Shown: one piece after another, positions 1-64,000 of the stretch
Layout: each line of letters starts with the position of its first letter
How positions within the stretch are numbered: the stretch's first letter is position 1
Assembly (NCBI GenBank): GCA_947166565.1
Contig: CAMVEL010000001.1
Coordinates: forward strand, 1-64,000
Direction of reading: 5' to 3'
From: an uncultured Erysipelotrichaceae bacterium
GTDB lineage: Bacteria > Bacillota_I > Bacilli_A > RFN20 > CAG-826
Length of the DNA stretch: 64,000 bases
The notes under the pieces: model-generated
What the model saw: the letters and a program-made list of their open reading frames with translations, nothing else
What the model was told of the DNA's origin: nothing
Database searches by the model: none
Program-made: the position numbers and the translations under genes

Positions 1-117
1 GAAACTTTTACTATAAGTAAAAGTCATAGTGTCAAAAAAACGTGAAAGTCAATTTTTTTCAATAAGAAGAACGCGTATGCATAATCCTAAGCGTGCGCGC
101 GCAAGAGGGGCAAAATT

Positions 118-150
118 ACAAAAAAAGGCCGATAGGTTTTCGGCCTTGTT
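118..150 (-). terminator. Rho-independent terminator of the 168..1094 gene
   Basis: On minus: AAGGCCGAAAACCTATCGGCCTTTTTTT hairpin followed by a T-run. Confidence 0.75.
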
Positions 151-167
151 GTGATTCTCTAGAATGC

Positions 168-1094
168 TTATTTAGCGCTTTCGTAAACGTCGGAGAAGGG
201 GTTCGACGTATCGGTTTCGGTGTTGTGGTTCCACATGTAGGCGAGGTTGGCGGCCTTCGCGTATTTGTCGGCACCGGAGACACCAAAGAGGACTTCGGAG
301 ATGCCAATGCGGCATTGCATACGATTGAAGGCTTCTTCGGTAAAGTCGATGAGGAGGATCGTCGGGGTCTTGAATCCGCTGTGATCACCGTTGATGAAGT
401 AGTTGTAGTTGGAATCGTCGACGGATTTGTTGATCTTGTAAGGAGCGTTTTGGAGACGTCCGCCGCCAGAAGCGAGGAAGTCGTTTTCCTCGAACTTGTC
501 AAGGTAACGGACGAAGGCCTTCTTGTCTTCTTCGAGGTCATAGGTGTCGTCGTTATCGGATTCATCATCGGTGAAGATGGTGTGGATGGCGTATTTCTCG
601 GTGCCTTCGATTGGGTAATCGACATTCCAGGAAGAGCTAAGTTCCTCGAAAGCGGGCTGCATTTCATCGCAGTTGGCGCAATCGTTGGAGACATAAATCA
701 TGAAGAATTTCTTGCCATAAGTGGTGCGCGGATCCATATTGACGTCAAGGGAGCCGGCGTTAAGTTTGGCGGTCATTCCCGCCTCCCATTCGGCATAGGT
801 CTTGTATTCGCCATCGAGGTTGCTCCATTCGGAAATGGATTGGGTTAGCTTATCGGCCTCGGTGTTGAATTCGTTGATCTTATCGTTTTCACCTTGGAGG
901 GTTTTCTTGTATTCGGCCCAATAGCGGGATGCGGAAGCGGCCTGGATGGAATTGATCCATTCGGTGAAACGGGGAATCGAGAAGATGACGGCGAAGATGG
1001 CGCCGACGATGAGTAGTGGCTGGACCCAAGCGGTCTCTTTGATCCAACGCCAGAGGCGGATGAACAGATTGCCAATTGCTTTCAATATATTCAT
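168..1094 (-). CDS. Membrane-anchored thioredoxin-like protein
   Basis: N-terminal TM (PLLIVGAIFAVIF), then KKFFMIYVSNDCANCDEMQPAFEEL with a CxxC motif. Confidence 0.6.
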   Translation of the reverse strand: MNILKAIGNLFIRLWRWIKETAWVQPLLIVGAIFAVIFSIPRFTEWINSIQAASASRYWAEYKKTLQGENDKINEFNTEADKLTQSISEWSNLDGEYKTYAEWEAGMTAKLNAGSLDVNMDPRTTYGKKFFMIYVSNDCANCDEMQPAFEELSSSWNVDYPIEGTEKYAIHTIFTDDESDNDDTYDLEEDKKAFVRYLDKFEENDFLASGGGRLQNAPYKINKSVDDSNYNYFINGDHSGFKTPTILLIDFTEEAFNRMQCRIGISEVLFGVSGADKYAKAANLAYMWNHNTETDTSNPFSDVYESAK

Positions 1095-1390
1095 GTTGTG
1101 TCTCCCTTTTTCGTAAGAAAGTAGCCTGTTTGCGATAAACAGCGCGAAAATAATACCATTGACCCCCTAAGGGGGCAATAAGAAAGTGATTCTAAACAGC
1201 GGCAAATCTTATTGAAAACCAAAAATAAAGGGGGCATGTATGCGTTTTCTGGTGATAAAATCTTTCCCTAACCCCCTTTTTCGAGGTCTCAAAGGAGGAA
1301 AAACCTTGCCATTTAACCGAAACGTCTATGGAAAAAAGATATTTTTCCTCTAGGAAACATCCGCCCTTTGTTCTATGATTTGCAGGCGTT

Positions 1391-2455
1391 ATGCAAAACC
1401 ACAAATCATTTAAACAAAGAACGGTCGATTGGCTATTCGACCATGAACCCGTCAAAAACGGGCTCACCTTGGCTTGGACGCTTTTGGTTTTGACCTTCAG
1501 CGCCTTTATGTTCGCTTTTGGCTACAAAGCTTTCCTTAATCCAACCTCCATCGTTCATCCGGCAGATCCTAACATCGAGCCTGGCTTCCGCATCGTTTCC
1601 GGTGGAGCCAGTGGTCTATCGCAAACGTTTATCGTTGCGATTTACCTAATAGGCAAATCCTTTAATGGCGGCATCCCCATTGCAATTAATGAAGACCTTA
1701 TTTATTCCGTCATCTATTTTGCCTTGAACGTCCCTGTCATTCTCCTCGCTTTCTTTGGCATCGGCAAACGTTTTGCCCTTTATACCCTTTATAACGTAGG
1801 CATGGCCACACTTTTCACCAACATTCTTAGCCTCGATGCCTTCGCTCCGTTCCTTACGGCGATCAGCCAATTCACCAATCAAAACGGGGGAATGCTTGCT
1901 AGGGCCATATTCGCTGGCGTATGTACTGGAATAAGCTCAGGTGTCGCCTACAAAGTCGATAGTTCCGCGGGCGGAATCGACGTCATCGCCTATTACATCG
2001 CCTTGAAGAAGAACGTCTTGGTCGGGAAGTATTCGATTGCCATCAATATCGGCATCATCGTTTCCTTCACCGTTCTTACGGCCGCTAACGAAAACTTCGG
2101 TCAAAACGGAGTCTTCGCTCTGGCCGTTGCCCTCTATTCCGTCGTCTACATGTTGGTGACAGGGGCAATCGTCGACCTCATCAATAGGCGCAACAAGAAA
2201 TGCCAAATCGAGGTTGTCACCGATAACCCGGAACTTGGAAAGATCCTTATTGCCAACATCCCTCACGCCGCCACCATCATCAAAGGCGAAGGCGCGTTCT
2301 CGGGCAAAGAACATTATATCGTCCAAATCGTTATATCCTTCTATGAGGTGAAGAAGACCGTCCAGATTATCCGCGAATCCGATCCAAGAGCCTTCATCAA
2401 GGTCATGGATCTCCACCAGGTCTATGGTCGCTTCTTCCTTATGCCAATCCGATAA
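1391..2455 (+). CDS. YitT family membrane protein (DUF2179-type C-terminus)
   Basis: Multi-TM with GGASGLSQ and SAGGIDVIAYY motifs; C-terminal DPRAFIKVMDLHQVYGRF typical of YitT/DUF2179. Confidence 0.85.
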   Translation: MQNHKSFKQRTVDWLFDHEPVKNGLTLAWTLLVLTFSAFMFAFGYKAFLNPTSIVHPADPNIEPGFRIVSGGASGLSQTFIVAIYLIGKSFNGGIPIAINEDLIYSVIYFALNVPVILLAFFGIGKRFALYTLYNVGMATLFTNILSLDAFAPFLTAISQFTNQNGGMLARAIFAGVCTGISSGVAYKVDSSAGGIDVIAYYIALKKNVLVGKYSIAINIGIIVSFTVLTAANENFGQNGVFALAVALYSVVYMLVTGAIVDLINRRNKKCQIEVVTDNPELGKILIANIPHAATIIKGEGAFSGKEHYIVQIVISFYEVKKTVQIIRESDPRAFIKVMDLHQVYGRFFLMPIR

Positions 2456-2469
2456 AGGAGATAGATTGA

Positions 2470-3825
2470 ATGGCCGAATTCCATGACATGATCCTCATAG
2501 ATATGCGTCTCCATTCCCTTTCCTTTTATTTGATGGGGATGAAGGGCGATAAGCTTTCCTTTACCCGTTGTCATTCCTTTGCCGTCAATTATAGGAAGGA
2601 AGGCAGAAGCGAAGCTCTCGATATCGCCGAATTCTCCACTAACTTCAAAGCCGGACTTGCCTTAGCGGTTCGCGAAGCCCCTAGCGCGGATGAAATCGTC
2701 TTAATCGGCTTAGGAAGAAATTATTGTTTGATGCAGGATGATTTCGTCATCGAACCCTTCTATTTAACCGATGGCAGATTGACTCCATCCCTCATCAGGG
2801 AAATCGATTTGCAGATCTCCTATCCCCTCCGTTATGACTTCTCCGGTTCGGAAGAAGGGAAAACGGGTAGTTTTTATCGTTTGGTCGCCGCCTTAAAGAA
2901 AGGCAAGCTCAAAGAGGCTACCGATTTCCTTTTCCCGATCGAGTATCTTTTCTTCAAACTGACGGGAAAGAAGGTTCATGATACCTCTTTAGCGAGGACC
3001 AACGGCTTCATCGATATCCATAACAACCGTTATTCGAACGCCCTCGTCCATGGCGCGGGTATCCCTATGCGTTTCCTGCCAACCCTTTCCGAATCCTTCA
3101 CGGCCGTTGAGGAAACAAACGATACCTATACCGAACTTCTTGGAAAGAGAATGACCGTCCGTTTAGGCGGATCGCGCAATTACACCGCGAACTTCATGAT
3201 CCCGACCTTAGATGATACGGTCTTTGTCCGTATGGGCGATTCCCCCTGTGTAGGAGCCCAAGTCAAAGCCCCTTATACCGCGGTTGAGATGAGGCTAGAC
3301 GGCTTCCGATCGGGCTATGCCAAAGGACTTCCGACATTGGAGAAGAGGCTTCGCGTAGGAAACCTCATCAACCATTTCCTCAATCAATCAAAACTGAAGG
3401 CGGCCGATTTGGAAGAAGAAGTCAGAGCCTCCCGTTATTCCAATACCATCAATTATGCAAGCGGCGCCCTTTCCAAAGCGGACAACATCAAGACCGCGAT
3501 CAACGATTATTTCGAAGCGAATGGACTTCCAAAGCCAAAGACCAACGCCGATTATCTACGTTGTCTCTATTTAAGCTTGGTGGAATTTGTCTATTCGGTC
3601 ATCGAGGAATTCGAGACCCAATTGGATGTCAGATGGGGCAATTTCTGTTTGATAAATGCGGAGAGCGAATCGCCTTACCTAGCTGAGCTATTCTCGAGAA
3701 GGCTAGGCAAGGACACGGTTCTTTCCTTGGCTTCTTGCGAAGTCAAAGGCGCCTATGTCGCGACCATCGAAGAAAGAGAAAAAGAAAAGGCCCGTCGCGA
3801 GGAAGAGGAATCCGAAGACTACTAA
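2470..3825 (+). CDS. Divergent FGGY carbohydrate-kinase-like (rhamnulokinase-like) protein
   Basis: FPIEYLFFKLTGKKVHDTSLARTNGFIDIHNNRYSNALVHGAGIPMRFLP resembles the FGGY N-terminal domain; active-site motifs look degenerate. Confidence 0.5.
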   Translation: MAEFHDMILIDMRLHSLSFYLMGMKGDKLSFTRCHSFAVNYRKEGRSEALDIAEFSTNFKAGLALAVREAPSADEIVLIGLGRNYCLMQDDFVIEPFYLTDGRLTPSLIREIDLQISYPLRYDFSGSEEGKTGSFYRLVAALKKGKLKEATDFLFPIEYLFFKLTGKKVHDTSLARTNGFIDIHNNRYSNALVHGAGIPMRFLPTLSESFTAVEETNDTYTELLGKRMTVRLGGSRNYTANFMIPTLDDTVFVRMGDSPCVGAQVKAPYTAVEMRLDGFRSGYAKGLPTLEKRLRVGNLINHFLNQSKLKAADLEEEVRASRYSNTINYASGALSKADNIKTAINDYFEANGLPKPKTNADYLRCLYLSLVEFVYSVIEEFETQLDVRWGNFCLINAESESPYLAELFSRRLGKDTVLSLASCEVKGAYVATIEEREKEKARREEEESEDY

Positions 3826-3852
3826 AAAAAGGCACCCGTGAGTGCCTTTTTT
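3824..3852. terminator. Bidirectional terminator between convergent genes
   Basis: AAAAAAAGGCACccgtgaGTGCCTTTTTT. Confidence 0.8.
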
Positions 3853-3853
3853 G

Positions 3854-5710
3854 TTAGCGTGGTCCTCCTGGACGTCCGCCTCCGCCTCCTCCGCCAGCGT
3901 TTCCAACGGTTACGAAGGTTGAGGTCATGGTGATGGAAGTTAGACTAGTCGAACCGGAGAGGATCCTATAGGTCGCTCCCGCTTTCATATCCGGATGGGA
4001 GAAGATGATCTGATTGCAGGATTGCTTCAAGGTATAGGAGAAGAGGGCGTTATTATCGGAATCGATGACGCTGACTTTGGTGCCGGCAGCAATCGTGTTT
4101 CCTTGATAAAGGAAGGTATATTGCTTGGCGCTCATCCTTTCGGTCATTCCACTGGTGGAGCAAGAGAGGACAACCCCGCCATTGAAATAGATTTGGTCGG
4201 CATCGAGGGAGCCATTTCCGGATCCTGGGCCTTCGACGATGACCGTACCACCGTTAAGATAGAGGGCCGTATTGGCGTCAAGCCCATCCCCTGAAGCGTA
4301 GACCCTGAGGTAACCATCCTCGATTTTGATGGAGGTATTGCTTACGTAATCGCTAGCGGCGTTGATGCCATCGTCTTGGGAGACGGAGACGATATTGGTG
4401 TTTTCGCCTTTGACGGTAACGTTAGCCCCTTCAAGACCTTCATAGGAATTATTAATTTGGATGGAGGCGTTATTCACGTTTAGGTCATAATCCGCATGGA
4501 TGCCATCATCGAATGTGGTGAGGTTAAGGTTCGCGCTATCGATATCGACCTTCCCGTAATTGCAATGGAAGCAGTCATCGGTGGAATCGATCGTGATATT
4601 GGCAAGGTGAGCCACATAGATACGATAATCCCCGGTGGTGACCTCGCTATCGTCTTCACCATCGCCATCGCTATCGTATTCGATGGTTCCGGCCTTAACG
4701 CCTTTGACGGAATTCTTCAAGGCGTAATAGGAAGAGCTAAGGCTTCTGATCTCGTCTTTGGCGACCCTTTTGTAGGAATTCCCCGATTTGACGTATTTGA
4801 AGTCATCGGTGGTCAAATCATATTCCGTAAGGGCGCTAGAGGAATAGGCAACGAATTCGCCATGGGTCTTGATGTCATAGGTTCCGCCCGCAATATAGAC
4901 ATACGTTTCGGCCTGGATTCCATCGCCATAGGTATCCGCGGTGAAATTGACGTCGTTAAGATAGGCATACCCTTGTTCAGCGGTGTATTCGGTGACATCT
5001 TCATCGCATTCAAGTTGAAGCCCGTCTTTGGTTTCGGAGACGACGTTGATATTCGCCCCATCCGCGGTGATGCTTCTTGCGGCGATCGCGTGGTTATAGC
5101 CTTTGACGTTAAGGGTTACCCCCTCATAGACGAAGAGGTCTTTGGAGACCTTCAAACCGTTTTTCTGTTTGGAGGTGATATCAAGGGTGCCTTCTCCACT
5201 GATATAGACATTGCCTTTGACATGGAAAGCATTAGTATCGACGTAATCATTGACGATGGTGTTCTTCGATCCGTTAAGAAGGACGAGATGCAAGGTGATG
5301 GCCTTTGAGCTGCCGAAGGCGATTCCTTCGCTTGAATTGATGCTGACCCCGTCAAGGAAAACGTAGACTTCGCTATTTTTGGCCGCGGTGATGCTTAGCG
5401 CGGGGTATTCGCCCTTTAGATAATATTTTCCTTCCCCGGCGATCTCGTTGTTTTCGAACGTGTCGTATTCGCTGGGGGTTTCGACCGTTTCCTCCTTGAT
5501 TTCGCTGCTATCGAAATCGTTGCTCGTCCCTTCGTCGGTGACGATCGCGCTCGTTTGGTCGCTATCATAGTTTTTGTCACTATTGATGGTGACCTCTTCG
5601 TCGCTAGAAGAGGGAGTTGGGTTCAAAGTTGAAGAAGTGGTTCCTGCACTCGAGCATCCAAGAAGGAGCAAGGAGGAAGCAAGAGTGAGTAGTAGATTGC
5701 GTTTTTTCAT
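3854..5710 (-). CDS. Carbohydrate-binding-domain (DUF4353-like) lipoprotein
   Basis: Lipobox LLLLGCSS; repeated beta-strand motifs (YYLKGEYPALSITAAKNSEVYVFLDGVSINSSEG, TFDDGIHADYDLNVNNASIQINNSYEGLEG); Gly-rich C-terminus. Confidence 0.75.
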   Translation of the reverse strand: MKKRNLLLTLASSLLLLGCSSAGTTSSTLNPTPSSSDEEVTINSDKNYDSDQTSAIVTDEGTSNDFDSSEIKEETVETPSEYDTFENNEIAGEGKYYLKGEYPALSITAAKNSEVYVFLDGVSINSSEGIAFGSSKAITLHLVLLNGSKNTIVNDYVDTNAFHVKGNVYISGEGTLDITSKQKNGLKVSKDLFVYEGVTLNVKGYNHAIAARSITADGANINVVSETKDGLQLECDEDVTEYTAEQGYAYLNDVNFTADTYGDGIQAETYVYIAGGTYDIKTHGEFVAYSSSALTEYDLTTDDFKYVKSGNSYKRVAKDEIRSLSSSYYALKNSVKGVKAGTIEYDSDGDGEDDSEVTTGDYRIYVAHLANITIDSTDDCFHCNYGKVDIDSANLNLTTFDDGIHADYDLNVNNASIQINNSYEGLEGANVTVKGENTNIVSVSQDDGINAASDYVSNTSIKIEDGYLRVYASGDGLDANTALYLNGGTVIVEGPGSGNGSLDADQIYFNGGVVLSCSTSGMTERMSAKQYTFLYQGNTIAAGTKVSVIDSDNNALFSYTLKQSCNQIIFSHPDMKAGATYRILSGSTSLTSITMTSTFVTVGNAGGGGGGGRPGGPR

Positions 5711-5763
5711 TTTTCGTACCGCCTTTCTATGCCTCTATCTTAGAAGTCGAAACTAAAATGAAA

Positions 5764-6966
5764 CTAAAACGAGATAAGGAATTTGATTTTTTTCTCTTCG
5801 AGCGACACGTTGACGTTGCCTTTATGGATATTGATTATCTCCCTAGCGATGCTAAGACCGATTCCGCTACCTTCCTTTTTGGTGTTTTGGGAGCGGTAGA
5901 ACCTCTCGAAAAGCAGATCCTTATCTATTTCCGCGTTTTCCTCGATATCGTTAACGAAGGTAAGGTTCAGATGGCCGTGCCTATCTTTGCTTAGTGTCAC
6001 TTCGGCCTTTCCTTTTTCCGCGGTATATTTGAGCGCGTTATCCATAAATATAAGGGTAAGTTCCTCAAGAAGGTATTTGTTGCCGTTAAGCATAAGGCCT
6101 TCATCGATGGAAAGAGACAATTCCAAACCCGCCTTTTTGAAGGAAGGGATAAAGGATTCCGCGCATTCCTGAATGGTTTTGGAAATATCGAATTCGCCCA
6201 TTGGGTATTTGGACATATCCCCTTCGTCTAGTCTGGCGAGGATCACGAGCTGGTTGGTCATCTTCGTCAATCTATCGACTTGGTCACGGATAGAGGAGGT
6301 CCATTCGCTTTTCCCGTGGTCCATCTCCACGATTTCCAAATCGGTCGAGATAATGGTAAGAGGGGTCTTTAATTCATGGGAGGCGTTCGTGATGAACGAT
6401 TTTTGTTTACGATATGATTCCTCGCTGACTCGAAAGACTATTTTAGAGAAAATGAAGATAAGGACGAACAAAACCGCATAGGCGATCGATGAGACGACGA
6501 TGGAAGGAATCAAAAAGCCCTTGAAGGAATCCAGTTTTTCCTTCGCGTCGATAAAGGCGACATAGGTGCTCTCGCCATTTGGTGCCTTCTTAAAGTAATA
6601 ATCTGCGAAATTTCCTTCCGTGGCCGTGATTTTATAGGCGTTATTCCCCATTTCGGTCCCTTCTTCGTCAGTTAAGGAGAAGATATGGCTGAAGTCGCTT
6701 TTCTCAACGCTCCCATCGGAAGCGAAAGAGATGAGGAAATAATGGATGCGCCCCATCTCCGGTCCCCTATCTCCGGGATTTCCGGGATCCATGGGTACGT
6801 GTCCGGCTTCAAACCCACGACGGAGAACGTCATTTAGGGAAGTCGATATCTCGTTTCGAATATTAATGTAGTTATAGATATTGATGGAGCCGATCGTCAA
6901 AAGAAGGACCGCGAGGATCGATAACATCGAGACGAGGATGAATTTGAAACGGAGCTTCTTAATCAT
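5764..6966 (-). CDS. Two-component sensor histidine kinase
   Basis: Two TMs, H-box FITNASHELKTPLTII, N-box, G-box GSGIGLSIAREI. Confidence 0.92.
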   Translation of the reverse strand: MIKKLRFKFILVSMLSILAVLLLTIGSINIYNYINIRNEISTSLNDVLRRGFEAGHVPMDPGNPGDRGPEMGRIHYFLISFASDGSVEKSDFSHIFSLTDEEGTEMGNNAYKITATEGNFADYYFKKAPNGESTYVAFIDAKEKLDSFKGFLIPSIVVSSIAYAVLFVLIFIFSKIVFRVSEESYRKQKSFITNASHELKTPLTIISTDLEIVEMDHGKSEWTSSIRDQVDRLTKMTNQLVILARLDEGDMSKYPMGEFDISKTIQECAESFIPSFKKAGLELSLSIDEGLMLNGNKYLLEELTLIFMDNALKYTAEKGKAEVTLSKDRHGHLNLTFVNDIEENAEIDKDLLFERFYRSQNTKKEGSGIGLSIAREIINIHKGNVNVSLEEKKIKFLISF

Positions 6967-7639
6967 TTGGACTCTCCAGGCAATAGCCTTGGTAACGGAT
7001 TGATTTTATCTTGGTCTTCGACCCGATGGAATCGAGTTTCTTCCTTAAATAGGAAATGAAGACCCAGACGTTTTCGGAGGTCGAATAATCATCGACGTTC
7101 CAAGCGGCGTTGCTGATTCTTTCCAAGGACACGATCTTCTCCCCGTTTTCAAGAAGGAGGGCCATGATCTGAAGCTCTTTATTCATCAAGGAAACCTTCT
7201 TATCGCCGCAAGAGAGGGTCGAGCCTTCATTGTCAAGACGAAGGTCCCCATATGTTTGTTCTTTTTTCTCTTCATATACGGGTTTACGCCTAATCAAGGC
7301 CTTGATTCTAGCAAGGAGCTCCTCGACGTTAAAAGGCTTGGTCAAATAATCGTCCGCGCCTAAATCCAGCCCATAAACCTTATCATCGATCGAGGATTTC
7401 GCGCTTAAGATTAGGATGGGGGTCTGGATATTGTTGGCCCTCGCCTTTTTCAAAACCTCCAAACCGTTGATGCGCGGAATCATGATATCGAGGATAACGA
7501 CATCGTATTGGTAATCCTTAAGCAACAGCAAAGCCTCTTCCCCATCAAAAGCGGAATCGACCATGAAGGAGTTTCTTTTCAAGACGGTGGATAAAGCTTT
7601 GTTTAGCTGCTCGTTATCTTCGACAAGAAGGATTTTCAT
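6959..7639 (-). CDS. OmpR/PhoB-family response regulator
   Basis: Receiver KILLVEDNEQLNKAL...DVVILDIMIP...LSAKS plus winged-helix domain; overlaps the kinase by 8 bp. Confidence 0.93.
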   Translation of the reverse strand: MKILLVEDNEQLNKALSTVLKRNSFMVDSAFDGEEALLLLKDYQYDVVILDIMIPRINGLEVLKKARANNIQTPILILSAKSSIDDKVYGLDLGADDYLTKPFNVEELLARIKALIRRKPVYEEKKEQTYGDLRLDNEGSTLSCGDKKVSLMNKELQIMALLLENGEKIVSLERISNAAWNVDDYSTSENVWVFISYLRKKLDSIGSKTKIKSIRYQGYCLESPND

Positions 7640-7802
7640 GAGTCTATTTTAATCCTTTTTGGCTTAAATGAACTTTAAACTAATCCCATTTCACCAATTA
7701 CAAAAAAGGACTGACGCCTTTGCATCAATCCTCGGTTTTCTTCTTTTGGTCGAAAGCACCATTTTGATACAAAAGGAGAACACCTAAAAACAATGAGAAC
7801 CC

Positions 7803-8357
7803 CTAATCGTATAATATCTCAGGATCTGGCATTGCTTTCCATTCATCGGAAGCGATTAAAGTGTTTTTAATAGTTAAAAGGAGGTCTAAATATTCTTTGC
7901 CTCTTTCGGTGACATCATCTGGTATTTCATTTAAAATCGGGCAATCATTTGATGCAATGGTTTTATCATTGATTTCAAAAACATAATCCACTGATGGAGA
8001 AGTCATTATTAGACTACCCTCATATGGATAATAATCATCAGCGTATGAATAAACATTTATCGATTTAGCCATCTCATATATTTCGTTGATATTTGGATAT
8101 TGATAAGTTGCTATATATTCTTCTGGTTGTCTTTCTCTGACATATTTCGTTTTGATAAGTGTTCCAGTTCTAGAATCATATGAGGAATCTTTTTGAACAC
8201 CCCAAGTCAGCACAAAATAGAAATCTTCTTGTGCCACAGAAAAAGAAGGAACGGAACTATTAGAAGAACCGCTATTGTTTTCGCCTTGAGTCAAAGAATT
8301 GCACGAGCAAAGCGCAAAACATATTACGGAAGATAACAATAAAGTCTTAAATTTCAT
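7803..8357 (-). CDS. Hypothetical lipoprotein, AT-rich
   Basis: Lipobox FALCSCNS; Ser/Asn linker; base composition visibly AT-richer than neighbours. Confidence 0.6.
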   Translation of the reverse strand: MKFKTLLLSSVICFALCSCNSLTQGENNSGSSNSSVPSFSVAQEDFYFVLTWGVQKDSSYDSRTGTLIKTKYVRERQPEEYIATYQYPNINEIYEMAKSINVYSYADDYYPYEGSLIMTSPSVDYVFEINDKTIASNDCPILNEIPDDVTERGKEYLDLLLTIKNTLIASDEWKAMPDPEILYD

Positions 8358-8467
8358 CGATTATTTCTTGCTAAAGACATTATAACAAAAAAACAGCGAC
8401 TCGTATCGTCACTGTTATTTTCAGATGGCTGGCTTTGATGTTTTTGATACAAAGCCCCAATCGCTTT

Positions 8468-8560
8468 GAAACCAGTTTTCCACATTTTGAAACCAGTGTC
8501 CAAAAAGAGAAACCACCCCCTCGAAAAGTGAAACCAGTTTGATTTAGAGGTGAAACCAGT
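8468..8560. repeat. Five GAAACCA(GT) direct repeats in ~21-bp phase
   Basis: Copies start at 8468, 8489, 8509 (GAAACCACC), 8530 and 8552; spacings 21, 20, 21, 22. Confidence 0.85.
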
Positions 8561-8630
8561 AGATTTCATCGGGATTCCCGAAAAGCGGATTTCTCTTTTT
8601 GATGACCGCATTGCAATCTCGCGAATTACT

Positions 8631-9299
8631 CTACACTCTTTTCTTTTTGAACCTGCCCAGAACCTCTTTCTTAATCTTTTGCCTTTTGCCAAGAAACGCT
8701 TCCTCGCTCCGAGACAAGTGGCCTCGCTCAAGTTTATAGGAGATGTTCTCGAGGACGCAGAGCAAGTCCGCTATCTGCATGAAGACATCTTCCGATTGCG
8801 CCGTTTTCTCGAAAGAAACGCGGGCGTAGCGGTTCAAGAAAGCTTTGTTGAGGGAATGGGTGCATAGCTTCTGGCCGCCATCATAATGAAGAACGATCTG
8901 GTTGAACGATGATAGGTATTCCGCATTGCGGTCCAACACGGCCATTAGTTCACGAACAAGGCAGTCCTCCAGCGGCGATTCCAGGATTTCCTTGGAAACC
9001 ATCGCGACCGAGAAGCGGAAATCGATTCCCGCGGCATAGGTAAGCAACGCCCAGAAAAGCCTTTGCCTCTCCTCGCGCAGTTTCCCTTCGTAAGGCTTCT
9101 CCCCGCGAATGAGGTTTCCCGAATGGATAAACCTACCTAGCCCGAAGCGCTTCTCCTCCCTTTTTAAGGCGGACCAACCCTTGCTTCGGTCTGTGGCTTC
9201 GTCAACGAAAATTAGGCTTAACGCGTAGATCGGACTCCGCTCGTTGTAAGGACCGATGTCGCCGATCTCATCTGCGTAAACATGCAACGTCTTATCCAT
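8631..9299 (-). CDS. DUF3800 domain-containing protein
   Basis: MDKTLHVYADEIGDIGPYNERSPIYALSLIFVDE at the N-terminus and late LHYDGGQ / SEDVFMQIADLLCVL, typical of DUF3800. Start moved inside the longer ORF. Confidence 0.75.
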   Translation of the reverse strand: MDKTLHVYADEIGDIGPYNERSPIYALSLIFVDEATDRSKGWSALKREEKRFGLGRFIHSGNLIRGEKPYEGKLREERQRLFWALLTYAAGIDFRFSVAMVSKEILESPLEDCLVRELMAVLDRNAEYLSSFNQIVLHYDGGQKLCTHSLNKAFLNRYARVSFEKTAQSEDVFMQIADLLCVLENISYKLERGHLSRSEEAFLGKRQKIKKEVLGRFKKKRV

Positions 9300-9560
9300 A
9301 GGCCGCCTCATTAGATAAAGAAAGCGGGAATACTCCCGCACTTCGATGGACCCCAGAGGATTTCTCCTCAGCCCAATTACATTATAGGCGAAAATGCTCT
9401 CAATGCAAGTAGGTGAGGCCAGCAACAGTAGGCTAAGGTCGGTTCCGCACTAACGCTTTTATCACAACCAAAAAAGAATTCAAACCTTGCAATTCGGTTC
9501 GAATCCTTTTGCTAACTCACGTGGCTAAAGAAGATGTTTTTGATACAGCCTCCTTCCTCT

Positions 9561-9615
9561 TGCATATAGCGGCGCTCTATTTGCATTTAGCAAGGCCAAA
9601 ATCGATGCATATAGC
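9561..9615. repeat. Three TGCATWTAGC direct repeats
   Basis: TGCATATAGC at 9561, TGCATTTAGC at 9582, TGCATATAGC at 9606; spacings 21 and 24. Confidence 0.7.
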
Positions 9616-9746
9616 CGATTCTATCAAAGGTTTTCAGACTTTTTCCTATTATCTGAACGGTTAGGAGCGCTTCTTTTTTTCTAAGGCAAAAGTGTCGCGG
9701 AACGAACTCAGATAATAAAGTCGAGACAAATAATTCTATGGGCGGT

Positions 9747-10457
9747 TCAATACAACGGACGTATGATGCCGTTGCTCGCTTCATAGTAGCAACTCGACAC
9801 ATGGTATGTCGCCGATATCTCGATTGTCAACGATTCGGAAACGCCATAATAAAGGCCCGAATCCAGATAGTATTGGTAAATATAACCGCCGAATTGTGGA
9901 GGATCGGTTTCCAAACTGATCAATTGGGTTTCGTTTGGTTGACCCAAAAGATTCGTCAATTGGTCCAAAGACCATCCCCTGATGTCATATGTATTCGAAA
10001 AATCATCCAGCATCAAATACCTTTGTTTGTAATTGTTCTCCTTTTTCCATTCTTCGGAAGAAAAGCGGACGATGTTTGACTGATCTTCGGAAGAAGGGGC
10101 GACGTTTGACTGTTCTTCCGAAGAAAAGCTGACGACGTTTGGCTGAGCGAAATGTTGGGAAACCAGCAATACGGTTGGAACGGTGATTGCCGCCGCAAGC
10201 AGGATAGCCGCCCCAGCGATCGCCAAAGCCAGCAAGGGCTTTTTCCTGTTCTTTTTCTTTGGAGGCTCCTCGAGAAGTTCCTCCAAGGGAATGCCAAAAT
10301 AATCGGCGATGGCTTGCATAGTCTCTAAAGAAGGTTCGCCGTTGCCGTTTTCGTATTTGGCGATGGCACTTCTAGAGACGTTGACCGCAGCGGCGAGGGC
10401 TTCCTGGGTCAAATCATTTTCCATCCTTAGTTTTTTTAGTTTTTCCTTGAATTCCAT
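9747..10457 (-). CDS. XRE-family HTH regulator with one TM and extracytoplasmic C-terminal domain
   Basis: FKEKLKKLRMENDLTQEALAAAVNVSRSAIAKYENGNGEPSLETMQAIADYF, then a TM, an SSEE/SSED repeated linker and a SmpA/BamE-like tail. Confidence 0.85.
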   Translation of the reverse strand: MEFKEKLKKLRMENDLTQEALAAAVNVSRSAIAKYENGNGEPSLETMQAIADYFGIPLEELLEEPPKKKNRKKPLLALAIAGAAILLAAAITVPTVLLVSQHFAQPNVVSFSSEEQSNVAPSSEDQSNIVRFSSEEWKKENNYKQRYLMLDDFSNTYDIRGWSLDQLTNLLGQPNETQLISLETDPPQFGGYIYQYYLDSGLYYGVSESLTIEISATYHVSSCYYEASNGIIRPLY

Positions 10458-10570
10458 GCCCTAATTGTAGCAAAAGGAAGAAAATCCGTTTGTTACTCTT
10501 TGTTACTTTGGTTTTCAAAGGAAAATCTATAACAGTTTGCCCGGGTTTTAACGAGCACTCGCACACGGTA

Positions 10571-10668
10571 ATGTGCGTGGGTATGCCGGTTTCCATGTGC
10601 GAGTGAGGGTCAACTGTGTGCGAGTGACATTTTCCGTGTGTGATTGAGGCTTAGTCATGTGCGAGTGA
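10571..10668. repeat. Four to five RTGTGCGAGTGA direct repeats in ~21-bp phase
   Basis: Copies at 10595, 10616, 10636 (GTGTGTGATTGA) and 10657, partial copy at 10571, inverted copy (gcACTCGCACAC) ending at 10566; spacings 21, 20, 21. Confidence 0.85.
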
Positions 10669-10819
10669 CAATCGCCGTTCCATCACCCGGTCACCGCTTC
10701 TCCTCTCAAACGAAAAGCCTCCCTCGCGGAAGGCCTGGTATTCCAGAAAAGCACGCATCATCAGCGGCTTTCCAAGAAAAAGCGTTCCTGACGTTTGTAT
10801 CAAGAACGTATTAATCACA

Positions 10820-10910
10820 TGGCGGAGGCAGAGAGATTCGAACTCTCGCTAGCCTTACGACTACTAACGGTTTAGCAAACCGTCCCCTTCGGCCTCTTGG
10901 GTATGCCTCC
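10820..10910 (-). tRNA. tRNA-Ser(GCU), CCA encoded
   Basis: Reverse complement GGAGGCATACCC...TTTGCTAAA...AGTTCGAATCTCTCTGCCTCCGCCA; long variable arm. Confidence 0.95.
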
Positions 10911-10993
10911 GTGCGGATAGAATCTTACTACACTTGGGGAATCAAGAAAACAATTATTTGACGCCATGACGATAATTGATACAGGGGTCAAAC

Positions 10994-11025
10994 AAAAGGT
11001 GCCCGAACGATTCGGACACCTTTGT
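10994..11025 (-). terminator. Terminator downstream of proS
   Basis: AAAGGTGTCCGAATCGTTCGGGCACCTTTTG hairpin on the minus strand. Confidence 0.65.
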
Positions 11026-11034
11026 GATGATTGA

Positions 11035-12465
11035 TTAATAGGCCTTCGCGAAATAGACGACTTTGTCAGCGTCTTCGCCGCAGCAGACGCATTTATGGCC
11101 GTGAGGGGTTTGATCGAAGGGGAGGCATCTCGCGGTTCCGCCTAAGCTCTCCTCTTTTATCTTATCCTCACATTCGCGTTTGCCACACCACATGGCTTTC
11201 GCGTATCCGCCTTTATCAAGGACCGCCTTAAGCTCTTCCATGCTATGGACCTCGGTGACGTTAGCCTCGAGGTGGGCTTTGGCTTTCGCATACATTTCCT
11301 CATGGATTTCATGAAGGATTCCCGGGACCTTTTTGGCTAAGCCATCAAGCGCGACGGTGGTTTTGGTTTCGTTGACCCTCTTGCAAAGGACGCATTCGCC
11401 TCTTTCCAAGTCACGGGGACCGATTTCCACGCGTAGAGGCACGCCCTTCATCTCGTATTCCGCGAATTTCCAGCCTGGGGTCTTATCGGAATCGTCGAGT
11501 TTGACGCGGATCCCTTCTTCTTCAAGTTCCTTGAATAGTTTCGCACATGCTTCCTTAACCGCGGGGTTTTCCTGCCTAATCGGGACGATGACGACCTGAT
11601 TTGGGGCGATGTAAGGAGGTAAGACGAGTCCATTGTCATCGCCGTGAACCATGATGACCGCGCCTAGAAGTCTGGTGGAGACGCCCCAAGAGGTTTGGTG
11701 AGGGACCTCGAGGGTGTTTTTCCTACCGAGATAACGGATGCCGAAGGCTTCCGCGAACCCTTGCCCAAAATAATGGGTGGTTCCGCTTTGGAGGGCTTTG
11801 CCATCGTGCATGAGGGCCTCAACCGTATAGGTGTTGACGGCTCCCGCGAATTTCTCTTTCTCGGTTTTGACCCCAGTCACGAAGGGGATCGCGAGGAGTT
11901 CGCGTCCTAAATCGGTATAGATATCAAGGACGTCCAAGGCGTTTTTCTGGGCTTCTTCCTCGGTTTCGAAAAGGCAATGACCTTCCTGCCAAAGGAATTC
12001 GGAGCCGCGGAGGAACGGACGGGTGGTCTTTTCCCATCTGACGACCGAGCACCACTGATTGTAGATCTTCGGCAAGTCGCGGTAAGAGGTGACGAGCCTC
12101 TTATACAAATCGCAGAAAAGAACTTCCGAGGTTGGACGCATGATGAGGGGATCGCTTAGTTTTTCGCCTCCTCCGATGGTCGCTACCAAGGTCTCTGGGG
12201 CAAACCCATCGATATGTTCCTTTTCCTTATTGAATAAGGATGAGGGGATAAAGGTTGGGAGGTAGACATTGCTGCTACCGATGCCTTTGAATCTTACGTT
12301 GAGGTATTCTTGGATCCTCTCCCACATGGCATAGGAATATGGGAGGTAGTCGATGAAGCCTTTGACGGAGGTGTAATCCATCATCTCGGCTTTCTTGACG
12401 ACGTCGGTATACCATTGGGCGAAATCGACGTCACGAGAAGTGATTGATTCGTTTTTGTTTGCCAT
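11035..12465 (-). CDS. proS: Proline--tRNA ligase
   Basis: Class II aaRS; DFAQWYTDVVKKAEMMDYTSVKGFIDYLPYSYAMWERIQ, RPTSEVLFCDLYKRLV, C-terminal CxxC zinc region. Confidence 0.97.
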   Translation of the reverse strand: MANKNESITSRDVDFAQWYTDVVKKAEMMDYTSVKGFIDYLPYSYAMWERIQEYLNVRFKGIGSSNVYLPTFIPSSLFNKEKEHIDGFAPETLVATIGGGEKLSDPLIMRPTSEVLFCDLYKRLVTSYRDLPKIYNQWCSVVRWEKTTRPFLRGSEFLWQEGHCLFETEEEAQKNALDVLDIYTDLGRELLAIPFVTGVKTEKEKFAGAVNTYTVEALMHDGKALQSGTTHYFGQGFAEAFGIRYLGRKNTLEVPHQTSWGVSTRLLGAVIMVHGDDNGLVLPPYIAPNQVVIVPIRQENPAVKEACAKLFKELEEEGIRVKLDDSDKTPGWKFAEYEMKGVPLRVEIGPRDLERGECVLCKRVNETKTTVALDGLAKKVPGILHEIHEEMYAKAKAHLEANVTEVHSMEELKAVLDKGGYAKAMWCGKRECEDKIKEESLGGTARCLPFDQTPHGHKCVCCGEDADKVVYFAKAY

Positions 12466-12509
12466 AACAAATCCTTTCTTGTCTTTCCAATAGACGTAAT
12501 ATACGCGCT

Positions 12510-14252
12510 TTAGCGCGAGATGTCTTTGAGTTTTTTCAAAGTCTTGGGACCAATCGGTTCAATCATCTCCGTGTATTTGCCGATGACATCTGCGGAGAAG
12601 AGGGTGAGTTTGGAATGGACGATGATATCGATCGCGTTCCAGTTTTCGACATCCGCGGCGATTATTGGCTTCTCGTATTTGAGGAGCCTTTCAGGCAAGG
12701 CATGGAGTTGCATGCGGACGCGCGTATCCATTTCCATTGAGGATGCCGGCAAGGAGAAGCTGCAGGCGAAATGGTCGAATCCGGGATAGACGACGGTCGG
12801 AAGCCCTAGTTCGTTCGCGTCTATATAAAGGGCGACGGCATAACCTTTGGCCTTGATGAGGGTAAGGTCTTCTAGGAAGGCCTCCGGATTATTGAAGTCG
12901 ATATGGGCCCTTAAGTCGCTTTCCGAGAAGAGGAAGACCAAATGGGCGTCCTTGGCTTTGGGACTTCTTGCGACGACCCGAAGCATGAAGGAGATATCAT
13001 CCATCCTCGCGGGGAAGAATAGCAATTGGTCTGGGCGTTCCCTTTCGGATAAGAATAAGGGGAGCGTGCGACGGAAAATGGTGGAGAAAAGGGCTTCGGC
13101 ATCGCCTGAACGGGAGGCGTAGTTCTTGATGTCATCCATCGTTTCGAAATAGGTATCGAAGGGTTCGGCTTTGGTGAAATAGCCAACGACCTTCTCATCC
13201 TTGACCGAATAGATCGGCCGGAAATAGAAGGAGAGCTTCTTGTCGTTGATGATGCGTTCGATCTCGGAACGATAGGAGGAATCGGCGAGGACAGGCATGG
13301 TGTCCCTTCCCTTTTCGTAGAAGAAGACGACCTCCTTGGTATCGAAAGCGTATTTCGCGGTGTTCCTTGCTTTCTCGAGGATCTCCTCGGGGTTCTCGCT
13401 GGAATCGCGATGCCAAACCGCCCCGACGCGGACATCGATTTTCGATAGGTAGCCGTTGACGGAAAGATAGGTGGAAATCAAGGAAATGCCCTGACGGAGC
13501 ATATAGGATGCCTTTTGTCTTTCATAGACGGCCGTATCGCAGATGACGATTTCGTTATCGGAAGGGCTAAGAATGATGCGCTTTCCCTCAAGAAGAGGAG
13601 AGAGGGCGTTCTTCAAATGGTCGATGATGATACGGTCAATCGGCCTATCGCGGTCACTGGCTTTCTTATAACGGAAGGTATAGCAAGCGGTGAGGCCTTT
13701 GCGTTTGCCCTTGCTCGCGTTGATTGCGTCGTTATAATCGGAAATCGTGGAAAGCTGACGGGTCTTCGACCCTTTGCCCTGCTTATTGAGGCTTAGGTAC
13801 TTCAAAAGGAAGGATTGGACATGGAGGACGCCCCTTTCGTAATCGACGTGGTCGACTTGGAGGAGGGAGAAATACTGTTTACGCGTTTTGGTAATGGTGA
13901 CGTCGGCCTCCAAATGGTTCGGGGCTTTGGCTTCTGGGTCGAGGACCGCCTTGATCCAGTCGATGACCTTCCTTTGCTCGGTAATCGGGAATTGCCTATA
14001 GAAGGAGGAGAGGTCGATGGTCCTAACGTTTCCCAAATCGATCGCGTTGAAAAAACGGACCGAGTTATTAGGCATATCGATGATGTAGACCCTGACGGAA
14101 TTGTTCTGCTCGTTGAGTTCCTCTTTGAAGGACTTGGTTTTCTTTTCCGCGATGGCAAATGAGATGACGAGAAAGATGATGACGCCAAGGAAAAGGGCGA
14201 TGACGAGGAGCATCGTCCAGTTGTCTAACATCCATTTGAGAATATCGGGCAT
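12510..14252 (-). CDS. Membrane-anchored degenerate GGDEF/EAL-like protein
   Basis: N-terminal TM; GGDEF-like middle (ISLISTYLSVNGYLSKIDVRVGAVWHRDSSENPEEILEKARNTAKYA), then EAL-like domain (LSFYFRPIYSVKDEKVVGYFTKAEPF...GYAVALYIDANELGL) without canonical GGDEF or EAL. Confidence 0.65.
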   Translation of the reverse strand: MPDILKWMLDNWTMLLVIALFLGVIIFLVISFAIAEKKTKSFKEELNEQNNSVRVYIIDMPNNSVRFFNAIDLGNVRTIDLSSFYRQFPITEQRKVIDWIKAVLDPEAKAPNHLEADVTITKTRKQYFSLLQVDHVDYERGVLHVQSFLLKYLSLNKQGKGSKTRQLSTISDYNDAINASKGKRKGLTACYTFRYKKASDRDRPIDRIIIDHLKNALSPLLEGKRIILSPSDNEIVICDTAVYERQKASYMLRQGISLISTYLSVNGYLSKIDVRVGAVWHRDSSENPEEILEKARNTAKYAFDTKEVVFFYEKGRDTMPVLADSSYRSEIERIINDKKLSFYFRPIYSVKDEKVVGYFTKAEPFDTYFETMDDIKNYASRSGDAEALFSTIFRRTLPLFLSERERPDQLLFFPARMDDISFMLRVVARSPKAKDAHLVFLFSESDLRAHIDFNNPEAFLEDLTLIKAKGYAVALYIDANELGLPTVVYPGFDHFACSFSLPASSMEMDTRVRMQLHALPERLLKYEKPIIAADVENWNAIDIIVHSKLTLFSADVIGKYTEMIEPIGPKTLKKLKDISR

Positions 14253-14426
14253 TTTCCTTCCGCCTTTCGGTAAGGTAGTTTACCACCTTTATGCATAAAC
14301 ATCACTTTGTTTCAAAGTGGATTTTCGAAAATCGATACACGCCTCGACTATTTTTAATGCCGAGCAGTCATGAAACAAATAAGGAATTGAAGGTTTTTCG
14401 TTCGGGTGGTATATTCCTCTAGCCGC

Positions 14427-14518
14427 GGAGAAGTACCCAAGCGGCCGAAGGGGGCAGTTTCGAAAACTGCTAGTGGGGCATTGCTCCAGCCGGGGTTCGA
14501 ATCCCCGCTTCTCCGCCA
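14427..14518 (+). tRNA. tRNA-Ser(CGA), CCA encoded
   Basis: GGAGAAGTACCCAAGCGGCCGAAGG...CAGTTTCGAAAACTG...GGTTCGAATCCCCGCTTCTCCGCCA. Confidence 0.95.
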
Positions 14519-14613
14519 TTATCGCCGATTACGCGGGTATCCGCGTTTTCTTTATATTCTACAAAAAACGGTGCTGCTATATACTTTTAACGATTTAAAA
14601 AGGAGCTAGACCT

Positions 14614-15381
14614 ATGGCTTTATTGAATTGTCCGGAATGCGGTGGAAAGGTTTCCTCTACCGCGAAGACCTGCCCCCATTGCGGTTATGAGATGTCCCCA
14701 AAGGAAGAAAGCGGCCTTTCCGGCTTTTCCTCTTTTGACGATTCGCTGGAAACAAGCGGCGTCTCCATCAATAACCAGGGAAGAGCATCCGCGAATCCCC
14801 CGAAAAGAAGGCGGAACAGCAACGAAGTTTCGACCTCTTCCGCAGACGTTCCAACCGATGGCCTAGACGTTGTCGTTCATAGAAACCATAAAGTTCCTTA
14901 CACCTTTTCGGTTGTCTATATGGCCGTGGGCGCGCTTTTGGCTGTCGCCTGTTTGCCGCTATTTATGCTTACGGGGAAGCATTACTGGATCACCCTTGTT
15001 ATCATAGTCGTCTTAGCTTTAGCGATCATGATGCTTATCATGGGAGCCATGGTCAAAGGCCGCATGAAGAAAAACAACCTTTTGGCAAAAGAGGTCGTTT
15101 ATTGCGATAGGAAAACCAAGACCTTCTATGTTGTCGATATCAAAGGAAAGCAAATCGGATTGAATGAATCCGAGATAAAAAGCAAAGTCGCCATCGTCAA
15201 AGGCGTCGGCGAATATGTCGGGGTCATTTATAACAAAAAGGTCCAATTGGGTTGGACCATTAAGGAAGATATGGACGCGATCAAGAATTACCTTGATAGA
15301 GGCTTCGAGGAAAAACAAGAAGAGCCAGAAGAAGGAAAAGACGAAGATGAATCCAAACCTCACTTCATCTTCGACGATTGA
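14614..15381 (+). CDS. Zinc-ribbon membrane protein
   Basis: N-terminal CPECGGKVSSTAKTCPHCG, two TMs, acidic C-terminus. Confidence 0.7.
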   Translation: MALLNCPECGGKVSSTAKTCPHCGYEMSPKEESGLSGFSSFDDSLETSGVSINNQGRASANPPKRRRNSNEVSTSSADVPTDGLDVVVHRNHKVPYTFSVVYMAVGALLAVACLPLFMLTGKHYWITLVIIVVLALAIMMLIMGAMVKGRMKKNNLLAKEVVYCDRKTKTFYVVDIKGKQIGLNESEIKSKVAIVKGVGEYVGVIYNKKVQLGWTIKEDMDAIKNYLDRGFEEKQEEPEEGKDEDESKPHFIFDD

Positions 15382-15400
15382 TGATCAGATAAACAAAATT

Positions 15401-15443
15401 CACCCCCGTTTCCCCACTTGTAGCAAGAAACGGGGGTGTTTTT
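15401..15443 (+). terminator. Rho-independent terminator
   Basis: CACCCCCGTTTC...GAAACGGGGGTGTTTTT. Confidence 0.9.
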
Positions 15444-15517
15444 GCTTAACATTACCATTGAATGGAACCGAGATTGTTTTAATCTTTTATTAAGAAAAAC
15501 ACGTGGAAGGCAGAGAT

Positions 15518-16948
15518 ATGAAAACCACATCGAAATCTATCCTTTTCTCGGCTATCGCCGTTTTAACCCTTGCTTCTTGCTCGGGAAATCCCCCGGTCAA
15601 AACCATCTCGGAAGAAGAGATGAACGGTTATGCTGAAAATCTCAAACTCAATATCGAAGGAGGTGTTTATGGGAACATCTATCTTCCTGAAGAAGTGGAT
15701 GGCATCCCCGTTACTTGGGAATCCGATAAACCTGAGATCATCAATGGCAAAGCCGAAGGCTCCATCAAGCCTGGCAAGGTTACCCGTCCCGAGATTGATA
15801 CGCTTGTCAAATTGACCGCGAACATCGAAAAAGAGAACGGAGAGAAAGGCTCTTTTACCCAAGAAATAAAGGTTAAGGGTCTAGCAAAACACCTAACCGA
15901 GGACGATTATCAAGGATACCTATTCGGCCACTTTATCGGCGAAGGTAACGCCAATGGTGAGCAAATCTATTTCGCTTTGGCGGAAGAAGGCCTTCGTTTC
16001 ACCGATATGAACAACCGTCAGCCGGTCCTTAAAAGCGAAGTCGGGGAAAAAGGTGTCAGGGACCCATATATCTGTCGTTCCCCCGAAGGCGATAGGTTCT
16101 TCCTTATCGCGACGGATTTAAGCATTTATCATCGCGGAGGTTGGAAGATAAACGCCCAAGGTTATTATGACCCATCGACAACGGGCAGCCACAATTTGGT
16201 TTTATGGCAATCATTCGACTTGGTGAATTGGGGTGAACCGAAGCTTCTTCCTCTTGCCCCCGAAAACGCCGGCATGGCCTGGGCCCCTGAGATGATCTAT
16301 AACGACGTCACCGGCGAATACATCGTTTTCTTCGCTTCCTCCATCATGAATCAGGAAACCAAGATGAAGGATAAGCCTAACGCGATCTATTATGCCTCCA
16401 CCAGGGATTTCGTCCATTTCTCGGAAACCAAGATCTTCATCGATAACCAAACAGATCCAAATGGCAAGGCCAGGGAAATCATCGATACGACCGTTTTGAA
16501 AGTCGGCGACACCTACTATAGCGCTTCAAAAGACGGGGATAACCGCGAACAAAACGGCGGCATCCGCCTCATGAAGACCAAGAACCTCCTCGATAAGGAT
16601 AGTTGGGAAAAGGTCCTAGACCTAGATGAGTTAAATCTTAACCTCAACGGTCTAAGGATCCGGAAGTTGGACAATTCCACTTTGGAAGGTCCCGAATTCT
16701 TCGTCTACAACAAGAAGGATCGCGTCAATTCCGATGTTCCGGAATACGGTCTAATGGCTGACCAATATAGTGTTGGAGCCGGCTATCTTCCTTTAAAGAC
16801 CTTTGATTTAGAGGATAGGACCAACGAGAACAATTCCTGGAGCGTCCTCCAAAGCGGCGATTATTCCTTTGGAAGCCTTACCAAACGCCACGGAACGATC
16901 CTCAGGATCACCGCGGACGAGATTCAAAGGATCAAGGATAACTTCTAA
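15518..16948 (+). CDS. GH43-like five-bladed beta-propeller lipoprotein with N-terminal Ig-like domain
   Basis: Lipobox LTLASCSG; GVRDPYICRSPEGDRFFLIATDLS, NLVLWQSFDLVNW, MAWAPEMIYNDVTGEYIVFFASS motifs. Confidence 0.75.
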   Translation: MKTTSKSILFSAIAVLTLASCSGNPPVKTISEEEMNGYAENLKLNIEGGVYGNIYLPEEVDGIPVTWESDKPEIINGKAEGSIKPGKVTRPEIDTLVKLTANIEKENGEKGSFTQEIKVKGLAKHLTEDDYQGYLFGHFIGEGNANGEQIYFALAEEGLRFTDMNNRQPVLKSEVGEKGVRDPYICRSPEGDRFFLIATDLSIYHRGGWKINAQGYYDPSTTGSHNLVLWQSFDLVNWGEPKLLPLAPENAGMAWAPEMIYNDVTGEYIVFFASSIMNQETKMKDKPNAIYYASTRDFVHFSETKIFIDNQTDPNGKAREIIDTTVLKVGDTYYSASKDGDNREQNGGIRLMKTKNLLDKDSWEKVLDLDELNLNLNGLRIRKLDNSTLEGPEFFVYNKKDRVNSDVPEYGLMADQYSVGAGYLPLKTFDLEDRTNENNSWSVLQSGDYSFGSLTKRHGTILRITADEIQRIKDNF

Positions 16949-17025
16949 AAAAACATGGCTCAGAAATGGGCCATTTTTAAATGCATGGGTTGTCTAAAAC
17001 GAAGATTAAAGGATAATAATGCCGT

Positions 17026-18027
17026 ATGAAAATAACATTCCTTGGTTCAGGGGCTTGGGGAACCGCCCTCGCATATGCCTTAAGTAAAAAAGAAGACGTC
17101 GATATCTTGATGTATGGCAGATCGGAAAAGGAGATCGAAGACATTAACCTCAACCACCGCAATTCCCGTTATTTCGATGATGTCATTCTCCCCAACGCCA
17201 TCAAGGGAACAACCGATCCTGATGTCGCTTTAAAAGGTCGTGACGTCTTGGTTCTTTCCGTTCCTTCTAAAGCGATTCCCGATATCGTTACTTTAATTAG
17301 CAAACACTGCGATAATTCACCTTTGCTTATTAATGTCATAAAAGGTTTTGACCCATTAACCGGCGAAGGCATTACTTCCTTAATAAAGGGCTCCTTAGGG
17401 AAAGACGGATTGGTCTCTGGGATCGTTTCCCTTGTTGGTCCGTCCTTTGCTTATGACGTCATCCATGACGATTTGACCGCGGTTTGCGCCGTTTCGGAAA
17501 GCAAAGAAAATGCTGTATTCGTCCAAAAACTATTCTCCTCCGATTGCTTTAGGGTCTATGTCCAAGAGGATGTTGTCGGCGCGGAAATCGGCGCGGGTAT
17601 GAAGAATATCATCGCAATCGCTTCCGGAATCATGGAAGGACTAGGTTATAAAGACAACACCCGTGCCGCGCTTATCACCCGCGGTTTAGCGGAAATCACC
17701 CGTTTTGGGTTAGCTAGAGGGGCGAAGGAAGAAACCTTCCTTGGATTAACGGGCGTCGGTGATCTTATGTTGACCTGCTCTTCATATCGCTCCAGGAATT
17801 ATTCCCTAGGCTTAGAAATCGGTAAGGAAAACGACGCGGTCAATGTCTTGTTAAGGAATGAGAAGACGGTTGAAGGAGTCATCGCCGCCAAAACGATTTA
17901 CGCGACCTCCAAAAAAATCGGGGTCGACACCCCGATTGTCGATGCCGTCTACCACGTTCTTTATGAAGGAGCCAAGCCTTCCGACGAAGTCCGTAAATTG
18001 ATGCTTAGGCAGCTTAAAGCCGAATAA
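17026..18027 (+). CDS. gpsA: NAD(P)-dependent glycerol-3-phosphate dehydrogenase
   Basis: ITFLGSGAWGTALAYALSKK, GAEIGAGMKNIIAIASGIMEGLGYKDNTRAALITRGL. Confidence 0.97.
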   Translation: MKITFLGSGAWGTALAYALSKKEDVDILMYGRSEKEIEDINLNHRNSRYFDDVILPNAIKGTTDPDVALKGRDVLVLSVPSKAIPDIVTLISKHCDNSPLLINVIKGFDPLTGEGITSLIKGSLGKDGLVSGIVSLVGPSFAYDVIHDDLTAVCAVSESKENAVFVQKLFSSDCFRVYVQEDVVGAEIGAGMKNIIAIASGIMEGLGYKDNTRAALITRGLAEITRFGLARGAKEETFLGLTGVGDLMLTCSSYRSRNYSLGLEIGKENDAVNVLLRNEKTVEGVIAAKTIYATSKKIGVDTPIVDAVYHVLYEGAKPSDEVRKLMLRQLKAE

Positions 18028-18033
18028 GTTCGT

Positions 18034-18633
18034 TTATTCTTGTTCGCTAGGAGGAATATCCGTATCGGGTTCTTTCTTTTTCTCCCTAAGCAAGACATAT
18101 TTTTGCAATGGGAAAAGAAGGAGGAATTGCAGCCCTCCAGCGACCATGGAGGCAATCGTTGGGGCAATCACTTCCGCCCCTAAAAGAGTAAGGCCATTCG
18201 CGATTAAGCCCTGCAGCCAAGTCGAGAAAACGATTAAGACGAACAAAACGAGGATATAGATAACATAATGCCAAATGGGGGCGTCCGATTTGAACGTCTT
18301 TCTTTTATTGAGGAAATACCCAACCGTATTGGCGATGAAATTAGAGAGGAAAAAAGGCAAGACATAGCCAAAATTATCATGGCCTTCCCCCATGATTTGG
18401 GCGGTGAAAACTTCTTTGAAGGGCGTAACAAGCGGCTCTTTCCAAGCCTTCATCAAAAAATAAAGGAGGTTCACCAAAGCTATTTGGATGATCGTCACAA
18501 GCAAAGATACCACGAGGAATTTAACGACTTGCCATATGGTCTTTCTGCCTGCGCCTTTGTTCTCGGCCTTATCATCCATCTTGTTTAGCCAAGAAGAGAA
18601 CCCTTTCTTTTTGTCGCCTTCGTTTTTCTCCAT
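18034..18633 (-). CDS. GtrA-like multi-TM membrane protein
   Basis: Four TMs; SNFIANTVGYFLNKRKTF resembles the GtrA motif. Confidence 0.6.
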   Translation of the reverse strand: MEKNEGDKKKGFSSWLNKMDDKAENKGAGRKTIWQVVKFLVVSLLVTIIQIALVNLLYFLMKAWKEPLVTPFKEVFTAQIMGEGHDNFGYVLPFFLSNFIANTVGYFLNKRKTFKSDAPIWHYVIYILVLFVLIVFSTWLQGLIANGLTLLGAEVIAPTIASMVAGGLQFLLLFPLQKYVLLREKKKEPDTDIPPSEQE

Positions 18634-18726
18634 GAAATATGCCTCGCCTTATTGGCTTAACGAGTTTTTTGCATAAATCATTATAAGGCAAGGGTCTTAC
18701 TAAGAAAGAGGAATCATTTACCGATA

Positions 18727-18756
18727 ATGAGCATAATTAAGCATAAATAAGCAAAT
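18727..18756. promoter_or_regulatory. Candidate operator upstream of the DeoR-family gene
   Basis: Three abutting 10-bp units ATGAGCATAA|TTAAGCATAA|ATAAGCAAAT. Confidence 0.5.
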
Positions 18757-18811
18757 TTATTTTGAAGAACGCGCACTCGCTGGTATATTTTAGGCAAACG
18801 AGGTCATTTTT

Positions 18812-19564
18812 ATGCAGGACTTAGAAAGACGACACGCCATCTTGCAATATTTGGAAACCAACCGTTCGGCGACGGTCGAATTCCTCTCCAAGATGTTCTA
18901 CGCTTCCCCCTCTACCGTAAGGCGCGATCTCACCGCTTTGGAAAGGACGGGAATGGTTCATCGCACGCATGGCGGGGTTATTTATAATGACAAGATCAAA
19001 GAGCTTTCCTTCCCCGCTAGAAAAAGCAAAAACGAGCAAGCGAAGAACCGTATCGCCGGGGAAACCATCAACCATATACCGGATTTCAATTCGATCTTCG
19101 TCGATAATTCGACGACCTGTTTCCCCCTTATCAAATTGCTTCCTTTAAACAAAAAACTCCTTGTCACGAATTCTTTGTTGATCGCTAGGGAAGCAAAGCT
19201 CGTGAGCGATGCCAAGGTCATCCTCCTCGGTGGCGAATACGATATCGATAGCGTATCCTTCTCTAGCCTTCTGACCCTTGATATGCTTTCCAATTTCCAT
19301 TTTGACCTAATGGTTCAATCCTGTGCGTATATAAATAGTAGTGGGGCTTTTGAGAACGAATACCTCACCGCGGCCATCAAAAAAACCGCAAGGGAATCTT
19401 CCGATCGCGCGATATTGATGTTTGATAGAAGCAAGCTTTTATCTAGCTCCTCTTGCAAGTCCGCGAGGCTAAGCGATTTCGATCTTATCGTTAGCGATAT
19501 TAACGAGGAAGAGAAAGCAGGTTTAAACGGCAACCAAAACCTAAATATAGTGACCGTCAAGTAA
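18812..19564 (+). CDS. DeoR/GlpR-family transcriptional regulator
   Basis: ERRHAILQYLETNRSATVEFLSKMFYASPSTVRRDLTALERTGMVHRTHGGV, plus DeoR sensor domain. Confidence 0.93.
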   Translation: MQDLERRHAILQYLETNRSATVEFLSKMFYASPSTVRRDLTALERTGMVHRTHGGVIYNDKIKELSFPARKSKNEQAKNRIAGETINHIPDFNSIFVDNSTTCFPLIKLLPLNKKLLVTNSLLIAREAKLVSDAKVILLGGEYDIDSVSFSSLLTLDMLSNFHFDLMVQSCAYINSSGAFENEYLTAAIKKTARESSDRAILMFDRSKLLSSSSCKSARLSDFDLIVSDINEEEKAGLNGNQNLNIVTVK

Positions 19565-21280
19565 GGTTCTGATCACCTTTTTCGTTCTAATCCCGACCCC
19601 TTCGGTGGATAGATGGTTATCGGTCCCATAAAAATAATAGGCGTCAATTATCGATTCCTCGGCGTTAGAAATAAAAGCCATATCGATATTCGCTTTTAAG
19701 TATTCATCGAGCTCGATGGCGCTTTGGATGGAGGAATCATCGCTAATCGATAAATCAGAGCGAGGAGAATAATCGTAGATTAGTTTCACTCCCTTGTTTT
19801 TAAGCACGGAAAAGGCGTTATTGAAGTTATCGATCATCTCCGCGCTGAAATGGGTTTTGTTGAATATGGCGGGGACTACCCCATAGACACGGCGTTCCTC
19901 GTTATTTCTCCGATAGACGATATAATCCCCATAACGGTTATAGGAATGGCTTGCTACGTAATTGCCGTCTTCGTCGTAGTTATAGGCGGTATCGGAATAG
20001 GAAAAGCCAGTGAGCTTCTCACGATAACGCTGATACAAATTGAAGGCGTGGAAGAAATTCTGATACTTGCTGATATCCAGGATGGAGAGGATATCGTAAT
20101 TCCCTTCGATCATCGCGAAGAAACTCTCGTCGAATAAGGGCTTTAAATCGATTTGGTTTTTAAGCGTGTCGAATTCCGGAGTCGCGATGATCACATCGCT
20201 TTCGTTCATAAACGCGTTTATAACCTCAAGTTGGGGATAGCCCTGCGTATAGGCAAATACGCCCATATCGACGACTTCATAATCGGTGAAGGTTTGATCG
20301 ATTAGTTCGCTATCGAAACCAAACCTGACGGATGAACCGCCATATAATACGATTTTCCTTTTGTCCTTTAAACTAAGAAGACGGTCGAATTTTTCTGGAT
20401 AGGCCCCAAAATAATTACGGCTATAGCAAGGGGATTTAACCGCGTTTATCCTAACTTTATCAATTTTGCAATCAAGGAAGGAATCATTGGAGACCAAAGA
20501 AAGATTATCGAAGAACACGAGCTGTTTGATATGACAATTGACGAAGCTTCCGCTTGCGATTATCCCGACCGAGCGTGGGATCACGAGCTCTTCGATTTCC
20601 AAATCGGCGAAGGCGTCTTTCGCGATCGCGGTGGTGGACCTTCCATCGATTTTAGAAGGAAGGACAATCGTTTTTCCCTCCCCGACGTATTTTTTGATGG
20701 TGACGTGGGTATCATCCATTATTTCGTATTCGAAATCGTTCTTTTCGCTTTCTTTTAGATACCTTGCTTTTAATCTCACGGCTTCGTTAACGTCGACCCT
20801 ACTACCTAAGGAAACGATTTCATCCCCTTTTTGCCATCCAGTTAGGCAATATCCTTCTTTATCAAAAGATTCATAATCGTTTGAGGTATTGAGCCTTTCG
20901 TGATTCTTGATCGCGTACTCGCTAAAAAGGATGCCGTCTATCTCATAATCGATTTTGACCGCGTCGACGATATATAGGGTTATGAATGTCGAATAATTGA
21001 CTTGGTGGAAGGTGATCTTATCGTAACGTTTGTTTTCGATGATGTTCTCGCTGATCGTGTAATTCTCATAAGTCGTCGAAGCGATGGCCTTATTTACATC
21101 AAGGGTGATATCGAAGGTGAAATCACTTCCTTTGGGCTGTTCTTTGATTTGATTGGCGACGCTATAATCGCCATCTTCCAAAACGACCTTCACCAATTGC
21201 TCTTTATTGCCGTTATTGCAAGCGCATAGCAAAAAAAGCGATAAAAGCGAGGTTTTTACGATTTTTCCACTATCTCTCAT
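19541..21280 (-). CDS. Lipoprotein with BspA-type LRR region followed by SGNH/DltD-like domain
   Basis: Lipobox LFLLCACNN; FADLEIEELVIPRSVGIIASGSF; KRKIVLYGGSSVRFGFDSELI; C-terminal GTDNHLSTEG. Confidence 0.65.
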   Translation of the reverse strand: MRDSGKIVKTSLLSLFLLCACNNGNKEQLVKVVLEDGDYSVANQIKEQPKGSDFTFDITLDVNKAIASTTYENYTISENIIENKRYDKITFHQVNYSTFITLYIVDAVKIDYEIDGILFSEYAIKNHERLNTSNDYESFDKEGYCLTGWQKGDEIVSLGSRVDVNEAVRLKARYLKESEKNDFEYEIMDDTHVTIKKYVGEGKTIVLPSKIDGRSTTAIAKDAFADLEIEELVIPRSVGIIASGSFVNCHIKQLVFFDNLSLVSNDSFLDCKIDKVRINAVKSPCYSRNYFGAYPEKFDRLLSLKDKRKIVLYGGSSVRFGFDSELIDQTFTDYEVVDMGVFAYTQGYPQLEVINAFMNESDVIIATPEFDTLKNQIDLKPLFDESFFAMIEGNYDILSILDISKYQNFFHAFNLYQRYREKLTGFSYSDTAYNYDEDGNYVASHSYNRYGDYIVYRRNNEERRVYGVVPAIFNKTHFSAEMIDNFNNAFSVLKNKGVKLIYDYSPRSDLSISDDSSIQSAIELDEYLKANIDMAFISNAEESIIDAYYFYGTDNHLSTEGVGIRTKKVIRTLLDGHYI

Positions 21281-21345
21281 AGAAAAAATAAGGGAGATTT
21301 TCATCTCCCTTAAATTATTGATTATTTGATTATTCTAATCAATTG

Positions 21346-21834
21346 TTAGTTTTCTTGCGGTTCTTCCTTCTCCGTTTTTGGCTGGAAGAAGGCACCGACA
21401 ATACTCACGACCGCGGCGACTCCTGCGAAGACGACCGCGACGATGGAAGTGGTGGCGGAAGCAACGTTTTCGGGGGTCGCGACCTCTTTCCTGACGTCAG
21501 CATTGGAGAAGAAGATATAACCCAATCCCTCAATGCGGGTGCCGATCAAGTTGATGGCGGCGAGGATGAGAAGCACCGGAACGATGACCTTGAGGGCAAA
21601 GACCATGATATCGAGGACCTTACCGACAATTCCCTCAACCTTGACGAAGCCACGGGCGATGATGAGTAGATCGAAGACCATGACTAGGATCGCGAAGAGG
21701 ACGACTCCGCTGGCACCTCTGCCTTGGAAGTATCCGACGGCATTGATGTTAACCGCGTAGATGATGATGAAGACGAGAGCGAGAACGAAGGATAGGCAAG
21801 CTACGATGCTGCTGGCATTAAGAAACTTTTTCAT
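21346..21834 (-). CDS. Multi-TM membrane protein, unknown function
   Basis: Four predicted TMs; lies immediately downstream of the GH3 gene on the same strand. Confidence 0.55.
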   Translation of the reverse strand: MKKFLNASSIVACLSFVLALVFIIIYAVNINAVGYFQGRGASGVVLFAILVMVFDLLIIARGFVKVEGIVGKVLDIMVFALKVIVPVLLILAAINLIGTRIEGLGYIFFSNADVRKEVATPENVASATTSIVAVVFAGVAAVVSIVGAFFQPKTEKEEPQEN

Positions 21835-21835
21835 C

Positions 21836-24800
21836 TTATTTAACCTCCTTTTTCCTTGCTGGGACAAATGGTAGGGCCAAAGCGCAAACTCCGCAAAGAG
21901 AAGTTAAGACGATCGCGGTGATCTTGATTGCGTTGATAGCGACTTCCCAACTTGGCATGACGTATTGGGTCTTGACGTTGAAGATGTAGCTGTTGGCGAA
22001 GGTGAAGAGCTGATATTTGAGGTCTTGCCTGGCCTGCTCAACGAAAGCGCTGTCGTTTTTGACCGAATCGACGGAGATGTGCGCCCAGGTCTTATCGTGT
22101 CCGTCGGTCGCGCTGATGGAAGCATCGTTTTGCGCGAAGTCGGCGACTTGGGTGACCGTCGCCATGACCATGGCTTCGGCGATGAAGTAGAATTTGTTGG
22201 TAGCCATATCGGTGGAGACGATGCCGTTGAAGCCCCATTCTCCACGGATGATGTTCTTGAGGACGCCAACGCTATGGCAAGCATTGGTGGAACCGATGCG
22301 GTTGAACGCGATCATGACCGCGAGTCCGCCGCCATCTCTTGGTTCGAGGGCAGCCTGGAAGCAGCGTAAGTCGCCTTCCCTAAGCTTTTGCTCGGTCATG
22401 AATTCGTTAAGACCGGCTCTCTTGTATTCCTGATCGTTGGCACCTAAGTGCTTTGGACCGTTGATGATGCCGTAGTCGGCGCAGCCCCTGAGGATCTTCG
22501 CACCAATTCTATTGGCAAGCATGGCATCCTCGGAGATGTATTCGTAGTTACGGCCGTTATAGGGGGTCCTTCTTTGGGTAAGACCGGTTCCCCAAAGGTC
22601 GTATCTTTCAATCCAGATACCGGAGTTGCCTTCGACTTCGCCCCATTCATAAGCTAGTTCGGGGTTGAAGGAGGTGGCGATTAAGGTTTGGGAATGGATG
22701 TTGAATTTGAACTGGGTGGCATCGGGGTTAGCCTTGCACCAAGTGGAAGAGGCTTTTTCCTCGTTGGAGAAGCGATAGGCGGTGGTGAAGCCGTTGACGC
22801 CTTCGTTTTGGGCGACGACAGGGTTATTGACGTTATCCAAGGTATCGGTTTGGGAACCGCCATGGATAACGGCACCGACAGCCTGATCGATGGTGATCTC
22901 GCTCGCAAGGTCGGCCCAGTATGGGTCATTGATGTTGGAGAGCTGTTCGTAAGTTAGCTGAGCATCGACGCCGAAGCGGAGGTTCTTATCTTGTCCCTCG
23001 GTCGCTGGGGAGTCTTTTTTCAAGGTGTATTGCTGACCTCTGAATTCGCGGATCCATTCATCCTTTTTGGCGGAATCGGCGATCTTGAGTTCAACCTCGT
23101 TATAGTTGACGGGGAAGGTTTCCCAGTTTTGTCTGCTCATGTAGGTGACTTTGCCTGGGAGCCAGTAGTTGAGGTCGGCGTTTTCGACTTGGTTGGTAAC
23201 GCCAACGCCATAGGAGACCGCATAAGTGGCTTTATCCTGGAAGGCGCTATTCCAAACGACGGTCGCACCGGCAGCTTCGCCAATGGTCGGGTTGTAGTTT
23301 TGGGCCTTGAGAACGTTATTGACCGCTTCATGGGCGCCGTTAGCGGCGGTGAAGAAGTAGTCTCCGTCATCTAAGATATAGGTCTTGGCGGATTTCTCGT
23401 CATAAGAGGCCAAATATTTGGTCGGGACGGTGATATCGACTGTTTTGGTGGCACCGGCTTCGACTTCGACTTTGGCGCTATTGAGGAACATGATCGCGGA
23501 TTTCTCGATCAAGTGCTCACGGTCATAGTTGTTATAAGGTTGCTGCACGTAGAGCTGAGCGGTGAACAAGCCGGCTTTGTTGCCGTTATTCTTGATTGCG
23601 ACAGTCGCGGTGACATTGCCTTCGGTGGTCTTATCGACGCTGACCTTGGTGATGTTCTGCTCGTAATCCAAGTAGGAGAGGCCACTACCGAAGGTGTAGA
23701 TGACTTCCTTATCATAGGACCAAGCCAATCCATCGCTTGAACCGACGGCTGAATTGGCTTTGTAGGATGGGTTGACGATTGAGTCATAATACCTTGTTTC
23801 GAAGTATTTATAACCAACGTAGATGCCTTCCGCCTCGACGATATAGGAATCCGAGGAATAGGAATCCTTGGAACCGAACGAGGAATAGACGCCGGTTTCG
23901 ATTGGGGTATCGGGGAATCTAGGATCGTTATAGGTGCTATCCGCTGTGTTAGCCGCGACGATATCCTTATCGGCGAAGATGCCGCTACCGATATTTTGGC
24001 TAGCCGGAAGCGATTTGAGGTTGTTCTTGACGAAGGTATCGGCCAAATGTCCGTTGGCGTTGACTTTTCCGGAGAGGACATCGACGACGCCGGTCAACTG
24101 GTAATCGTTGACGCAGCCGATATAGGCGATGCCATCGACTTCGTGGGATCCACCCTTGGCGATTTCGGCCAATTCAAGGTTGTTACCAGAGTTGATCAAG
24201 ACGACGACTTTGCCGCAGGTTTGCTTAGCTAAGTCGATGATGCTTAATTCGTCTAAGGAAAGCTGAAGGGCGTTTCTTGTGGTGGCATTGCCTAGATAAT
24301 CTCTAGCATCGGCGGTTGGATGATAGGTGTTTCCTTCACCAGCACCACGGGAGATGACGACGAAGGCGGTAGTCGCATCGACGGATTCCGCCCAATTGGC
24401 ATCAACACCGGCGATCGTTCCTAACGCGGAAGCGGGAACTTCTTTGTTTTGGAATCTTCCTTCTCCATCGACCCAGTCGCCCGGGGATTCGGATGGAGCG
24501 TAATCGTAAACGGTGACGATGGTCGTTTGACCCCACTGTGATCTTTCTTCGGTGTGTTTGTTCATCACCTTGTCGTAAACGCCTTTGACGGTTGGATCAA
24601 CCGTGAATCCGGCGTTCTTGAAGGCGGTTTGCAAATCGACGGCGTCGGCATTGCCGGCTTTCAAGTCGCCACTGTTATATGGGAACGTGGCATACGCACC
24701 GATTCCGAATAAGGCGACCTTGGAACTAGCTGCCAAAGGTAACACGCCATTATCGTTCTTCATGACGACCGTGCCCTGCTGTCCTTCTTTGATCGCGACT

Positions 24801-25015
24801 TTCTTCGCTGCATCGATCATTGAATCGATGGTCGTAAATTTCTTGTTGAATTTACCCTCACCGACAACAGGAACATAGCTAGTCGTGCCAAACGCGCTAT
24901 CGACATTCGAACGATAGGCATTAGCAAGACTTCCACCGGCAACGGTGAACGCCACAAGTGAAGCGAAAGTAGCAGTCAAACCCACAGCTAGAGCGTTTAA
25001 ACTTCTCTTTTTCAT
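21836..25015 (-). CDS. GH3 family enzyme with permuted domain order, C-terminal TM
   Basis: GH3_C-like segment first (AIKEGQQGTVVMKNDNGVLPLAASSKVALFG), FnIII-like, then TIM-barrel motifs (NGRNYEYISED, GPKHLGANDQE, GFNGIVSTDMATN). Confidence 0.85.
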   Translation of the reverse strand: MKKRSLNALAVGLTATFASLVAFTVAGGSLANAYRSNVDSAFGTTSYVPVVGEGKFNKKFTTIDSMIDAAKKVAIKEGQQGTVVMKNDNGVLPLAASSKVALFGIGAYATFPYNSGDLKAGNADAVDLQTAFKNAGFTVDPTVKGVYDKVMNKHTEERSQWGQTTIVTVYDYAPSESPGDWVDGEGRFQNKEVPASALGTIAGVDANWAESVDATTAFVVISRGAGEGNTYHPTADARDYLGNATTRNALQLSLDELSIIDLAKQTCGKVVVLINSGNNLELAEIAKGGSHEVDGIAYIGCVNDYQLTGVVDVLSGKVNANGHLADTFVKNNLKSLPASQNIGSGIFADKDIVAANTADSTYNDPRFPDTPIETGVYSSFGSKDSYSSDSYIVEAEGIYVGYKYFETRYYDSIVNPSYKANSAVGSSDGLAWSYDKEVIYTFGSGLSYLDYEQNITKVSVDKTTEGNVTATVAIKNNGNKAGLFTAQLYVQQPYNNYDREHLIEKSAIMFLNSAKVEVEAGATKTVDITVPTKYLASYDEKSAKTYILDDGDYFFTAANGAHEAVNNVLKAQNYNPTIGEAAGATVVWNSAFQDKATYAVSYGVGVTNQVENADLNYWLPGKVTYMSRQNWETFPVNYNEVELKIADSAKKDEWIREFRGQQYTLKKDSPATEGQDKNLRFGVDAQLTYEQLSNINDPYWADLASEITIDQAVGAVIHGGSQTDTLDNVNNPVVAQNEGVNGFTTAYRFSNEEKASSTWCKANPDATQFKFNIHSQTLIATSFNPELAYEWGEVEGNSGIWIERYDLWGTGLTQRRTPYNGRNYEYISEDAMLANRIGAKILRGCADYGIINGPKHLGANDQEYKRAGLNEFMTEQKLREGDLRCFQAALEPRDGGGLAVMIAFNRIGSTNACHSVGVLKNIIRGEWGFNGIVSTDMATNKFYFIAEAMVMATVTQVADFAQNDASISATDGHDKTWAHISVDSVKNDSAFVEQARQDLKYQLFTFANSYIFNVKTQYVMPSWEVAINAIKITAIVLTSLCGVCALALPFVPARKKEVK

Positions 25016-25111
25016 GTGATCCTCCTATGTGTAAGCTAAGTTTTGCTTTTGTTCGGCAATAATATAATGGATTGAAGTTAGATAAATCAATTATGGTTAT
25101 TAATATGGTAA

Positions 25112-25173
25112 ATGAGCATAAAATAGGCAAAATAGACCTAGTAAATGATAGAAATGAGCATAAAAGAGCATCA
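25112..25173. promoter_or_regulatory. Two candidate operators in the divergent GH3/MBOAT intergenic region
   Basis: ATGAGCATAA|AATAGGCAAA at 25112-25131 and ATGAGCATAA|AAGAGCATCA at 25154-25173; same motif as 18727-18756. Confidence 0.5.
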
Positions 25174-25230
25174 TTTCGTTTTTCGCAATCGCGCACAATC
25201 CATGATAAATTTATATAATATTATTGTTTT

Positions 25231-25476
25231 ATGGAACTTCTGGCCTATCCAATCAACCTATCGATTTTGCTTGGCTCACTCCTCTTTTTTATCCTCGCGA
25301 GATTCATAAAAAAGGCATCTTTGCCCTTAGCCTTGCTCGGCATCGTCTGCCTTGTTCTTTTCACCGTTAATTCATTCTTGCTTGGAATCCCGCATTTAGA
25401 AATCATCATCGCCTTAACGATTCTCGCGATCGTCGTCTTGCTGATTCTGCTTATAAGAAGAAGGGAGGAAAAATGA
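25231..25476 (+). CDS. Small membrane protein, unknown function
   Basis: 81 aa, three hydrophobic segments; overlaps the downstream MBOAT start by 4 bp. Confidence 0.55.
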   Translation: MELLAYPINLSILLGSLLFFILARFIKKASLPLALLGIVCLVLFTVNSFLLGIPHLEIIIALTILAIVVLLILLIRRREEK

Positions 25477-26888
25477 GTTTCATATCCATTCCCTTCTTTA
25501 TCTTCCTTCCAGTGACCCTGCTTATTTATTGGCTAGTCCCCAATAAATTCCGTTGGATCGTTTTGCTAATCGCTTCCTATGTCTTTTATGGATTCCTGAA
25601 TTATTGGCTGATCGGCTTAATCCTCCTAACTACTTTGGCAAGTTATTTAGGGGCGAGGGGCATCGAGAAATTCGCGAAATGGAAAAAATTGTTCCTCATC
25701 CTTACCTTAATCGTCTGCCTTGGATCGTTATTCGTCTTCAAATACCTCGATTTCACCTTATCGAGTTTTGGGAAGTTGTTCTCGATGTGGGGATTGAACG
25801 TTTCGCTGCAACCGTTAAACCTAATCCTCCCCGTAGGTATCTCCTTTTATACCTTCCAAACTATCGGTTATGTCGTCGATGTCTATAAAGGAAAGATCGA
25901 AGCCGAACGCCATATCGGCTATTACGCCTTATTCGTTTCCTTCTTTCCCCAACTCGTCGCCGGCCCGATCGAACCCGCGGCAAAGCTTCTTCCCGAACTA
26001 AGAAAAGAACATCATCTTGATTTCGATGGCTTCGGCGAAGGACTCAAATATGTGGTGTCCGGTTTCATCAAGAAGGTCTTGATCGCGGATTTCCTGTCCC
26101 AATACGTCAATTTCATATATGGCGATTTGGCAATTCGAGGAGGAGCGGAGATAATCCTCGCGACCTTCGTCTTCGGCATCGTCATCTATTGCGATTTCTC
26201 CGGATATAGTGAAATCGCCGTAGGTCTAGCGAAATGGATGGGCATTGACCTAAGCAAGAACTTCGACCGTCCTTATCTATCTTCTTCCTTCAAGGAATTC
26301 TGGAGGAGATGGCATATTTCCTTGAATCGCTTCTTCGCGGAATACATCTATATTCCTTTAGGAGGATCGAAAAAAGGCAGAGTCCGAAAATACCTAGCCA
26401 TTTTCCTTGTCTTCCTCCTTAGCGGGTTATGGCATGGGGCAAGTTTGCATTTCGTGATTTGGGGAGTGGTGAGCGGGCTTTTCCTCATCATCGAGGATTT
26501 GTTATCGACCCCATTAGGAAAAATAAAGATCAACGTAACCGCGAAACGCATCTTAGGTATTGTCATCATTTATATCGTGATCAACCTTTGCTGGATTTTC
26601 TTCCGCGTCCAGTCGATTGAGGAAATCGGATTGGTGTTCCAAAAGATATTCACGGGGTTCGCCTCTAGTTTCTCCACAACCTTCTTTGTTACCACGAACA
26701 TCATCATGATCTTGCTCGTCCTAGCGGTTCTTCCACTTACCTATTATTTGCCCGAAATCAAAAAAGAGGGGACCCATGTATACGTAAACGTTGCTTTATA
26801 CACGCTTTTGATCCTCATTGTTTCCGTTGCCTATATCAATAATTTAATGGAGGTAGGAGAAAGTAGCTTTATCTACTTCCAATTCTGA
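25473..26888 (+). CDS. MBOAT-family membrane O-acyltransferase (AlgI/DltB-like)
   Basis: LPVGISFYTFQTIGYVVDVYKG, FKEFWRRWHISLNRFFAEYIYIPLGGSKKG, FLLSGLWHGASLHFVIWG. Confidence 0.93.
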   Translation: MSFISIPFFIFLPVTLLIYWLVPNKFRWIVLLIASYVFYGFLNYWLIGLILLTTLASYLGARGIEKFAKWKKLFLILTLIVCLGSLFVFKYLDFTLSSFGKLFSMWGLNVSLQPLNLILPVGISFYTFQTIGYVVDVYKGKIEAERHIGYYALFVSFFPQLVAGPIEPAAKLLPELRKEHHLDFDGFGEGLKYVVSGFIKKVLIADFLSQYVNFIYGDLAIRGGAEIILATFVFGIVIYCDFSGYSEIAVGLAKWMGIDLSKNFDRPYLSSSFKEFWRRWHISLNRFFAEYIYIPLGGSKKGRVRKYLAIFLVFLLSGLWHGASLHFVIWGVVSGLFLIIEDLLSTPLGKIKINVTAKRILGIVIIYIVINLCWIFFRVQSIEEIGLVFQKIFTGFASSFSTTFFVTTNIIMILLVLAVLPLTYYLPEIKKEGTHVYVNVALYTLLILIVSVAYINNLMEVGESSFIYFQF

Positions 26889-26890
26889 TT

Positions 26891-28294
26891 ATGAAAAAGG
26901 GACTGCTGATACTAGGAATCGTTTCGTTAGTCGCTCTAGTTAGCGTTCCTTTAACGATGAATGTCCTTTATTTCTCCCTTCCTGATGTCTATTTGCATAC
27001 CTTCTATGGTGGAATGAAAAACAAAATCGACCGTCTGTATCAAACAAGCGGAAAGAAGATCGTCATTATCGGCGGCTCCAGCGTGCCTTTCTCCCTCGAT
27101 TCATCTTTGATTAAGGAATGCCTTGATGGATATGAGGTGGTGGATTTTGGGCTTTACGCCGCTTTAGGCACCAACGCGATGCTCGATTTAGCAAAAGACG
27201 GCATAAAGGGTGGCGATATCGTCATCGTTTCCCCAGAAATCTCCAAGCAAACCCTTTCGATGTACTTTAACCCGTTAGAGATGAGCAAAGCCCTCGAACG
27301 GAACAAGGACATGTTTTTCAAGCTTAATGGCAAGATGCGGGAAGGGATGATCGCGGCCATCCCCTCGTTTAACGCTGAAAAGATCTCCTATCTGAGCAAG
27401 GGCGATATCCCAAGGCCGAAAGATATCTACGCCTCTTCCTCCTTTAACGAATACGGGGATATCAAAGTTACCCGAGAAGGCAACATCATGTTTGGAGGAA
27501 TCGATAAGAACAACCCGATCTCCATCGATAAAACCATCATCGAAGACGAATTCATCAAGGAGCTCAATAATTTCGCGAAAACCGTGAAGGACAAACGCGG
27601 AGAATGCTATTTCCGATTCTCCCCAATGAACGCTTCCTCAATCTCTTACAAAGACGATTTAAGGACCTTTTACGATTATCTTGACGAGAAGATTTCCTTT
27701 GGAATCCTCGGCGATCCCTATAAGGCCGTCATGGAAAAGGAATGGTTCTATGATACGAATTTCCATCTTAATTCCCCTGGGGCCAAGATGTGGACCAAGA
27801 ATTTGATTAATGATATCAAGGTCACCCTCAACATAACCTCCCCAACCCCCATTAAAGATGAGGAAAAACCTCCTTTAAGTAGCCCAGATGATAGCAAAGA
27901 CGGGGATAATTCCTTCCTAGATTGCTTCGAATATGAAGAGAAGGAAAACGAAGTGGTCCTCACCAAATTAATCAAGGAAAGCGAGGATATCATCGTTCCT
28001 TACAAATATAACGGGAAAATCATCACGAGTTTCAACGATGACGTTTTCCAAGGTAAAAAAGGCATCAAGGAAATCACCATCCAGGATAACATCCGTCTCC
28101 TTTACGATTATTCCTTCTCCGGTAGCGGGGTCAACAAAATCGTCATTTCGAACGACCGTCCCAATTCAATCGGGGTCGGCGACCATCTTTTAAATGGGGC
28201 GAACGCCTATATTTATGTCGATAAGGATAATCTCAATACCTATAAAACGAGTTATAACTGGGCCAAATACGCCCCATACATCCGAGCAAAATAG
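26891..28294 (+). CDS. Membrane-anchored SGNH/DltD-like protein with C-terminal BspA-type LRR
   Basis: N-terminal TM; KKIVIIGGSSVPFSLDSSLI; YDTNFHLNSPGA; C-terminal VFQGKKGIKEITIQDNIRLLYDYSFSG. Confidence 0.7.
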   Translation: MKKGLLILGIVSLVALVSVPLTMNVLYFSLPDVYLHTFYGGMKNKIDRLYQTSGKKIVIIGGSSVPFSLDSSLIKECLDGYEVVDFGLYAALGTNAMLDLAKDGIKGGDIVIVSPEISKQTLSMYFNPLEMSKALERNKDMFFKLNGKMREGMIAAIPSFNAEKISYLSKGDIPRPKDIYASSSFNEYGDIKVTREGNIMFGGIDKNNPISIDKTIIEDEFIKELNNFAKTVKDKRGECYFRFSPMNASSISYKDDLRTFYDYLDEKISFGILGDPYKAVMEKEWFYDTNFHLNSPGAKMWTKNLINDIKVTLNITSPTPIKDEEKPPLSSPDDSKDGDNSFLDCFEYEEKENEVVLTKLIKESEDIIVPYKYNGKIITSFNDDVFQGKKGIKEITIQDNIRLLYDYSFSGSGVNKIVISNDRPNSIGVGDHLLNGANAYIYVDKDNLNTYKTSYNWAKYAPYIRAK

Positions 28295-28570
28295 GCTTTT
28301 ATTCGCCTGTAAGAGACCATCACAGGACTTATCATTTTCCATTCATGGGCATGGAGATGAATAAGCAAGGAAATTCATTTAAATGAAAACGAAAAACAAC
28401 CGATTACATCTTCATTAGCGAATAAAAGGCTAATCATTATCCCCCCAAAAACATTAAAATCGTCATATCGTTAAACAGTTTGTGCAATAATAATTGCAGG
28501 AAGTGAAAGATAATTTGTATTACGCCCTGGCGAAACTATAATTTATCCATTCTGAAAAAGGAGAAACATT

Positions 28571-30646
28571 ATGGCAGGTAAAGCGACTCGCGGTGGAATC
28601 CTTAGCTCTAGGATCAAATCCGCCAACGTCAAATTTTTCCCAGAAGGGATCTTAGGCTATCTAGGTGGCCCATTCTTCGCCCTTATCCCTAACGGTATCA
28701 TCAACACGTTCCTCTCCCAATATTGGGTCAACGTCCTTGGTATCGAGGATTGGAACAAGAACTTCCTTTGGCTCCTCCCCCTCTTATCTTCCATCCTCAT
28801 CGTCATCGGTAACATCCTCGTTGGCAAACTCATGGAAGGAAAACCGAGGAAAGCCGGTAAGGCAAGGCCCTTGCTCGTCCTCTCGGTCCCCGCGATTGCC
28901 ATAGCTATCGTCGCCTGCTTCCTTGCTCCTAACCCCTATAACAACCAAGGTATCTTCAATAATGACATCACCATCGCCACGTTAATCATCGTCGCGATCG
29001 GTTATAACCTCTTCTATGCCTTCGCCTGGCCGCTATATTACACCAGCCATTCCGCGATGGTTAACCTCTCCACCCGTAATGCTTCGCAACGTTCCCTCCT
29101 TGGAACCCTTGCGATGGCCGGACAAGTCGGCGCGGCCGGTGTTGCCGGTATGGCCGGTGGCTTCCTCTCCGACTTATTGAAGCTCCTTCCAACCAAAATG
29201 AACCTCCTCTCCACCTTCAAAGGCATTTCTGAGGATTTTGGAACCAGAACCTCCCAGGTTGTTTCCAATGCCACGGTTTATCTCCATCCGGAAACCTTGG
29301 CTACCGAAAAACCAGATTACGCCCTCACCGACCTTGGCCAAAGCGTCCTTAACGCCTGCCGCGCGGATGCCAACGGACGCTGGTTCGTCATCATGATCGT
29401 CCTTATCGCCGCCCTCGTTATCGGCGTTGCCATCGAATTCCTCTTCACCCGTGAACGTATCACCGAGGAAGCTTTCGCTCTTGAAGCCAAAGGCGAAGGC
29501 AATCAGGAATCTAACGTCAAGAGAGTCAAGATGGCCGACCAAATCAAGGTCAGTATGCATGACAAGTATTGGTGGTTCATCATCTTGTTCTTCTTCCTCT
29601 ATCAACTTGGTGGCATGCTTAAGAACAACGGTCAAACCTTCTATTCCCAGGCTTGGACCCAAGGCGACACCTCCCTTTCTTCATTAATTGGTATATTGGG
29701 CGCGATCCCAACCGCCTTAGGCATGGTTGTGGTCTGGCCGCTTGCCAACAAATTCGGCAAAGCCAACTGCATCAAAGTCGGCGCGATTCTCGCCGTCTTG
29801 CTCGGCTTCATCGGCTGGATCCCATTATTCGCCTCGATGAACCCCGCCACCGATGGCGCCGCAATCCAAACCCTTTCCATCGTCGGTTTCTGCGCTAAGG
29901 CCATTGGTACCGTCCCAGCGATGTATGTCTCTCTCGCCCTTATGTCCGACGTCCTCGACCATCAGGAAGCGGTTTATGGCATCCGTACCGATGGCTTCAC
30001 CATGGCGGTCTATGGTTCCATCATGATCGCGATGACCGGTATCTCCAACGCCATCATCCTCGCCATCAACGGCATGTTCCCAGCTGGCAGTTACGATCAA
30101 CGCTTCGCGATGACCTTCGTCTTCTTCGGTGGCGAAATGCTTTGCTACCTCATCATCGCTTTCATCCTCATGTTCATGAACGTCGAGAAATTCTCCGATC
30201 TCGATCATCAGGCGATCGAAGCCAGACAAAAGAAGGAAGCCGAAGCCGCCGGTATCGAATACGTCCCCGCCAAGGTTCGCTTAGAGCAAGAGCAGAAGCA
30301 AGCGGAAATCGATTCCCGTAACGCCTCCATCGAAGAACTTCGCCTCAACTGCGAGAAGAAGGGCTTGAACTTCGAAGAAGAACTCAAGAAATTCGAAGAT
30401 GCCGAAGCCGTTAAAGCCGAAGCCGCCGCCAAGAAGAAAGAAGAAGCGGAAGCCAAGAAGCAGGCCAAGGCCGCTGAGAAAGCCAAAGCGGAAGAAGCCC
30501 GCCGCGCCGCCTTGACCGAAGATCAAAGGGCCGCGGAAGACGCCAAAGCCTTGGAGAAGGCCCGCCGTAAAGAGAGCGAAGCCGCCAAACTCGCCGCCAT
30601 ACACGCCGCGATGATTGAAAAAGGCAGCAAGGTCCTCTCCAAATAA
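28571..30646 (+). CDS. GPH-type (MFS) sugar transporter with long charged C-terminal tail
   Basis: About 12 TMs; FPEGILGYLGGPFFALIPNGIINTFLSQYW; tail of ~110 residues rich in A/E/K. Confidence 0.8.
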   Translation: MAGKATRGGILSSRIKSANVKFFPEGILGYLGGPFFALIPNGIINTFLSQYWVNVLGIEDWNKNFLWLLPLLSSILIVIGNILVGKLMEGKPRKAGKARPLLVLSVPAIAIAIVACFLAPNPYNNQGIFNNDITIATLIIVAIGYNLFYAFAWPLYYTSHSAMVNLSTRNASQRSLLGTLAMAGQVGAAGVAGMAGGFLSDLLKLLPTKMNLLSTFKGISEDFGTRTSQVVSNATVYLHPETLATEKPDYALTDLGQSVLNACRADANGRWFVIMIVLIAALVIGVAIEFLFTRERITEEAFALEAKGEGNQESNVKRVKMADQIKVSMHDKYWWFIILFFFLYQLGGMLKNNGQTFYSQAWTQGDTSLSSLIGILGAIPTALGMVVVWPLANKFGKANCIKVGAILAVLLGFIGWIPLFASMNPATDGAAIQTLSIVGFCAKAIGTVPAMYVSLALMSDVLDHQEAVYGIRTDGFTMAVYGSIMIAMTGISNAIILAINGMFPAGSYDQRFAMTFVFFGGEMLCYLIIAFILMFMNVEKFSDLDHQAIEARQKKEAEAAGIEYVPAKVRLEQEQKQAEIDSRNASIEELRLNCEKKGLNFEEELKKFEDAEAVKAEAAAKKKEEAEAKKQAKAAEKAKAEEARRAALTEDQRAAEDAKALEKARRKESEAAKLAAIHAAMIEKGSKVLSK

Positions 30647-30656
30647 ACACAATAAA

Positions 30657-30695
30657 TGAAAGCTCGGCCAGCGTTGACCGAGCTTTCATTTTGTC
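30657..30695 (+). terminator. Rho-independent terminator
   Basis: GAAAGCTCGGccagcgttgaCCGAGCTTTCATTTTG. Confidence 0.75.
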
Positions 30696-30712
30696 TATTT
30701 CAATATGATGTC

Positions 30713-32053
30713 TTAATCCTTTTTGTCTTTTTCCTTAGGAAGCAATAAGGATAAGGAATAGATGCCATCGCTAGCGGAGATCGTGAGGTCGCCCCCATAT
30801 TTCTTGGCAACGTAATCGATTGACTTAACGCCATAGCCGTGGTTGGCCTTATTGGCTTTGCTCGTTAATGGAAGCCCATCGCTTCCGAAACGCAGCTCGC
30901 CTTCTAGATAGGGGTTTTCTTCCTTGATGGTCGTAAGCCCTCCAAGAGCCTTGACCGAGAAGGAGATGCTCCTTTTGTCTTCCGGAAGCTTTTTGACGGC
31001 TTCGATCGCGTTATCGAGGATATTGCCTAATAAAGAATAGGTATCTGGTTCGTTAAGCATCGATAAGGCGGTTCCTTCCGCCATAATCGAGATGCGGATT
31101 TTGTTTTTGGAGCAGATGCGGCTCTTCTCGGTGAGGATCAAGTCCATGGAGGCGTTACCCGTCTTGATATCGGAATCGTAGATATCGACGAGGGAGCTGA
31201 TCTCCTCAATCGTTTCGGCCGCGATTTCCTTGCGTTGGCCTAATTCCCTAATCTGATGTCTGAGGTCATGGGCCTTAAGGGCGATTAGCTCGGAATTCTC
31301 TTTGGAAATGCGGTAATGCTCCCTTTCCTTACTCCTAACGACTTTGAGCGTCGCGATATCGTTATCGAGCCGATAACGCACGGCAACCTCGAATTGCATG
31401 GTAAGGGCGATGACGCAAAGAAGGAGGGAGAGGGCGGAAATGATGTTACGGCTAGCGTAACTTGCCTCCTCGGTATAGTCGAGGACAAAGGAATTGATGA
31501 CGATATCGGAAATCAAGCAGACGATGACGACCGCGAAGACCACGATATTGTGGATGGAGACGGGGTTGCCCTTTTTGATGCGCCTTCCGAAGAAGACATA
31601 GGACAACCAATATAACAATAAATAGGAACCCGCATAGATTAGAGCCTGCAAAGGCGTCGAGAATAGTCCGCTGGACCCTTCGGTATCATAGAAGCTTCCG
31701 GCCCCTGTTCCGGTTTGGGTAAGGCGCAACAGCAAATCGTAAAGTTCGTAGGAGGCATGTTGGACGTTATAGCCGGCGATCGTTACGAAAAGGATGGTCT
31801 TCCAATCCGCGTCGAAGACCAAAAAATGGGCCGCGAAAGCCACAAGGTAAAGCATGAGGAAGGTGAAGGTGTTCCATAATGGATTGGAAATGGTTGGGAA
31901 GGCAAAGCAAGCCCCATAGCAAATGACCAAGGCTAGGGGGATCCTCCAAAAAAGCTGTTTCCTTTTTGGGAGGGAGAAAGAAAAAAGAAGACAGGCGATA
32001 AGAAGCTCTGTCATAAATAAGGGACGGTATAGGAGAAGCGCTCCCGAATACAT
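30713..32053 (-). CDS. AgrC-like sensor kinase (GHKL ATPase)
   Basis: Multi-TM N-terminus; ALKAHDLRHQIRELG, NILDNAIEAVKKLP, HGYGVKSIDYVAKKYGG. Confidence 0.85.
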   Translation of the reverse strand: MYSGALLLYRPLFMTELLIACLLFSFSLPKRKQLFWRIPLALVICYGACFAFPTISNPLWNTFTFLMLYLVAFAAHFLVFDADWKTILFVTIAGYNVQHASYELYDLLLRLTQTGTGAGSFYDTEGSSGLFSTPLQALIYAGSYLLLYWLSYVFFGRRIKKGNPVSIHNIVVFAVVIVCLISDIVINSFVLDYTEEASYASRNIISALSLLLCVIALTMQFEVAVRYRLDNDIATLKVVRSKEREHYRISKENSELIALKAHDLRHQIRELGQRKEIAAETIEEISSLVDIYDSDIKTGNASMDLILTEKSRICSKNKIRISIMAEGTALSMLNEPDTYSLLGNILDNAIEAVKKLPEDKRSISFSVKALGGLTTIKEENPYLEGELRFGSDGLPLTSKANKANHGYGVKSIDYVAKKYGGDLTISASDGIYSLSLLLPKEKDKKD

Positions 32054-32764
32054 TTATTTACCAATCCTTCCGTAATAGGCGTTGAGCGTTTTCATAAAAT
32101 CCTTTTTCTTTGGATGGGAAATCGCTAGGCGATAATCCTTAAGCAACAAATCGAAACCCTCAACCCCATCGACATAGGCGAGGTTAACCAAATAGCAGGA
32201 ATTGCATTTGACGAAATTATAGGCCCCGAGTTTGGATTCGACGTTCCTTAAGGAATCGTAGGCCTCAAAATCCCCGTGCGCGGTATGGTAGAGGATCGTA
32301 TGCCCGGAGATCTCCACGAAATAGATCTCGCTTGAGGAAACCGCGACCTATTTCGCGGAAGTGGAGATGACGACCTTCGCGCTTTCCTTCGTGGAAAGAC
32401 GCCTGACCAAACGCTTCATCTTGAATTCGAAATCCCCATAGACGATGGGCTTGACGATGAAATCAAAGGCGTCGACCTCATACCCGTTGATCGCGAACTG
32501 GGCTAAGGAGGTGATGAAAAGGATGGTGACATCCTTATCGGTTTTCCTAATCGATTTGGCCAAATCCATCCCGGAGATTCCGGGAAGGGCGATATCGAGG
32601 AAGATGGCATCGAAATTACAGGCGAAGGAGGAGAGGAAAAGCTCGGCGCTTTTGAAATGGACCAAGCGTATCTCGACCTTGTTTTCCGCATTGAACCTAT
32701 CGATGGCTTTCGACAAAGCCTCATATTCAAGCGGAGAATCCTCAACTGATGCAATCGTGTACAT
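32054..32764 (-). pseudogene. LytTR (AgrA/LytR-type) response regulator interrupted by one in-frame TAG
   Basis: Receiver 32348..32764 (MYTIASVEDSPLEYEAL...AIFLDIALPG) ends VVISTSAK*; the same frame continues VAVSSSEIYFVEISGHTILYHTAHGDFEAYDSL through the LytTR domain. Confidence 0.8.
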
Positions 32765-32896
32765 TTTCTTTCCCTTGTTTTGCAAGATTATACAAGGAAG
32801 AAGATATTTGGGCAATTTTGGGAATCAGTCAAGAAAAAAAGAGACCATCCGCCCTTTTGGTTTGCCAAAAATAGGGAAATTGCCCATACTATTCAT

Positions 32897-35788
32897 ATGC
32901 CTAGAAAAAGTTTCCTGAAAACAAGGGAATTCCATTATTCGCTTATCGGGGTTATCACCGCGATGCTCATCGCCCTTAACGCCATCGCTTTTTCCTTTGA
33001 TTCCGATTTCACCAAATTCCTTTTTGGCGATGGAATCAATTTCGACACCCCCGAGGAGGCTTCCGCCCGTGAAGAAGGCATTGTCTTAGCCAAAAAGATT
33101 GAGGAACGTTCCATAGTCTTGCTTAAGAACGAAGGCAAGACGCTGCCATTAAAAAACAAGAAGATAAATGTCTTCGGGGTCAATTCGAGCGATTCCCTTT
33201 TCATCTTTCAAGGAGGGGGATCCTCAAGGACCAGCGATTATGGCCGCGTCCCTTTCTATGAAGCCTTGATTTCCTCTGGGTTAGAGTTAAACCCCGAATT
33301 AATGGATTTCTACAATTCCAAAAAACTGAGCCGTTCCGCCAATTCGGTCGTGGAATCGGTCCTTTTCCGAAACTTTGAATTGCCCTCGAATTTATATAAG
33401 GAAACCATGTTCGACGCCGCTTACGATTATTCGGATACGGCTTTATACGTGATCTCTCGCCCTGCGACCGAGCAACTTGATATCCCCCATGTTTCCTATC
33501 TATCGAATGGAGCTCTCGATGAATCTAGGCCAACCCTTGCCCTAAGCGAGAACGAGGTTTGGCTCCTCAATGAACTCAAATCCCGTTTCGATGACCTTAT
33601 CATCGTCTTAAACTGCGGAAATCCGATGGAGCTTCCCTTCCATAACGACCCGGATATCGACGCGATCATCAACGTCGGCTATCCTGGCAATAGCGGAGTT
33701 GTTTCCTTAGGAAGAATCCTTCTGGGGGAAGTCAACCCTTCCGGAAGAAGCGTCGATACCTTTCTTACGGATTCCGCTTATAACCCCGCCTATATCAATT
33801 CGGGAAGGCAGGGTTCCCATACATATAAGGCGAATGGGAACGCCCGTTACGTCGATTATTGTGAAAACGTCTATGTCGGATACCGTTATTTCGAAACGCT
33901 TTTTGAGGAGAGCAAGTTAAGCGAGGAGGAGTATTCGAAAATCGTCGCTTACCCCTTTGGACATGGTCTTTCCTATACCTCTTTCTCCTGGCAGGTATTG
34001 GAGACGAACATCATCAAAGCCGACGGATCCTCCTCAAAGATCGATGAAGGGCAGAACCTAGATGGCGAAGGGCAACTGGAATTCGTCCTTTGGGTCGAGA
34101 ACAATGGCAATCTCGTGGGCTCTGAGGTTGTTGAGCTCTATTGCCTCCCCCCTTATTACAAAGGGGAAATAGAAAAGCCTTCCGTTATTTTGGCAGGATA
34201 CGCCAAAACCAAAGACTTATCTCCGGGAAAAGGGGAAAGAGTCAGAATTAGCGTCCAATTACGCGATTTGGCATCTTACGATTGTTACGATAGGAACAAC
34301 AACGGCTTCATCGGTTATGAGCTTGAAACGGGGAAATACGGTTTTTCCTTCCGTTCCTCCGCCCATAAGACCCATCCCCTCAAAGGAAGGGCCTCCTCCG
34401 CTTTCATCTATAACATCCGCCGTATCGGCTATCAGTATCCAAACGACCCCGTTACGGGGGCGGAGGTGAGCAATCTGTTCACCGACATGGAAAACCCCAT
34501 CTCCAAAGTGGAGACGAGCATCAAGGAAAAGGAATCCCTTCTTTCCATCTCCATAGATGGTGGAGATTGGGAGAATATCGCCTACATGTCCCGCGTAAAT
34601 TTCAAGGAAACATTCCCTAAGAAAAGCGATTCCCGCGAGATGAGCGAAGCCATGAACCTCTATAATTACCGGGTCCATGCCCCCCGTATCAACGAAAGTG
34701 ACGAGAAACCTCTTTTCGGGGTGAAGACCGACCTAAAAATCATGGATGCCTTTGGCAAACCGATTGAAGACGGCGTTTATGATCGCCTTGTCGAAGCCTT
34801 GACGGAAGAAGAGGCCATCAACCTCGTTCAGCACGCCGGATTCGGAACCGCGGCTTTGCCTTCGATCGAAAAACCCCGTTGCTTGGATTTAGATGGCCCA
34901 TGCGGTTTGAATACCAGCGTCCTCTCCTCCAATCCTGGCAACGCCACCTCCTACCCTTCGACCGCGACCTTAGCCCAATCATTCGATATCGAGCTATGCT
35001 ATTCCTATGGCAGAGCGATTGCCAAAGAAGCGGAAGCCCTTGGCATCAACGGTTGGTATGCCCCGGGGGCCAACATCCATCGTTCCCCTCTAGGAGGAAG
35101 GAATTTCGAATATTTCTCCGAAGATCCCCTTGTTGCCGGCAACTCTGCGACCTACTTAATTAGAGGCGCTAAAGCCGGCGGCCTTTATTCTTATCTCAAG
35201 CATTTTGCCTGCGATGAACAAGAAAGCGGCCAAAACGGTCAATACCAATGGCTGACGGAGCAGGCGTTTAGGGAAATCTATGCACGCCCCTTCGAATTGG
35301 CGGTAAAACACGGCCAGGCCAATGGGGTGATGTTATCGAAAAACCGCATCGGCAGTGTCCGTTCCGCCGGTTCGACCGCGTTAAATATCGATTTGCTCCG
35401 TAACGAATGGGGCTTTAAAGGCGCGGTCATCACCGATTATTATGTCTCAGGCCACGTCATGGACGCGGATGAAGCCATTAGAAGCGGAGTCGACTTGATC
35501 CTTGAAGGCGGAACGGTCAATTTCGATGACACGTCTTCGGCAACTTTCTTCAAGGGTATCGCTAGAGCGGCTAGAAACGCGATCTATTGCTATGCCGAAA
35601 CGATGCATGCGGCCAATACGGCCCAATCGCTTCCCTTCGATCACCACACGGGAGCCAAAAACGACATCCAGCCCATTTGGAAGCCAATCCTTATAGTCCT
35701 TGATTGCATCCTCGTTCCTTCTTTGGGGGTCTATGCCTTCTTCGTGAGGAAGAAACTCAAAAAAGACGAAATGGAAGATTACGTATAA
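32897..35788 (+). CDS. GH3 family enzyme with permuted domain order, TM at both ends
   Basis: AKKIEERSIVLLKNEGKTLPLKNKKINVFG at N-terminus; NFEYFSEDP, KHFACDEQES, GFKGAVITDYYVSG at C-terminus; terminal hydrophobic segments. Confidence 0.87.
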   Translation: MPRKSFLKTREFHYSLIGVITAMLIALNAIAFSFDSDFTKFLFGDGINFDTPEEASAREEGIVLAKKIEERSIVLLKNEGKTLPLKNKKINVFGVNSSDSLFIFQGGGSSRTSDYGRVPFYEALISSGLELNPELMDFYNSKKLSRSANSVVESVLFRNFELPSNLYKETMFDAAYDYSDTALYVISRPATEQLDIPHVSYLSNGALDESRPTLALSENEVWLLNELKSRFDDLIIVLNCGNPMELPFHNDPDIDAIINVGYPGNSGVVSLGRILLGEVNPSGRSVDTFLTDSAYNPAYINSGRQGSHTYKANGNARYVDYCENVYVGYRYFETLFEESKLSEEEYSKIVAYPFGHGLSYTSFSWQVLETNIIKADGSSSKIDEGQNLDGEGQLEFVLWVENNGNLVGSEVVELYCLPPYYKGEIEKPSVILAGYAKTKDLSPGKGERVRISVQLRDLASYDCYDRNNNGFIGYELETGKYGFSFRSSAHKTHPLKGRASSAFIYNIRRIGYQYPNDPVTGAEVSNLFTDMENPISKVETSIKEKESLLSISIDGGDWENIAYMSRVNFKETFPKKSDSREMSEAMNLYNYRVHAPRINESDEKPLFGVKTDLKIMDAFGKPIEDGVYDRLVEALTEEEAINLVQHAGFGTAALPSIEKPRCLDLDGPCGLNTSVLSSNPGNATSYPSTATLAQSFDIELCYSYGRAIAKEAEALGINGWYAPGANIHRSPLGGRNFEYFSEDPLVAGNSATYLIRGAKAGGLYSYLKHFACDEQESGQNGQYQWLTEQAFREIYARPFELAVKHGQANGVMLSKNRIGSVRSAGSTALNIDLLRNEWGFKGAVITDYYVSGHVMDADEAIRSGVDLILEGGTVNFDDTSSATFFKGIARAARNAIYCYAETMHAANTAQSLPFDHHTGAKNDIQPIWKPILIVLDCILVPSLGVYAFFVRKKLKKDEMEDYV

Positions 35789-35814
35789 TCTATTCTAAAA
35801 CAGATACCGTTTCC

Positions 35815-38085
35815 CTACTTTTTGGGTAGGTAAATATCGACATAATCGAAATTGGTCGCCGAGCCTTTGGAAATGACCTTGATTATGTTATCGCCTTGGT
35901 AAAGCTTGATTTCCCCCATTTTGACTTCGCCCCATTCATGGAATTTCCTAGCGGGGTTTTTCGCGGCGGGATTATATCTAATCGGCGGGAAATCGATGTC
36001 CTTCCCGTTGATTTTGAGGGAAAACATACCCGCGGGATCACGGGAATTGATCTGCTTGGCCAGCCCGTAGGCGATATAAGCGGTCGTATCCTCTTCGACT
36101 TGGATAGAGAAACCGAATCCCCTTCCTTCGCCGCCATCTAGGTTACCGACGTATTTCCCGCCCGAAGCTGTATCGTCGGTAGATATCTTTGGGCTCGAGA
36201 TGAGGGAACAGCTCTCCGCTTCATAACGAGTGGCCTCATATTCAGTAGGGAAAACGGCCTCTTCAAGGAAAGGGGCATGCAAATCACGGCCATCGCCATA
36301 GATTGAGGAGAGGGAAGTCAACCTATCGCCATACCAATCCGCGGCGAAGCGGAAGGCGTCTTTCTCCGATTTTACCGAGGAGGTCTCATCGCGAAGCTCG
36401 CCCGCGGTTCCTGAATAGGATCCCCCAAGATGGTGCCATCTTTGGAAATTCTCCGCGTATTCTTCTTGGTATTCGCTTGAGAAGGCGTACATGGCGTTAA
36501 GCATATCGCCGAAGGAATCGCTTTCGATGAGCTGATTCCATTTGGCTTTGATCATCTCCTTGAAGAAAGCCTTTCCGGTAAGGAGGTTGAGCCAGGGATT
36601 TCCTGAGCCGAAAGCATAATAGCCCTTCCCGTCTTCGCAGTAGCCCGCCCTATTTCCAATCGCGGAATCGTAATCCCAAGGAGCCTCGAAACGGAGGCGA
36701 TGGTCTTTGTTTTCCCCCAAATCGAAATCCATATAGAAGGAGCTCCAGCCGATATCCGGGTCGCAGGTGATTTCCTGGAGGATATAGGTATCGACTAGGG
36801 AATGGAGATCGATATACCTTCCGATATGGGAACGGGGATCGGAAGCCTCGGTCCTAACCAAGGTCGTCCCATCGGCACTCAAATCGTAATATTCCCCGTT
36901 ATAGGCGGCCTTATAGGCGATGCGATAGATGTTTTCCAAATAGGTGGAAGCGAATTCCCTTTGGGAATCGGCGATGATATCGCTTTTGATGGTATAACCA
37001 TATTGCGAGGTCCATACGCTTCTTCCGCTTGGGCCCTGCAAGGCGGCCCCATTGTTATAGTTGATGGTGAAGGTTGGGTCTCCATCGGGTCCTTCCTCGG
37101 TGTAATAGCCATCGTATTCGACGAGATAACCGATCCCGTTATCGATTTGGTCGTCTTCCGGTTCGGTGATCTCGACTCTCCCTGTTCCGGTTTGCTGTTG
37201 CTCAACAAGGAGATAGACACCCCAATACTCCCCGTTGATGCTGACTTTGACGGGGGTGAAGTCCGAGACGTAATAACCATCGCTTCCAAGGATTCTCTTT
37301 CCTAAATAGAAGGCGCTCGCGTTGCGCAACAAGGAACTGTCCTTGACGTCGGCGAGAAGAACCCATGATTTGGCCTTTAAATTGTTATTCAAACCAAGCA
37401 TGCCCTGCTTTTTGTTGAATTTGATACGCAGGGGCTTCTTATCGTAATTCGCGGTGTAATTGCCTCTAACCTTCACCCCGGCGTCTATATCGGTAAGGAC
37501 ATAGCTTTCATCGCATCCAGAGACGCTGACCTTGCAGGAGGTGTAATCCATTTTGTTAAGGCGGTCCGGAATGGTGACGAAATCATTATTTCCGTCTTCG
37601 GAGACAATGGAAATCGTCGGCATTTCCGCGGTGACTTGATGTTCGTAATCGTAGTTCCCTTCCTTCACGAGGGGGACTTCAACCGCGGGGAATTCGAGGT
37701 TTAGGGGTTTGATTTCTTCGTTTGAGCTTTCCTCTATGGAAGATTCTTCCGAGGATTCTTCAATTGAGGATTCCGTTAAGCTCTCTTCGCTTGGAAGAGA
37801 AGACTCTTCCTCCCTGGACGATTCCTCTTCCGTGGAGGATTCCTCGATTTCGCTCGAAGAGGAGGAAGGAATTATCGGGCTAATGGTAGAGGAGGATTCG
37901 CTTTCCGAGCTCTCGGAAGAAGGAGTGGAGATAGTTTCGCTTCCGGAAGTCTCTTGGCTTTCCGCCGTCTCGCTACTGGTTTCGGTCTTGCTGGTAGATG
38001 AACTATTGCTATTTGGGTAACCCCCGCAGGAAAAAAGTAAGGAAGATAGCATTAAGGAAGACAATACAACCGGTTTTCTTTTCAT
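35815..38085 (-). CDS. CotH-kinase-family lipoprotein with Ser/Glu-rich linker and C-terminal CBM-like domain
   Basis: Lipobox LLFSCGG; VRGNYTANYDKKPLRIKFNKKQ, LLADVKDSSLLRNASAF, FEAPWDYDSAIG; C-terminal YEAESC... carbohydrate-binding-like. Confidence 0.85.
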   Translation of the reverse strand: MKRKPVVLSSLMLSSLLFSCGGYPNSNSSSTSKTETSSETAESQETSGSETISTPSSESSESESSSTISPIIPSSSSSEIEESSTEEESSREEESSLPSEESLTESSIEESSEESSIEESSNEEIKPLNLEFPAVEVPLVKEGNYDYEHQVTAEMPTISIVSEDGNNDFVTIPDRLNKMDYTSCKVSVSGCDESYVLTDIDAGVKVRGNYTANYDKKPLRIKFNKKQGMLGLNNNLKAKSWVLLADVKDSSLLRNASAFYLGKRILGSDGYYVSDFTPVKVSINGEYWGVYLLVEQQQTGTGRVEITEPEDDQIDNGIGYLVEYDGYYTEEGPDGDPTFTINYNNGAALQGPSGRSVWTSQYGYTIKSDIIADSQREFASTYLENIYRIAYKAAYNGEYYDLSADGTTLVRTEASDPRSHIGRYIDLHSLVDTYILQEITCDPDIGWSSFYMDFDLGENKDHRLRFEAPWDYDSAIGNRAGYCEDGKGYYAFGSGNPWLNLLTGKAFFKEMIKAKWNQLIESDSFGDMLNAMYAFSSEYQEEYAENFQRWHHLGGSYSGTAGELRDETSSVKSEKDAFRFAADWYGDRLTSLSSIYGDGRDLHAPFLEEAVFPTEYEATRYEAESCSLISSPKISTDDTASGGKYVGNLDGGEGRGFGFSIQVEEDTTAYIAYGLAKQINSRDPAGMFSLKINGKDIDFPPIRYNPAAKNPARKFHEWGEVKMGEIKLYQGDNIIKVISKGSATNFDYVDIYLPKK

Positions 38086-38179
38086 GGGAAAGCCCTCTTT
38101 TCGTAATTTGATTATAAGAAGGGCTAAATCTTCCGTTCAAGGAAGTGGGCCTAACCTTATTGATTTGGGCCTTAAAATG

Positions 38180-38207
38180 AAAGAAAAACCCAACCAAGCG
38201 GTTGGGC
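38180..38207 (-). terminator. Terminator of the 38217..38858 gene
   Basis: On minus: CCCAACCgcttGGTTGGGTTTTTCTTTC. Confidence 0.8.
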
Positions 38208-38216
38208 GTTTGTTCT

Positions 38217-38858
38217 TTAGGCTGCTTGTCTTCCACCAAGAGGCTCGATGATGTTAATTTTGAACTCGGTTGCCTCGATGTGGTATTCCTCGACGGCTTT
38301 GTTGATGATTGAGAGGAGTTCCGCGGCGTTTTCCCTATAATCCTTGACGATTGTTAGGGCATGGCCTTGATCGGCGTAGAGACGGAGCTCATCGTTTAGT
38401 TTCTTAACGAGAAGGTCTTGGATTTTCCCGGCGTAAGGATAGAAAGCCACGGGGTCATTTACTTTGTAGGTCAAGGTGTAATGGACTTTGTAAAGAGCGT
38501 CCGGTCCGTTGTTGATGAAGAGCTTATCGGAAGAGAATTCGGCTTCCTTGGAGCTGATGATTGCCCCGACATGATCGCGGAAGGGAACGAGGAAATATCT
38601 TTGGTTCGGCTCGTTGAGGACCTTGTGGATCTGCCCTCCCCTGACGATGATGGTCGTCGCTTCTGGGGTGGATCTAGTGACCCTACGGATTAGATAGACG
38701 ACGATTATCAAGAGGACGATGGCCCCCAAAACGATATAAAGGATTGGGCTTTGAAAGATTTTCTTCAAGGATTCCAAAGATTGTCCCCCCGAGCCGCCGG
38801 AAGATCCACCTTCACTGGTGCTTGCTACGGAAGAGAGAATATTAAGTATTAAGTTCAT
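38217..38858 (-). CDS. SPFH/band-7-like membrane protein
   Basis: N-terminal TM; TIIVRGGQIHKVLNEPNQRYFLVPFRDHVGAIISSKEAEFSSDKLFINNGPDALYKVHYTLTYKVNDP. Confidence 0.55.
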   Translation of the reverse strand: MNLILNILSSVASTSEGGSSGGSGGQSLESLKKIFQSPILYIVLGAIVLLIIVVYLIRRVTRSTPEATTIIVRGGQIHKVLNEPNQRYFLVPFRDHVGAIISSKEAEFSSDKLFINNGPDALYKVHYTLTYKVNDPVAFYPYAGKIQDLLVKKLNDELRLYADQGHALTIVKDYRENAAELLSIINKAVEEYHIEATEFKINIIEPLGGRQAA

Positions 38859-38885
38859 GATGTTACCTCAAATAAGCTGGCAATG

Positions 38886-38915
38886 CTGACCGAAACATAG
38901 TTTAGCGCGTAAAAT
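38886..38915 (+). promoter_or_regulatory. Candidate promoter for the repeat array
   Basis: CTGACC (38886-38891), 18-bp spacer, TAAAAT (38910-38915). Confidence 0.35.
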
Positions 38916-38934
38916 GTAAGAATTAAAGCCACCT

Positions 38935-39524
38935 AAAGAAAATGGGCACCTACCGAGGGCTCCAATCGCCCAGTTCGATGTCCTGCCATTCACAGGTGTA
39001 CCTTTTGATGGGCCTGGCCTGATCTTTGCCACGCTTTTCTGACGCGTCCAACGCAGAGGCCGCAAAGAGGACGGCTTTCGCTGGCTGACTCCAATATACA
39101 CCAAGGAACAGACGTTTCAATACCCATTGGAAAAGAAAATGGGCACCTACCGAGGGCTCCAATCGCCCAGTTCGATGTCCTACCATTCACAGGTGTACCT
39201 TTTTATGGGCCCCGTCTGATCTTTGCCACGTTTTTCTGACGCGTCCAGCCCCAAGAGGCAAGTGAATTGCTTTCGCTGGCTGATTCCAATATACGCTCGC
39301 GGGAGAGGATTGCAATACCCCTTGAAAAAGAAAATGGGCACCTACCGAGGGCTCCAATCGCCCAGTTCGATGTCCTGCCATTCACAGGTGTACCTTTTGA
39401 TGGGCCTGGCCTGATCTTTGCCACGCTTTTCTAACGCGTCCAGCCTAAGAGGCCGCAAAGAGGACGGCTTTCGCTGGCTGACTCCAATATACACCGGACG
39501 AGCCTTTTTGCAATACCCCCCCCG
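38935..39524 (+). repeat. Three tandem ~196-bp repeat units, candidate structured non-coding RNA
   Basis: Each unit begins AAAGAAAATGGGCACCTACCGAGGGCTCCAATCGCCCAGTTCGATGTCCT (from 38935, 39132, 39327); period 197 then 195; a partial fourth start (GAAAAGAAAACGGG) at 39524. Confidence 0.95.
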
Positions 39525-39542
39525 AAAAGAAAACGGGTTTTT
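39520..39542 (+). terminator. Possible intrinsic terminator at array end
   Basis: CCCG-aaaagaaaa-CGGG followed by TTTTTT; short stem, and an alternative A-rich/T-rich pairing exists. Confidence 0.45.
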
Positions 39543-39614
39543 TCACTTTTCTCAAAAAAATGAGCCGATTTTCGCTTTTCACCACTATTAGTAAGTAGAG
39601 GAACTTTTTTTCAG

Positions 39615-40118
39615 ATGGGGCATGATATCAACGTCAAAAACATCGAGGAGGCCGTAAAGAGCCTCAACTACTACGCGAAAAAGGACCGTGGGCATTTCGA
39701 CGTCCGGTTCAGGAACGTCCACCTTTGCAGGCTGAACAAGATCGCGGACACGACCCTATTTAGGAAAAATGACCTCTATGTTGATGCCTCTACTCTCTAT
39801 GAATTGATGCAACCAATCGGAAGACATAGATCTCACAACTCTCATGGCCTCGATCCTTTGCAAATCATCAATTGCCTCAACAATCTTAATAAACCCGTAT
39901 CAATTATCCGTTCCCATCTTGACAGGATTTGTGTCTTTACCAGTTATTTGGAGGATGAGAATAACAGCATGATATTGGTTATCGATAGATGTTCTAATTT
40001 ACCAAACAACTTAACTGCCATGGTCAATAAACTCATCACCATATATCCAAAGAGGAAGGTTCGGGAGTATTTGGGTAGATGCAAAAAGGAAGATATTCTG
40101 TATTTGGGTCTGCCGTAG
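39615..40118 (+). CDS. Orphan 167-aa protein, possibly MuF-C/BECR-nuclease-like
   Basis: ELMQPIGRHRSHNSHGLDPLQIINCLNNLNKPVSIIRSH...NSMILVIDR...ITIYPKRKVREYLGRCKKEDILYLG recalls the MuF C-terminal toxin-domain pattern (recognised by eye). Composition is AT-richer than flanks. Confidence 0.5.
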   Translation: MGHDINVKNIEEAVKSLNYYAKKDRGHFDVRFRNVHLCRLNKIADTTLFRKNDLYVDASTLYELMQPIGRHRSHNSHGLDPLQIINCLNNLNKPVSIIRSHLDRICVFTSYLEDENNSMILVIDRCSNLPNNLTAMVNKLITIYPKRKVREYLGRCKKEDILYLGLP

Positions 40119-40197
40119 AGGCTCATTTGCCGCAACCTTGTTGTTTTTCGACGTGAGATGAAAACGATAACGGACCCTCGCTTGCTACAATTATTCC

Positions 40198-42255
40198 ATG
40201 AAAACAAAACTGCTCTTTCCTTTAGCCCTATTGCTCATCGGATGTGGCAACGTTCCTTCTTCAAGTGAAACGTCAACCTCATCATCCGAATCCTTTTCGC
40301 TAGAAGAAGGAGAAGTTTTCGCTTACGTAAGGGAAGGCAAAGCCCATATTTCTTGGAATTTCCCTGATCATTCCCTTTTTCGTGTTTTCGGGAGCGATTC
40401 CAAATACGGAACCTATCAGCTTCTAACGGAGAAAAACGGTATAACCGGTTCCTCATTTTCCACCACATCATACCGTTATGGTTATTTCAAAGTCGCCGCC
40501 TATGAAGATGGGAAGGACATCTTTTTGGGCAAAGTCGTATCTCCTTTAGGGGATAACGCCCTCGTCGTTGAGGAAAACGATGACCTAGCCAAGGTCCAAG
40601 AGGAGATCGACGAAAGGCATAGCCACTTGGAAACCGCGGACGAAGGGCAATTCTCCAGTGAGCGTTTCGCCGCCCTTTTCCTTCCGGGTCATTATGAAAA
40701 CATAGAGATGAAACTTGGTTATTATTCTTCCGCCTTGGGCCTAGGAATGATCCCTGACGATACGGAGGTCGGAAGCCTTTATGTTTCCACCAACGTCCTT
40801 GGCAACAACAATTCGACCTGCACTTTCTGGCGCAACGCCATGAATCTTTCCTTCCCGGATTCCACCCAGTTCGCGGTATCGCAGGCGACGTCCTTGAGAA
40901 GGTGCCATTTCAAGACCAATTTGGCATTGGCCCATACTTCGGGTTGGAGTTCTGGCGGATTCCTCGCGGATAGCAAAGTCGATATCCGCATCGAATCGCG
41001 CACCCAACAGCAATGGCTCTCCCGCAATGACGAGTTCGGGAAATGGAATGGAAATAGCCATAATTACGTTTTCTCTGGCTGCCTCGGCCAAATGCCCGCC
41101 CATTCCTGGAGCGAATCAACCTCGAGGACCTCGATTTTGGAAAAGACCACCAAGATGGCCGAAGCCCCCTTCCTTTATGTCGATAATGGGGAATACAAAG
41201 TCTTTATCCCCTCCCTCCGCAAAGAATCGCAGGGCCTTTCCTGGAATGAATCATCGATGGGCAAAGGAAGGAGCGAGTCGCTCGATTCCTTCTACGTGGC
41301 CTTGCCTTCAATCGATGATTCCTCTTCCCTTAATGATGCCCTAAGCCAAGGAAAATCGATTTTGTTCACTCCCGGAATCTACCATTTGGATACCCCGTTA
41401 CACGTTAAAAAGGAAAATTCCGTCCTCCTGGGAATCGGTTATCCAACCTTGCAGGTTAAGGACAACAACGACCAAGGGGCCATCCTGATCGATGATGTCG
41501 ATGGGGTTAGGGTCTCCTCCATCCTTTTGGATGCCGGGGCTTATTCCTCATATCTTCTAAAGGCCGGAAAAGAAAAAACCGATACCCGCCATAGCGATAA
41601 TCCGCTTGTCCTAAGCGATTTGTTCTGCCGTATCGGCGGAAAGGAAAACGTCCATACCGAAGTCAACGATTCCGTCATCGTCTTCTCCAACGATACTATC
41701 GGGGATAACCTATGGTTATGGCGAGCCGACCATTCTAGGGGTGTCGCCTGGAACGATAGCGAAGGCGAAGAAGGAAGGAAAACCTATGGCAATCCCGCCT
41801 ACACGGGTTTAAGGGTCCTTGGGGACTATGTCAGCATGTATGGGTTGATGATCGAGCATTTCGAGGAATACCAAACCTATTGGGCTGGCGAATACGGCGA
41901 GACCATCATGTATCAATCGGAAACCCCATATAGGGTCCCTTCCCAAGACGAATGGTATAACACCGATCTCGGAAAAGACGGATATGCCTCCTATAAAATC
42001 GCGGATAGCGTCGATCACCATTTCGCCCTTGGAATAGGGATATACTGGGTTCATTACACCCATGATTTCCTTGAAAGCGCGATTGAAGCCCCAATTAAGG
42101 AAGGTATCGATTTGGAGCATCTCGTCACCGTCACTTTCTCCGGCAATTCCACCGGAGGCATCCGCCATGTCGTCAATGATTTCGGAGATGCCGTTGGGGA
42201 AGACGGAGAATTTAGGGCTTTGGTGGAATCCTATCCTTTGAAAGAAGGATTTTGA
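40198..42255 (+). CDS. Right-handed beta-helix (pectate-lyase-like / GH55-like) lipoprotein
   Basis: Lipobox LLIGCGN; ATSLRRCHFKTNLALAHTSGWSSGGFLADSKVDIRIESRTQQQWLSRN; SNDTIGDNLWLWRADHSRGVAWNDSEG...GLMIEHFEEYQTYWAGEYG. Confidence 0.65.
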   Translation: MKTKLLFPLALLLIGCGNVPSSSETSTSSSESFSLEEGEVFAYVREGKAHISWNFPDHSLFRVFGSDSKYGTYQLLTEKNGITGSSFSTTSYRYGYFKVAAYEDGKDIFLGKVVSPLGDNALVVEENDDLAKVQEEIDERHSHLETADEGQFSSERFAALFLPGHYENIEMKLGYYSSALGLGMIPDDTEVGSLYVSTNVLGNNNSTCTFWRNAMNLSFPDSTQFAVSQATSLRRCHFKTNLALAHTSGWSSGGFLADSKVDIRIESRTQQQWLSRNDEFGKWNGNSHNYVFSGCLGQMPAHSWSESTSRTSILEKTTKMAEAPFLYVDNGEYKVFIPSLRKESQGLSWNESSMGKGRSESLDSFYVALPSIDDSSSLNDALSQGKSILFTPGIYHLDTPLHVKKENSVLLGIGYPTLQVKDNNDQGAILIDDVDGVRVSSILLDAGAYSSYLLKAGKEKTDTRHSDNPLVLSDLFCRIGGKENVHTEVNDSVIVFSNDTIGDNLWLWRADHSRGVAWNDSEGEEGRKTYGNPAYTGLRVLGDYVSMYGLMIEHFEEYQTYWAGEYGETIMYQSETPYRVPSQDEWYNTDLGKDGYASYKIADSVDHHFALGIGIYWVHYTHDFLESAIEAPIKEGIDLEHLVTVTFSGNSTGGIRHVVNDFGDAVGEDGEFRALVESYPLKEGF

Positions 42256-42292
42256 GGTTGTTATTTGCCATTAAGGCTTGTATAGTTGCCCA

Positions 42293-42336
42293 CGAAGATG
42301 TTCCTTGCCTAACCATCTTCGAAATAAAAAACAAGG
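42293..42336 (+). ncRNA. preQ1-I-like riboswitch
   Basis: 8-bp stem CGAAGATG/CATCTTCG, loop TTCCTTGCCTAAC, A-rich tail AAATAAAAAACAAGG; loop CTTG can pair with tail CAAG; adjacent to a VUT/YhhQ-like gene. Confidence 0.7.
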
Positions 42337-42345
42337 AGAACAGAT

Positions 42346-43122
42346 GTGAAAAAACTCAAATCCCTTTTTCTAGAGGCCAAAGAGTTGATGCGGAGCGTGC
42401 CCTCACTTGTGGTCGCTTCTTTTTTGTTATCCCTCATCGGGATGAACCTATTGGCCAACAAGAGCATCAACCTTCCCCTCGACTTCATGGCCTTGGATGC
42501 TGGCATCCTCTTTTCCTGGGTGTGCTTCCTTTCGATGGATGTCACGATCAGGAGGTTCGGATTAAGGGCCGCTAACATCCTGACGGTCATCGGACTCTTA
42601 TTTAACCTCTTCCTCGCCTTGATATTCTTCCTCGCCGCGATTATCCCCGGAGTTTGGGGAGAATCATTCGTTCCTGGAAGCGAAGATATCATCAACAACG
42701 CCTTAAACGGTACGTTTAGGGGAACTTGGTATGTTCTTTTAGGCTCTTCCGCGGCCTTCTTGGTTTCCGCCTTAACCAACAACTTCCTTAATTTCGGTCT
42801 AGGCAAAGTCTTTAGGGGAGAAGGAAAAGGCAGCTTCTACGCAAGAAGTCTTATCTCAACCTTTGTTGGCCAATTCGTCGATAATCTGGTCTTTGCCCTT
42901 ATCGTCTCCCTCCATTTCTTTGGATGGACCATTACCCAGTGTTTCGTCTGCGCCCTAACAGGCGCGGTCGTCGAGCTTTTCTTCGAGGCCATCTTCTCCC
43001 CAATTGGCTATAGGGTAGTCAAAAAATGGGAGAAAGAAGGAGTTGGGGAAGGCTATCTCAAATTGATAAGAAGCAAAAAGGAGGAACCCATACATGAAAA
43101 TATTGATAACGGGAACGAGTAG
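42346..43122 (+). CDS. VUT-family (YhhQ-like) queuosine-precursor transporter, GTG start
   Basis: Multi-TM; LLANKSINLPLDFMALDAGILFSWVCFLSMDV, STFVGQFVDNLVFALIVSL; AAGGAG 7 nt upstream of GTG. Confidence 0.8.
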   Translation: MKKLKSLFLEAKELMRSVPSLVVASFLLSLIGMNLLANKSINLPLDFMALDAGILFSWVCFLSMDVTIRRFGLRAANILTVIGLLFNLFLALIFFLAAIIPGVWGESFVPGSEDIINNALNGTFRGTWYVLLGSSAAFLVSALTNNFLNFGLGKVFRGEGKGSFYARSLISTFVGQFVDNLVFALIVSLHFFGWTITQCFVCALTGAVVELFFEAIFSPIGYRVVKKWEKEGVGEGYLKLIRSKKEEPIHENIDNGNE

Positions 43123-43744
43123 AGGCATCGGTAAGGCCATTGCCAAGAAGTTCCTCGAAGAAGGCCATGAAGTCTATGGCATGGATCTATTGCCTTCTTC
43201 CATAGAGCATCCTAAGTACACCCATTTCATCCATGATGTCCGCGAAGCGGATTACCCGGAAATAATGGGGTTGGAAGCGGTCATCAATAACGCGGGTGTC
43301 TCCAACGAAGGGGAAAGCGATATCGAGACCAACGCCTTAGGAACGATTAGGCTATCCGAACATTATCTCAAAGCGAATTCCCCGAAGGTCTTCCTCAACA
43401 TCGCAAGTGCTTCCGCGCGAAACGGTTCGGAATTCCCTTATTATGTCGCTTCGAAGGCCGCGGTCGTCGCCTATACAAAGAATCTAGCCTCGCGTATCGC
43501 TTCCTATGGAGGTATAGCCAACACCATCTCTCCTGGAGGCGTTCTAACGGAAAGCAACAACAGAGTCCTTCTAGACGAGAAGAAGAAGGAAGAGGCGATT
43601 GGCGAATCGCTCCTTGGCAAATGGGCCAAGGTTGAGGAGATCGCCGAATGGGCCCATTTTCTCGTCACCAAAAACAAATCGATGACGGGTGAGGACATCC
43701 TCATCGATAATGGCGAGATCCTCAAATCAAACTTTGTTTGGTAA
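43094..43744 (+). CDS. SDR-family oxidoreductase
   Basis: KILITGTSRGIGKAIAKKFLEEGH, VINNAGVS, YYVASKAAV, TISPGGV. Confidence 0.92.
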   Translation: MKILITGTSRGIGKAIAKKFLEEGHEVYGMDLLPSSIEHPKYTHFIHDVREADYPEIMGLEAVINNAGVSNEGESDIETNALGTIRLSEHYLKANSPKVFLNIASASARNGSEFPYYVASKAAVVAYTKNLASRIASYGGIANTISPGGVLTESNNRVLLDEKKKEEAIGESLLGKWAKVEEIAEWAHFLVTKNKSMTGEDILIDNGEILKSNFVW

Positions 43745-43748
43745 AAGA

Positions 43749-43783
43749 AAGCCTTCATTCGCGACGGATGAAGGCTTTTCATT
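43749..43783. terminator. Bidirectional terminator
   Basis: AAGCCTTCATtcgcgacggATGAAGGCTTTTCATTTT. Confidence 0.8.
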
Positions 43784-44812
43784 TTAGGCTTCTTGCTTCG
43801 CGGCGAGCTTGGCGTTTTCCTCGTCGATGGCTTTGGCGATTGTTTCCTGGATGTTCTTCTTCAATAGGTCATGGGCCTCAAGGAGGGAGAGGCAAATCGC
43901 GTCATGTTTAGCCTTTCCATGGGCCTTGAGGACCAGTTTCTTGACCCCAAGAAGCGGGGCGCTGGCCTTCTTCGCGGCCTTGATGAGTTCGCTAATCTTT
44001 CCGAGATGTTTCTTCATCGTCAGGGCCCCGAGTTTGGTTAGGATGTTCGTATAGAAGGCGCCTTTGAAGAGTCCTGAGATCCACAACGCGGTATCTTCGA
44101 TTGTCTTTACGAAGATGTTTCCCCAGAAACCATCGCAGACAACCGCGTCGGCTTGGTTATGGACGACATGGTCGGCTTCGATGTTACCAACGAAATTAAG
44201 GTCGGCCTCTTTCAGAAGGCCGTAAGTTTCTTTGGCCAAGGCGTTCCCCTTTCCTTCCTCCGCCCCGACATTAAGGAGACCGATGCGAGGATTCTCGAGC
44301 CCGATGCCCTTCAAATAGGCGTTGACCATGACGGCGAACTGGACGAGGTATTCTGGTTTGCAATCCATATTGGCCCCGGCGTCAAGCAGTCTGACGAGCT
44401 CCCCGTTTTTCTCGGTGGGCATCGTCGCAAGGAGGGCCGGCCTTTTGACTCCAGGAAGCCTCCCTAATTTGAAGATAGCTCCGCTAAGGACGGCGCCTGT
44501 TGGCCCGGCGGTAACGACTCCGCCGACGTCTTCGCGGTTTTTGGCGGTATCATAAGCCATGGCCAAAGAGCATTTCGGTTTACTCGTTAAGAAAGAGGCG
44601 GGATGGTCTGTATTGAGGACCGCTTCATCGGATTCGACGATTTCCACGCGACTCAAATCAGCGCCTTCCTCTTTAAGTTTGGCTTCGATTTCATCTTTTC
44701 TTCCGACGATGATAAGTTCGAGATCGTTTTCCTTTTTCAAAGCCTCCGCGGCTCCAAGAAGGATTTCGTTTGGGGCGTTATCGCCGCCTAATGCATCAAG
44801 GACTATTTTCAT
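43784..44812 (-). CDS. plsX: Phosphate acyltransferase PlsX
   Basis: MKIVLDALGGDNAPNEILLGAAEAL, HPASFLTSKPKCSLAMAYD, GAVLSGAIFKLGRLPGVKRPALLATMPT. Confidence 0.95.
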   Translation of the reverse strand: MKIVLDALGGDNAPNEILLGAAEALKKENDLELIIVGRKDEIEAKLKEEGADLSRVEIVESDEAVLNTDHPASFLTSKPKCSLAMAYDTAKNREDVGGVVTAGPTGAVLSGAIFKLGRLPGVKRPALLATMPTEKNGELVRLLDAGANMDCKPEYLVQFAVMVNAYLKGIGLENPRIGLLNVGAEEGKGNALAKETYGLLKEADLNFVGNIEADHVVHNQADAVVCDGFWGNIFVKTIEDTALWISGLFKGAFYTNILTKLGALTMKKHLGKISELIKAAKKASAPLLGVKKLVLKAHGKAKHDAICLSLLEAHDLLKKNIQETIAKAIDEENAKLAAKQEA

Positions 44813-44931
44813 ATTCGCAATCTCCCGCCCATATTTTAAGACCATTGTTCCCCTTTCGCTAGCGCCAGCATAAACATGATGCATACGCGCGCCTTTTATG
44901 CTACGATATGCACTCGCGATGGGGGAAAAGC

Positions 44932-46275
44932 ATGAAGAAAGAGGAAATCCTGAAAATCCTTGCCCACACCAAAGGCAATGAAATCGATATCCTCCGCAGC
45001 AAAAAATGCGGATGCGCTTTTTGCTCGTCGATTTTCGATGCCCGCGAAGTCAAAGACTGGGTCACCGAAAAAGAAGCGACCTCGGCAAGATGCCCACGTT
45101 GCGGATCCCCTTATGTCATCGGTGATGCCGCGATGGAAGGACTCGACAAAAAAACACTCTCGCCAATCGTTAAATACTTTAGGAATTCCCTTCCTCAGGA
45201 AACTCGTAACGCGGAGGCGGAAAGGTTCTGCGCCTCCTATCTCCGCCATGAAATAACCCCTTCGGAAGAAGCGGACAACCTTTTCTTCGAATATGCGACT
45301 TCCCTTTTCAAAAATACTGGGAATATCGAATATATCCCTAGTCTTATTCGCATTACCGCGAGTGGCACGGAATTCCATAAACCTGATGTTCCTCTTGCTC
45401 TGTCTCTTGCCATGGAAAAGGAATTCGACCTTGTTCCGGAGATCCTTTGCCTTAGGGCGAGCCTCCTTGTCATGGTCGAAGACGAGCTCGCTCCAAGCAA
45501 CAAGAGGAGGAAGGCCTTTGAATGGGCTAGAAAAGCCTGCGAATTGGGCAATCTTTTGGGAAGATGTATCCTCAGTGATTTCTATATGGCCGGAATCGGG
45601 GTAAAACAAGATTTCGATTACGGTTTTTCCCTCCTTGAATCCGAACTGCCTATGGCCATCAGCGAATTCTTTTGGGGAAACGGGGAAAACCCCAACGATT
45701 ATTGCCATTTCTTCATTCGTCTTTCTTCTTGTTATCTCATCGACGAAGGAAGCCATCGCGCCGATCCTCGTTCCGCGGTCCGTTATGCCCTGTTAGCCAA
45801 ATACGCTTTGGGCAAGAATTACGAAGACCTTATTAGCAATGGGGACCAACTTGCGGTTCATGTCAAAGATACCCTTGCAAGCGCCGCCGAAAGCTTCGGG
45901 GTCAAAAGCGATGAGATGATTCTCGACGAGAACACGATGTTCGATACGTTTGTCGATTTTTCCTATAACATCGGTCCTCTTTATATCCATTTCGGCGATT
46001 ACGATCCAATCGGAAAGACCCTCTCCTGCCAAATCGCGGAAGGCCTCATGATTCCTTTCATCGATTGCTCCTCTTTAAGGATAGAAACGATCGACGGCCC
46101 CCATTCATTCACCTTGAACAATGTCGTTTCCTATGATTTCGACCCTTCCTTCTCATTCTTCCAATATATCGAGTTTCGCGATAACGAATGGGTGTTCCTC
46201 GTTGGTTCACCCCAAGGAAACGCGGAGATCGGAAGGATCGTTTTCCAAAAAGACAAAGACGGTGACGAAGAATGA
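44932..46275 (+). CDS. Zinc-ribbon protein with Sel1/TPR-like region
   Basis: CGCAFCSSIFDAREVKDWVTEKEATSARCPRCGSPYVIGDA, then RKAFEWARKACELGNLLGRCILSDFYMAGIGVKQDFDYGFSLL. Confidence 0.65.
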   Translation: MKKEEILKILAHTKGNEIDILRSKKCGCAFCSSIFDAREVKDWVTEKEATSARCPRCGSPYVIGDAAMEGLDKKTLSPIVKYFRNSLPQETRNAEAERFCASYLRHEITPSEEADNLFFEYATSLFKNTGNIEYIPSLIRITASGTEFHKPDVPLALSLAMEKEFDLVPEILCLRASLLVMVEDELAPSNKRRKAFEWARKACELGNLLGRCILSDFYMAGIGVKQDFDYGFSLLESELPMAISEFFWGNGENPNDYCHFFIRLSSCYLIDEGSHRADPRSAVRYALLAKYALGKNYEDLISNGDQLAVHVKDTLASAAESFGVKSDEMILDENTMFDTFVDFSYNIGPLYIHFGDYDPIGKTLSCQIAEGLMIPFIDCSSLRIETIDGPHSFTLNNVVSYDFDPSFSFFQYIEFRDNEWVFLVGSPQGNAEIGRIVFQKDKDGDEE

Positions 46276-47999
46276 AGAAAGTCACTTCCTTAACGCCTTT
46301 AAAGGGCAAGGCCTTCCTGGTGGCTTTGGCCCCCATGCTCAAACTCGTCGAATGCGTATGCGAGCTTTTCGTTCCGATAATCGTTTCCTTGATCATCGAT
46401 AACGCCTTAACCGAAACCGGCCCGAATTATGGGGATAAGGGATATGCCCTTGGTTTGGTCGGCCTTGTTTTTGGCTTGGCTTTGGTTGGTTTTATGACCA
46501 CGATGCTCACCCAATACGTCGCCTCAAAGACTTCTAGCGATTACGGATTTGATTTAAGGAAGCTGATCTTTAGGAAGATTACTTCCCTTTCTCCAAGCGA
46601 ACTCGATGAATTCGGCCGTAACAAAGCCCTTAACCTCGCCGGAAGCGATGCCCTTTCCGTCCAAAATGGGGTCATGATGTTCATGCGTTTGTTGGCAAGG
46701 GCCCCCTTCCTCCTCATAGGTTCGATAGTCGCTTCCTTCATCCTTTCCCCAATAGGAGGGACGATCGTCTTGGTCGCGATGGTCTTCTGCGCGATTTCAA
46801 TTGCCACGGTCATCCTTTTAACCCCCAAACAATATGGCAAACTCCAAAACGAGTTGGACCGTATATCGATTCTTGGGGAAGACGCCCTTACAGGGAGAAG
46901 GCTAATCAGGGCCTTCAATAGGCAAAGCAAACAGCAGGAGGAGTTCCTCGAAGCCGATTCCAAATACCGTAAGAGGGCGATTCTCCTTGTGAAAATCAAT
47001 TCCCTAACGAACCCGCTTACCTTCGCCTTTGCCAATGCTGGCGTCCTATTCGTCCTTTATCTTCTTGGGGTAAACGGGCAAGCCAATATGCCTTTTACCG
47101 TGGGCGTTGGCGTTGCCCTTATCAATTACTTGACCCAGTCTTTGGCGGCTTTTTTGCAGTTCACGCGCCTTTTGACCGTTTTAAGTCGGGCCTATGCCTC
47201 CAAAAAACGCATCGACGCATTCTTAGCCAAGGAGACCAATCTCCTAGAAGGAGAGATGGAAGTCACATGCCAAGAAGGGGATATCGTTTCCTTCAAAAAC
47301 GTCTCCAAGGGCTTCGGCGGAGAGAAAAACGTTCTTGATGACATATCCTTCTCGGTGAAAAAAGGCGAGAAGATTGGTGTCTTTGGGGCTACAGGAAGCG
47401 GCAAGAGCGTGCTGATGCGCCTCCTTTGCCGCGAATATGATCCCTCCGAAGGAGAAATATCGATATATGGGTCCCCTATTTCTTCCTATAAGTTAAGTTC
47501 CTTAAAGAAATCTATTTCCTATTGTGGGGCCTCTTCGGGCTTTTTCCGCGGGTCCATTAGGGACAACATTTCCTTAGGAAGGCCTTTCTCCGATGAGGAG
47601 ATCCTCCTCGCTTTGGAAAAGGCGCAGGCCAAAGGATTCGTCCTCGATTATGAAGATGGCCTAGACCATGAAGTCGAGGATAAGGGGAGCAATTTCTCGG
47701 GTGGGCAAAAGCAACGTCTATTGCTTGCTAGGAGTTTGTTGGAAGAAGCGGATATCGCCATTTATGATGACGCGATGTCCGCGCTAGATAACCTTACCGA
47801 AAAACGCGTGAGGGATTCCCTTCTTGCTTCGAAATCCACGACCTTCATCGTTTCCCAAAAGGTTTCCTCCTTCGTTTCCACCGATAAGGTCATCGTCCTC
47901 CAAGACGGAAGGATCTACGCCTATGGGACCCATGAAGAATTGCTGAAGACCTGCGATTTCTACGCGAAGGTCAACGATATCCAAAGGAGGCAGATGTAA
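46272..47999 (+). CDS. ABC exporter half-transporter, subunit with degenerate Walker B and switch-His
   Basis: GVFGATGSGKSVLMRLL, NFSGGQKQRLLLARSLL, ADIAIYDDAMSALD, TTFIVSQKVSSF. Confidence 0.92.
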   Translation: MKKVTSLTPLKGKAFLVALAPMLKLVECVCELFVPIIVSLIIDNALTETGPNYGDKGYALGLVGLVFGLALVGFMTTMLTQYVASKTSSDYGFDLRKLIFRKITSLSPSELDEFGRNKALNLAGSDALSVQNGVMMFMRLLARAPFLLIGSIVASFILSPIGGTIVLVAMVFCAISIATVILLTPKQYGKLQNELDRISILGEDALTGRRLIRAFNRQSKQQEEFLEADSKYRKRAILLVKINSLTNPLTFAFANAGVLFVLYLLGVNGQANMPFTVGVGVALINYLTQSLAAFLQFTRLLTVLSRAYASKKRIDAFLAKETNLLEGEMEVTCQEGDIVSFKNVSKGFGGEKNVLDDISFSVKKGEKIGVFGATGSGKSVLMRLLCREYDPSEGEISIYGSPISSYKLSSLKKSISYCGASSGFFRGSIRDNISLGRPFSDEEILLALEKAQAKGFVLDYEDGLDHEVEDKGSNFSGGQKQRLLLARSLLEEADIAIYDDAMSALDNLTEKRVRDSLLASKSTTFIVSQKVSSFVSTDKVIVLQDGRIYAYGTHEELLKTCDFYAKVNDIQRRQM

Positions 48000-48000
48000 G

Positions 48001-49722
48001 ATGTTCTCCTCCTTGAAGACTTTGTTCCGCCTTTTCAAAGGTCATAGCCTCTATCTTTCCGTTACCTTCCTTTTCGCGGCTTTATCGATTTCCTCGAAGA
48101 TGGCGATTCCTTTCCTTACGGGCAAAGTCATCGATATCCTTTCCAAAGGTTTCGCTTTTGAGGATTTGGCCCCATACCTATTCACGATTATGGGCCTTCT
48201 AATCTTCGGGGCCATCACCCGTTATTTCTTCGATTTCCTTTCGGGAAGACTCGTCGAACGGGTTCTCTTCGATTTGCGTAACAAGCTTCATGACGCGATT
48301 CTCAACGCGGACATCTCCTCCCTCGATTCCTATAAACAAGGCGACATGCTATCGAGGATGCTATCCGATATCGATACGGTCCAGCGCGGGCTCCTTTCCG
48401 GCGTAATGGCTCTTTACGAAGGCATCGTCCAAATCCTTATAACCGTGGTCTTCATGATAATCCTTTCCCCAATCCTAACTGGGGCTGTTATCCTCCTCAC
48501 CCCGTTATCGATGGTGGTCAGCCGCTTCATCGCCAAAAAGAACGCGAATTCCTTTACGGAGCAAAACGCTTCCTTGGGTGAGCTATCCGCGTTCACCCTC
48601 GAATGCCTGAATAACGCCAAAACGGTGAACGATTACGGATTATGGGAAGATAAGGAGAAGGAGTTCGAGGAAAAGGCCAAAACCCTCAGGAAGAGCAATT
48701 TCAAAGCCTCCTTCGCCGCGAGTTTGATCAACCCCTCCACGAGGTTAGTGAATAACACGATTTACGCCGTCCTCATCCTTCTTGGCGTTATCTTCCTAAT
48801 CGAGAAGCCTTCCTTTGTCGGAACCTTCACCGTTGGGGCCCTCGCTTCCTTCTTATCCTATGCATATCAGTACATGGCTCCCTTCAATGAGATTGCCGAC
48901 GCGGGCAGCGATATGATTTTCGCTTCCGTCGCGGTTAAACGTATCGAAGAAGGAATCAACCTTAAATATGAAAACAAGGAAGGGAAAGAAATTAACGAAC
49001 CCATTACCTCGTTAACCGTCGATAAAGTCGATTTCGGATACACCAAGGAACGCCTTGTCCTTAAGGACATCGACCTCCATATCGAAAAGGGCATGAAGGT
49101 CGCTTTGGTAGGTCCTACAGGATGCGGGAAGACAACCTTGCTCTCCCTTTTGATGCGCTTTTACGATCAGCAAAGCGGTTCATTCCATTTTAACGGAAGG
49201 GATTTCTCCACCCTCTTCATTGATTCCATAAGGGGAAAGGAAGGAGTCATCTTGCAGGAAGCCTTGCTCCTATCGATGAGCATCGCGGATAACATCGCCT
49301 TGGGGAAAGCCGATGCCTCTAGGGAGGAAATCGTGGAAGCAGCGAAGAAAGCGGGCGCGGACGATTTTATCCGCGCGTTGCCAAATGGCTACGACACGAT
49401 GGTCGGAAGGAACGATGGTTTGTCCGAGGGGCAGAAGCAGCTGATTAACCTTGCCCGCGTCCTCCTTCTTGATAAAGATGTCCTTCTCCTTGACGAAGCG
49501 ACTTCCCATATCGATTTGTTGACGGAGATTAGATTAAGCGAAAGCTTTGCTTTGTTATGCAAAGGCAAAACAAGCCTTATCGTCGCCCATCGCCTTTCGA
49601 CGATCGCCGATAGCGATTTGATTCTCGTCATGGATAAAGGGGTCATCGTCGAAAGGGGGACGTTCGACGAACTATTGAAGCAAAACGGTTTCTTCGCGAA
49701 GCTATATCATAGCCAGCTTTAA
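48001..49722 (+). CDS. ABC exporter half-transporter, catalytic subunit
   Basis: ALVGPTGCGKTTLLSLLM, GLSEGQKQLINLARVLL, VLLLDEATSHID, SLIVAHRLSTI. Confidence 0.93.
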   Translation: MFSSLKTLFRLFKGHSLYLSVTFLFAALSISSKMAIPFLTGKVIDILSKGFAFEDLAPYLFTIMGLLIFGAITRYFFDFLSGRLVERVLFDLRNKLHDAILNADISSLDSYKQGDMLSRMLSDIDTVQRGLLSGVMALYEGIVQILITVVFMIILSPILTGAVILLTPLSMVVSRFIAKKNANSFTEQNASLGELSAFTLECLNNAKTVNDYGLWEDKEKEFEEKAKTLRKSNFKASFAASLINPSTRLVNNTIYAVLILLGVIFLIEKPSFVGTFTVGALASFLSYAYQYMAPFNEIADAGSDMIFASVAVKRIEEGINLKYENKEGKEINEPITSLTVDKVDFGYTKERLVLKDIDLHIEKGMKVALVGPTGCGKTTLLSLLMRFYDQQSGSFHFNGRDFSTLFIDSIRGKEGVILQEALLLSMSIADNIALGKADASREEIVEAAKKAGADDFIRALPNGYDTMVGRNDGLSEGQKQLINLARVLLLDKDVLLLDEATSHIDLLTEIRLSESFALLCKGKTSLIVAHRLSTIADSDLILVMDKGVIVERGTFDELLKQNGFFAKLYHSQL

Positions 49723-50273
49723 AACGCGGGATTGCTGCATATGCCTTCTTTAATGAAAGGCTTAACGTAAATTCGACCACCGTTTAAGGGGTTTTTCGAA
49801 TTGATTATGAATTGATTTAAAGGCCTAAAGCCGAGGTTTTCGAAAAATTTGATTTCATCATCCTCGAATAGGACGATGAGGAAGGAATCCTCCTCGTGCC
49901 TACGGAAGAGGTCTTTCATCAAGGTCGTCCCGTGCCCTTTGTTACGCAAACTCGGGTCGACGAAAAGATAATCGATGAACGTGACCCCCTCTTCGTTATA
50001 GGGGAAGGATTCGAGGATGCTCGATTCCTTTTGGTAGGTCGTTTCCTTGCCGAATATGGCCTCTCCCCATAAAGAGGTATATCTCAAGGCCCCATAAACC
50101 CTTTTGTCTTCCTTTATGATGACGGTTTCCCCATTTTGGATATTCGATAGGAGTTTGTCTTCGTTTAGGCGAGCGGAAAAGGATTCCTGCAAGGATGAAA
50201 GACATCTCCTAAAGCATTTCGCGGTGATGTCGGATTCGTTTATCTTGGCCTTGGATATTTTTATGTTGGCCAT
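49719..50273 (-). CDS. GNAT-family N-acetyltransferase
   Basis: FIDYLFVDPSLRNKGHGTTLMKDLFRRHEED...FFENLGFRPL. Confidence 0.8.
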   Translation of the reverse strand: MANIKISKAKINESDITAKCFRRCLSSLQESFSARLNEDKLLSNIQNGETVIIKEDKRVYGALRYTSLWGEAIFGKETTYQKESSILESFPYNEEGVTFIDYLFVDPSLRNKGHGTTLMKDLFRRHEEDSFLIVLFEDDEIKFFENLGFRPLNQFIINSKNPLNGGRIYVKPFIKEGICSNPAF

Positions 50274-50275
50274 GC

Positions 50276-52099
50276 TTATCCGTTTATTGGTCTAGCGACG
50301 TAAGCGCTTGTTTGACTGTCGTAATCGAATATCTGTTTTCCGACCATCTCGACGTCATCGAATTCATACGCGGTGACCGATTTGAAGATTTCGCCTTCGA
50401 GGTTATCGACGTTTTGGACGAGGAAGAAACTGTGATCGGCATTCGTGACGACGCTCTTGTATTTGGCGTCGCTTCCATCGACCGTGGTCACGAAATATTC
50501 GATATTGTCGCCATAGGAGGCATTCCTAGTCTCATAACGTTCATTCCAAACGAGAACGGATGGATCGTCGCCGACATTGGTGAAGGTCGAAGAACCATAA
50601 CCGCAGTATTTGACGTTCTCGGGATAGAAATAATAGAAGAGTTCCGCGGCTAAGGAAGCCGGAAGTTCCTCAACGCCAAGTTTCTCGAAGACCTGGATCT
50701 TCGGGTCACCATCATAGGTTGGATGGGCTGGGTGGCCTTTGTAATAGAGGTCATAGGTCTCACCGAAGACATCCTGGGAAACCTTGAGGAATTCCTCTAA
50801 GTTAGGTTCTTTGTTCGTGCCCAAGGCGATGACCGGGGTATGGCCCTTCTCGGTGCTTGAAGAGAAATAGTCCCCGAGGTTATACAAAGCCTTGACGACG
50901 CCTTTATCCTCGTCGGAAAGATTGCTATACATCGTGCCGAAATTGAACCTTTGGATGGTATTTTCCGCATAAAGGTCGGCGATGAGCTGCTTCATTTCGG
51001 GATAGTCGTCGCTTTGGATGGTGTCGATTCTATTGATGAGCCAGGTAACCCTTCCCTTCAAGGAAGCATCTTCGATCCAAGCGAGGAGAAGGTTTCTGAA
51101 GGCCGTACCTTCAAGATATTCGCTCTTGAAGTCCTTGTTGGCTATCATTTTGGCCTTCGCCCTTTCCCAAATGCCTTGGAACTTGGTACGGTTTTGGGCG
51201 CCTTTAGCGATATTGAAGAGGCCGTTGAACCAAGAATAGCTCCAGGTTCCGTCAGAGAGGAGCTTAACGGTGAATTGCTCTTCCGGCATATTGAGTGGGT
51301 AAACGCTCATGAACCAAGCGTCACACCACATGTCGTTGACGTAGAAATTGAATTTGGAAGTGCTATCGATGCTATAGAGTTCCTTGACGTAATCGGCCGC
51401 CCTTTCCTGATAGTTGCCCCTTCTGGTCTCGAGGAGTTCCTTTTTGTTATAAAGCGGGATGGCGTAGGTATTTTCGGGAAGATGGGAATAATCCCAGGCG
51501 GTTCCTCTTTCCAAATAGAAGAGGGTCGGGATTTGGTAATTGTTCGTATAGGAAGGGAAGGAAAGGGAATAGATGGTGACCGGAACTGTCGCGATAAGTG
51601 GGCAGATGTTGTATTCCTTCGCGGAGAGTTTGACCTCCATTTCCTTCTTCTCGGAAAATTCTTCGTCCGAATAGGCGATCGCGGTTACGTTATTGATGCC
51701 GAAGTTGCCCTCGACTTCGATGCAACCCTTCATGAGGTCATATTGATCGAGATGGAAAACGGTTGTCTTCGAATTCACTTTCCTATAAGCCACCGTGACG
51801 GAAATCTTATCGATTTGATTGTCTGACTCAAAGAAGAGTTTGAATCTTGGCCTATTTGGAATCGGCTCCGCCTTGAAAGCCACCTCAACGGTTGGGGATG
51901 GGATCTTTTCGGAGGAAACCGATTCGCTGCTTTCGGGAGAGGGTTCGCTTGAAGGAACGGTCTCGGTTGAAGGGGCGACTTCGCTTGTCTTGCTTTCGCT
52001 GCTTGGGCAACTGCATTCAGAGGGTTTTCCACAGGAAGTCAATAAACCACCGACCATCGTCGCGATGAAGGAGGCGGATAGGATCAGATTCTTTTTCAT
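50276..52099 (-). CDS. Lipoprotein of unknown function
   Basis: Lipobox GLLTSCGK, Ser/Glu/Pro-rich linker, ~500-aa extracytoplasmic region; no family recognised. Confidence 0.6.
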   Translation of the reverse strand: MKKNLILSASFIATMVGGLLTSCGKPSECSCPSSESKTSEVAPSTETVPSSEPSPESSESVSSEKIPSPTVEVAFKAEPIPNRPRFKLFFESDNQIDKISVTVAYRKVNSKTTVFHLDQYDLMKGCIEVEGNFGINNVTAIAYSDEEFSEKKEMEVKLSAKEYNICPLIATVPVTIYSLSFPSYTNNYQIPTLFYLERGTAWDYSHLPENTYAIPLYNKKELLETRRGNYQERAADYVKELYSIDSTSKFNFYVNDMWCDAWFMSVYPLNMPEEQFTVKLLSDGTWSYSWFNGLFNIAKGAQNRTKFQGIWERAKAKMIANKDFKSEYLEGTAFRNLLLAWIEDASLKGRVTWLINRIDTIQSDDYPEMKQLIADLYAENTIQRFNFGTMYSNLSDEDKGVVKALYNLGDYFSSSTEKGHTPVIALGTNKEPNLEEFLKVSQDVFGETYDLYYKGHPAHPTYDGDPKIQVFEKLGVEELPASLAAELFYYFYPENVKYCGYGSSTFTNVGDDPSVLVWNERYETRNASYGDNIEYFVTTVDGSDAKYKSVVTNADHSFFLVQNVDNLEGEIFKSVTAYEFDDVEMVGKQIFDYDSQTSAYVARPING

Positions 52100-52404
52100 A
52101 ACGAAATCTCCATAACGTTTCTAACGTTGATAATCATAGACTTTTTTCCCAACATGTTAAGGGTCTCTGAATTCACCGCACACCGCTAAAAGTGTCACAG
52201 AAGCGCCACACTTTTTTTCCGCTTTGTTTGGAAACGTAAAGTGCCAATTGAGTTTTCAAACAAAAATAATCAATAAATTGATTAAATATGAAAACTTAAA
52301 TTATTTTTCAAGTTCATATGCTATTGTTCGCACACTTGTGCATTTGATATAATTAAAGAACCAATTGGGCAAAAAGCCTAACAACACATACAAAGGAGTT
52401 TTCT

Positions 52405-53703
52405 ATGGGATTACTAAAACTAGCTGGTGATGCCATCCGCGCTGCTCATACAGTAGAGAAGATTGAGTACGCACCCCGTGACGCCGCGAGTAACGATATT
52501 ATCGTTTACCGTCATGAAATCGAGAATTTTGGCAAAGCCGCAAGACTTCAGGTCGCCCCTAACCAGGTAGCGATCTTCGTCAATGACGGCGAAACCAAGG
52601 TTTGGGCGCCTGGCCTCCACAAGATGGACGATAGCAAGGTCTCCTCGTCTCCATTCATGCAGAAGATCCTCAACGTCGTCAGCGACGGTGAGCCCATCTA
52701 TTCTACCAAGATCTATTTCATCAACCTCGTCACGTTGATGGATATGAAGTTTGGCACCGCCGACATGATTCCGGTCAGGGATCCAGAATTCGGTATCAGG
52801 GTCCGTGTCCGCGCCGCTGGTCTATTCGGCGCCCACATCAACAATGATGACATCGATGGCGTTGAAGTCCTCAAGTTCTTCAATAAGGTCAACGGAACCC
52901 GCGAAAGGTTCACCAAAGCCGATTTGGAAGCCTACCTCCGTGGAAAGATTCAGGAATTCCTCGCGAACCTCCTTGGTGAAGTCATCGGCGAGAAGAGGAT
53001 CTGCACCCTTGATTTGGCGAGCCATTACACCGAGGTCTCTAAGGCCCTCCAAGAGAGGATGACCCCCGAATTCGATAAATTCGGCATCAGAATCGACAAT
53101 TTCTCCGTCGTCAACATCAAGTTGCTCGACTCCGACCTCGACGTTATCAACGAAGCGATGGTCAAACGTGCCACCACGGCGATCGAAGCCCAGGGCCAAG
53201 CCGCCGCGATGACCGTCGAATCCGAAGCCCTCGCCGCGAAGCGTGCACGCGAAGGCTACACCTATCAACAGGAAGCCGGATTCGGTGTTATGAAGGAAGC
53301 CGCCGGAAATACTGCCACGATGGGATCCATGATGGGTCTTGGCGTTGGCTTTGGTATGGGTGGCGCCATGGGTGGAGCCATGGGTCAAATGGCTAACCAG
53401 ACCATGGGCACCATGGGTGCGGCCCCAGGCGGAGCGGCCCCAGCTGGCGGAGCGGCCCCTGCCGCTGCCCCAGAAGGCAAGGCCTGCCCAGATTGTGGCA
53501 CCATCGTTCCTCCAGGCGCGAAGTTCTGCCCCAATTGCGGACGCAAGGCCGGCGAATTCTGCCCGAAGTGCGGCGCTGAACTAGCCCCAGGCGCGAAGTT
53601 CTGCCCCAATTGCGGCGAAAAACTCACCAAAGCCTGCCCAGATTGCGGCACCGAGCTAGCCCCGGGCGCGAAGTTCTGCCCGAATTGCGGCAAGAAGCTA
53701 TAA
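52405..53703 (+). CDS. SPFH-domain protein with C-terminal zinc ribbons (YdjI-like)
   Basis: RLQVAPNQVAIFVNDGETKVWAPGLHKM, GIRVRVRAAGLFGAHINN, then ACPDCGTIVPPGAKFCPNCG and two more tandem zinc ribbons. Confidence 0.85.
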   Translation: MGLLKLAGDAIRAAHTVEKIEYAPRDAASNDIIVYRHEIENFGKAARLQVAPNQVAIFVNDGETKVWAPGLHKMDDSKVSSSPFMQKILNVVSDGEPIYSTKIYFINLVTLMDMKFGTADMIPVRDPEFGIRVRVRAAGLFGAHINNDDIDGVEVLKFFNKVNGTRERFTKADLEAYLRGKIQEFLANLLGEVIGEKRICTLDLASHYTEVSKALQERMTPEFDKFGIRIDNFSVVNIKLLDSDLDVINEAMVKRATTAIEAQGQAAAMTVESEALAAKRAREGYTYQQEAGFGVMKEAAGNTATMGSMMGLGVGFGMGGAMGGAMGQMANQTMGTMGAAPGGAAPAGGAAPAAAPEGKACPDCGTIVPPGAKFCPNCGRKAGEFCPKCGAELAPGAKFCPNCGEKLTKACPDCGTELAPGAKFCPNCGKKL

Positions 53704-53747
53704 GGTACGCCTAGTCTATATCTATATAATAAATAGGAGAATCAAAA

Positions 53748-54461
53748 ATGAAAAAATTCGTTACCGGACGTCTAGGCCTCATCCTCATCGGCCTTCTATT
53801 CCTTCTCTTCCACATCATCTTCTGGCCGATCGTCGCGACTGGTAATCCAGCGCGCATCACGGGCCTTCGCACCGACTGCTGGTTAGGTTTTGTCTTCATT
53901 AACGTCGCCTTCCTTCTCATGGCCGCGACCACCTTCATCCGTCCAAAGGCGGGCGCCGCTTCCGGCGTTGCCCTTGCCGGCGTCTATTTCATCCCAGCCG
54001 TCTATCTCTTCATCAACCTCCTCATGAACACCATCATCATGTGCGTCAACCAGGAGAACATCGTCGTTCCAGTAGTCCTCAACGCCATCCTCCTCGTCCT
54101 CGCCGCGATGCTTTGGTTCGTCGCCTTCAAGATCCTTGCTAGATTAGAAGGACAGGGTGCGGCCCAAGAAGCCCGCATGTTCGATTGGCGCATGATGACT
54201 GTCAAAGCCATCGCTTTAAAGAACCGTTCCGCCGATGCGGAAATCAACGCCCTCGTCGAGAAATTCGCCGACACCGTCAAGAATTCCTCCTCCAGGTCAG
54301 TTCCCGAATCCGTCCAAGCCGAAGCCGACTTGGAAGAAGCTATCGCGCAGCTTGACGCCATCATCGAAGACGGCGAAAGGAAGGACGATATCCTCAAAGC
54401 CATTGACAAAGTCAACAGGTTACTCAAGACGCGCAATCAGATCATCATGATGAAAAACTAA
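53748..54461 (+). CDS. Multi-TM membrane protein with C-terminal helical domain
   Basis: Four TMs then charged helices; same-strand cluster with the SPFH gene. Confidence 0.65.
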   Translation: MKKFVTGRLGLILIGLLFLLFHIIFWPIVATGNPARITGLRTDCWLGFVFINVAFLLMAATTFIRPKAGAASGVALAGVYFIPAVYLFINLLMNTIIMCVNQENIVVPVVLNAILLVLAAMLWFVAFKILARLEGQGAAQEARMFDWRMMTVKAIALKNRSADAEINALVEKFADTVKNSSSRSVPESVQAEADLEEAIAQLDAIIEDGERKDDILKAIDKVNRLLKTRNQIIMMKN

Positions 54462-54472
54462 GGTAATCATTT

Positions 54473-55273
54473 ATGGAAATCGATGCATTAGTTTGCCCAT
54501 GTTGCGGTATGGGCGGTGGCGTCCATGACCGCAAGAAACGTACCTACTCCTGCGAATGGTGCGGCACGACTTCCGTCATCGCCAAAAGCCATTCCACGGT
54601 CTCCGGGAACGCCAAAGCCAATTTGGATGAAGCGGTCAAACTCTTCCTCAGCGGCAACTTTGAATCCGCCAAGTCGATGGCGGAAATGGTCGCGGCTCAG
54701 GAATCCAATAACTTCACGAGTCTTTTCATCATCGAGTTCTATCACGCCTATATCGATGACGTTAAGGATTCCGCGGCCATGACCCGCGTCTTTAAAGGTA
54801 GGCTCCCCGACTTCGAATTCGATGTCGAAGACGAGGATACATTCAAAGACCTCATGCTTCATACCATCCCAAGGATGCAACAATATGAGCCTGAGATCCT
54901 TCAAAAGATCCTCGATTACGATGATCCAAAGGAAGCGGCCGAATTCATGGAAAAATTCAGCCCCGCCTGCGTCCAACTTCGCCGCAACCTCAATTGGTTC
55001 ACCCCGCAGCTTGCGAATATCTATGAGCAACTCGCGGCTAAGGCCTATACCCCCAAATTCTGGATGTCTCTTTATTACACGATGACCAAGAATCCGGAAT
55101 CCCCCCTAGTCGCCAATGATTTCCATTTGAAGACAAAGGCGACCAGGATCTATAACGACGTCATCCTCCCAATCGGGAAGATCTACGATAACATCGGCAA
55201 CCCCGAGATGAGGGTCAAATTCCAGGCTGGCTTCAAACAGGTCAAAGCCAAATTCGACGCGGCCTTGCAATAA
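54473..55273 (+). CDS. Zinc-ribbon protein
   Basis: LVCPCCGMGGGVHDRKKRTYSCEWCGTTSVI; helical remainder. Confidence 0.65.
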   Translation: MEIDALVCPCCGMGGGVHDRKKRTYSCEWCGTTSVIAKSHSTVSGNAKANLDEAVKLFLSGNFESAKSMAEMVAAQESNNFTSLFIIEFYHAYIDDVKDSAAMTRVFKGRLPDFEFDVEDEDTFKDLMLHTIPRMQQYEPEILQKILDYDDPKEAAEFMEKFSPACVQLRRNLNWFTPQLANIYEQLAAKAYTPKFWMSLYYTMTKNPESPLVANDFHLKTKATRIYNDVILPIGKIYDNIGNPEMRVKFQAGFKQVKAKFDAALQ

Positions 55274-55350
55274 GGCTGTTACCTAGGTTTTTAGCGATTT
55301 CCGCTAGAGATAAAATCATTCCCCACATTTAAGAAAGGAGCCAATAATCA

Positions 55351-57267
55351 ATGGCAGATGGAGAAGTCAGAGTAGTAGTTGATTACTCGAAGGTTTATTC
55401 CGCCGTCCAAGACGTCATGCAAGGCGTTACCAGGCATATTGATAACAACCTCGAAATCATCAACAAAAACGTCTTAGCGACGGCGCGTGAGCTCGACGCC
55501 TTTAAACGCAAGACGACCGAGAAGTTGATGCAACTTCACAAGTTCATGATCGACATGGACCGCCGTCAAACCCTTGCCGCGAACCTTCAGCGCGCGATTA
55601 CCGAAATCATCCGCGTCAGGCAGGAACTCGAAGACAAGTTCTCCGCCCAGAAGGAAGTTCGTGAAGCCATGCTTGGTATTCTCGAAGCGAGCGACCTTGA
55701 ACTCATCAAGAAGAACACCGTCAGCCGCATCACCGAGCAATTCATGATCTCCGCTCCGAAATACTGGCTTGCCCCGGCCCTCGTCGCCCTTTCCGCTTGG
55801 TTATCAGACGATAAGGCCCTCGCTCAGCGTGGTATCAAGGAAGCCCTTAAGCGTGATACCGAGAAAACCGCGTTGCTCTTCGCCCTTATCACAAGGCGTG
55901 TCAATGCCGGTCGTGCCGCGAAGGGTTTGCCTTCAAGCGACGTCTGCTTCCAGTGGCTCAACCTCTATTTCTCCAAACAGAACGTCCTCAAGATGCGTTC
56001 CTCGATCATCGCCTTCGTCGACGCTTACTTCAATGGCGTCTTCGGAAACGACAAAGACAACATCTGCGGCGAGCAAGTCTCCTACTGGATGTCCGAACTC
56101 ATCGCCAAGAAGCCAACCTTCGCCGAGGAACAAAGGGCCTATTGGAACAACTATTTCCAGAAATACGTCCAAGTCTATGAGAACCCCAAATTCCAAGCCT
56201 TGAAGCGTCTTTCCGCCCAATATGGCGAGATCGACAAATACATTGGCCGTATCCAAGCCTCCACCCGTGAAGACGGTATCAAAGGCTCCATCACTGGCAT
56301 CGTCAACAGTGTCGTCGATACCAATGAGCTCATTGAGAAGATCGATAAGCAACTCAAGAAGCTTGTCAGTGAATACGAAGAAGGCGAAGCCGATCTCCGT
56401 GACGAGGAATTCTACCTCCAGAAGGTCAAGGATTTCCAAGGCGACGAAGAACGTGCGAAAAACCTCGTCAACGCGATCAAACAACGCCGCAAAGACGACG
56501 ATGTCGACTTCGCGATGAGGCTATCAGAAGCCATCACCGGTGAAGATACCGATGAAGACGGCGAAGGAAAACTCTCCGAGAAGAAGACCGCTATCTTCCT
56601 CCTCCGCCCCTACATCGAAAACGCCTATGTCGACTTCCTTGAAAACGGCAAAGCGACCTATCCAGAGACCATCGACCTCGCCTTCAAAGAACCAGCGAAG
56701 ATCGATAACGGTATCCCATTCGATTGGTCTGCCCAAACCAAGAACGCCGAAAACCGTGAGGAAATCGTCGGAAGCATCCGTAAGAAATACGATTCCGAAC
56801 GCGATGCCGCAATCGCCAAAGTCACCGATGACGAAGCCAACAAGAAGATCAAAAACGGTACCATTGCCTGTTTCTTCTTCATCCTTCTCTTCATCCCTCT
56901 CTTCATCGGTTTGAGCATGCGTAAGAAAGGTAAGCAGATGCTTGCCGATAACGCCGCCAAACGCGAAAGAATCAAGAAGTTCTACGATTCCCACCGTGAC
57001 GGTGCGATCAATGTCGTCAACGACGCTCTTGATGCCCGCGTTGAAGCCAATGCGATGATCGCCGCCTTCGAAAGCAATCCTCATTATACCGATGTCATCG
57101 TCCACGATTATGGCGATGAAGAGGCTGCACCAGCCCCAACGGAAGAACCGAGTGAAGACGCCGAATATGTCTCCCCAGACAATTTTGACGAAGTCCCAGA
57201 AGAAGCTCTCCCAGAGGAAGAGGCTCCGGCCGAAGAAGAAACCCCAGTTGGCGATGATGCCGAGTAA
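55351..57267 (+). CDS. Large coiled-coil protein with TM and acidic tail
   Basis: N-terminal heptad-like segments, TM TIACFFFILLFIPLFIGLSM near the C-terminus, E/P-rich tail. Confidence 0.6.
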   Translation: MADGEVRVVVDYSKVYSAVQDVMQGVTRHIDNNLEIINKNVLATARELDAFKRKTTEKLMQLHKFMIDMDRRQTLAANLQRAITEIIRVRQELEDKFSAQKEVREAMLGILEASDLELIKKNTVSRITEQFMISAPKYWLAPALVALSAWLSDDKALAQRGIKEALKRDTEKTALLFALITRRVNAGRAAKGLPSSDVCFQWLNLYFSKQNVLKMRSSIIAFVDAYFNGVFGNDKDNICGEQVSYWMSELIAKKPTFAEEQRAYWNNYFQKYVQVYENPKFQALKRLSAQYGEIDKYIGRIQASTREDGIKGSITGIVNSVVDTNELIEKIDKQLKKLVSEYEEGEADLRDEEFYLQKVKDFQGDEERAKNLVNAIKQRRKDDDVDFAMRLSEAITGEDTDEDGEGKLSEKKTAIFLLRPYIENAYVDFLENGKATYPETIDLAFKEPAKIDNGIPFDWSAQTKNAENREEIVGSIRKKYDSERDAAIAKVTDDEANKKIKNGTIACFFFILLFIPLFIGLSMRKKGKQMLADNAAKRERIKKFYDSHRDGAINVVNDALDARVEANAMIAAFESNPHYTDVIVHDYGDEEAAPAPTEEPSEDAEYVSPDNFDEVPEEALPEEEAPAEEETPVGDDAE

Positions 57268-57284
57268 ATTAGGAGGAAATAACA

Positions 57285-57497
57285 ATGCCTGATAATTTAG
57301 ATACCATCAACTTTGGCGCCGATAACGCGACCGAAGAATTCGATTTCGAAGCCGAGATGGCAAAGACCTTCGCCGAAGACGTTGCCGCTCTCGACCAACA
57401 GGAAGAAGAAGTCGCCCTCGTTGAGGATACCCGCGAATTCGCTTCCGGCTTCCCCCAGTGGGATCTCGGACCTAACGGGATCGTCGACCTCGACTAA
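57285..57497 (+). CDS. Small acidic protein
   Basis: 70 aa, highly acidic, AGGAGG ribosome-binding site upstream, last gene before the terminator. Confidence 0.6.
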   Translation: MPDNLDTINFGADNATEEFDFEAEMAKTFAEDVAALDQQEEEVALVEDTREFASGFPQWDLGPNGIVDLD

Positions 57498-57521
57498 TCC
57501 GTAACCCAAAATCGATCGATT

Positions 57522-57550
57522 GGACCATCCGAAAGGGTGGTCCTTTCTTT
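57522..57550 (+). terminator. Terminator of the SPFH operon
   Basis: GGACCATCCgaaaGGGTGGTCCTTTCTTT. Confidence 0.92.
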
Positions 57551-57675
57551 ATTGGCAATCAAGAAACTAAAAGGGCAACTATAAGGAAACGCAAAATAGA
57601 CTTTCGTTTCCTAAATACATGAAAATATTAGATAAAACTTTGTTTTATGGAGGAAACTAAAAGGGAAACCCTTAA

Positions 57676-57689
57676 TGAAACCGCTTTCA
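57676..57689. promoter_or_regulatory. CcpA-type cre site
   Basis: TGAAACCGCTTTCA fits TGWAANCGNTNWCA at every position. Confidence 0.6.
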
Positions 57690-57795
57690 TTGGCCTTCTA
57701 AAGAAAAACCTTTTGTTTTTTCTTGAAAAAGATTCGCCTACCCACAAAATGTTTCACACTTAAAGGCATGCGTTCGCAGTCTCTTAAGATAATTC

Positions 57796-60474
57796 ATGAA
57801 AGGAATGAAACGAACAATGAAGCCAAGAAAACTAATTCTTGCCCTCTCGGCGACCCTCCTTCTTGCTTCCTGCGGTGGCAAACCGGAGTCCTCAAGCTCC
57901 TCCCACGCTACTGGGCTAACCACCCCGGATACATCAAGCGTCACCACCCCAGAAGGCGAGACCACCCCGGCGGAACCCTCCTCCACGGATGTCGCCCCCG
58001 AATCCTCCGACACCAAGACGACCAACCCTGAATACACCGATACAGGGACAACCCCAGTCGAATCCTCCGACACCACCCCAGCTGAGTCCGAAGATTCCGA
58101 CACCGCCAAAGAAGAATCCTCTGAAGAAGATCCATTCGATTGGACCGCCGCCCAGAAGGATTTGATGAAGGAACACCTCCATGGCCTCGTCCTTCCTTAT
58201 TTCTACCTCTACGATGCCGAAGTTGGCTATGACGCCGTCAACAATATGGTCACCGTCACCACGATCGACGCCCTTGATGAAGGTGAGCTAAGCGCCTATG
58301 CCGATTCCTTCCTCGATGAGGATTGGGATCTCGAAGACATCTCCGATGAGTACGATTTGAATGAAGGCAATGTCTTCATGGCCTTCAAAGCCGTTGAAAC
58401 CGATGAAGGAACCCGTTTTGTCCAAACTGTCTTCGCCACCGTTGACGACAAAGGCAATCCAGATACGACCGGCACCCTCATGTTGATGGCCACCGACCCA
58501 TATACCTATGAATGGCCGGCGGAATTCGCTGCCGCGGCCTCCGAGTATTTTGGCAGCGAGGCCGTCGTTCCTGCGTTTGAGGCGGATTATTATGAATTCT
58601 CCGCTTCCAACATTTCCAAAGGATACGTCTCCATCTACGCTTATACCGACGATGCCGATGCGGAAGATGTCTATGCCGGTATTCTCGAAACCGCCGGTTG
58701 GACCGTTTCCAACGGCGTGAACGAATATGGATATTTCGAGGCCATCGCCCCAAGCGAAGACCTCATGGTCGAATACGCCTACGATTCCGATTATGGCGAT
58801 TTGGATATCTATATCGAAGCCTATGAACCGGAAATTACCGTTTGGCCAGCCGAATATGCCGCCGCCGCCGTCGAATTCTTCGCTCCGGGAAGCGAAACAA
58901 TCATCCCCGCCCTTGAAGGCGCTGACGAATATGGCATCTATGTTCCTGAAGAATACTTTGACTTAGCCGGATACGCCGAAGTCGATGCTTATGGCGAAGC
59001 TACCTTAATCGATGATTTCGCCGCCATCCTCACCGATGCCGGTTGGTATGACAGCGACTCTGGATTCATCTCCCCTGATTCAGACATCATCGTCTCCCTC
59101 AAATATAACTCCAGTTATGGATGCGTTGAGGTTGTCATTGAAGGCTACGAGGCTCCAGCCGCCACTTGGCCAGAAGATGATGTCGCCGCCATCGTCGAAG
59201 CCGTCGTTCCTGGCAGTGAGACCGTCGTCCCACCATTCGTTGGTGGCGAATCCTACGTTGTCTATGCCGATGCCTATGACGCCGAATTATATGGTTATGG
59301 CGAAATCGACATTACCGGAGATCCAGATTTAATCGATGATTATATCGCCACCCTCTTGGATGCCGGTTGGACCGCGATTAACGATAGCGACTTCGTTTCC
59401 CCGGCCGAAGACATCATGATCGAAGTCGTCTACGATGAAGAATATGATCTTATCGAAGTCTTCATCGCTCCCTACACCCCGGTCATCACCGAATGGGCTG
59501 GCGTCGCCGAAGGCCTTGCCGATATTGTCGAAGCCTTAGTTCCTGGCAGCACCACCGTCATCCCCGCCCTTGATGGCGCTGATAAATATGAAATCTATGT
59601 CGGTGCTGACAAGGTTGAAACCAAAGGCTATGGCGAGCTTGATATCTATGGCGACGAAACCTTAGAAGATGATTATATCGCCATCCTCCTCGAAGCCAAT
59701 TGGACCGAAACCGACGATGGTTACGTCTCGCCAAACAAAGACATCCTCCTCGAAGTTGGTTACAACGATTGGTATGGATGCCTTGAAGTCGTCATCAAGA
59801 AATATGTGGCCCCAGCCACCGCTTGGCCAACCGCCGATATCGCGACTCTTCTTGGCGACAAAGTGACCGACACCGTCCCAGCTTATGCTGGAGAAGCCAC
59901 CGGCTATAGAATCCTTAACGATGCCTATGGCAAAGGCGTTCAAGTCTTGGTTGAGGAAGGAACCGAAGAAGATGCCATCGCTGCGTATGAAACCACCCTC
60001 CTTGATGCTAATTACACCAAAAACGGTGACTATTACGTTTCTCCAAACGGTCAGCTCACCATCAGCCTCTATGTCGGCACCCCTGGAAGCTTCACCATCG
60101 ACATCACCGTTGATCCATTCCTTGAGGCCGTCAAAACCTTCCCCGCGACCGAACTCGCTACCTTCTTGACGACCTATGACTTGGGATTCAGCCTTGACAC
60201 CCTTCCGGATACCGCCGCTGGTAAAGGCTATATCGTTTCCACCGGCATGGCCGATGGAGCGGATTACCATTATTTCTCCATCACGGTTTCCGGGAATGCC
60301 TTCGCAGCTTACGATGCCATCATCTACCCATTGGTTACTGCTGCGGGATATGAATATAACGCTTCCTATTCCACCGCGAACCACATTGTCTATTTGAACG
60401 CCGACAATTGGCATGAGGTTGACGTCGTTTATAACACGACCGCCAACACCACCTCCGTTGTCTTCTACGAATAA
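57796..60474 (+). CDS. Large acidic lipoprotein with ~7 internal ~100-115-aa repeats
   Basis: Lipobox LLLASCGG; recurrent (W/F)P..(A/D)(L/V)A..(E/L)..PG...VP.., DY.A.LL.AGW, G(Y/F).SP..D motifs. Alternative start at 57817. Confidence 0.75.
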   Translation: MKGMKRTMKPRKLILALSATLLLASCGGKPESSSSSHATGLTTPDTSSVTTPEGETTPAEPSSTDVAPESSDTKTTNPEYTDTGTTPVESSDTTPAESEDSDTAKEESSEEDPFDWTAAQKDLMKEHLHGLVLPYFYLYDAEVGYDAVNNMVTVTTIDALDEGELSAYADSFLDEDWDLEDISDEYDLNEGNVFMAFKAVETDEGTRFVQTVFATVDDKGNPDTTGTLMLMATDPYTYEWPAEFAAAASEYFGSEAVVPAFEADYYEFSASNISKGYVSIYAYTDDADAEDVYAGILETAGWTVSNGVNEYGYFEAIAPSEDLMVEYAYDSDYGDLDIYIEAYEPEITVWPAEYAAAAVEFFAPGSETIIPALEGADEYGIYVPEEYFDLAGYAEVDAYGEATLIDDFAAILTDAGWYDSDSGFISPDSDIIVSLKYNSSYGCVEVVIEGYEAPAATWPEDDVAAIVEAVVPGSETVVPPFVGGESYVVYADAYDAELYGYGEIDITGDPDLIDDYIATLLDAGWTAINDSDFVSPAEDIMIEVVYDEEYDLIEVFIAPYTPVITEWAGVAEGLADIVEALVPGSTTVIPALDGADKYEIYVGADKVETKGYGELDIYGDETLEDDYIAILLEANWTETDDGYVSPNKDILLEVGYNDWYGCLEVVIKKYVAPATAWPTADIATLLGDKVTDTVPAYAGEATGYRILNDAYGKGVQVLVEEGTEEDAIAAYETTLLDANYTKNGDYYVSPNGQLTISLYVGTPGSFTIDITVDPFLEAVKTFPATELATFLTTYDLGFSLDTLPDTAAGKGYIVSTGMADGADYHYFSITVSGNAFAAYDAIIYPLVTAAGYEYNASYSTANHIVYLNADNWHEVDVVYNTTANTTSVVFYE

Positions 60475-60498
60475 GCTAACGGTTATTCATCAACTGAT

Positions 60499-60526
60499 AA
60501 GGTCGTCCTCGCGACGGCCTTTTCTT
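60499..60526 (+). terminator. Rho-independent terminator
   Basis: AAGGTCGTCctcgcGACGGCCTTTTCTT. Confidence 0.8.
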
Positions 60527-60563
60527 CTAGCCTTCTAGCCTTCCCGCGTGTTAACCTTTATCT

Positions 60564-62867
60564 ATGATTAAACACGTAGATGACCTTTTCGTCCTTTCGA
60601 CCATTTCCTCGACCCTCGTCCTATCCGTTAGGACTTTGAAAAAAGTAACCACCGAATATTTCGGTAAACGCCTATCGGATGATATCGACCTCACCCCTAT
60701 CCTCCATACCTATGGAGCCACGAGGGGCCGTTCGACGATTCTTGAGAAAGAGGAACCGAATATATCCCTTAACGATATCCCTAGCGATTTCTCAACGCCT
60801 CTTCTAGGCGATTACAACAACCCCTCGATCATCATCGATGGGGATAAAGGCGCAGTCTATGATTTCCGCTTCCTTTCCTTTGAGATTATCGAACACAGGA
60901 AGAAAAACGGTTATCCCACGCCTCACGGCAAAGCCGAAGAACTCGTTATCACTCTTAACGACGAAGCGATGGAAGCAGAACTGGAACTCCATTATGTCTG
61001 TTATGAGGAAGCGGGCGTCATCGGGCGTTACGCAATCCTTAGGAACAAGGGAAAAGAGGAGATGCGTATCAAGAAAATCGCCTCCCTCCAACTCGTCCTT
61101 GACGATAGGGGATATGAACTCGTTAGCTTTAACGGCAACTGGGCGGGCGAATGGAACAAAGACGTCGCGCCCATTCATAAACTCCGTTATTCGTTTGGCT
61201 CATTCACCGGTTCCTCAACCGACTATAATCAGCCTTTCTTCATCTTGAAGAAGAAGGAGTGTTCCTATCTTAATGGGGAATGCTATGGCTTTAACCTCAT
61301 CTATTCCGGCAACCATCTTGAGGAAATCGAGAACAATTCCTATGGCGAGGTCCGCATCATCACGGGCATCTCCACCCTCTTCTTCGAGAAATCCCTAAAG
61401 GAAGGCGAGGAATTCGAAACCCCCGAAGCCGTGATGGCCTTCTCCAATGATGGCCTTAACGGTTTGGCCCATAATTTCCACCGTTTCGTCAACAATAACA
61501 TCGTCCCCGAGAATTTCGCGAACAAACCCCGTCCCATCCTCTATAACAACTGGGAGGGGACCTATTTCAAATTCGATGAAGGCAAGATCATGTCCTTGGC
61601 CAAGAAAGCCAAGGAACTAGGGGTCGAGCTTTTCGTCCTCGACGATGGTTGGTTCGGACATCGCGATTCCGATAATTCAAGCCTTGGAGATTATTCGGTC
61701 TATAAGAAAAAACTGCCACATGGGCTTAACGGATTATCCAAGAAAATCCATAAACTCGGCCTCCAATTCGGCCTATGGTTCGAGCCGGAAGCGATATCGG
61801 AAGACTCCGAACTCTTCAAAGCCCATCCGGAATATGCGATCAAGGACCGCTTCCATAAACCTCTTGAAGGCAGAAACCAACTCGTCCTCGACCTTACTAA
61901 TCCTGAAGTCAGGGCTTATGTCATCGATTCCTTAAAGACCGTCATCGGCGAAGCCGAGCTTGATTACATCAAATGGGACTATAATCGTTGCATCTCGAAT
62001 ATCGATACACGTGATACCTCTTTCTTCCATAATTACATCCTTGGCCTTTATGAAATCCTTGAGGAGATCAAAACCACGTTCCCGAATCTATTGATGGAAA
62101 ACTGCGCTTCGGGAGGAGCGAGGAACGATTTAGGCATGTTCTCATATTTCTGCCAAGGCTGGGTCAGCGACGACACCGATTCCTTCCAAAGGTCCTCGAT
62201 CCAAGCGAACATGGGTTTAGCCTATCCCCCATCGGTCATGGATAACCATGTCTCGGGGAAGACGAGCCATCAATTGCTAAGGAAGACTAGCCTCGACACC
62301 AAATTCGATGTCGCCTGCATCGGGGTCCTTGGTTATGAGCTTAACCTCAATGACCTCGATCCAATCGATAAGAAAGCCATCAAAGCCCAAATCGAATTCT
62401 ACAAAGAGCATCGCGATACCTTGCAATATGGGACCTGGTATCTATTCGAATCCTACGAGGATAACCGTCAGGTCATCGAGATGCTTGGGAAAGATGAGGC
62501 TGTCGCTTCCTATGTTTTAGGAATCTCTAGGCCTAACCCCAAACAGGAAGTCCTCCCCTTGACGGGCTTTGATGAGGAAGCGACCTATGATTATTCGGTC
62601 CGTCCCACAAAGCTTGATCCCAAAAGATTTGGCTCACTCATCAACATGGTCACCCCAATCCATATCAAGGAAGAAGGAAAGCTTGTCAACATCGTCTCAA
62701 GAAGATTCGGTCTCGACGCGGAGAAATTCCAAGGCGAAGTCTCCGGATCGATCCTCAATTCCGGCTTATTCCGTCTCCATCTTCTTTGGGGAGGTACCGG
62801 ATTTGGTGAGGAAGTGAGGGTCCTTGGCGATTTCGGGGCGAGGACGTATCTCTTCAAAAGGAAATAA
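60564..62867 (+). CDS. Alpha-galactosidase, GH36
   Basis: NNWEGTYFKFDEGKIMSLAKKAKELGVELFVLDDGWFG, LDYIKWDYNRCIS, LLMENCASGGARND, SDDTDSFQR. Confidence 0.96.
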   Translation: MIKHVDDLFVLSTISSTLVLSVRTLKKVTTEYFGKRLSDDIDLTPILHTYGATRGRSTILEKEEPNISLNDIPSDFSTPLLGDYNNPSIIIDGDKGAVYDFRFLSFEIIEHRKKNGYPTPHGKAEELVITLNDEAMEAELELHYVCYEEAGVIGRYAILRNKGKEEMRIKKIASLQLVLDDRGYELVSFNGNWAGEWNKDVAPIHKLRYSFGSFTGSSTDYNQPFFILKKKECSYLNGECYGFNLIYSGNHLEEIENNSYGEVRIITGISTLFFEKSLKEGEEFETPEAVMAFSNDGLNGLAHNFHRFVNNNIVPENFANKPRPILYNNWEGTYFKFDEGKIMSLAKKAKELGVELFVLDDGWFGHRDSDNSSLGDYSVYKKKLPHGLNGLSKKIHKLGLQFGLWFEPEAISEDSELFKAHPEYAIKDRFHKPLEGRNQLVLDLTNPEVRAYVIDSLKTVIGEAELDYIKWDYNRCISNIDTRDTSFFHNYILGLYEILEEIKTTFPNLLMENCASGGARNDLGMFSYFCQGWVSDDTDSFQRSSIQANMGLAYPPSVMDNHVSGKTSHQLLRKTSLDTKFDVACIGVLGYELNLNDLDPIDKKAIKAQIEFYKEHRDTLQYGTWYLFESYEDNRQVIEMLGKDEAVASYVLGISRPNPKQEVLPLTGFDEEATYDYSVRPTKLDPKRFGSLINMVTPIHIKEEGKLVNIVSRRFGLDAEKFQGEVSGSILNSGLFRLHLLWGGTGFGEEVRVLGDFGARTYLFKRK

Positions 62868-62896
62868 CCGCCCCCGTGGTTTCTTTATTACCCTTG

Positions 62897-62934
62897 CCCA
62901 GGAGGAAACGCAAACTTCCCCCTGGGTTTCTTTT
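62897..62934 (+). terminator. Terminator downstream of GH36 gene
   Basis: CCCAGGAGGAA-acgcaaac-TTCCCCCTGGGTTTCTTTT. Confidence 0.9.
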
Positions 62935-62938
62935 ATGC

Positions 62939-63070
62939 TAAAATCCTTCCAACGAAGGGGAGTAGCGTTAAGCCCGCTTGTCGTCAACACGCCTTTAGGC
63001 CGGCAACGGACTGCAACCTAGTAGCCTCGCGAGACCTTCCGACATTCCGTTTGATGGGGAAAGGATTTTA
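62939..63070 (+). ncRNA. yybP-ykoY (Mn2+) riboswitch
   Basis: Conserved GAAGGGGAGTAGC...GTCGTCAACACG...GCCGGCAACGGACTGCAACCTAGTAGC...GCGAGACCTT core, enclosed by a perfect TAAAATCCTT/AAGGATTTTA stem, upstream of a P-type ATPase. Confidence 0.92.
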
Positions 63071-63076
63071 TAGTTT

Positions 63077-64000
63077 ATGGACGAAAACAACGCTTTCGAG
63101 ACAAGAAGCGCAACCGAGGTTTTGTCTTCCCTTGAGGTTGACCATAACGTCGGCTTAAGTGAAGACGAGGTAATCAAAAGAAGAGAGAAGCACGGGCCTA
63201 ACAAATTGGCCGAAAAGAAAAGCGACCCTTGGTATAAGATCTTTTGGGGAAACATCAAAGACCCGATGACGGGTATTTTGGCGGTCGCGGCGATCATTTC
63301 CTTGGTCTTAGCGATCATCAACATGAACAAACCGATCGATGACCCAACCCATGAAGGACCTGAGGGTCTAGCGGATGTCTTCATCATCTTCGGCGTCGTT
63401 CTTATCAACGCGATCATCGGCACCATTCAGGAGATGAAGGCCGAAAAAGCCTTGGAGGCCTTGAAGAAGATGTCGGCCCCAACCGCGACCGTCAAGCGCG
63501 ATGGCAAATTAATCGAGGTCAAGGCCGAGGAACTCGTCCCTGGCGATATCGTCATCTTGGAAGAAGGGCGCACGGTCCCCGCGGATTTGCGCCTTATCAA
63601 ATCAATCAGCCTTAAAACCGATGAATCGTCCTTAACCGGTGAATCTCTCCCGGTCGAGAAGGATTCCGAGCTCGTCCTCACTGAATCTAGCGGAATCGGC
63701 GATAGGGTCAACGAGGTCTTCATGTCGACCCCTGTAGTTTACGGTAGAGGAGAAGGCGTCGTTATCGGCACCGGAATGGGCACCGAAATCGGCAAGATCG
63801 CCACGATGCTTAGCGAAGGCGAAGACGATGAGACGCCCCTTCAGAAGCAACTTGGCAAACTCTCCAAATTCCTTGGTATCCTCACCGTCGGCATCGTCAT
63901 CTTGATGCTCGCGGTCAAGATAATCTATGGCTTAGCCAATTCTAACCTCGGTTCTACCTGGAGCCAGGCTCTTCTTGATTCGGTCGCTTTGGCGGTCGCC
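63077..64000 (+). CDS. Cation-transporting P-type (P2A-like) ATPase, truncated by window end
   Basis: By-eye translation MDENNAFETRSATEVLSSLEVDHNVGLSEDEVIKRREKHGPNKL...ELVPGDIVILEEGRTVPADLRL...TDESSLTGESLPVEK; frame open to the window end. Confidence 0.93.
   Translation, partial: MDENNAFETRSATEVLSSLEVDHNVGLSEDEVIKRREKHGPNKLAEKKSDPWYKIFWGNIKDPMTGILAVAAIISLVLAIINMNKPIDDPTHEGPEGLADVFIIFGVVLINAIIGTIQEMKAEKALEALKKMSAPTATVKRDGKLIEVKAEELVPGDIVILEEGRTVPADLRLIKSISLKTDESSLTGESLPVEKDSELVLTESSGIGDRVNEVFMSTPVVYGRGEGVVIGTGMGTEIGKIATMLSEGEDDETPLQKQLGKLSKFLGILTVGIVILMLAVKIIYGLANSNLGSTWSQALLDSVALAVA

Follow-up and report, generated by a model that had tools for sequence, protein, structure and literature searches.

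A Putative Type III-Like RNA-Protein Toxin-Antitoxin Module With a Predicted MuF_C-Family Toxin and Opposite-Strand Small RNA Genes in an Uncultured Erysipelotrichaceae Bacterium

Results

Tandem Units and a Stand-Alone ORF

The DNA analyzed here (the window) is a stretch of 64,000 nucleotides from an uncultured Erysipelotrichaceae bacterium (GenBank assembly GCA_947166565.1, contig CAMVEL010000001.1). Three tandem units of approximately 195 bp each are present at positions 38935–39519, with a spacing of 197 and 195 nt, and a stand-alone ORF of 167 aa lies 3' of this array on the plus strand (39615–40118), both as described in an earlier reading made from the sequence alone (the sequence-only reading). 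The three units are 84–93% identical over 136 nt, and TRF reports the array with a period of 195, 2.9 copies and a score of 853. The features of the locus, with matches to two RNA models (R1, the long form of the RNA; R2, the short form), are as follows:

38935–39087, minus strand: putative sRNA unit 1 (R1 at 38929–39100, minus, E 7e-42; R2 at 38937–38984, minus; covariation); a 5' domain, then a toxin-specific 3' domain (38937–38984); U-tract 38935–38942
39093–39120, minus strand: predicted promoter of unit 1, TTGAAA-16-TATATT
39131–39282, minus strand: putative sRNA unit 2 (R1 at 39126–39295, minus, E 8e-40; R2); 3' domain 39134–39181; U-tract 39131–39139
39288–39315, minus strand: predicted promoter of unit 2, TTGCAA-16-TATATT
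39325–39480, minus strand: putative sRNA unit 3 (R1 at 39321–39493, minus, E 1e-44; R2); 3' domain 39329–39376; U-tract 39325–39334
39486–39513, minus strand: predicted promoter of unit 3, TTGCAA-16-TATATT
39524–39614, plus strand: ORF leader, opening with the start of a fourth unit in degenerate, remnant form (39524–39537, repeat family D3)
39615–40118, plus strand: predicted BECR-fold RNase toxin, 167 aa, with MuF_C at residues 72–163 (Pfam, alignment A7, AlphaFold, Foldseek)

The start of unit 1 was placed by inference approximately 7 nt past the -10 box. Each unit looks like an autonomous minus-strand sRNA gene that comprises a promoter, an RNA of approximately 150 nt and a U-tract.

The window's own genome has three loci with unit DNA, of which two are interrupted within the repeats by contig ends, and a related genome (G025) has another three; all of these adjoin homologues of the ORF. 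Solo units were found in another genome (G013). Purifying selection acts on the ORF (dN 0.045, dS 0.28, dN/dS approximately 0.16 against the G025 orthologue). As units and homologous ORFs recur side by side elsewhere, neither of the two is a chance feature.

Genes for a Band_7/SPFH protein (38217–38858) and a CotH-kinase lipoprotein (35815–38085), both on the minus strand, flank the module and are not conserved partners. Elsewhere in the window (53512–53691), a tandem 75-nt coding repeat of 2.4 copies, with CPxCG zinc-ribbon-like units by eye, looks ordinary.

Strand of the RNA

A promoter scan found exactly one minus-strand promoter per window unit, TTGMAA-16-TATATT (39120–39093, 39315–39288, and 39513–39486), and the hypervariable stretch of the unit is exactly the promoter spacer. 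The mean best promoter score is 10.3, against 7.4 for shuffled sequences, and several loci with the short form carry a 12/12 match (TTGACA-16-TATAAT) located 5 nt ahead of the stem. In the outer stem (P1, 16 distinct arm pairs), one non-standard pair is seen on the minus strand against 14 on the plus strand. The stem cells of the long form hold 91 G-U against 4 A-C combinations on the minus strand, a ratio that is flipped on the plus strand. Because of these pair statistics, the minus-strand promoters of the individual units and, as a third indicator, the stem ending at the U-tract, we assign the RNA to the strand opposite to the ORF. We consider this sequence evidence decisive for a minus-strand RNA; a plus-strand reading of the array is ruled out by the strand statistics and the promoters.

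The plus-strand signals proposed in the sequence-only reading did not hold up. Its promoter ahead of the array, at 38886, is only a 9/12 match (CTGACC-18-TAAAAT), where 1.8 chance matches are expected in the region. Between the array and the ORF no terminator-like site was found on either strand, and the hairpin that had been taken for one (CCCG-AAAAGAAAA-CGGG followed by T6) is a 4-bp stem that belongs to the remnant unit start at 39524–39537.

Structure and Forms of the RNA

Folding of a single unit was no better than that of shuffles on both strands, and the structure is visible by covariation only. Among 24 long-form units, 27 pairs were found with 97.7% of cells paired, and 18 of these pairs show two-sided (compensated) changes. 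The covariation score is 0.569, compared to 0.229 ± 0.016 for shuffled and 0.04–0.09 for slid alignments.

The minimal form of the RNA, encoded opposite to the ORF, is approximately 45 nt long (e.g., GAGAAUCCAAGGUGGCAAUUGGAGCCCCGUUCGGUUCUC-AUUUUUU). It has a stem closing around a small hairpin, followed by the U-tract. Reading the flanks of relatives identified the window unit as the long form of the same RNA, which adds a 5' domain of approximately 105 nt that is common to the paralogues. Most loci carry the short form, with a near-perfect promoter, and in most the U-tract overlaps the stop codon of the ORF. The window has three units and most relatives have one or two, a tandem arrangement shared with type III systems.

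No Rfam covariance model, including that of the abiF motif (RF03085), matched at gathering score (best E 3.5); MH_s10, for example, reached 14.7 bits against a cutoff of 81. A known Rfam RNA is thereby ruled out as an identity of the unit. A search of viral contigs with the unit DNA pattern yielded just two chance-like matches, within phage genes.

The ORF Encodes a Predicted BECR-Fold RNase

The protein had been called an orphan, but it passes the Pfam cutoff for MuF_C (PF18819; E 5.7e-8, 33.2 bits against a gathering cutoff of 27.6) and has a predicted fold like that of phage MuF_C proteins. Three of five homologues tested also match PF18819 (38.5, 30.1, and 34.4 bits); of the other two paralogues, one scores under the cutoff and one has no match. 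The proposal that it is not a ToxN protein stands, with no ToxN match in Pfam or the PDB and MuF_C found instead. In an alignment of 28 homologues (A7), H74 and H77 are invariant and T142 is near-invariant. The AlphaFold model (pLDDT 90.1) shows a helix (residues 81–92) followed by four strands (94–147), with H74 and H77 directly ahead of the core helix; T142 lies in core strand four. The protein consists of a conserved N-terminal half and a predicted MuF_C/BECR catalytic half.

The structural comparison suggested in the sequence-only reading gave a divided result. Foldseek matched the protein to MuF_C proteins of phages (E 3.5e-5 to 3e-4, probability 1.00), but a fold search of the PDB with two models, from alignments of 9 and 28 sequences, gave no significant match, known BECR structures included. 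A profile search of PDB sequences likewise gave nothing significant. MuF-C is described as a phage BECR-fold endoRNase with an active site of histidine and threonine or serine (Iyer et al., PMC5512222). Since no solved structure matches, the catalytic assignment draws on the Pfam family and on this literature, and we predict the ORF to encode a BECR-fold RNase toxin.

NCBIfam, PHROGs and PADLOC gave no match, and a protein search of phages, plasmids and viral contigs found none. At class level nothing close was found outside the family, just two remote MuF_C proteins with no convincing RNA alongside.

Association With the RNA and Asymmetric Loss

A profile search identified homologues of the ORF in 31 of 282 genomes of the order, in 11 genera. 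These are rumen and gut MAGs, and the named ones are Erysipelotrichaceae, Bacillales or Bacilli. Of the 31 full-length ORFs fetched, 30 were found with the R1 and R2 models to have the RNA beside them, in every case on the opposite strand, a count that includes one locus (L100) accepted on weak matches and by eye; at the 31st (L099) the contig ends 71 nt past the ORF. The two genes are convergent in most loci, divergent in the window's type, and both arrangements occur in L093 and L096. The RNA precedes the ORF in the window and G025, and in most relatives it is downstream.

Examining co-occurrence in related genomes, as had been suggested, showed a strong association. Of the 282 genomes, 27 have both RNA and ORF, 14 the RNA only, 4 the ORF only and 237 neither (Fisher p 2e-23). 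Two of the four ORF-only genomes have an ORF cut by a contig end, one has a truncated ORF and one a remote 365-aa frame. Five broken ORFs are accompanied by intact RNA (L105, L107, L108, L109, and L113). One RNA copy of the window's own genome stands alone at the ssrA 3' end, a site at which another MAG has the toxin. The question raised earlier, whether repeats and ORF occur apart, therefore has an asymmetric answer: RNA without an intact toxin occurs, and an intact toxin without RNA was not seen at any locus where this could be judged. This is the pattern expected if the RNA is an antitoxin. No constant protein neighbor or adjacent protein antitoxin (type II) was found, with any one neighbor present at no more than 6 of 40 loci.

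Co-Diversification of RNA and Toxin

Paralogues were compared in three groups (loci) in two genomes (G000 and G025), and for the distances between RNA domains only units physically linked to a toxin were counted. Toxin paralogues are 65–100% identical in their N-terminal halves and 33–41% in their C-terminal halves. The 3' domain of the RNA differs by 2.8% within and 35.7% between toxin groups, with distributions that do not overlap. The 5' domain differs by 12.2% within and 11.6% between groups, and thus appears mixed or homogenized across loci. Over 22 loci, the distance between RNA 3' domains tracks that between toxin C-terminal halves when the N-terminal half is controlled for (partial Mantel r 0.38, 0 of 2000 permutations as high). 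The simplest reading of these comparisons is that the 3' domain of the RNA contacts the catalytic half of the toxin.

Surroundings of the Module and a Second Protein Family

In one genome, an RNA unit is lodged by a different, basic ORF of 119 aa (G183:C52; L147, 2955–3314), whose leader is closely similar to that of the MuF_C toxin of the same genome. This 119-aa protein family occurs in 43 of 226 genomes and has no Pfam match. It has its own structured element (AAAAAAAGATGATT...AATCATC, with inner hairpins), beginning at the stop codon. In six further copies inspected, this stem-and-A-run element was present at the stop codon in four (L191, L194, L195, and L196) and in part in a fifth (L192). 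At least one further toxin-like family of these bacteria, unrelated to the first, seems to follow the same plan.

A hotspot exists at the ssrA (tmRNA) 3' end (L046/L113 of G006:C10, L055 of RUI474, L036, and L164 of G000:C7). Together with duplicated tmRNA 3' ends and the RNA-toxin module it holds genes named by eye as DinJ-like, Fic and AbiEii-like, and makes up a small defense or toxin-antitoxin island. In another lineage (L086, L090, L092, L095, and L108) the module lies just 3' of a tRNA gene pair, which suggests a tRNA-linked insertion. A different A-run element (AAAAAAAGAAGCTATGGACAC.. and AAAAAAAAGAGGCTAGAGATTC..), possibly a third type of sRNA, follows the short RNAs at 150–250 nt 3' of the ORF in L088 and L091. 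Genes for XRE-type helix-turn-helix proteins with C-terminal effector domains adjoin the RNA in L035, L084, L085, and L148; in L148 the effector domain is ThiF and a HepT/MNT pair is adjacent.

Discussion

We interpret the locus as a type III-like RNA-protein toxin-antitoxin module with a non-ToxN toxin and an independently transcribed RNA, and estimate the probability of this reading at approximately 0.72. An RNA-plus-protein module had also been proposed in the sequence-only reading; the co-occurrence and the predicted RNase agree with that part of it, and the plus-strand array transcript, the terminator and the classic type III order do not survive. The sequences show the RNA structure, its strand and promoters, its association with the ORF, the asymmetric loss and the co-diversification; beyond this, we infer RNase activity, toxicity, direct binding and a phage or stress trigger. 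The ORF would yield a small endoribonuclease toxin that cuts RNA once free, and each unit would act as an sRNA gene of its own on the opposite strand. As every unit has its own sigma-70 promoter and U-tract, synthesis of the RNA would be constitutive and yield an excess. Binding and blocking of the cognate toxin would fall to the 3' hairpin domain, which in the short form of approximately 45 nt is the entire RNA; the 5' domain of the long form, approximately 105 nt, perhaps touches the shared N-terminal half. If transcription in the host came to a halt, as in phage infection or when the island is lost, decay of the RNA would leave the stable toxin free to cut RNA.

An opposite-strand RNA could also act as the antisense RNA of a type I system, pairing with the toxin mRNA and stopping its translation. 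Most short-form loci are convergent with a 3' overlap of a few bases, a layout that is usual for Gram-positive type I systems (PMC8167048), and some toxin leaders seem to conceal the ribosome site. Moreover, predicted duplexes with the 5' UTR have z-scores between -2 and -4 at four loci, among them the window (-2.3), L029 (-3.0), and L036 (-3.9). However, complementarity is inconsistent, with a mean z of -0.51 over 18 loci; the overlap consists of the U-tract only, and in the window and G025 the RNA is upstream and divergent. The strongly covarying structure suits RNA-protein recognition, the 3' domain tracks the C-terminal half of the toxin protein, and the toxin is not a small hydrophobic peptide. 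We therefore consider an antisense mechanism unlikely overall, and less so at the four loci with z below -2.

To the same extent, we doubt that the nuclease uses the RNA as a cofactor or guide, as in an RNA-dependent effector, rather than being inhibited by it. Constant association and co-diversification would suit any tight RNA-protein complex, but the unit has no variable guide segment, and tandem copies would raise the dose of an antitoxin. The asymmetry also speaks for an antitoxin, since RNAs survive alone and beside broken ORFs and the converse, an intact ORF without RNA, was never seen.

A classic type III system on the plus strand, in which the toxin would cut an array transcript ending at a terminator into units, fits the order of array and ORF in the window. 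It is very improbable given the strand statistics, the minus-strand promoter of each unit, the lack of a terminator and the downstream position of the RNA in most relatives. Equally little speaks for a selfish or structural repeat (REP- or attC-like) with a hitch-hiking ORF: solo copies and ssrA- or tRNA-adjacent islands exist and units break assemblies, but there are one to few copies per genome, nearly always by one gene family and always on one strand with a promoter and a U-tract.

Within the toxin-antitoxin reading, a broader proposal is that these modules follow a distinct plan, in which polymorphic RNase toxins are each guarded by tandem autonomous sRNA genes on the opposite strand, with the RNA 3' domain and the catalytic half of the toxin exchanged together as a matched set (a counterpart, made of RNA, to immunity proteins), and that this plan is seemingly used by at least one unrelated toxin-like family as well; we give this proposal an even chance. 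To our knowledge, proven RNA antitoxins that act on protein comprise few toxin types and one genetic layout. Searches presuppose that layout, with a repeat array, a terminator and a ToxN-like ORF. If our reading is correct, a family that breaks it would imply that current screens miss RNA-neutralized toxins, and the RNA would be the first inhibitor of this kind for the phage MuF_C RNase domain. As the 119-aa family has its own element at the stop codon, the layout may be general and overlooked. The module would also offer an RNA-protein pair with readable specificity, testable by swapping a single domain of approximately 45 nt.

Our searches of an open-access library of papers turned up no account of a MuF_C protein with an RNA partner, and the closest systems are related to the module in different ways. 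The defining features of type III systems are a repeat array that lies upstream of the toxin gene and is transcribed with it, a terminator, and a toxin of the ToxN kind (PMC5086642; PMC8167048). Here, the RNA lies on the opposite strand with its own promoters instead of forming a bicistronic operon with one promoter, and both a terminator and a toxin related to ToxN, CptN or TenpN are lacking. ToxIN, CptIN, and TenpIN (PMC5086642; PMC4627078) likewise combine an endoRNase toxin with a structured, often tandemly repeated RNA, whose specificity follows the toxin. Unlike these, the putative module has a promoter and U-tract per unit, an RNA usually 3' of the toxin, a MuF_C/BECR-like toxin, and units of approximately 45 or 150 nt that would not require processing. 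The best reading is thus that the module resembles type III systems in its presumed action and departs from their defining operon layout.

In AbiF-RCd22 of C. difficile (PMC12373285), similarly, a small structured RNA neutralizes a toxic protein by direct binding, in trans, and without toxin-dependent processing. However, RCd22 lies upstream of abiF and is co-transcribed with it, AbiF belongs to the Abi_2 proteins and is structurally linked to Cas13, and the RNA belongs to Rfam RF03085, which was not found here. AvcID (PMC10511110) shares an sRNA antitoxin that inhibits a protein toxin and activation by transcription shut-off, but its toxin is a deoxycytidylate deaminase and its RNA is unrelated. 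The MuF_C/PBECR domains of phage MuF and polyvalent proteins (PMC5512222; PMC5576092) belong to the Pfam family of the toxin's catalytic half, whereas the protein described here is a solo chromosomal one with its own N-terminal half and a putative RNA partner. Judged by sequence, the module appears to differ from classic type III systems and AbiF-RCd22 in its layout, and from these and AvcID in both its toxin and its RNA.
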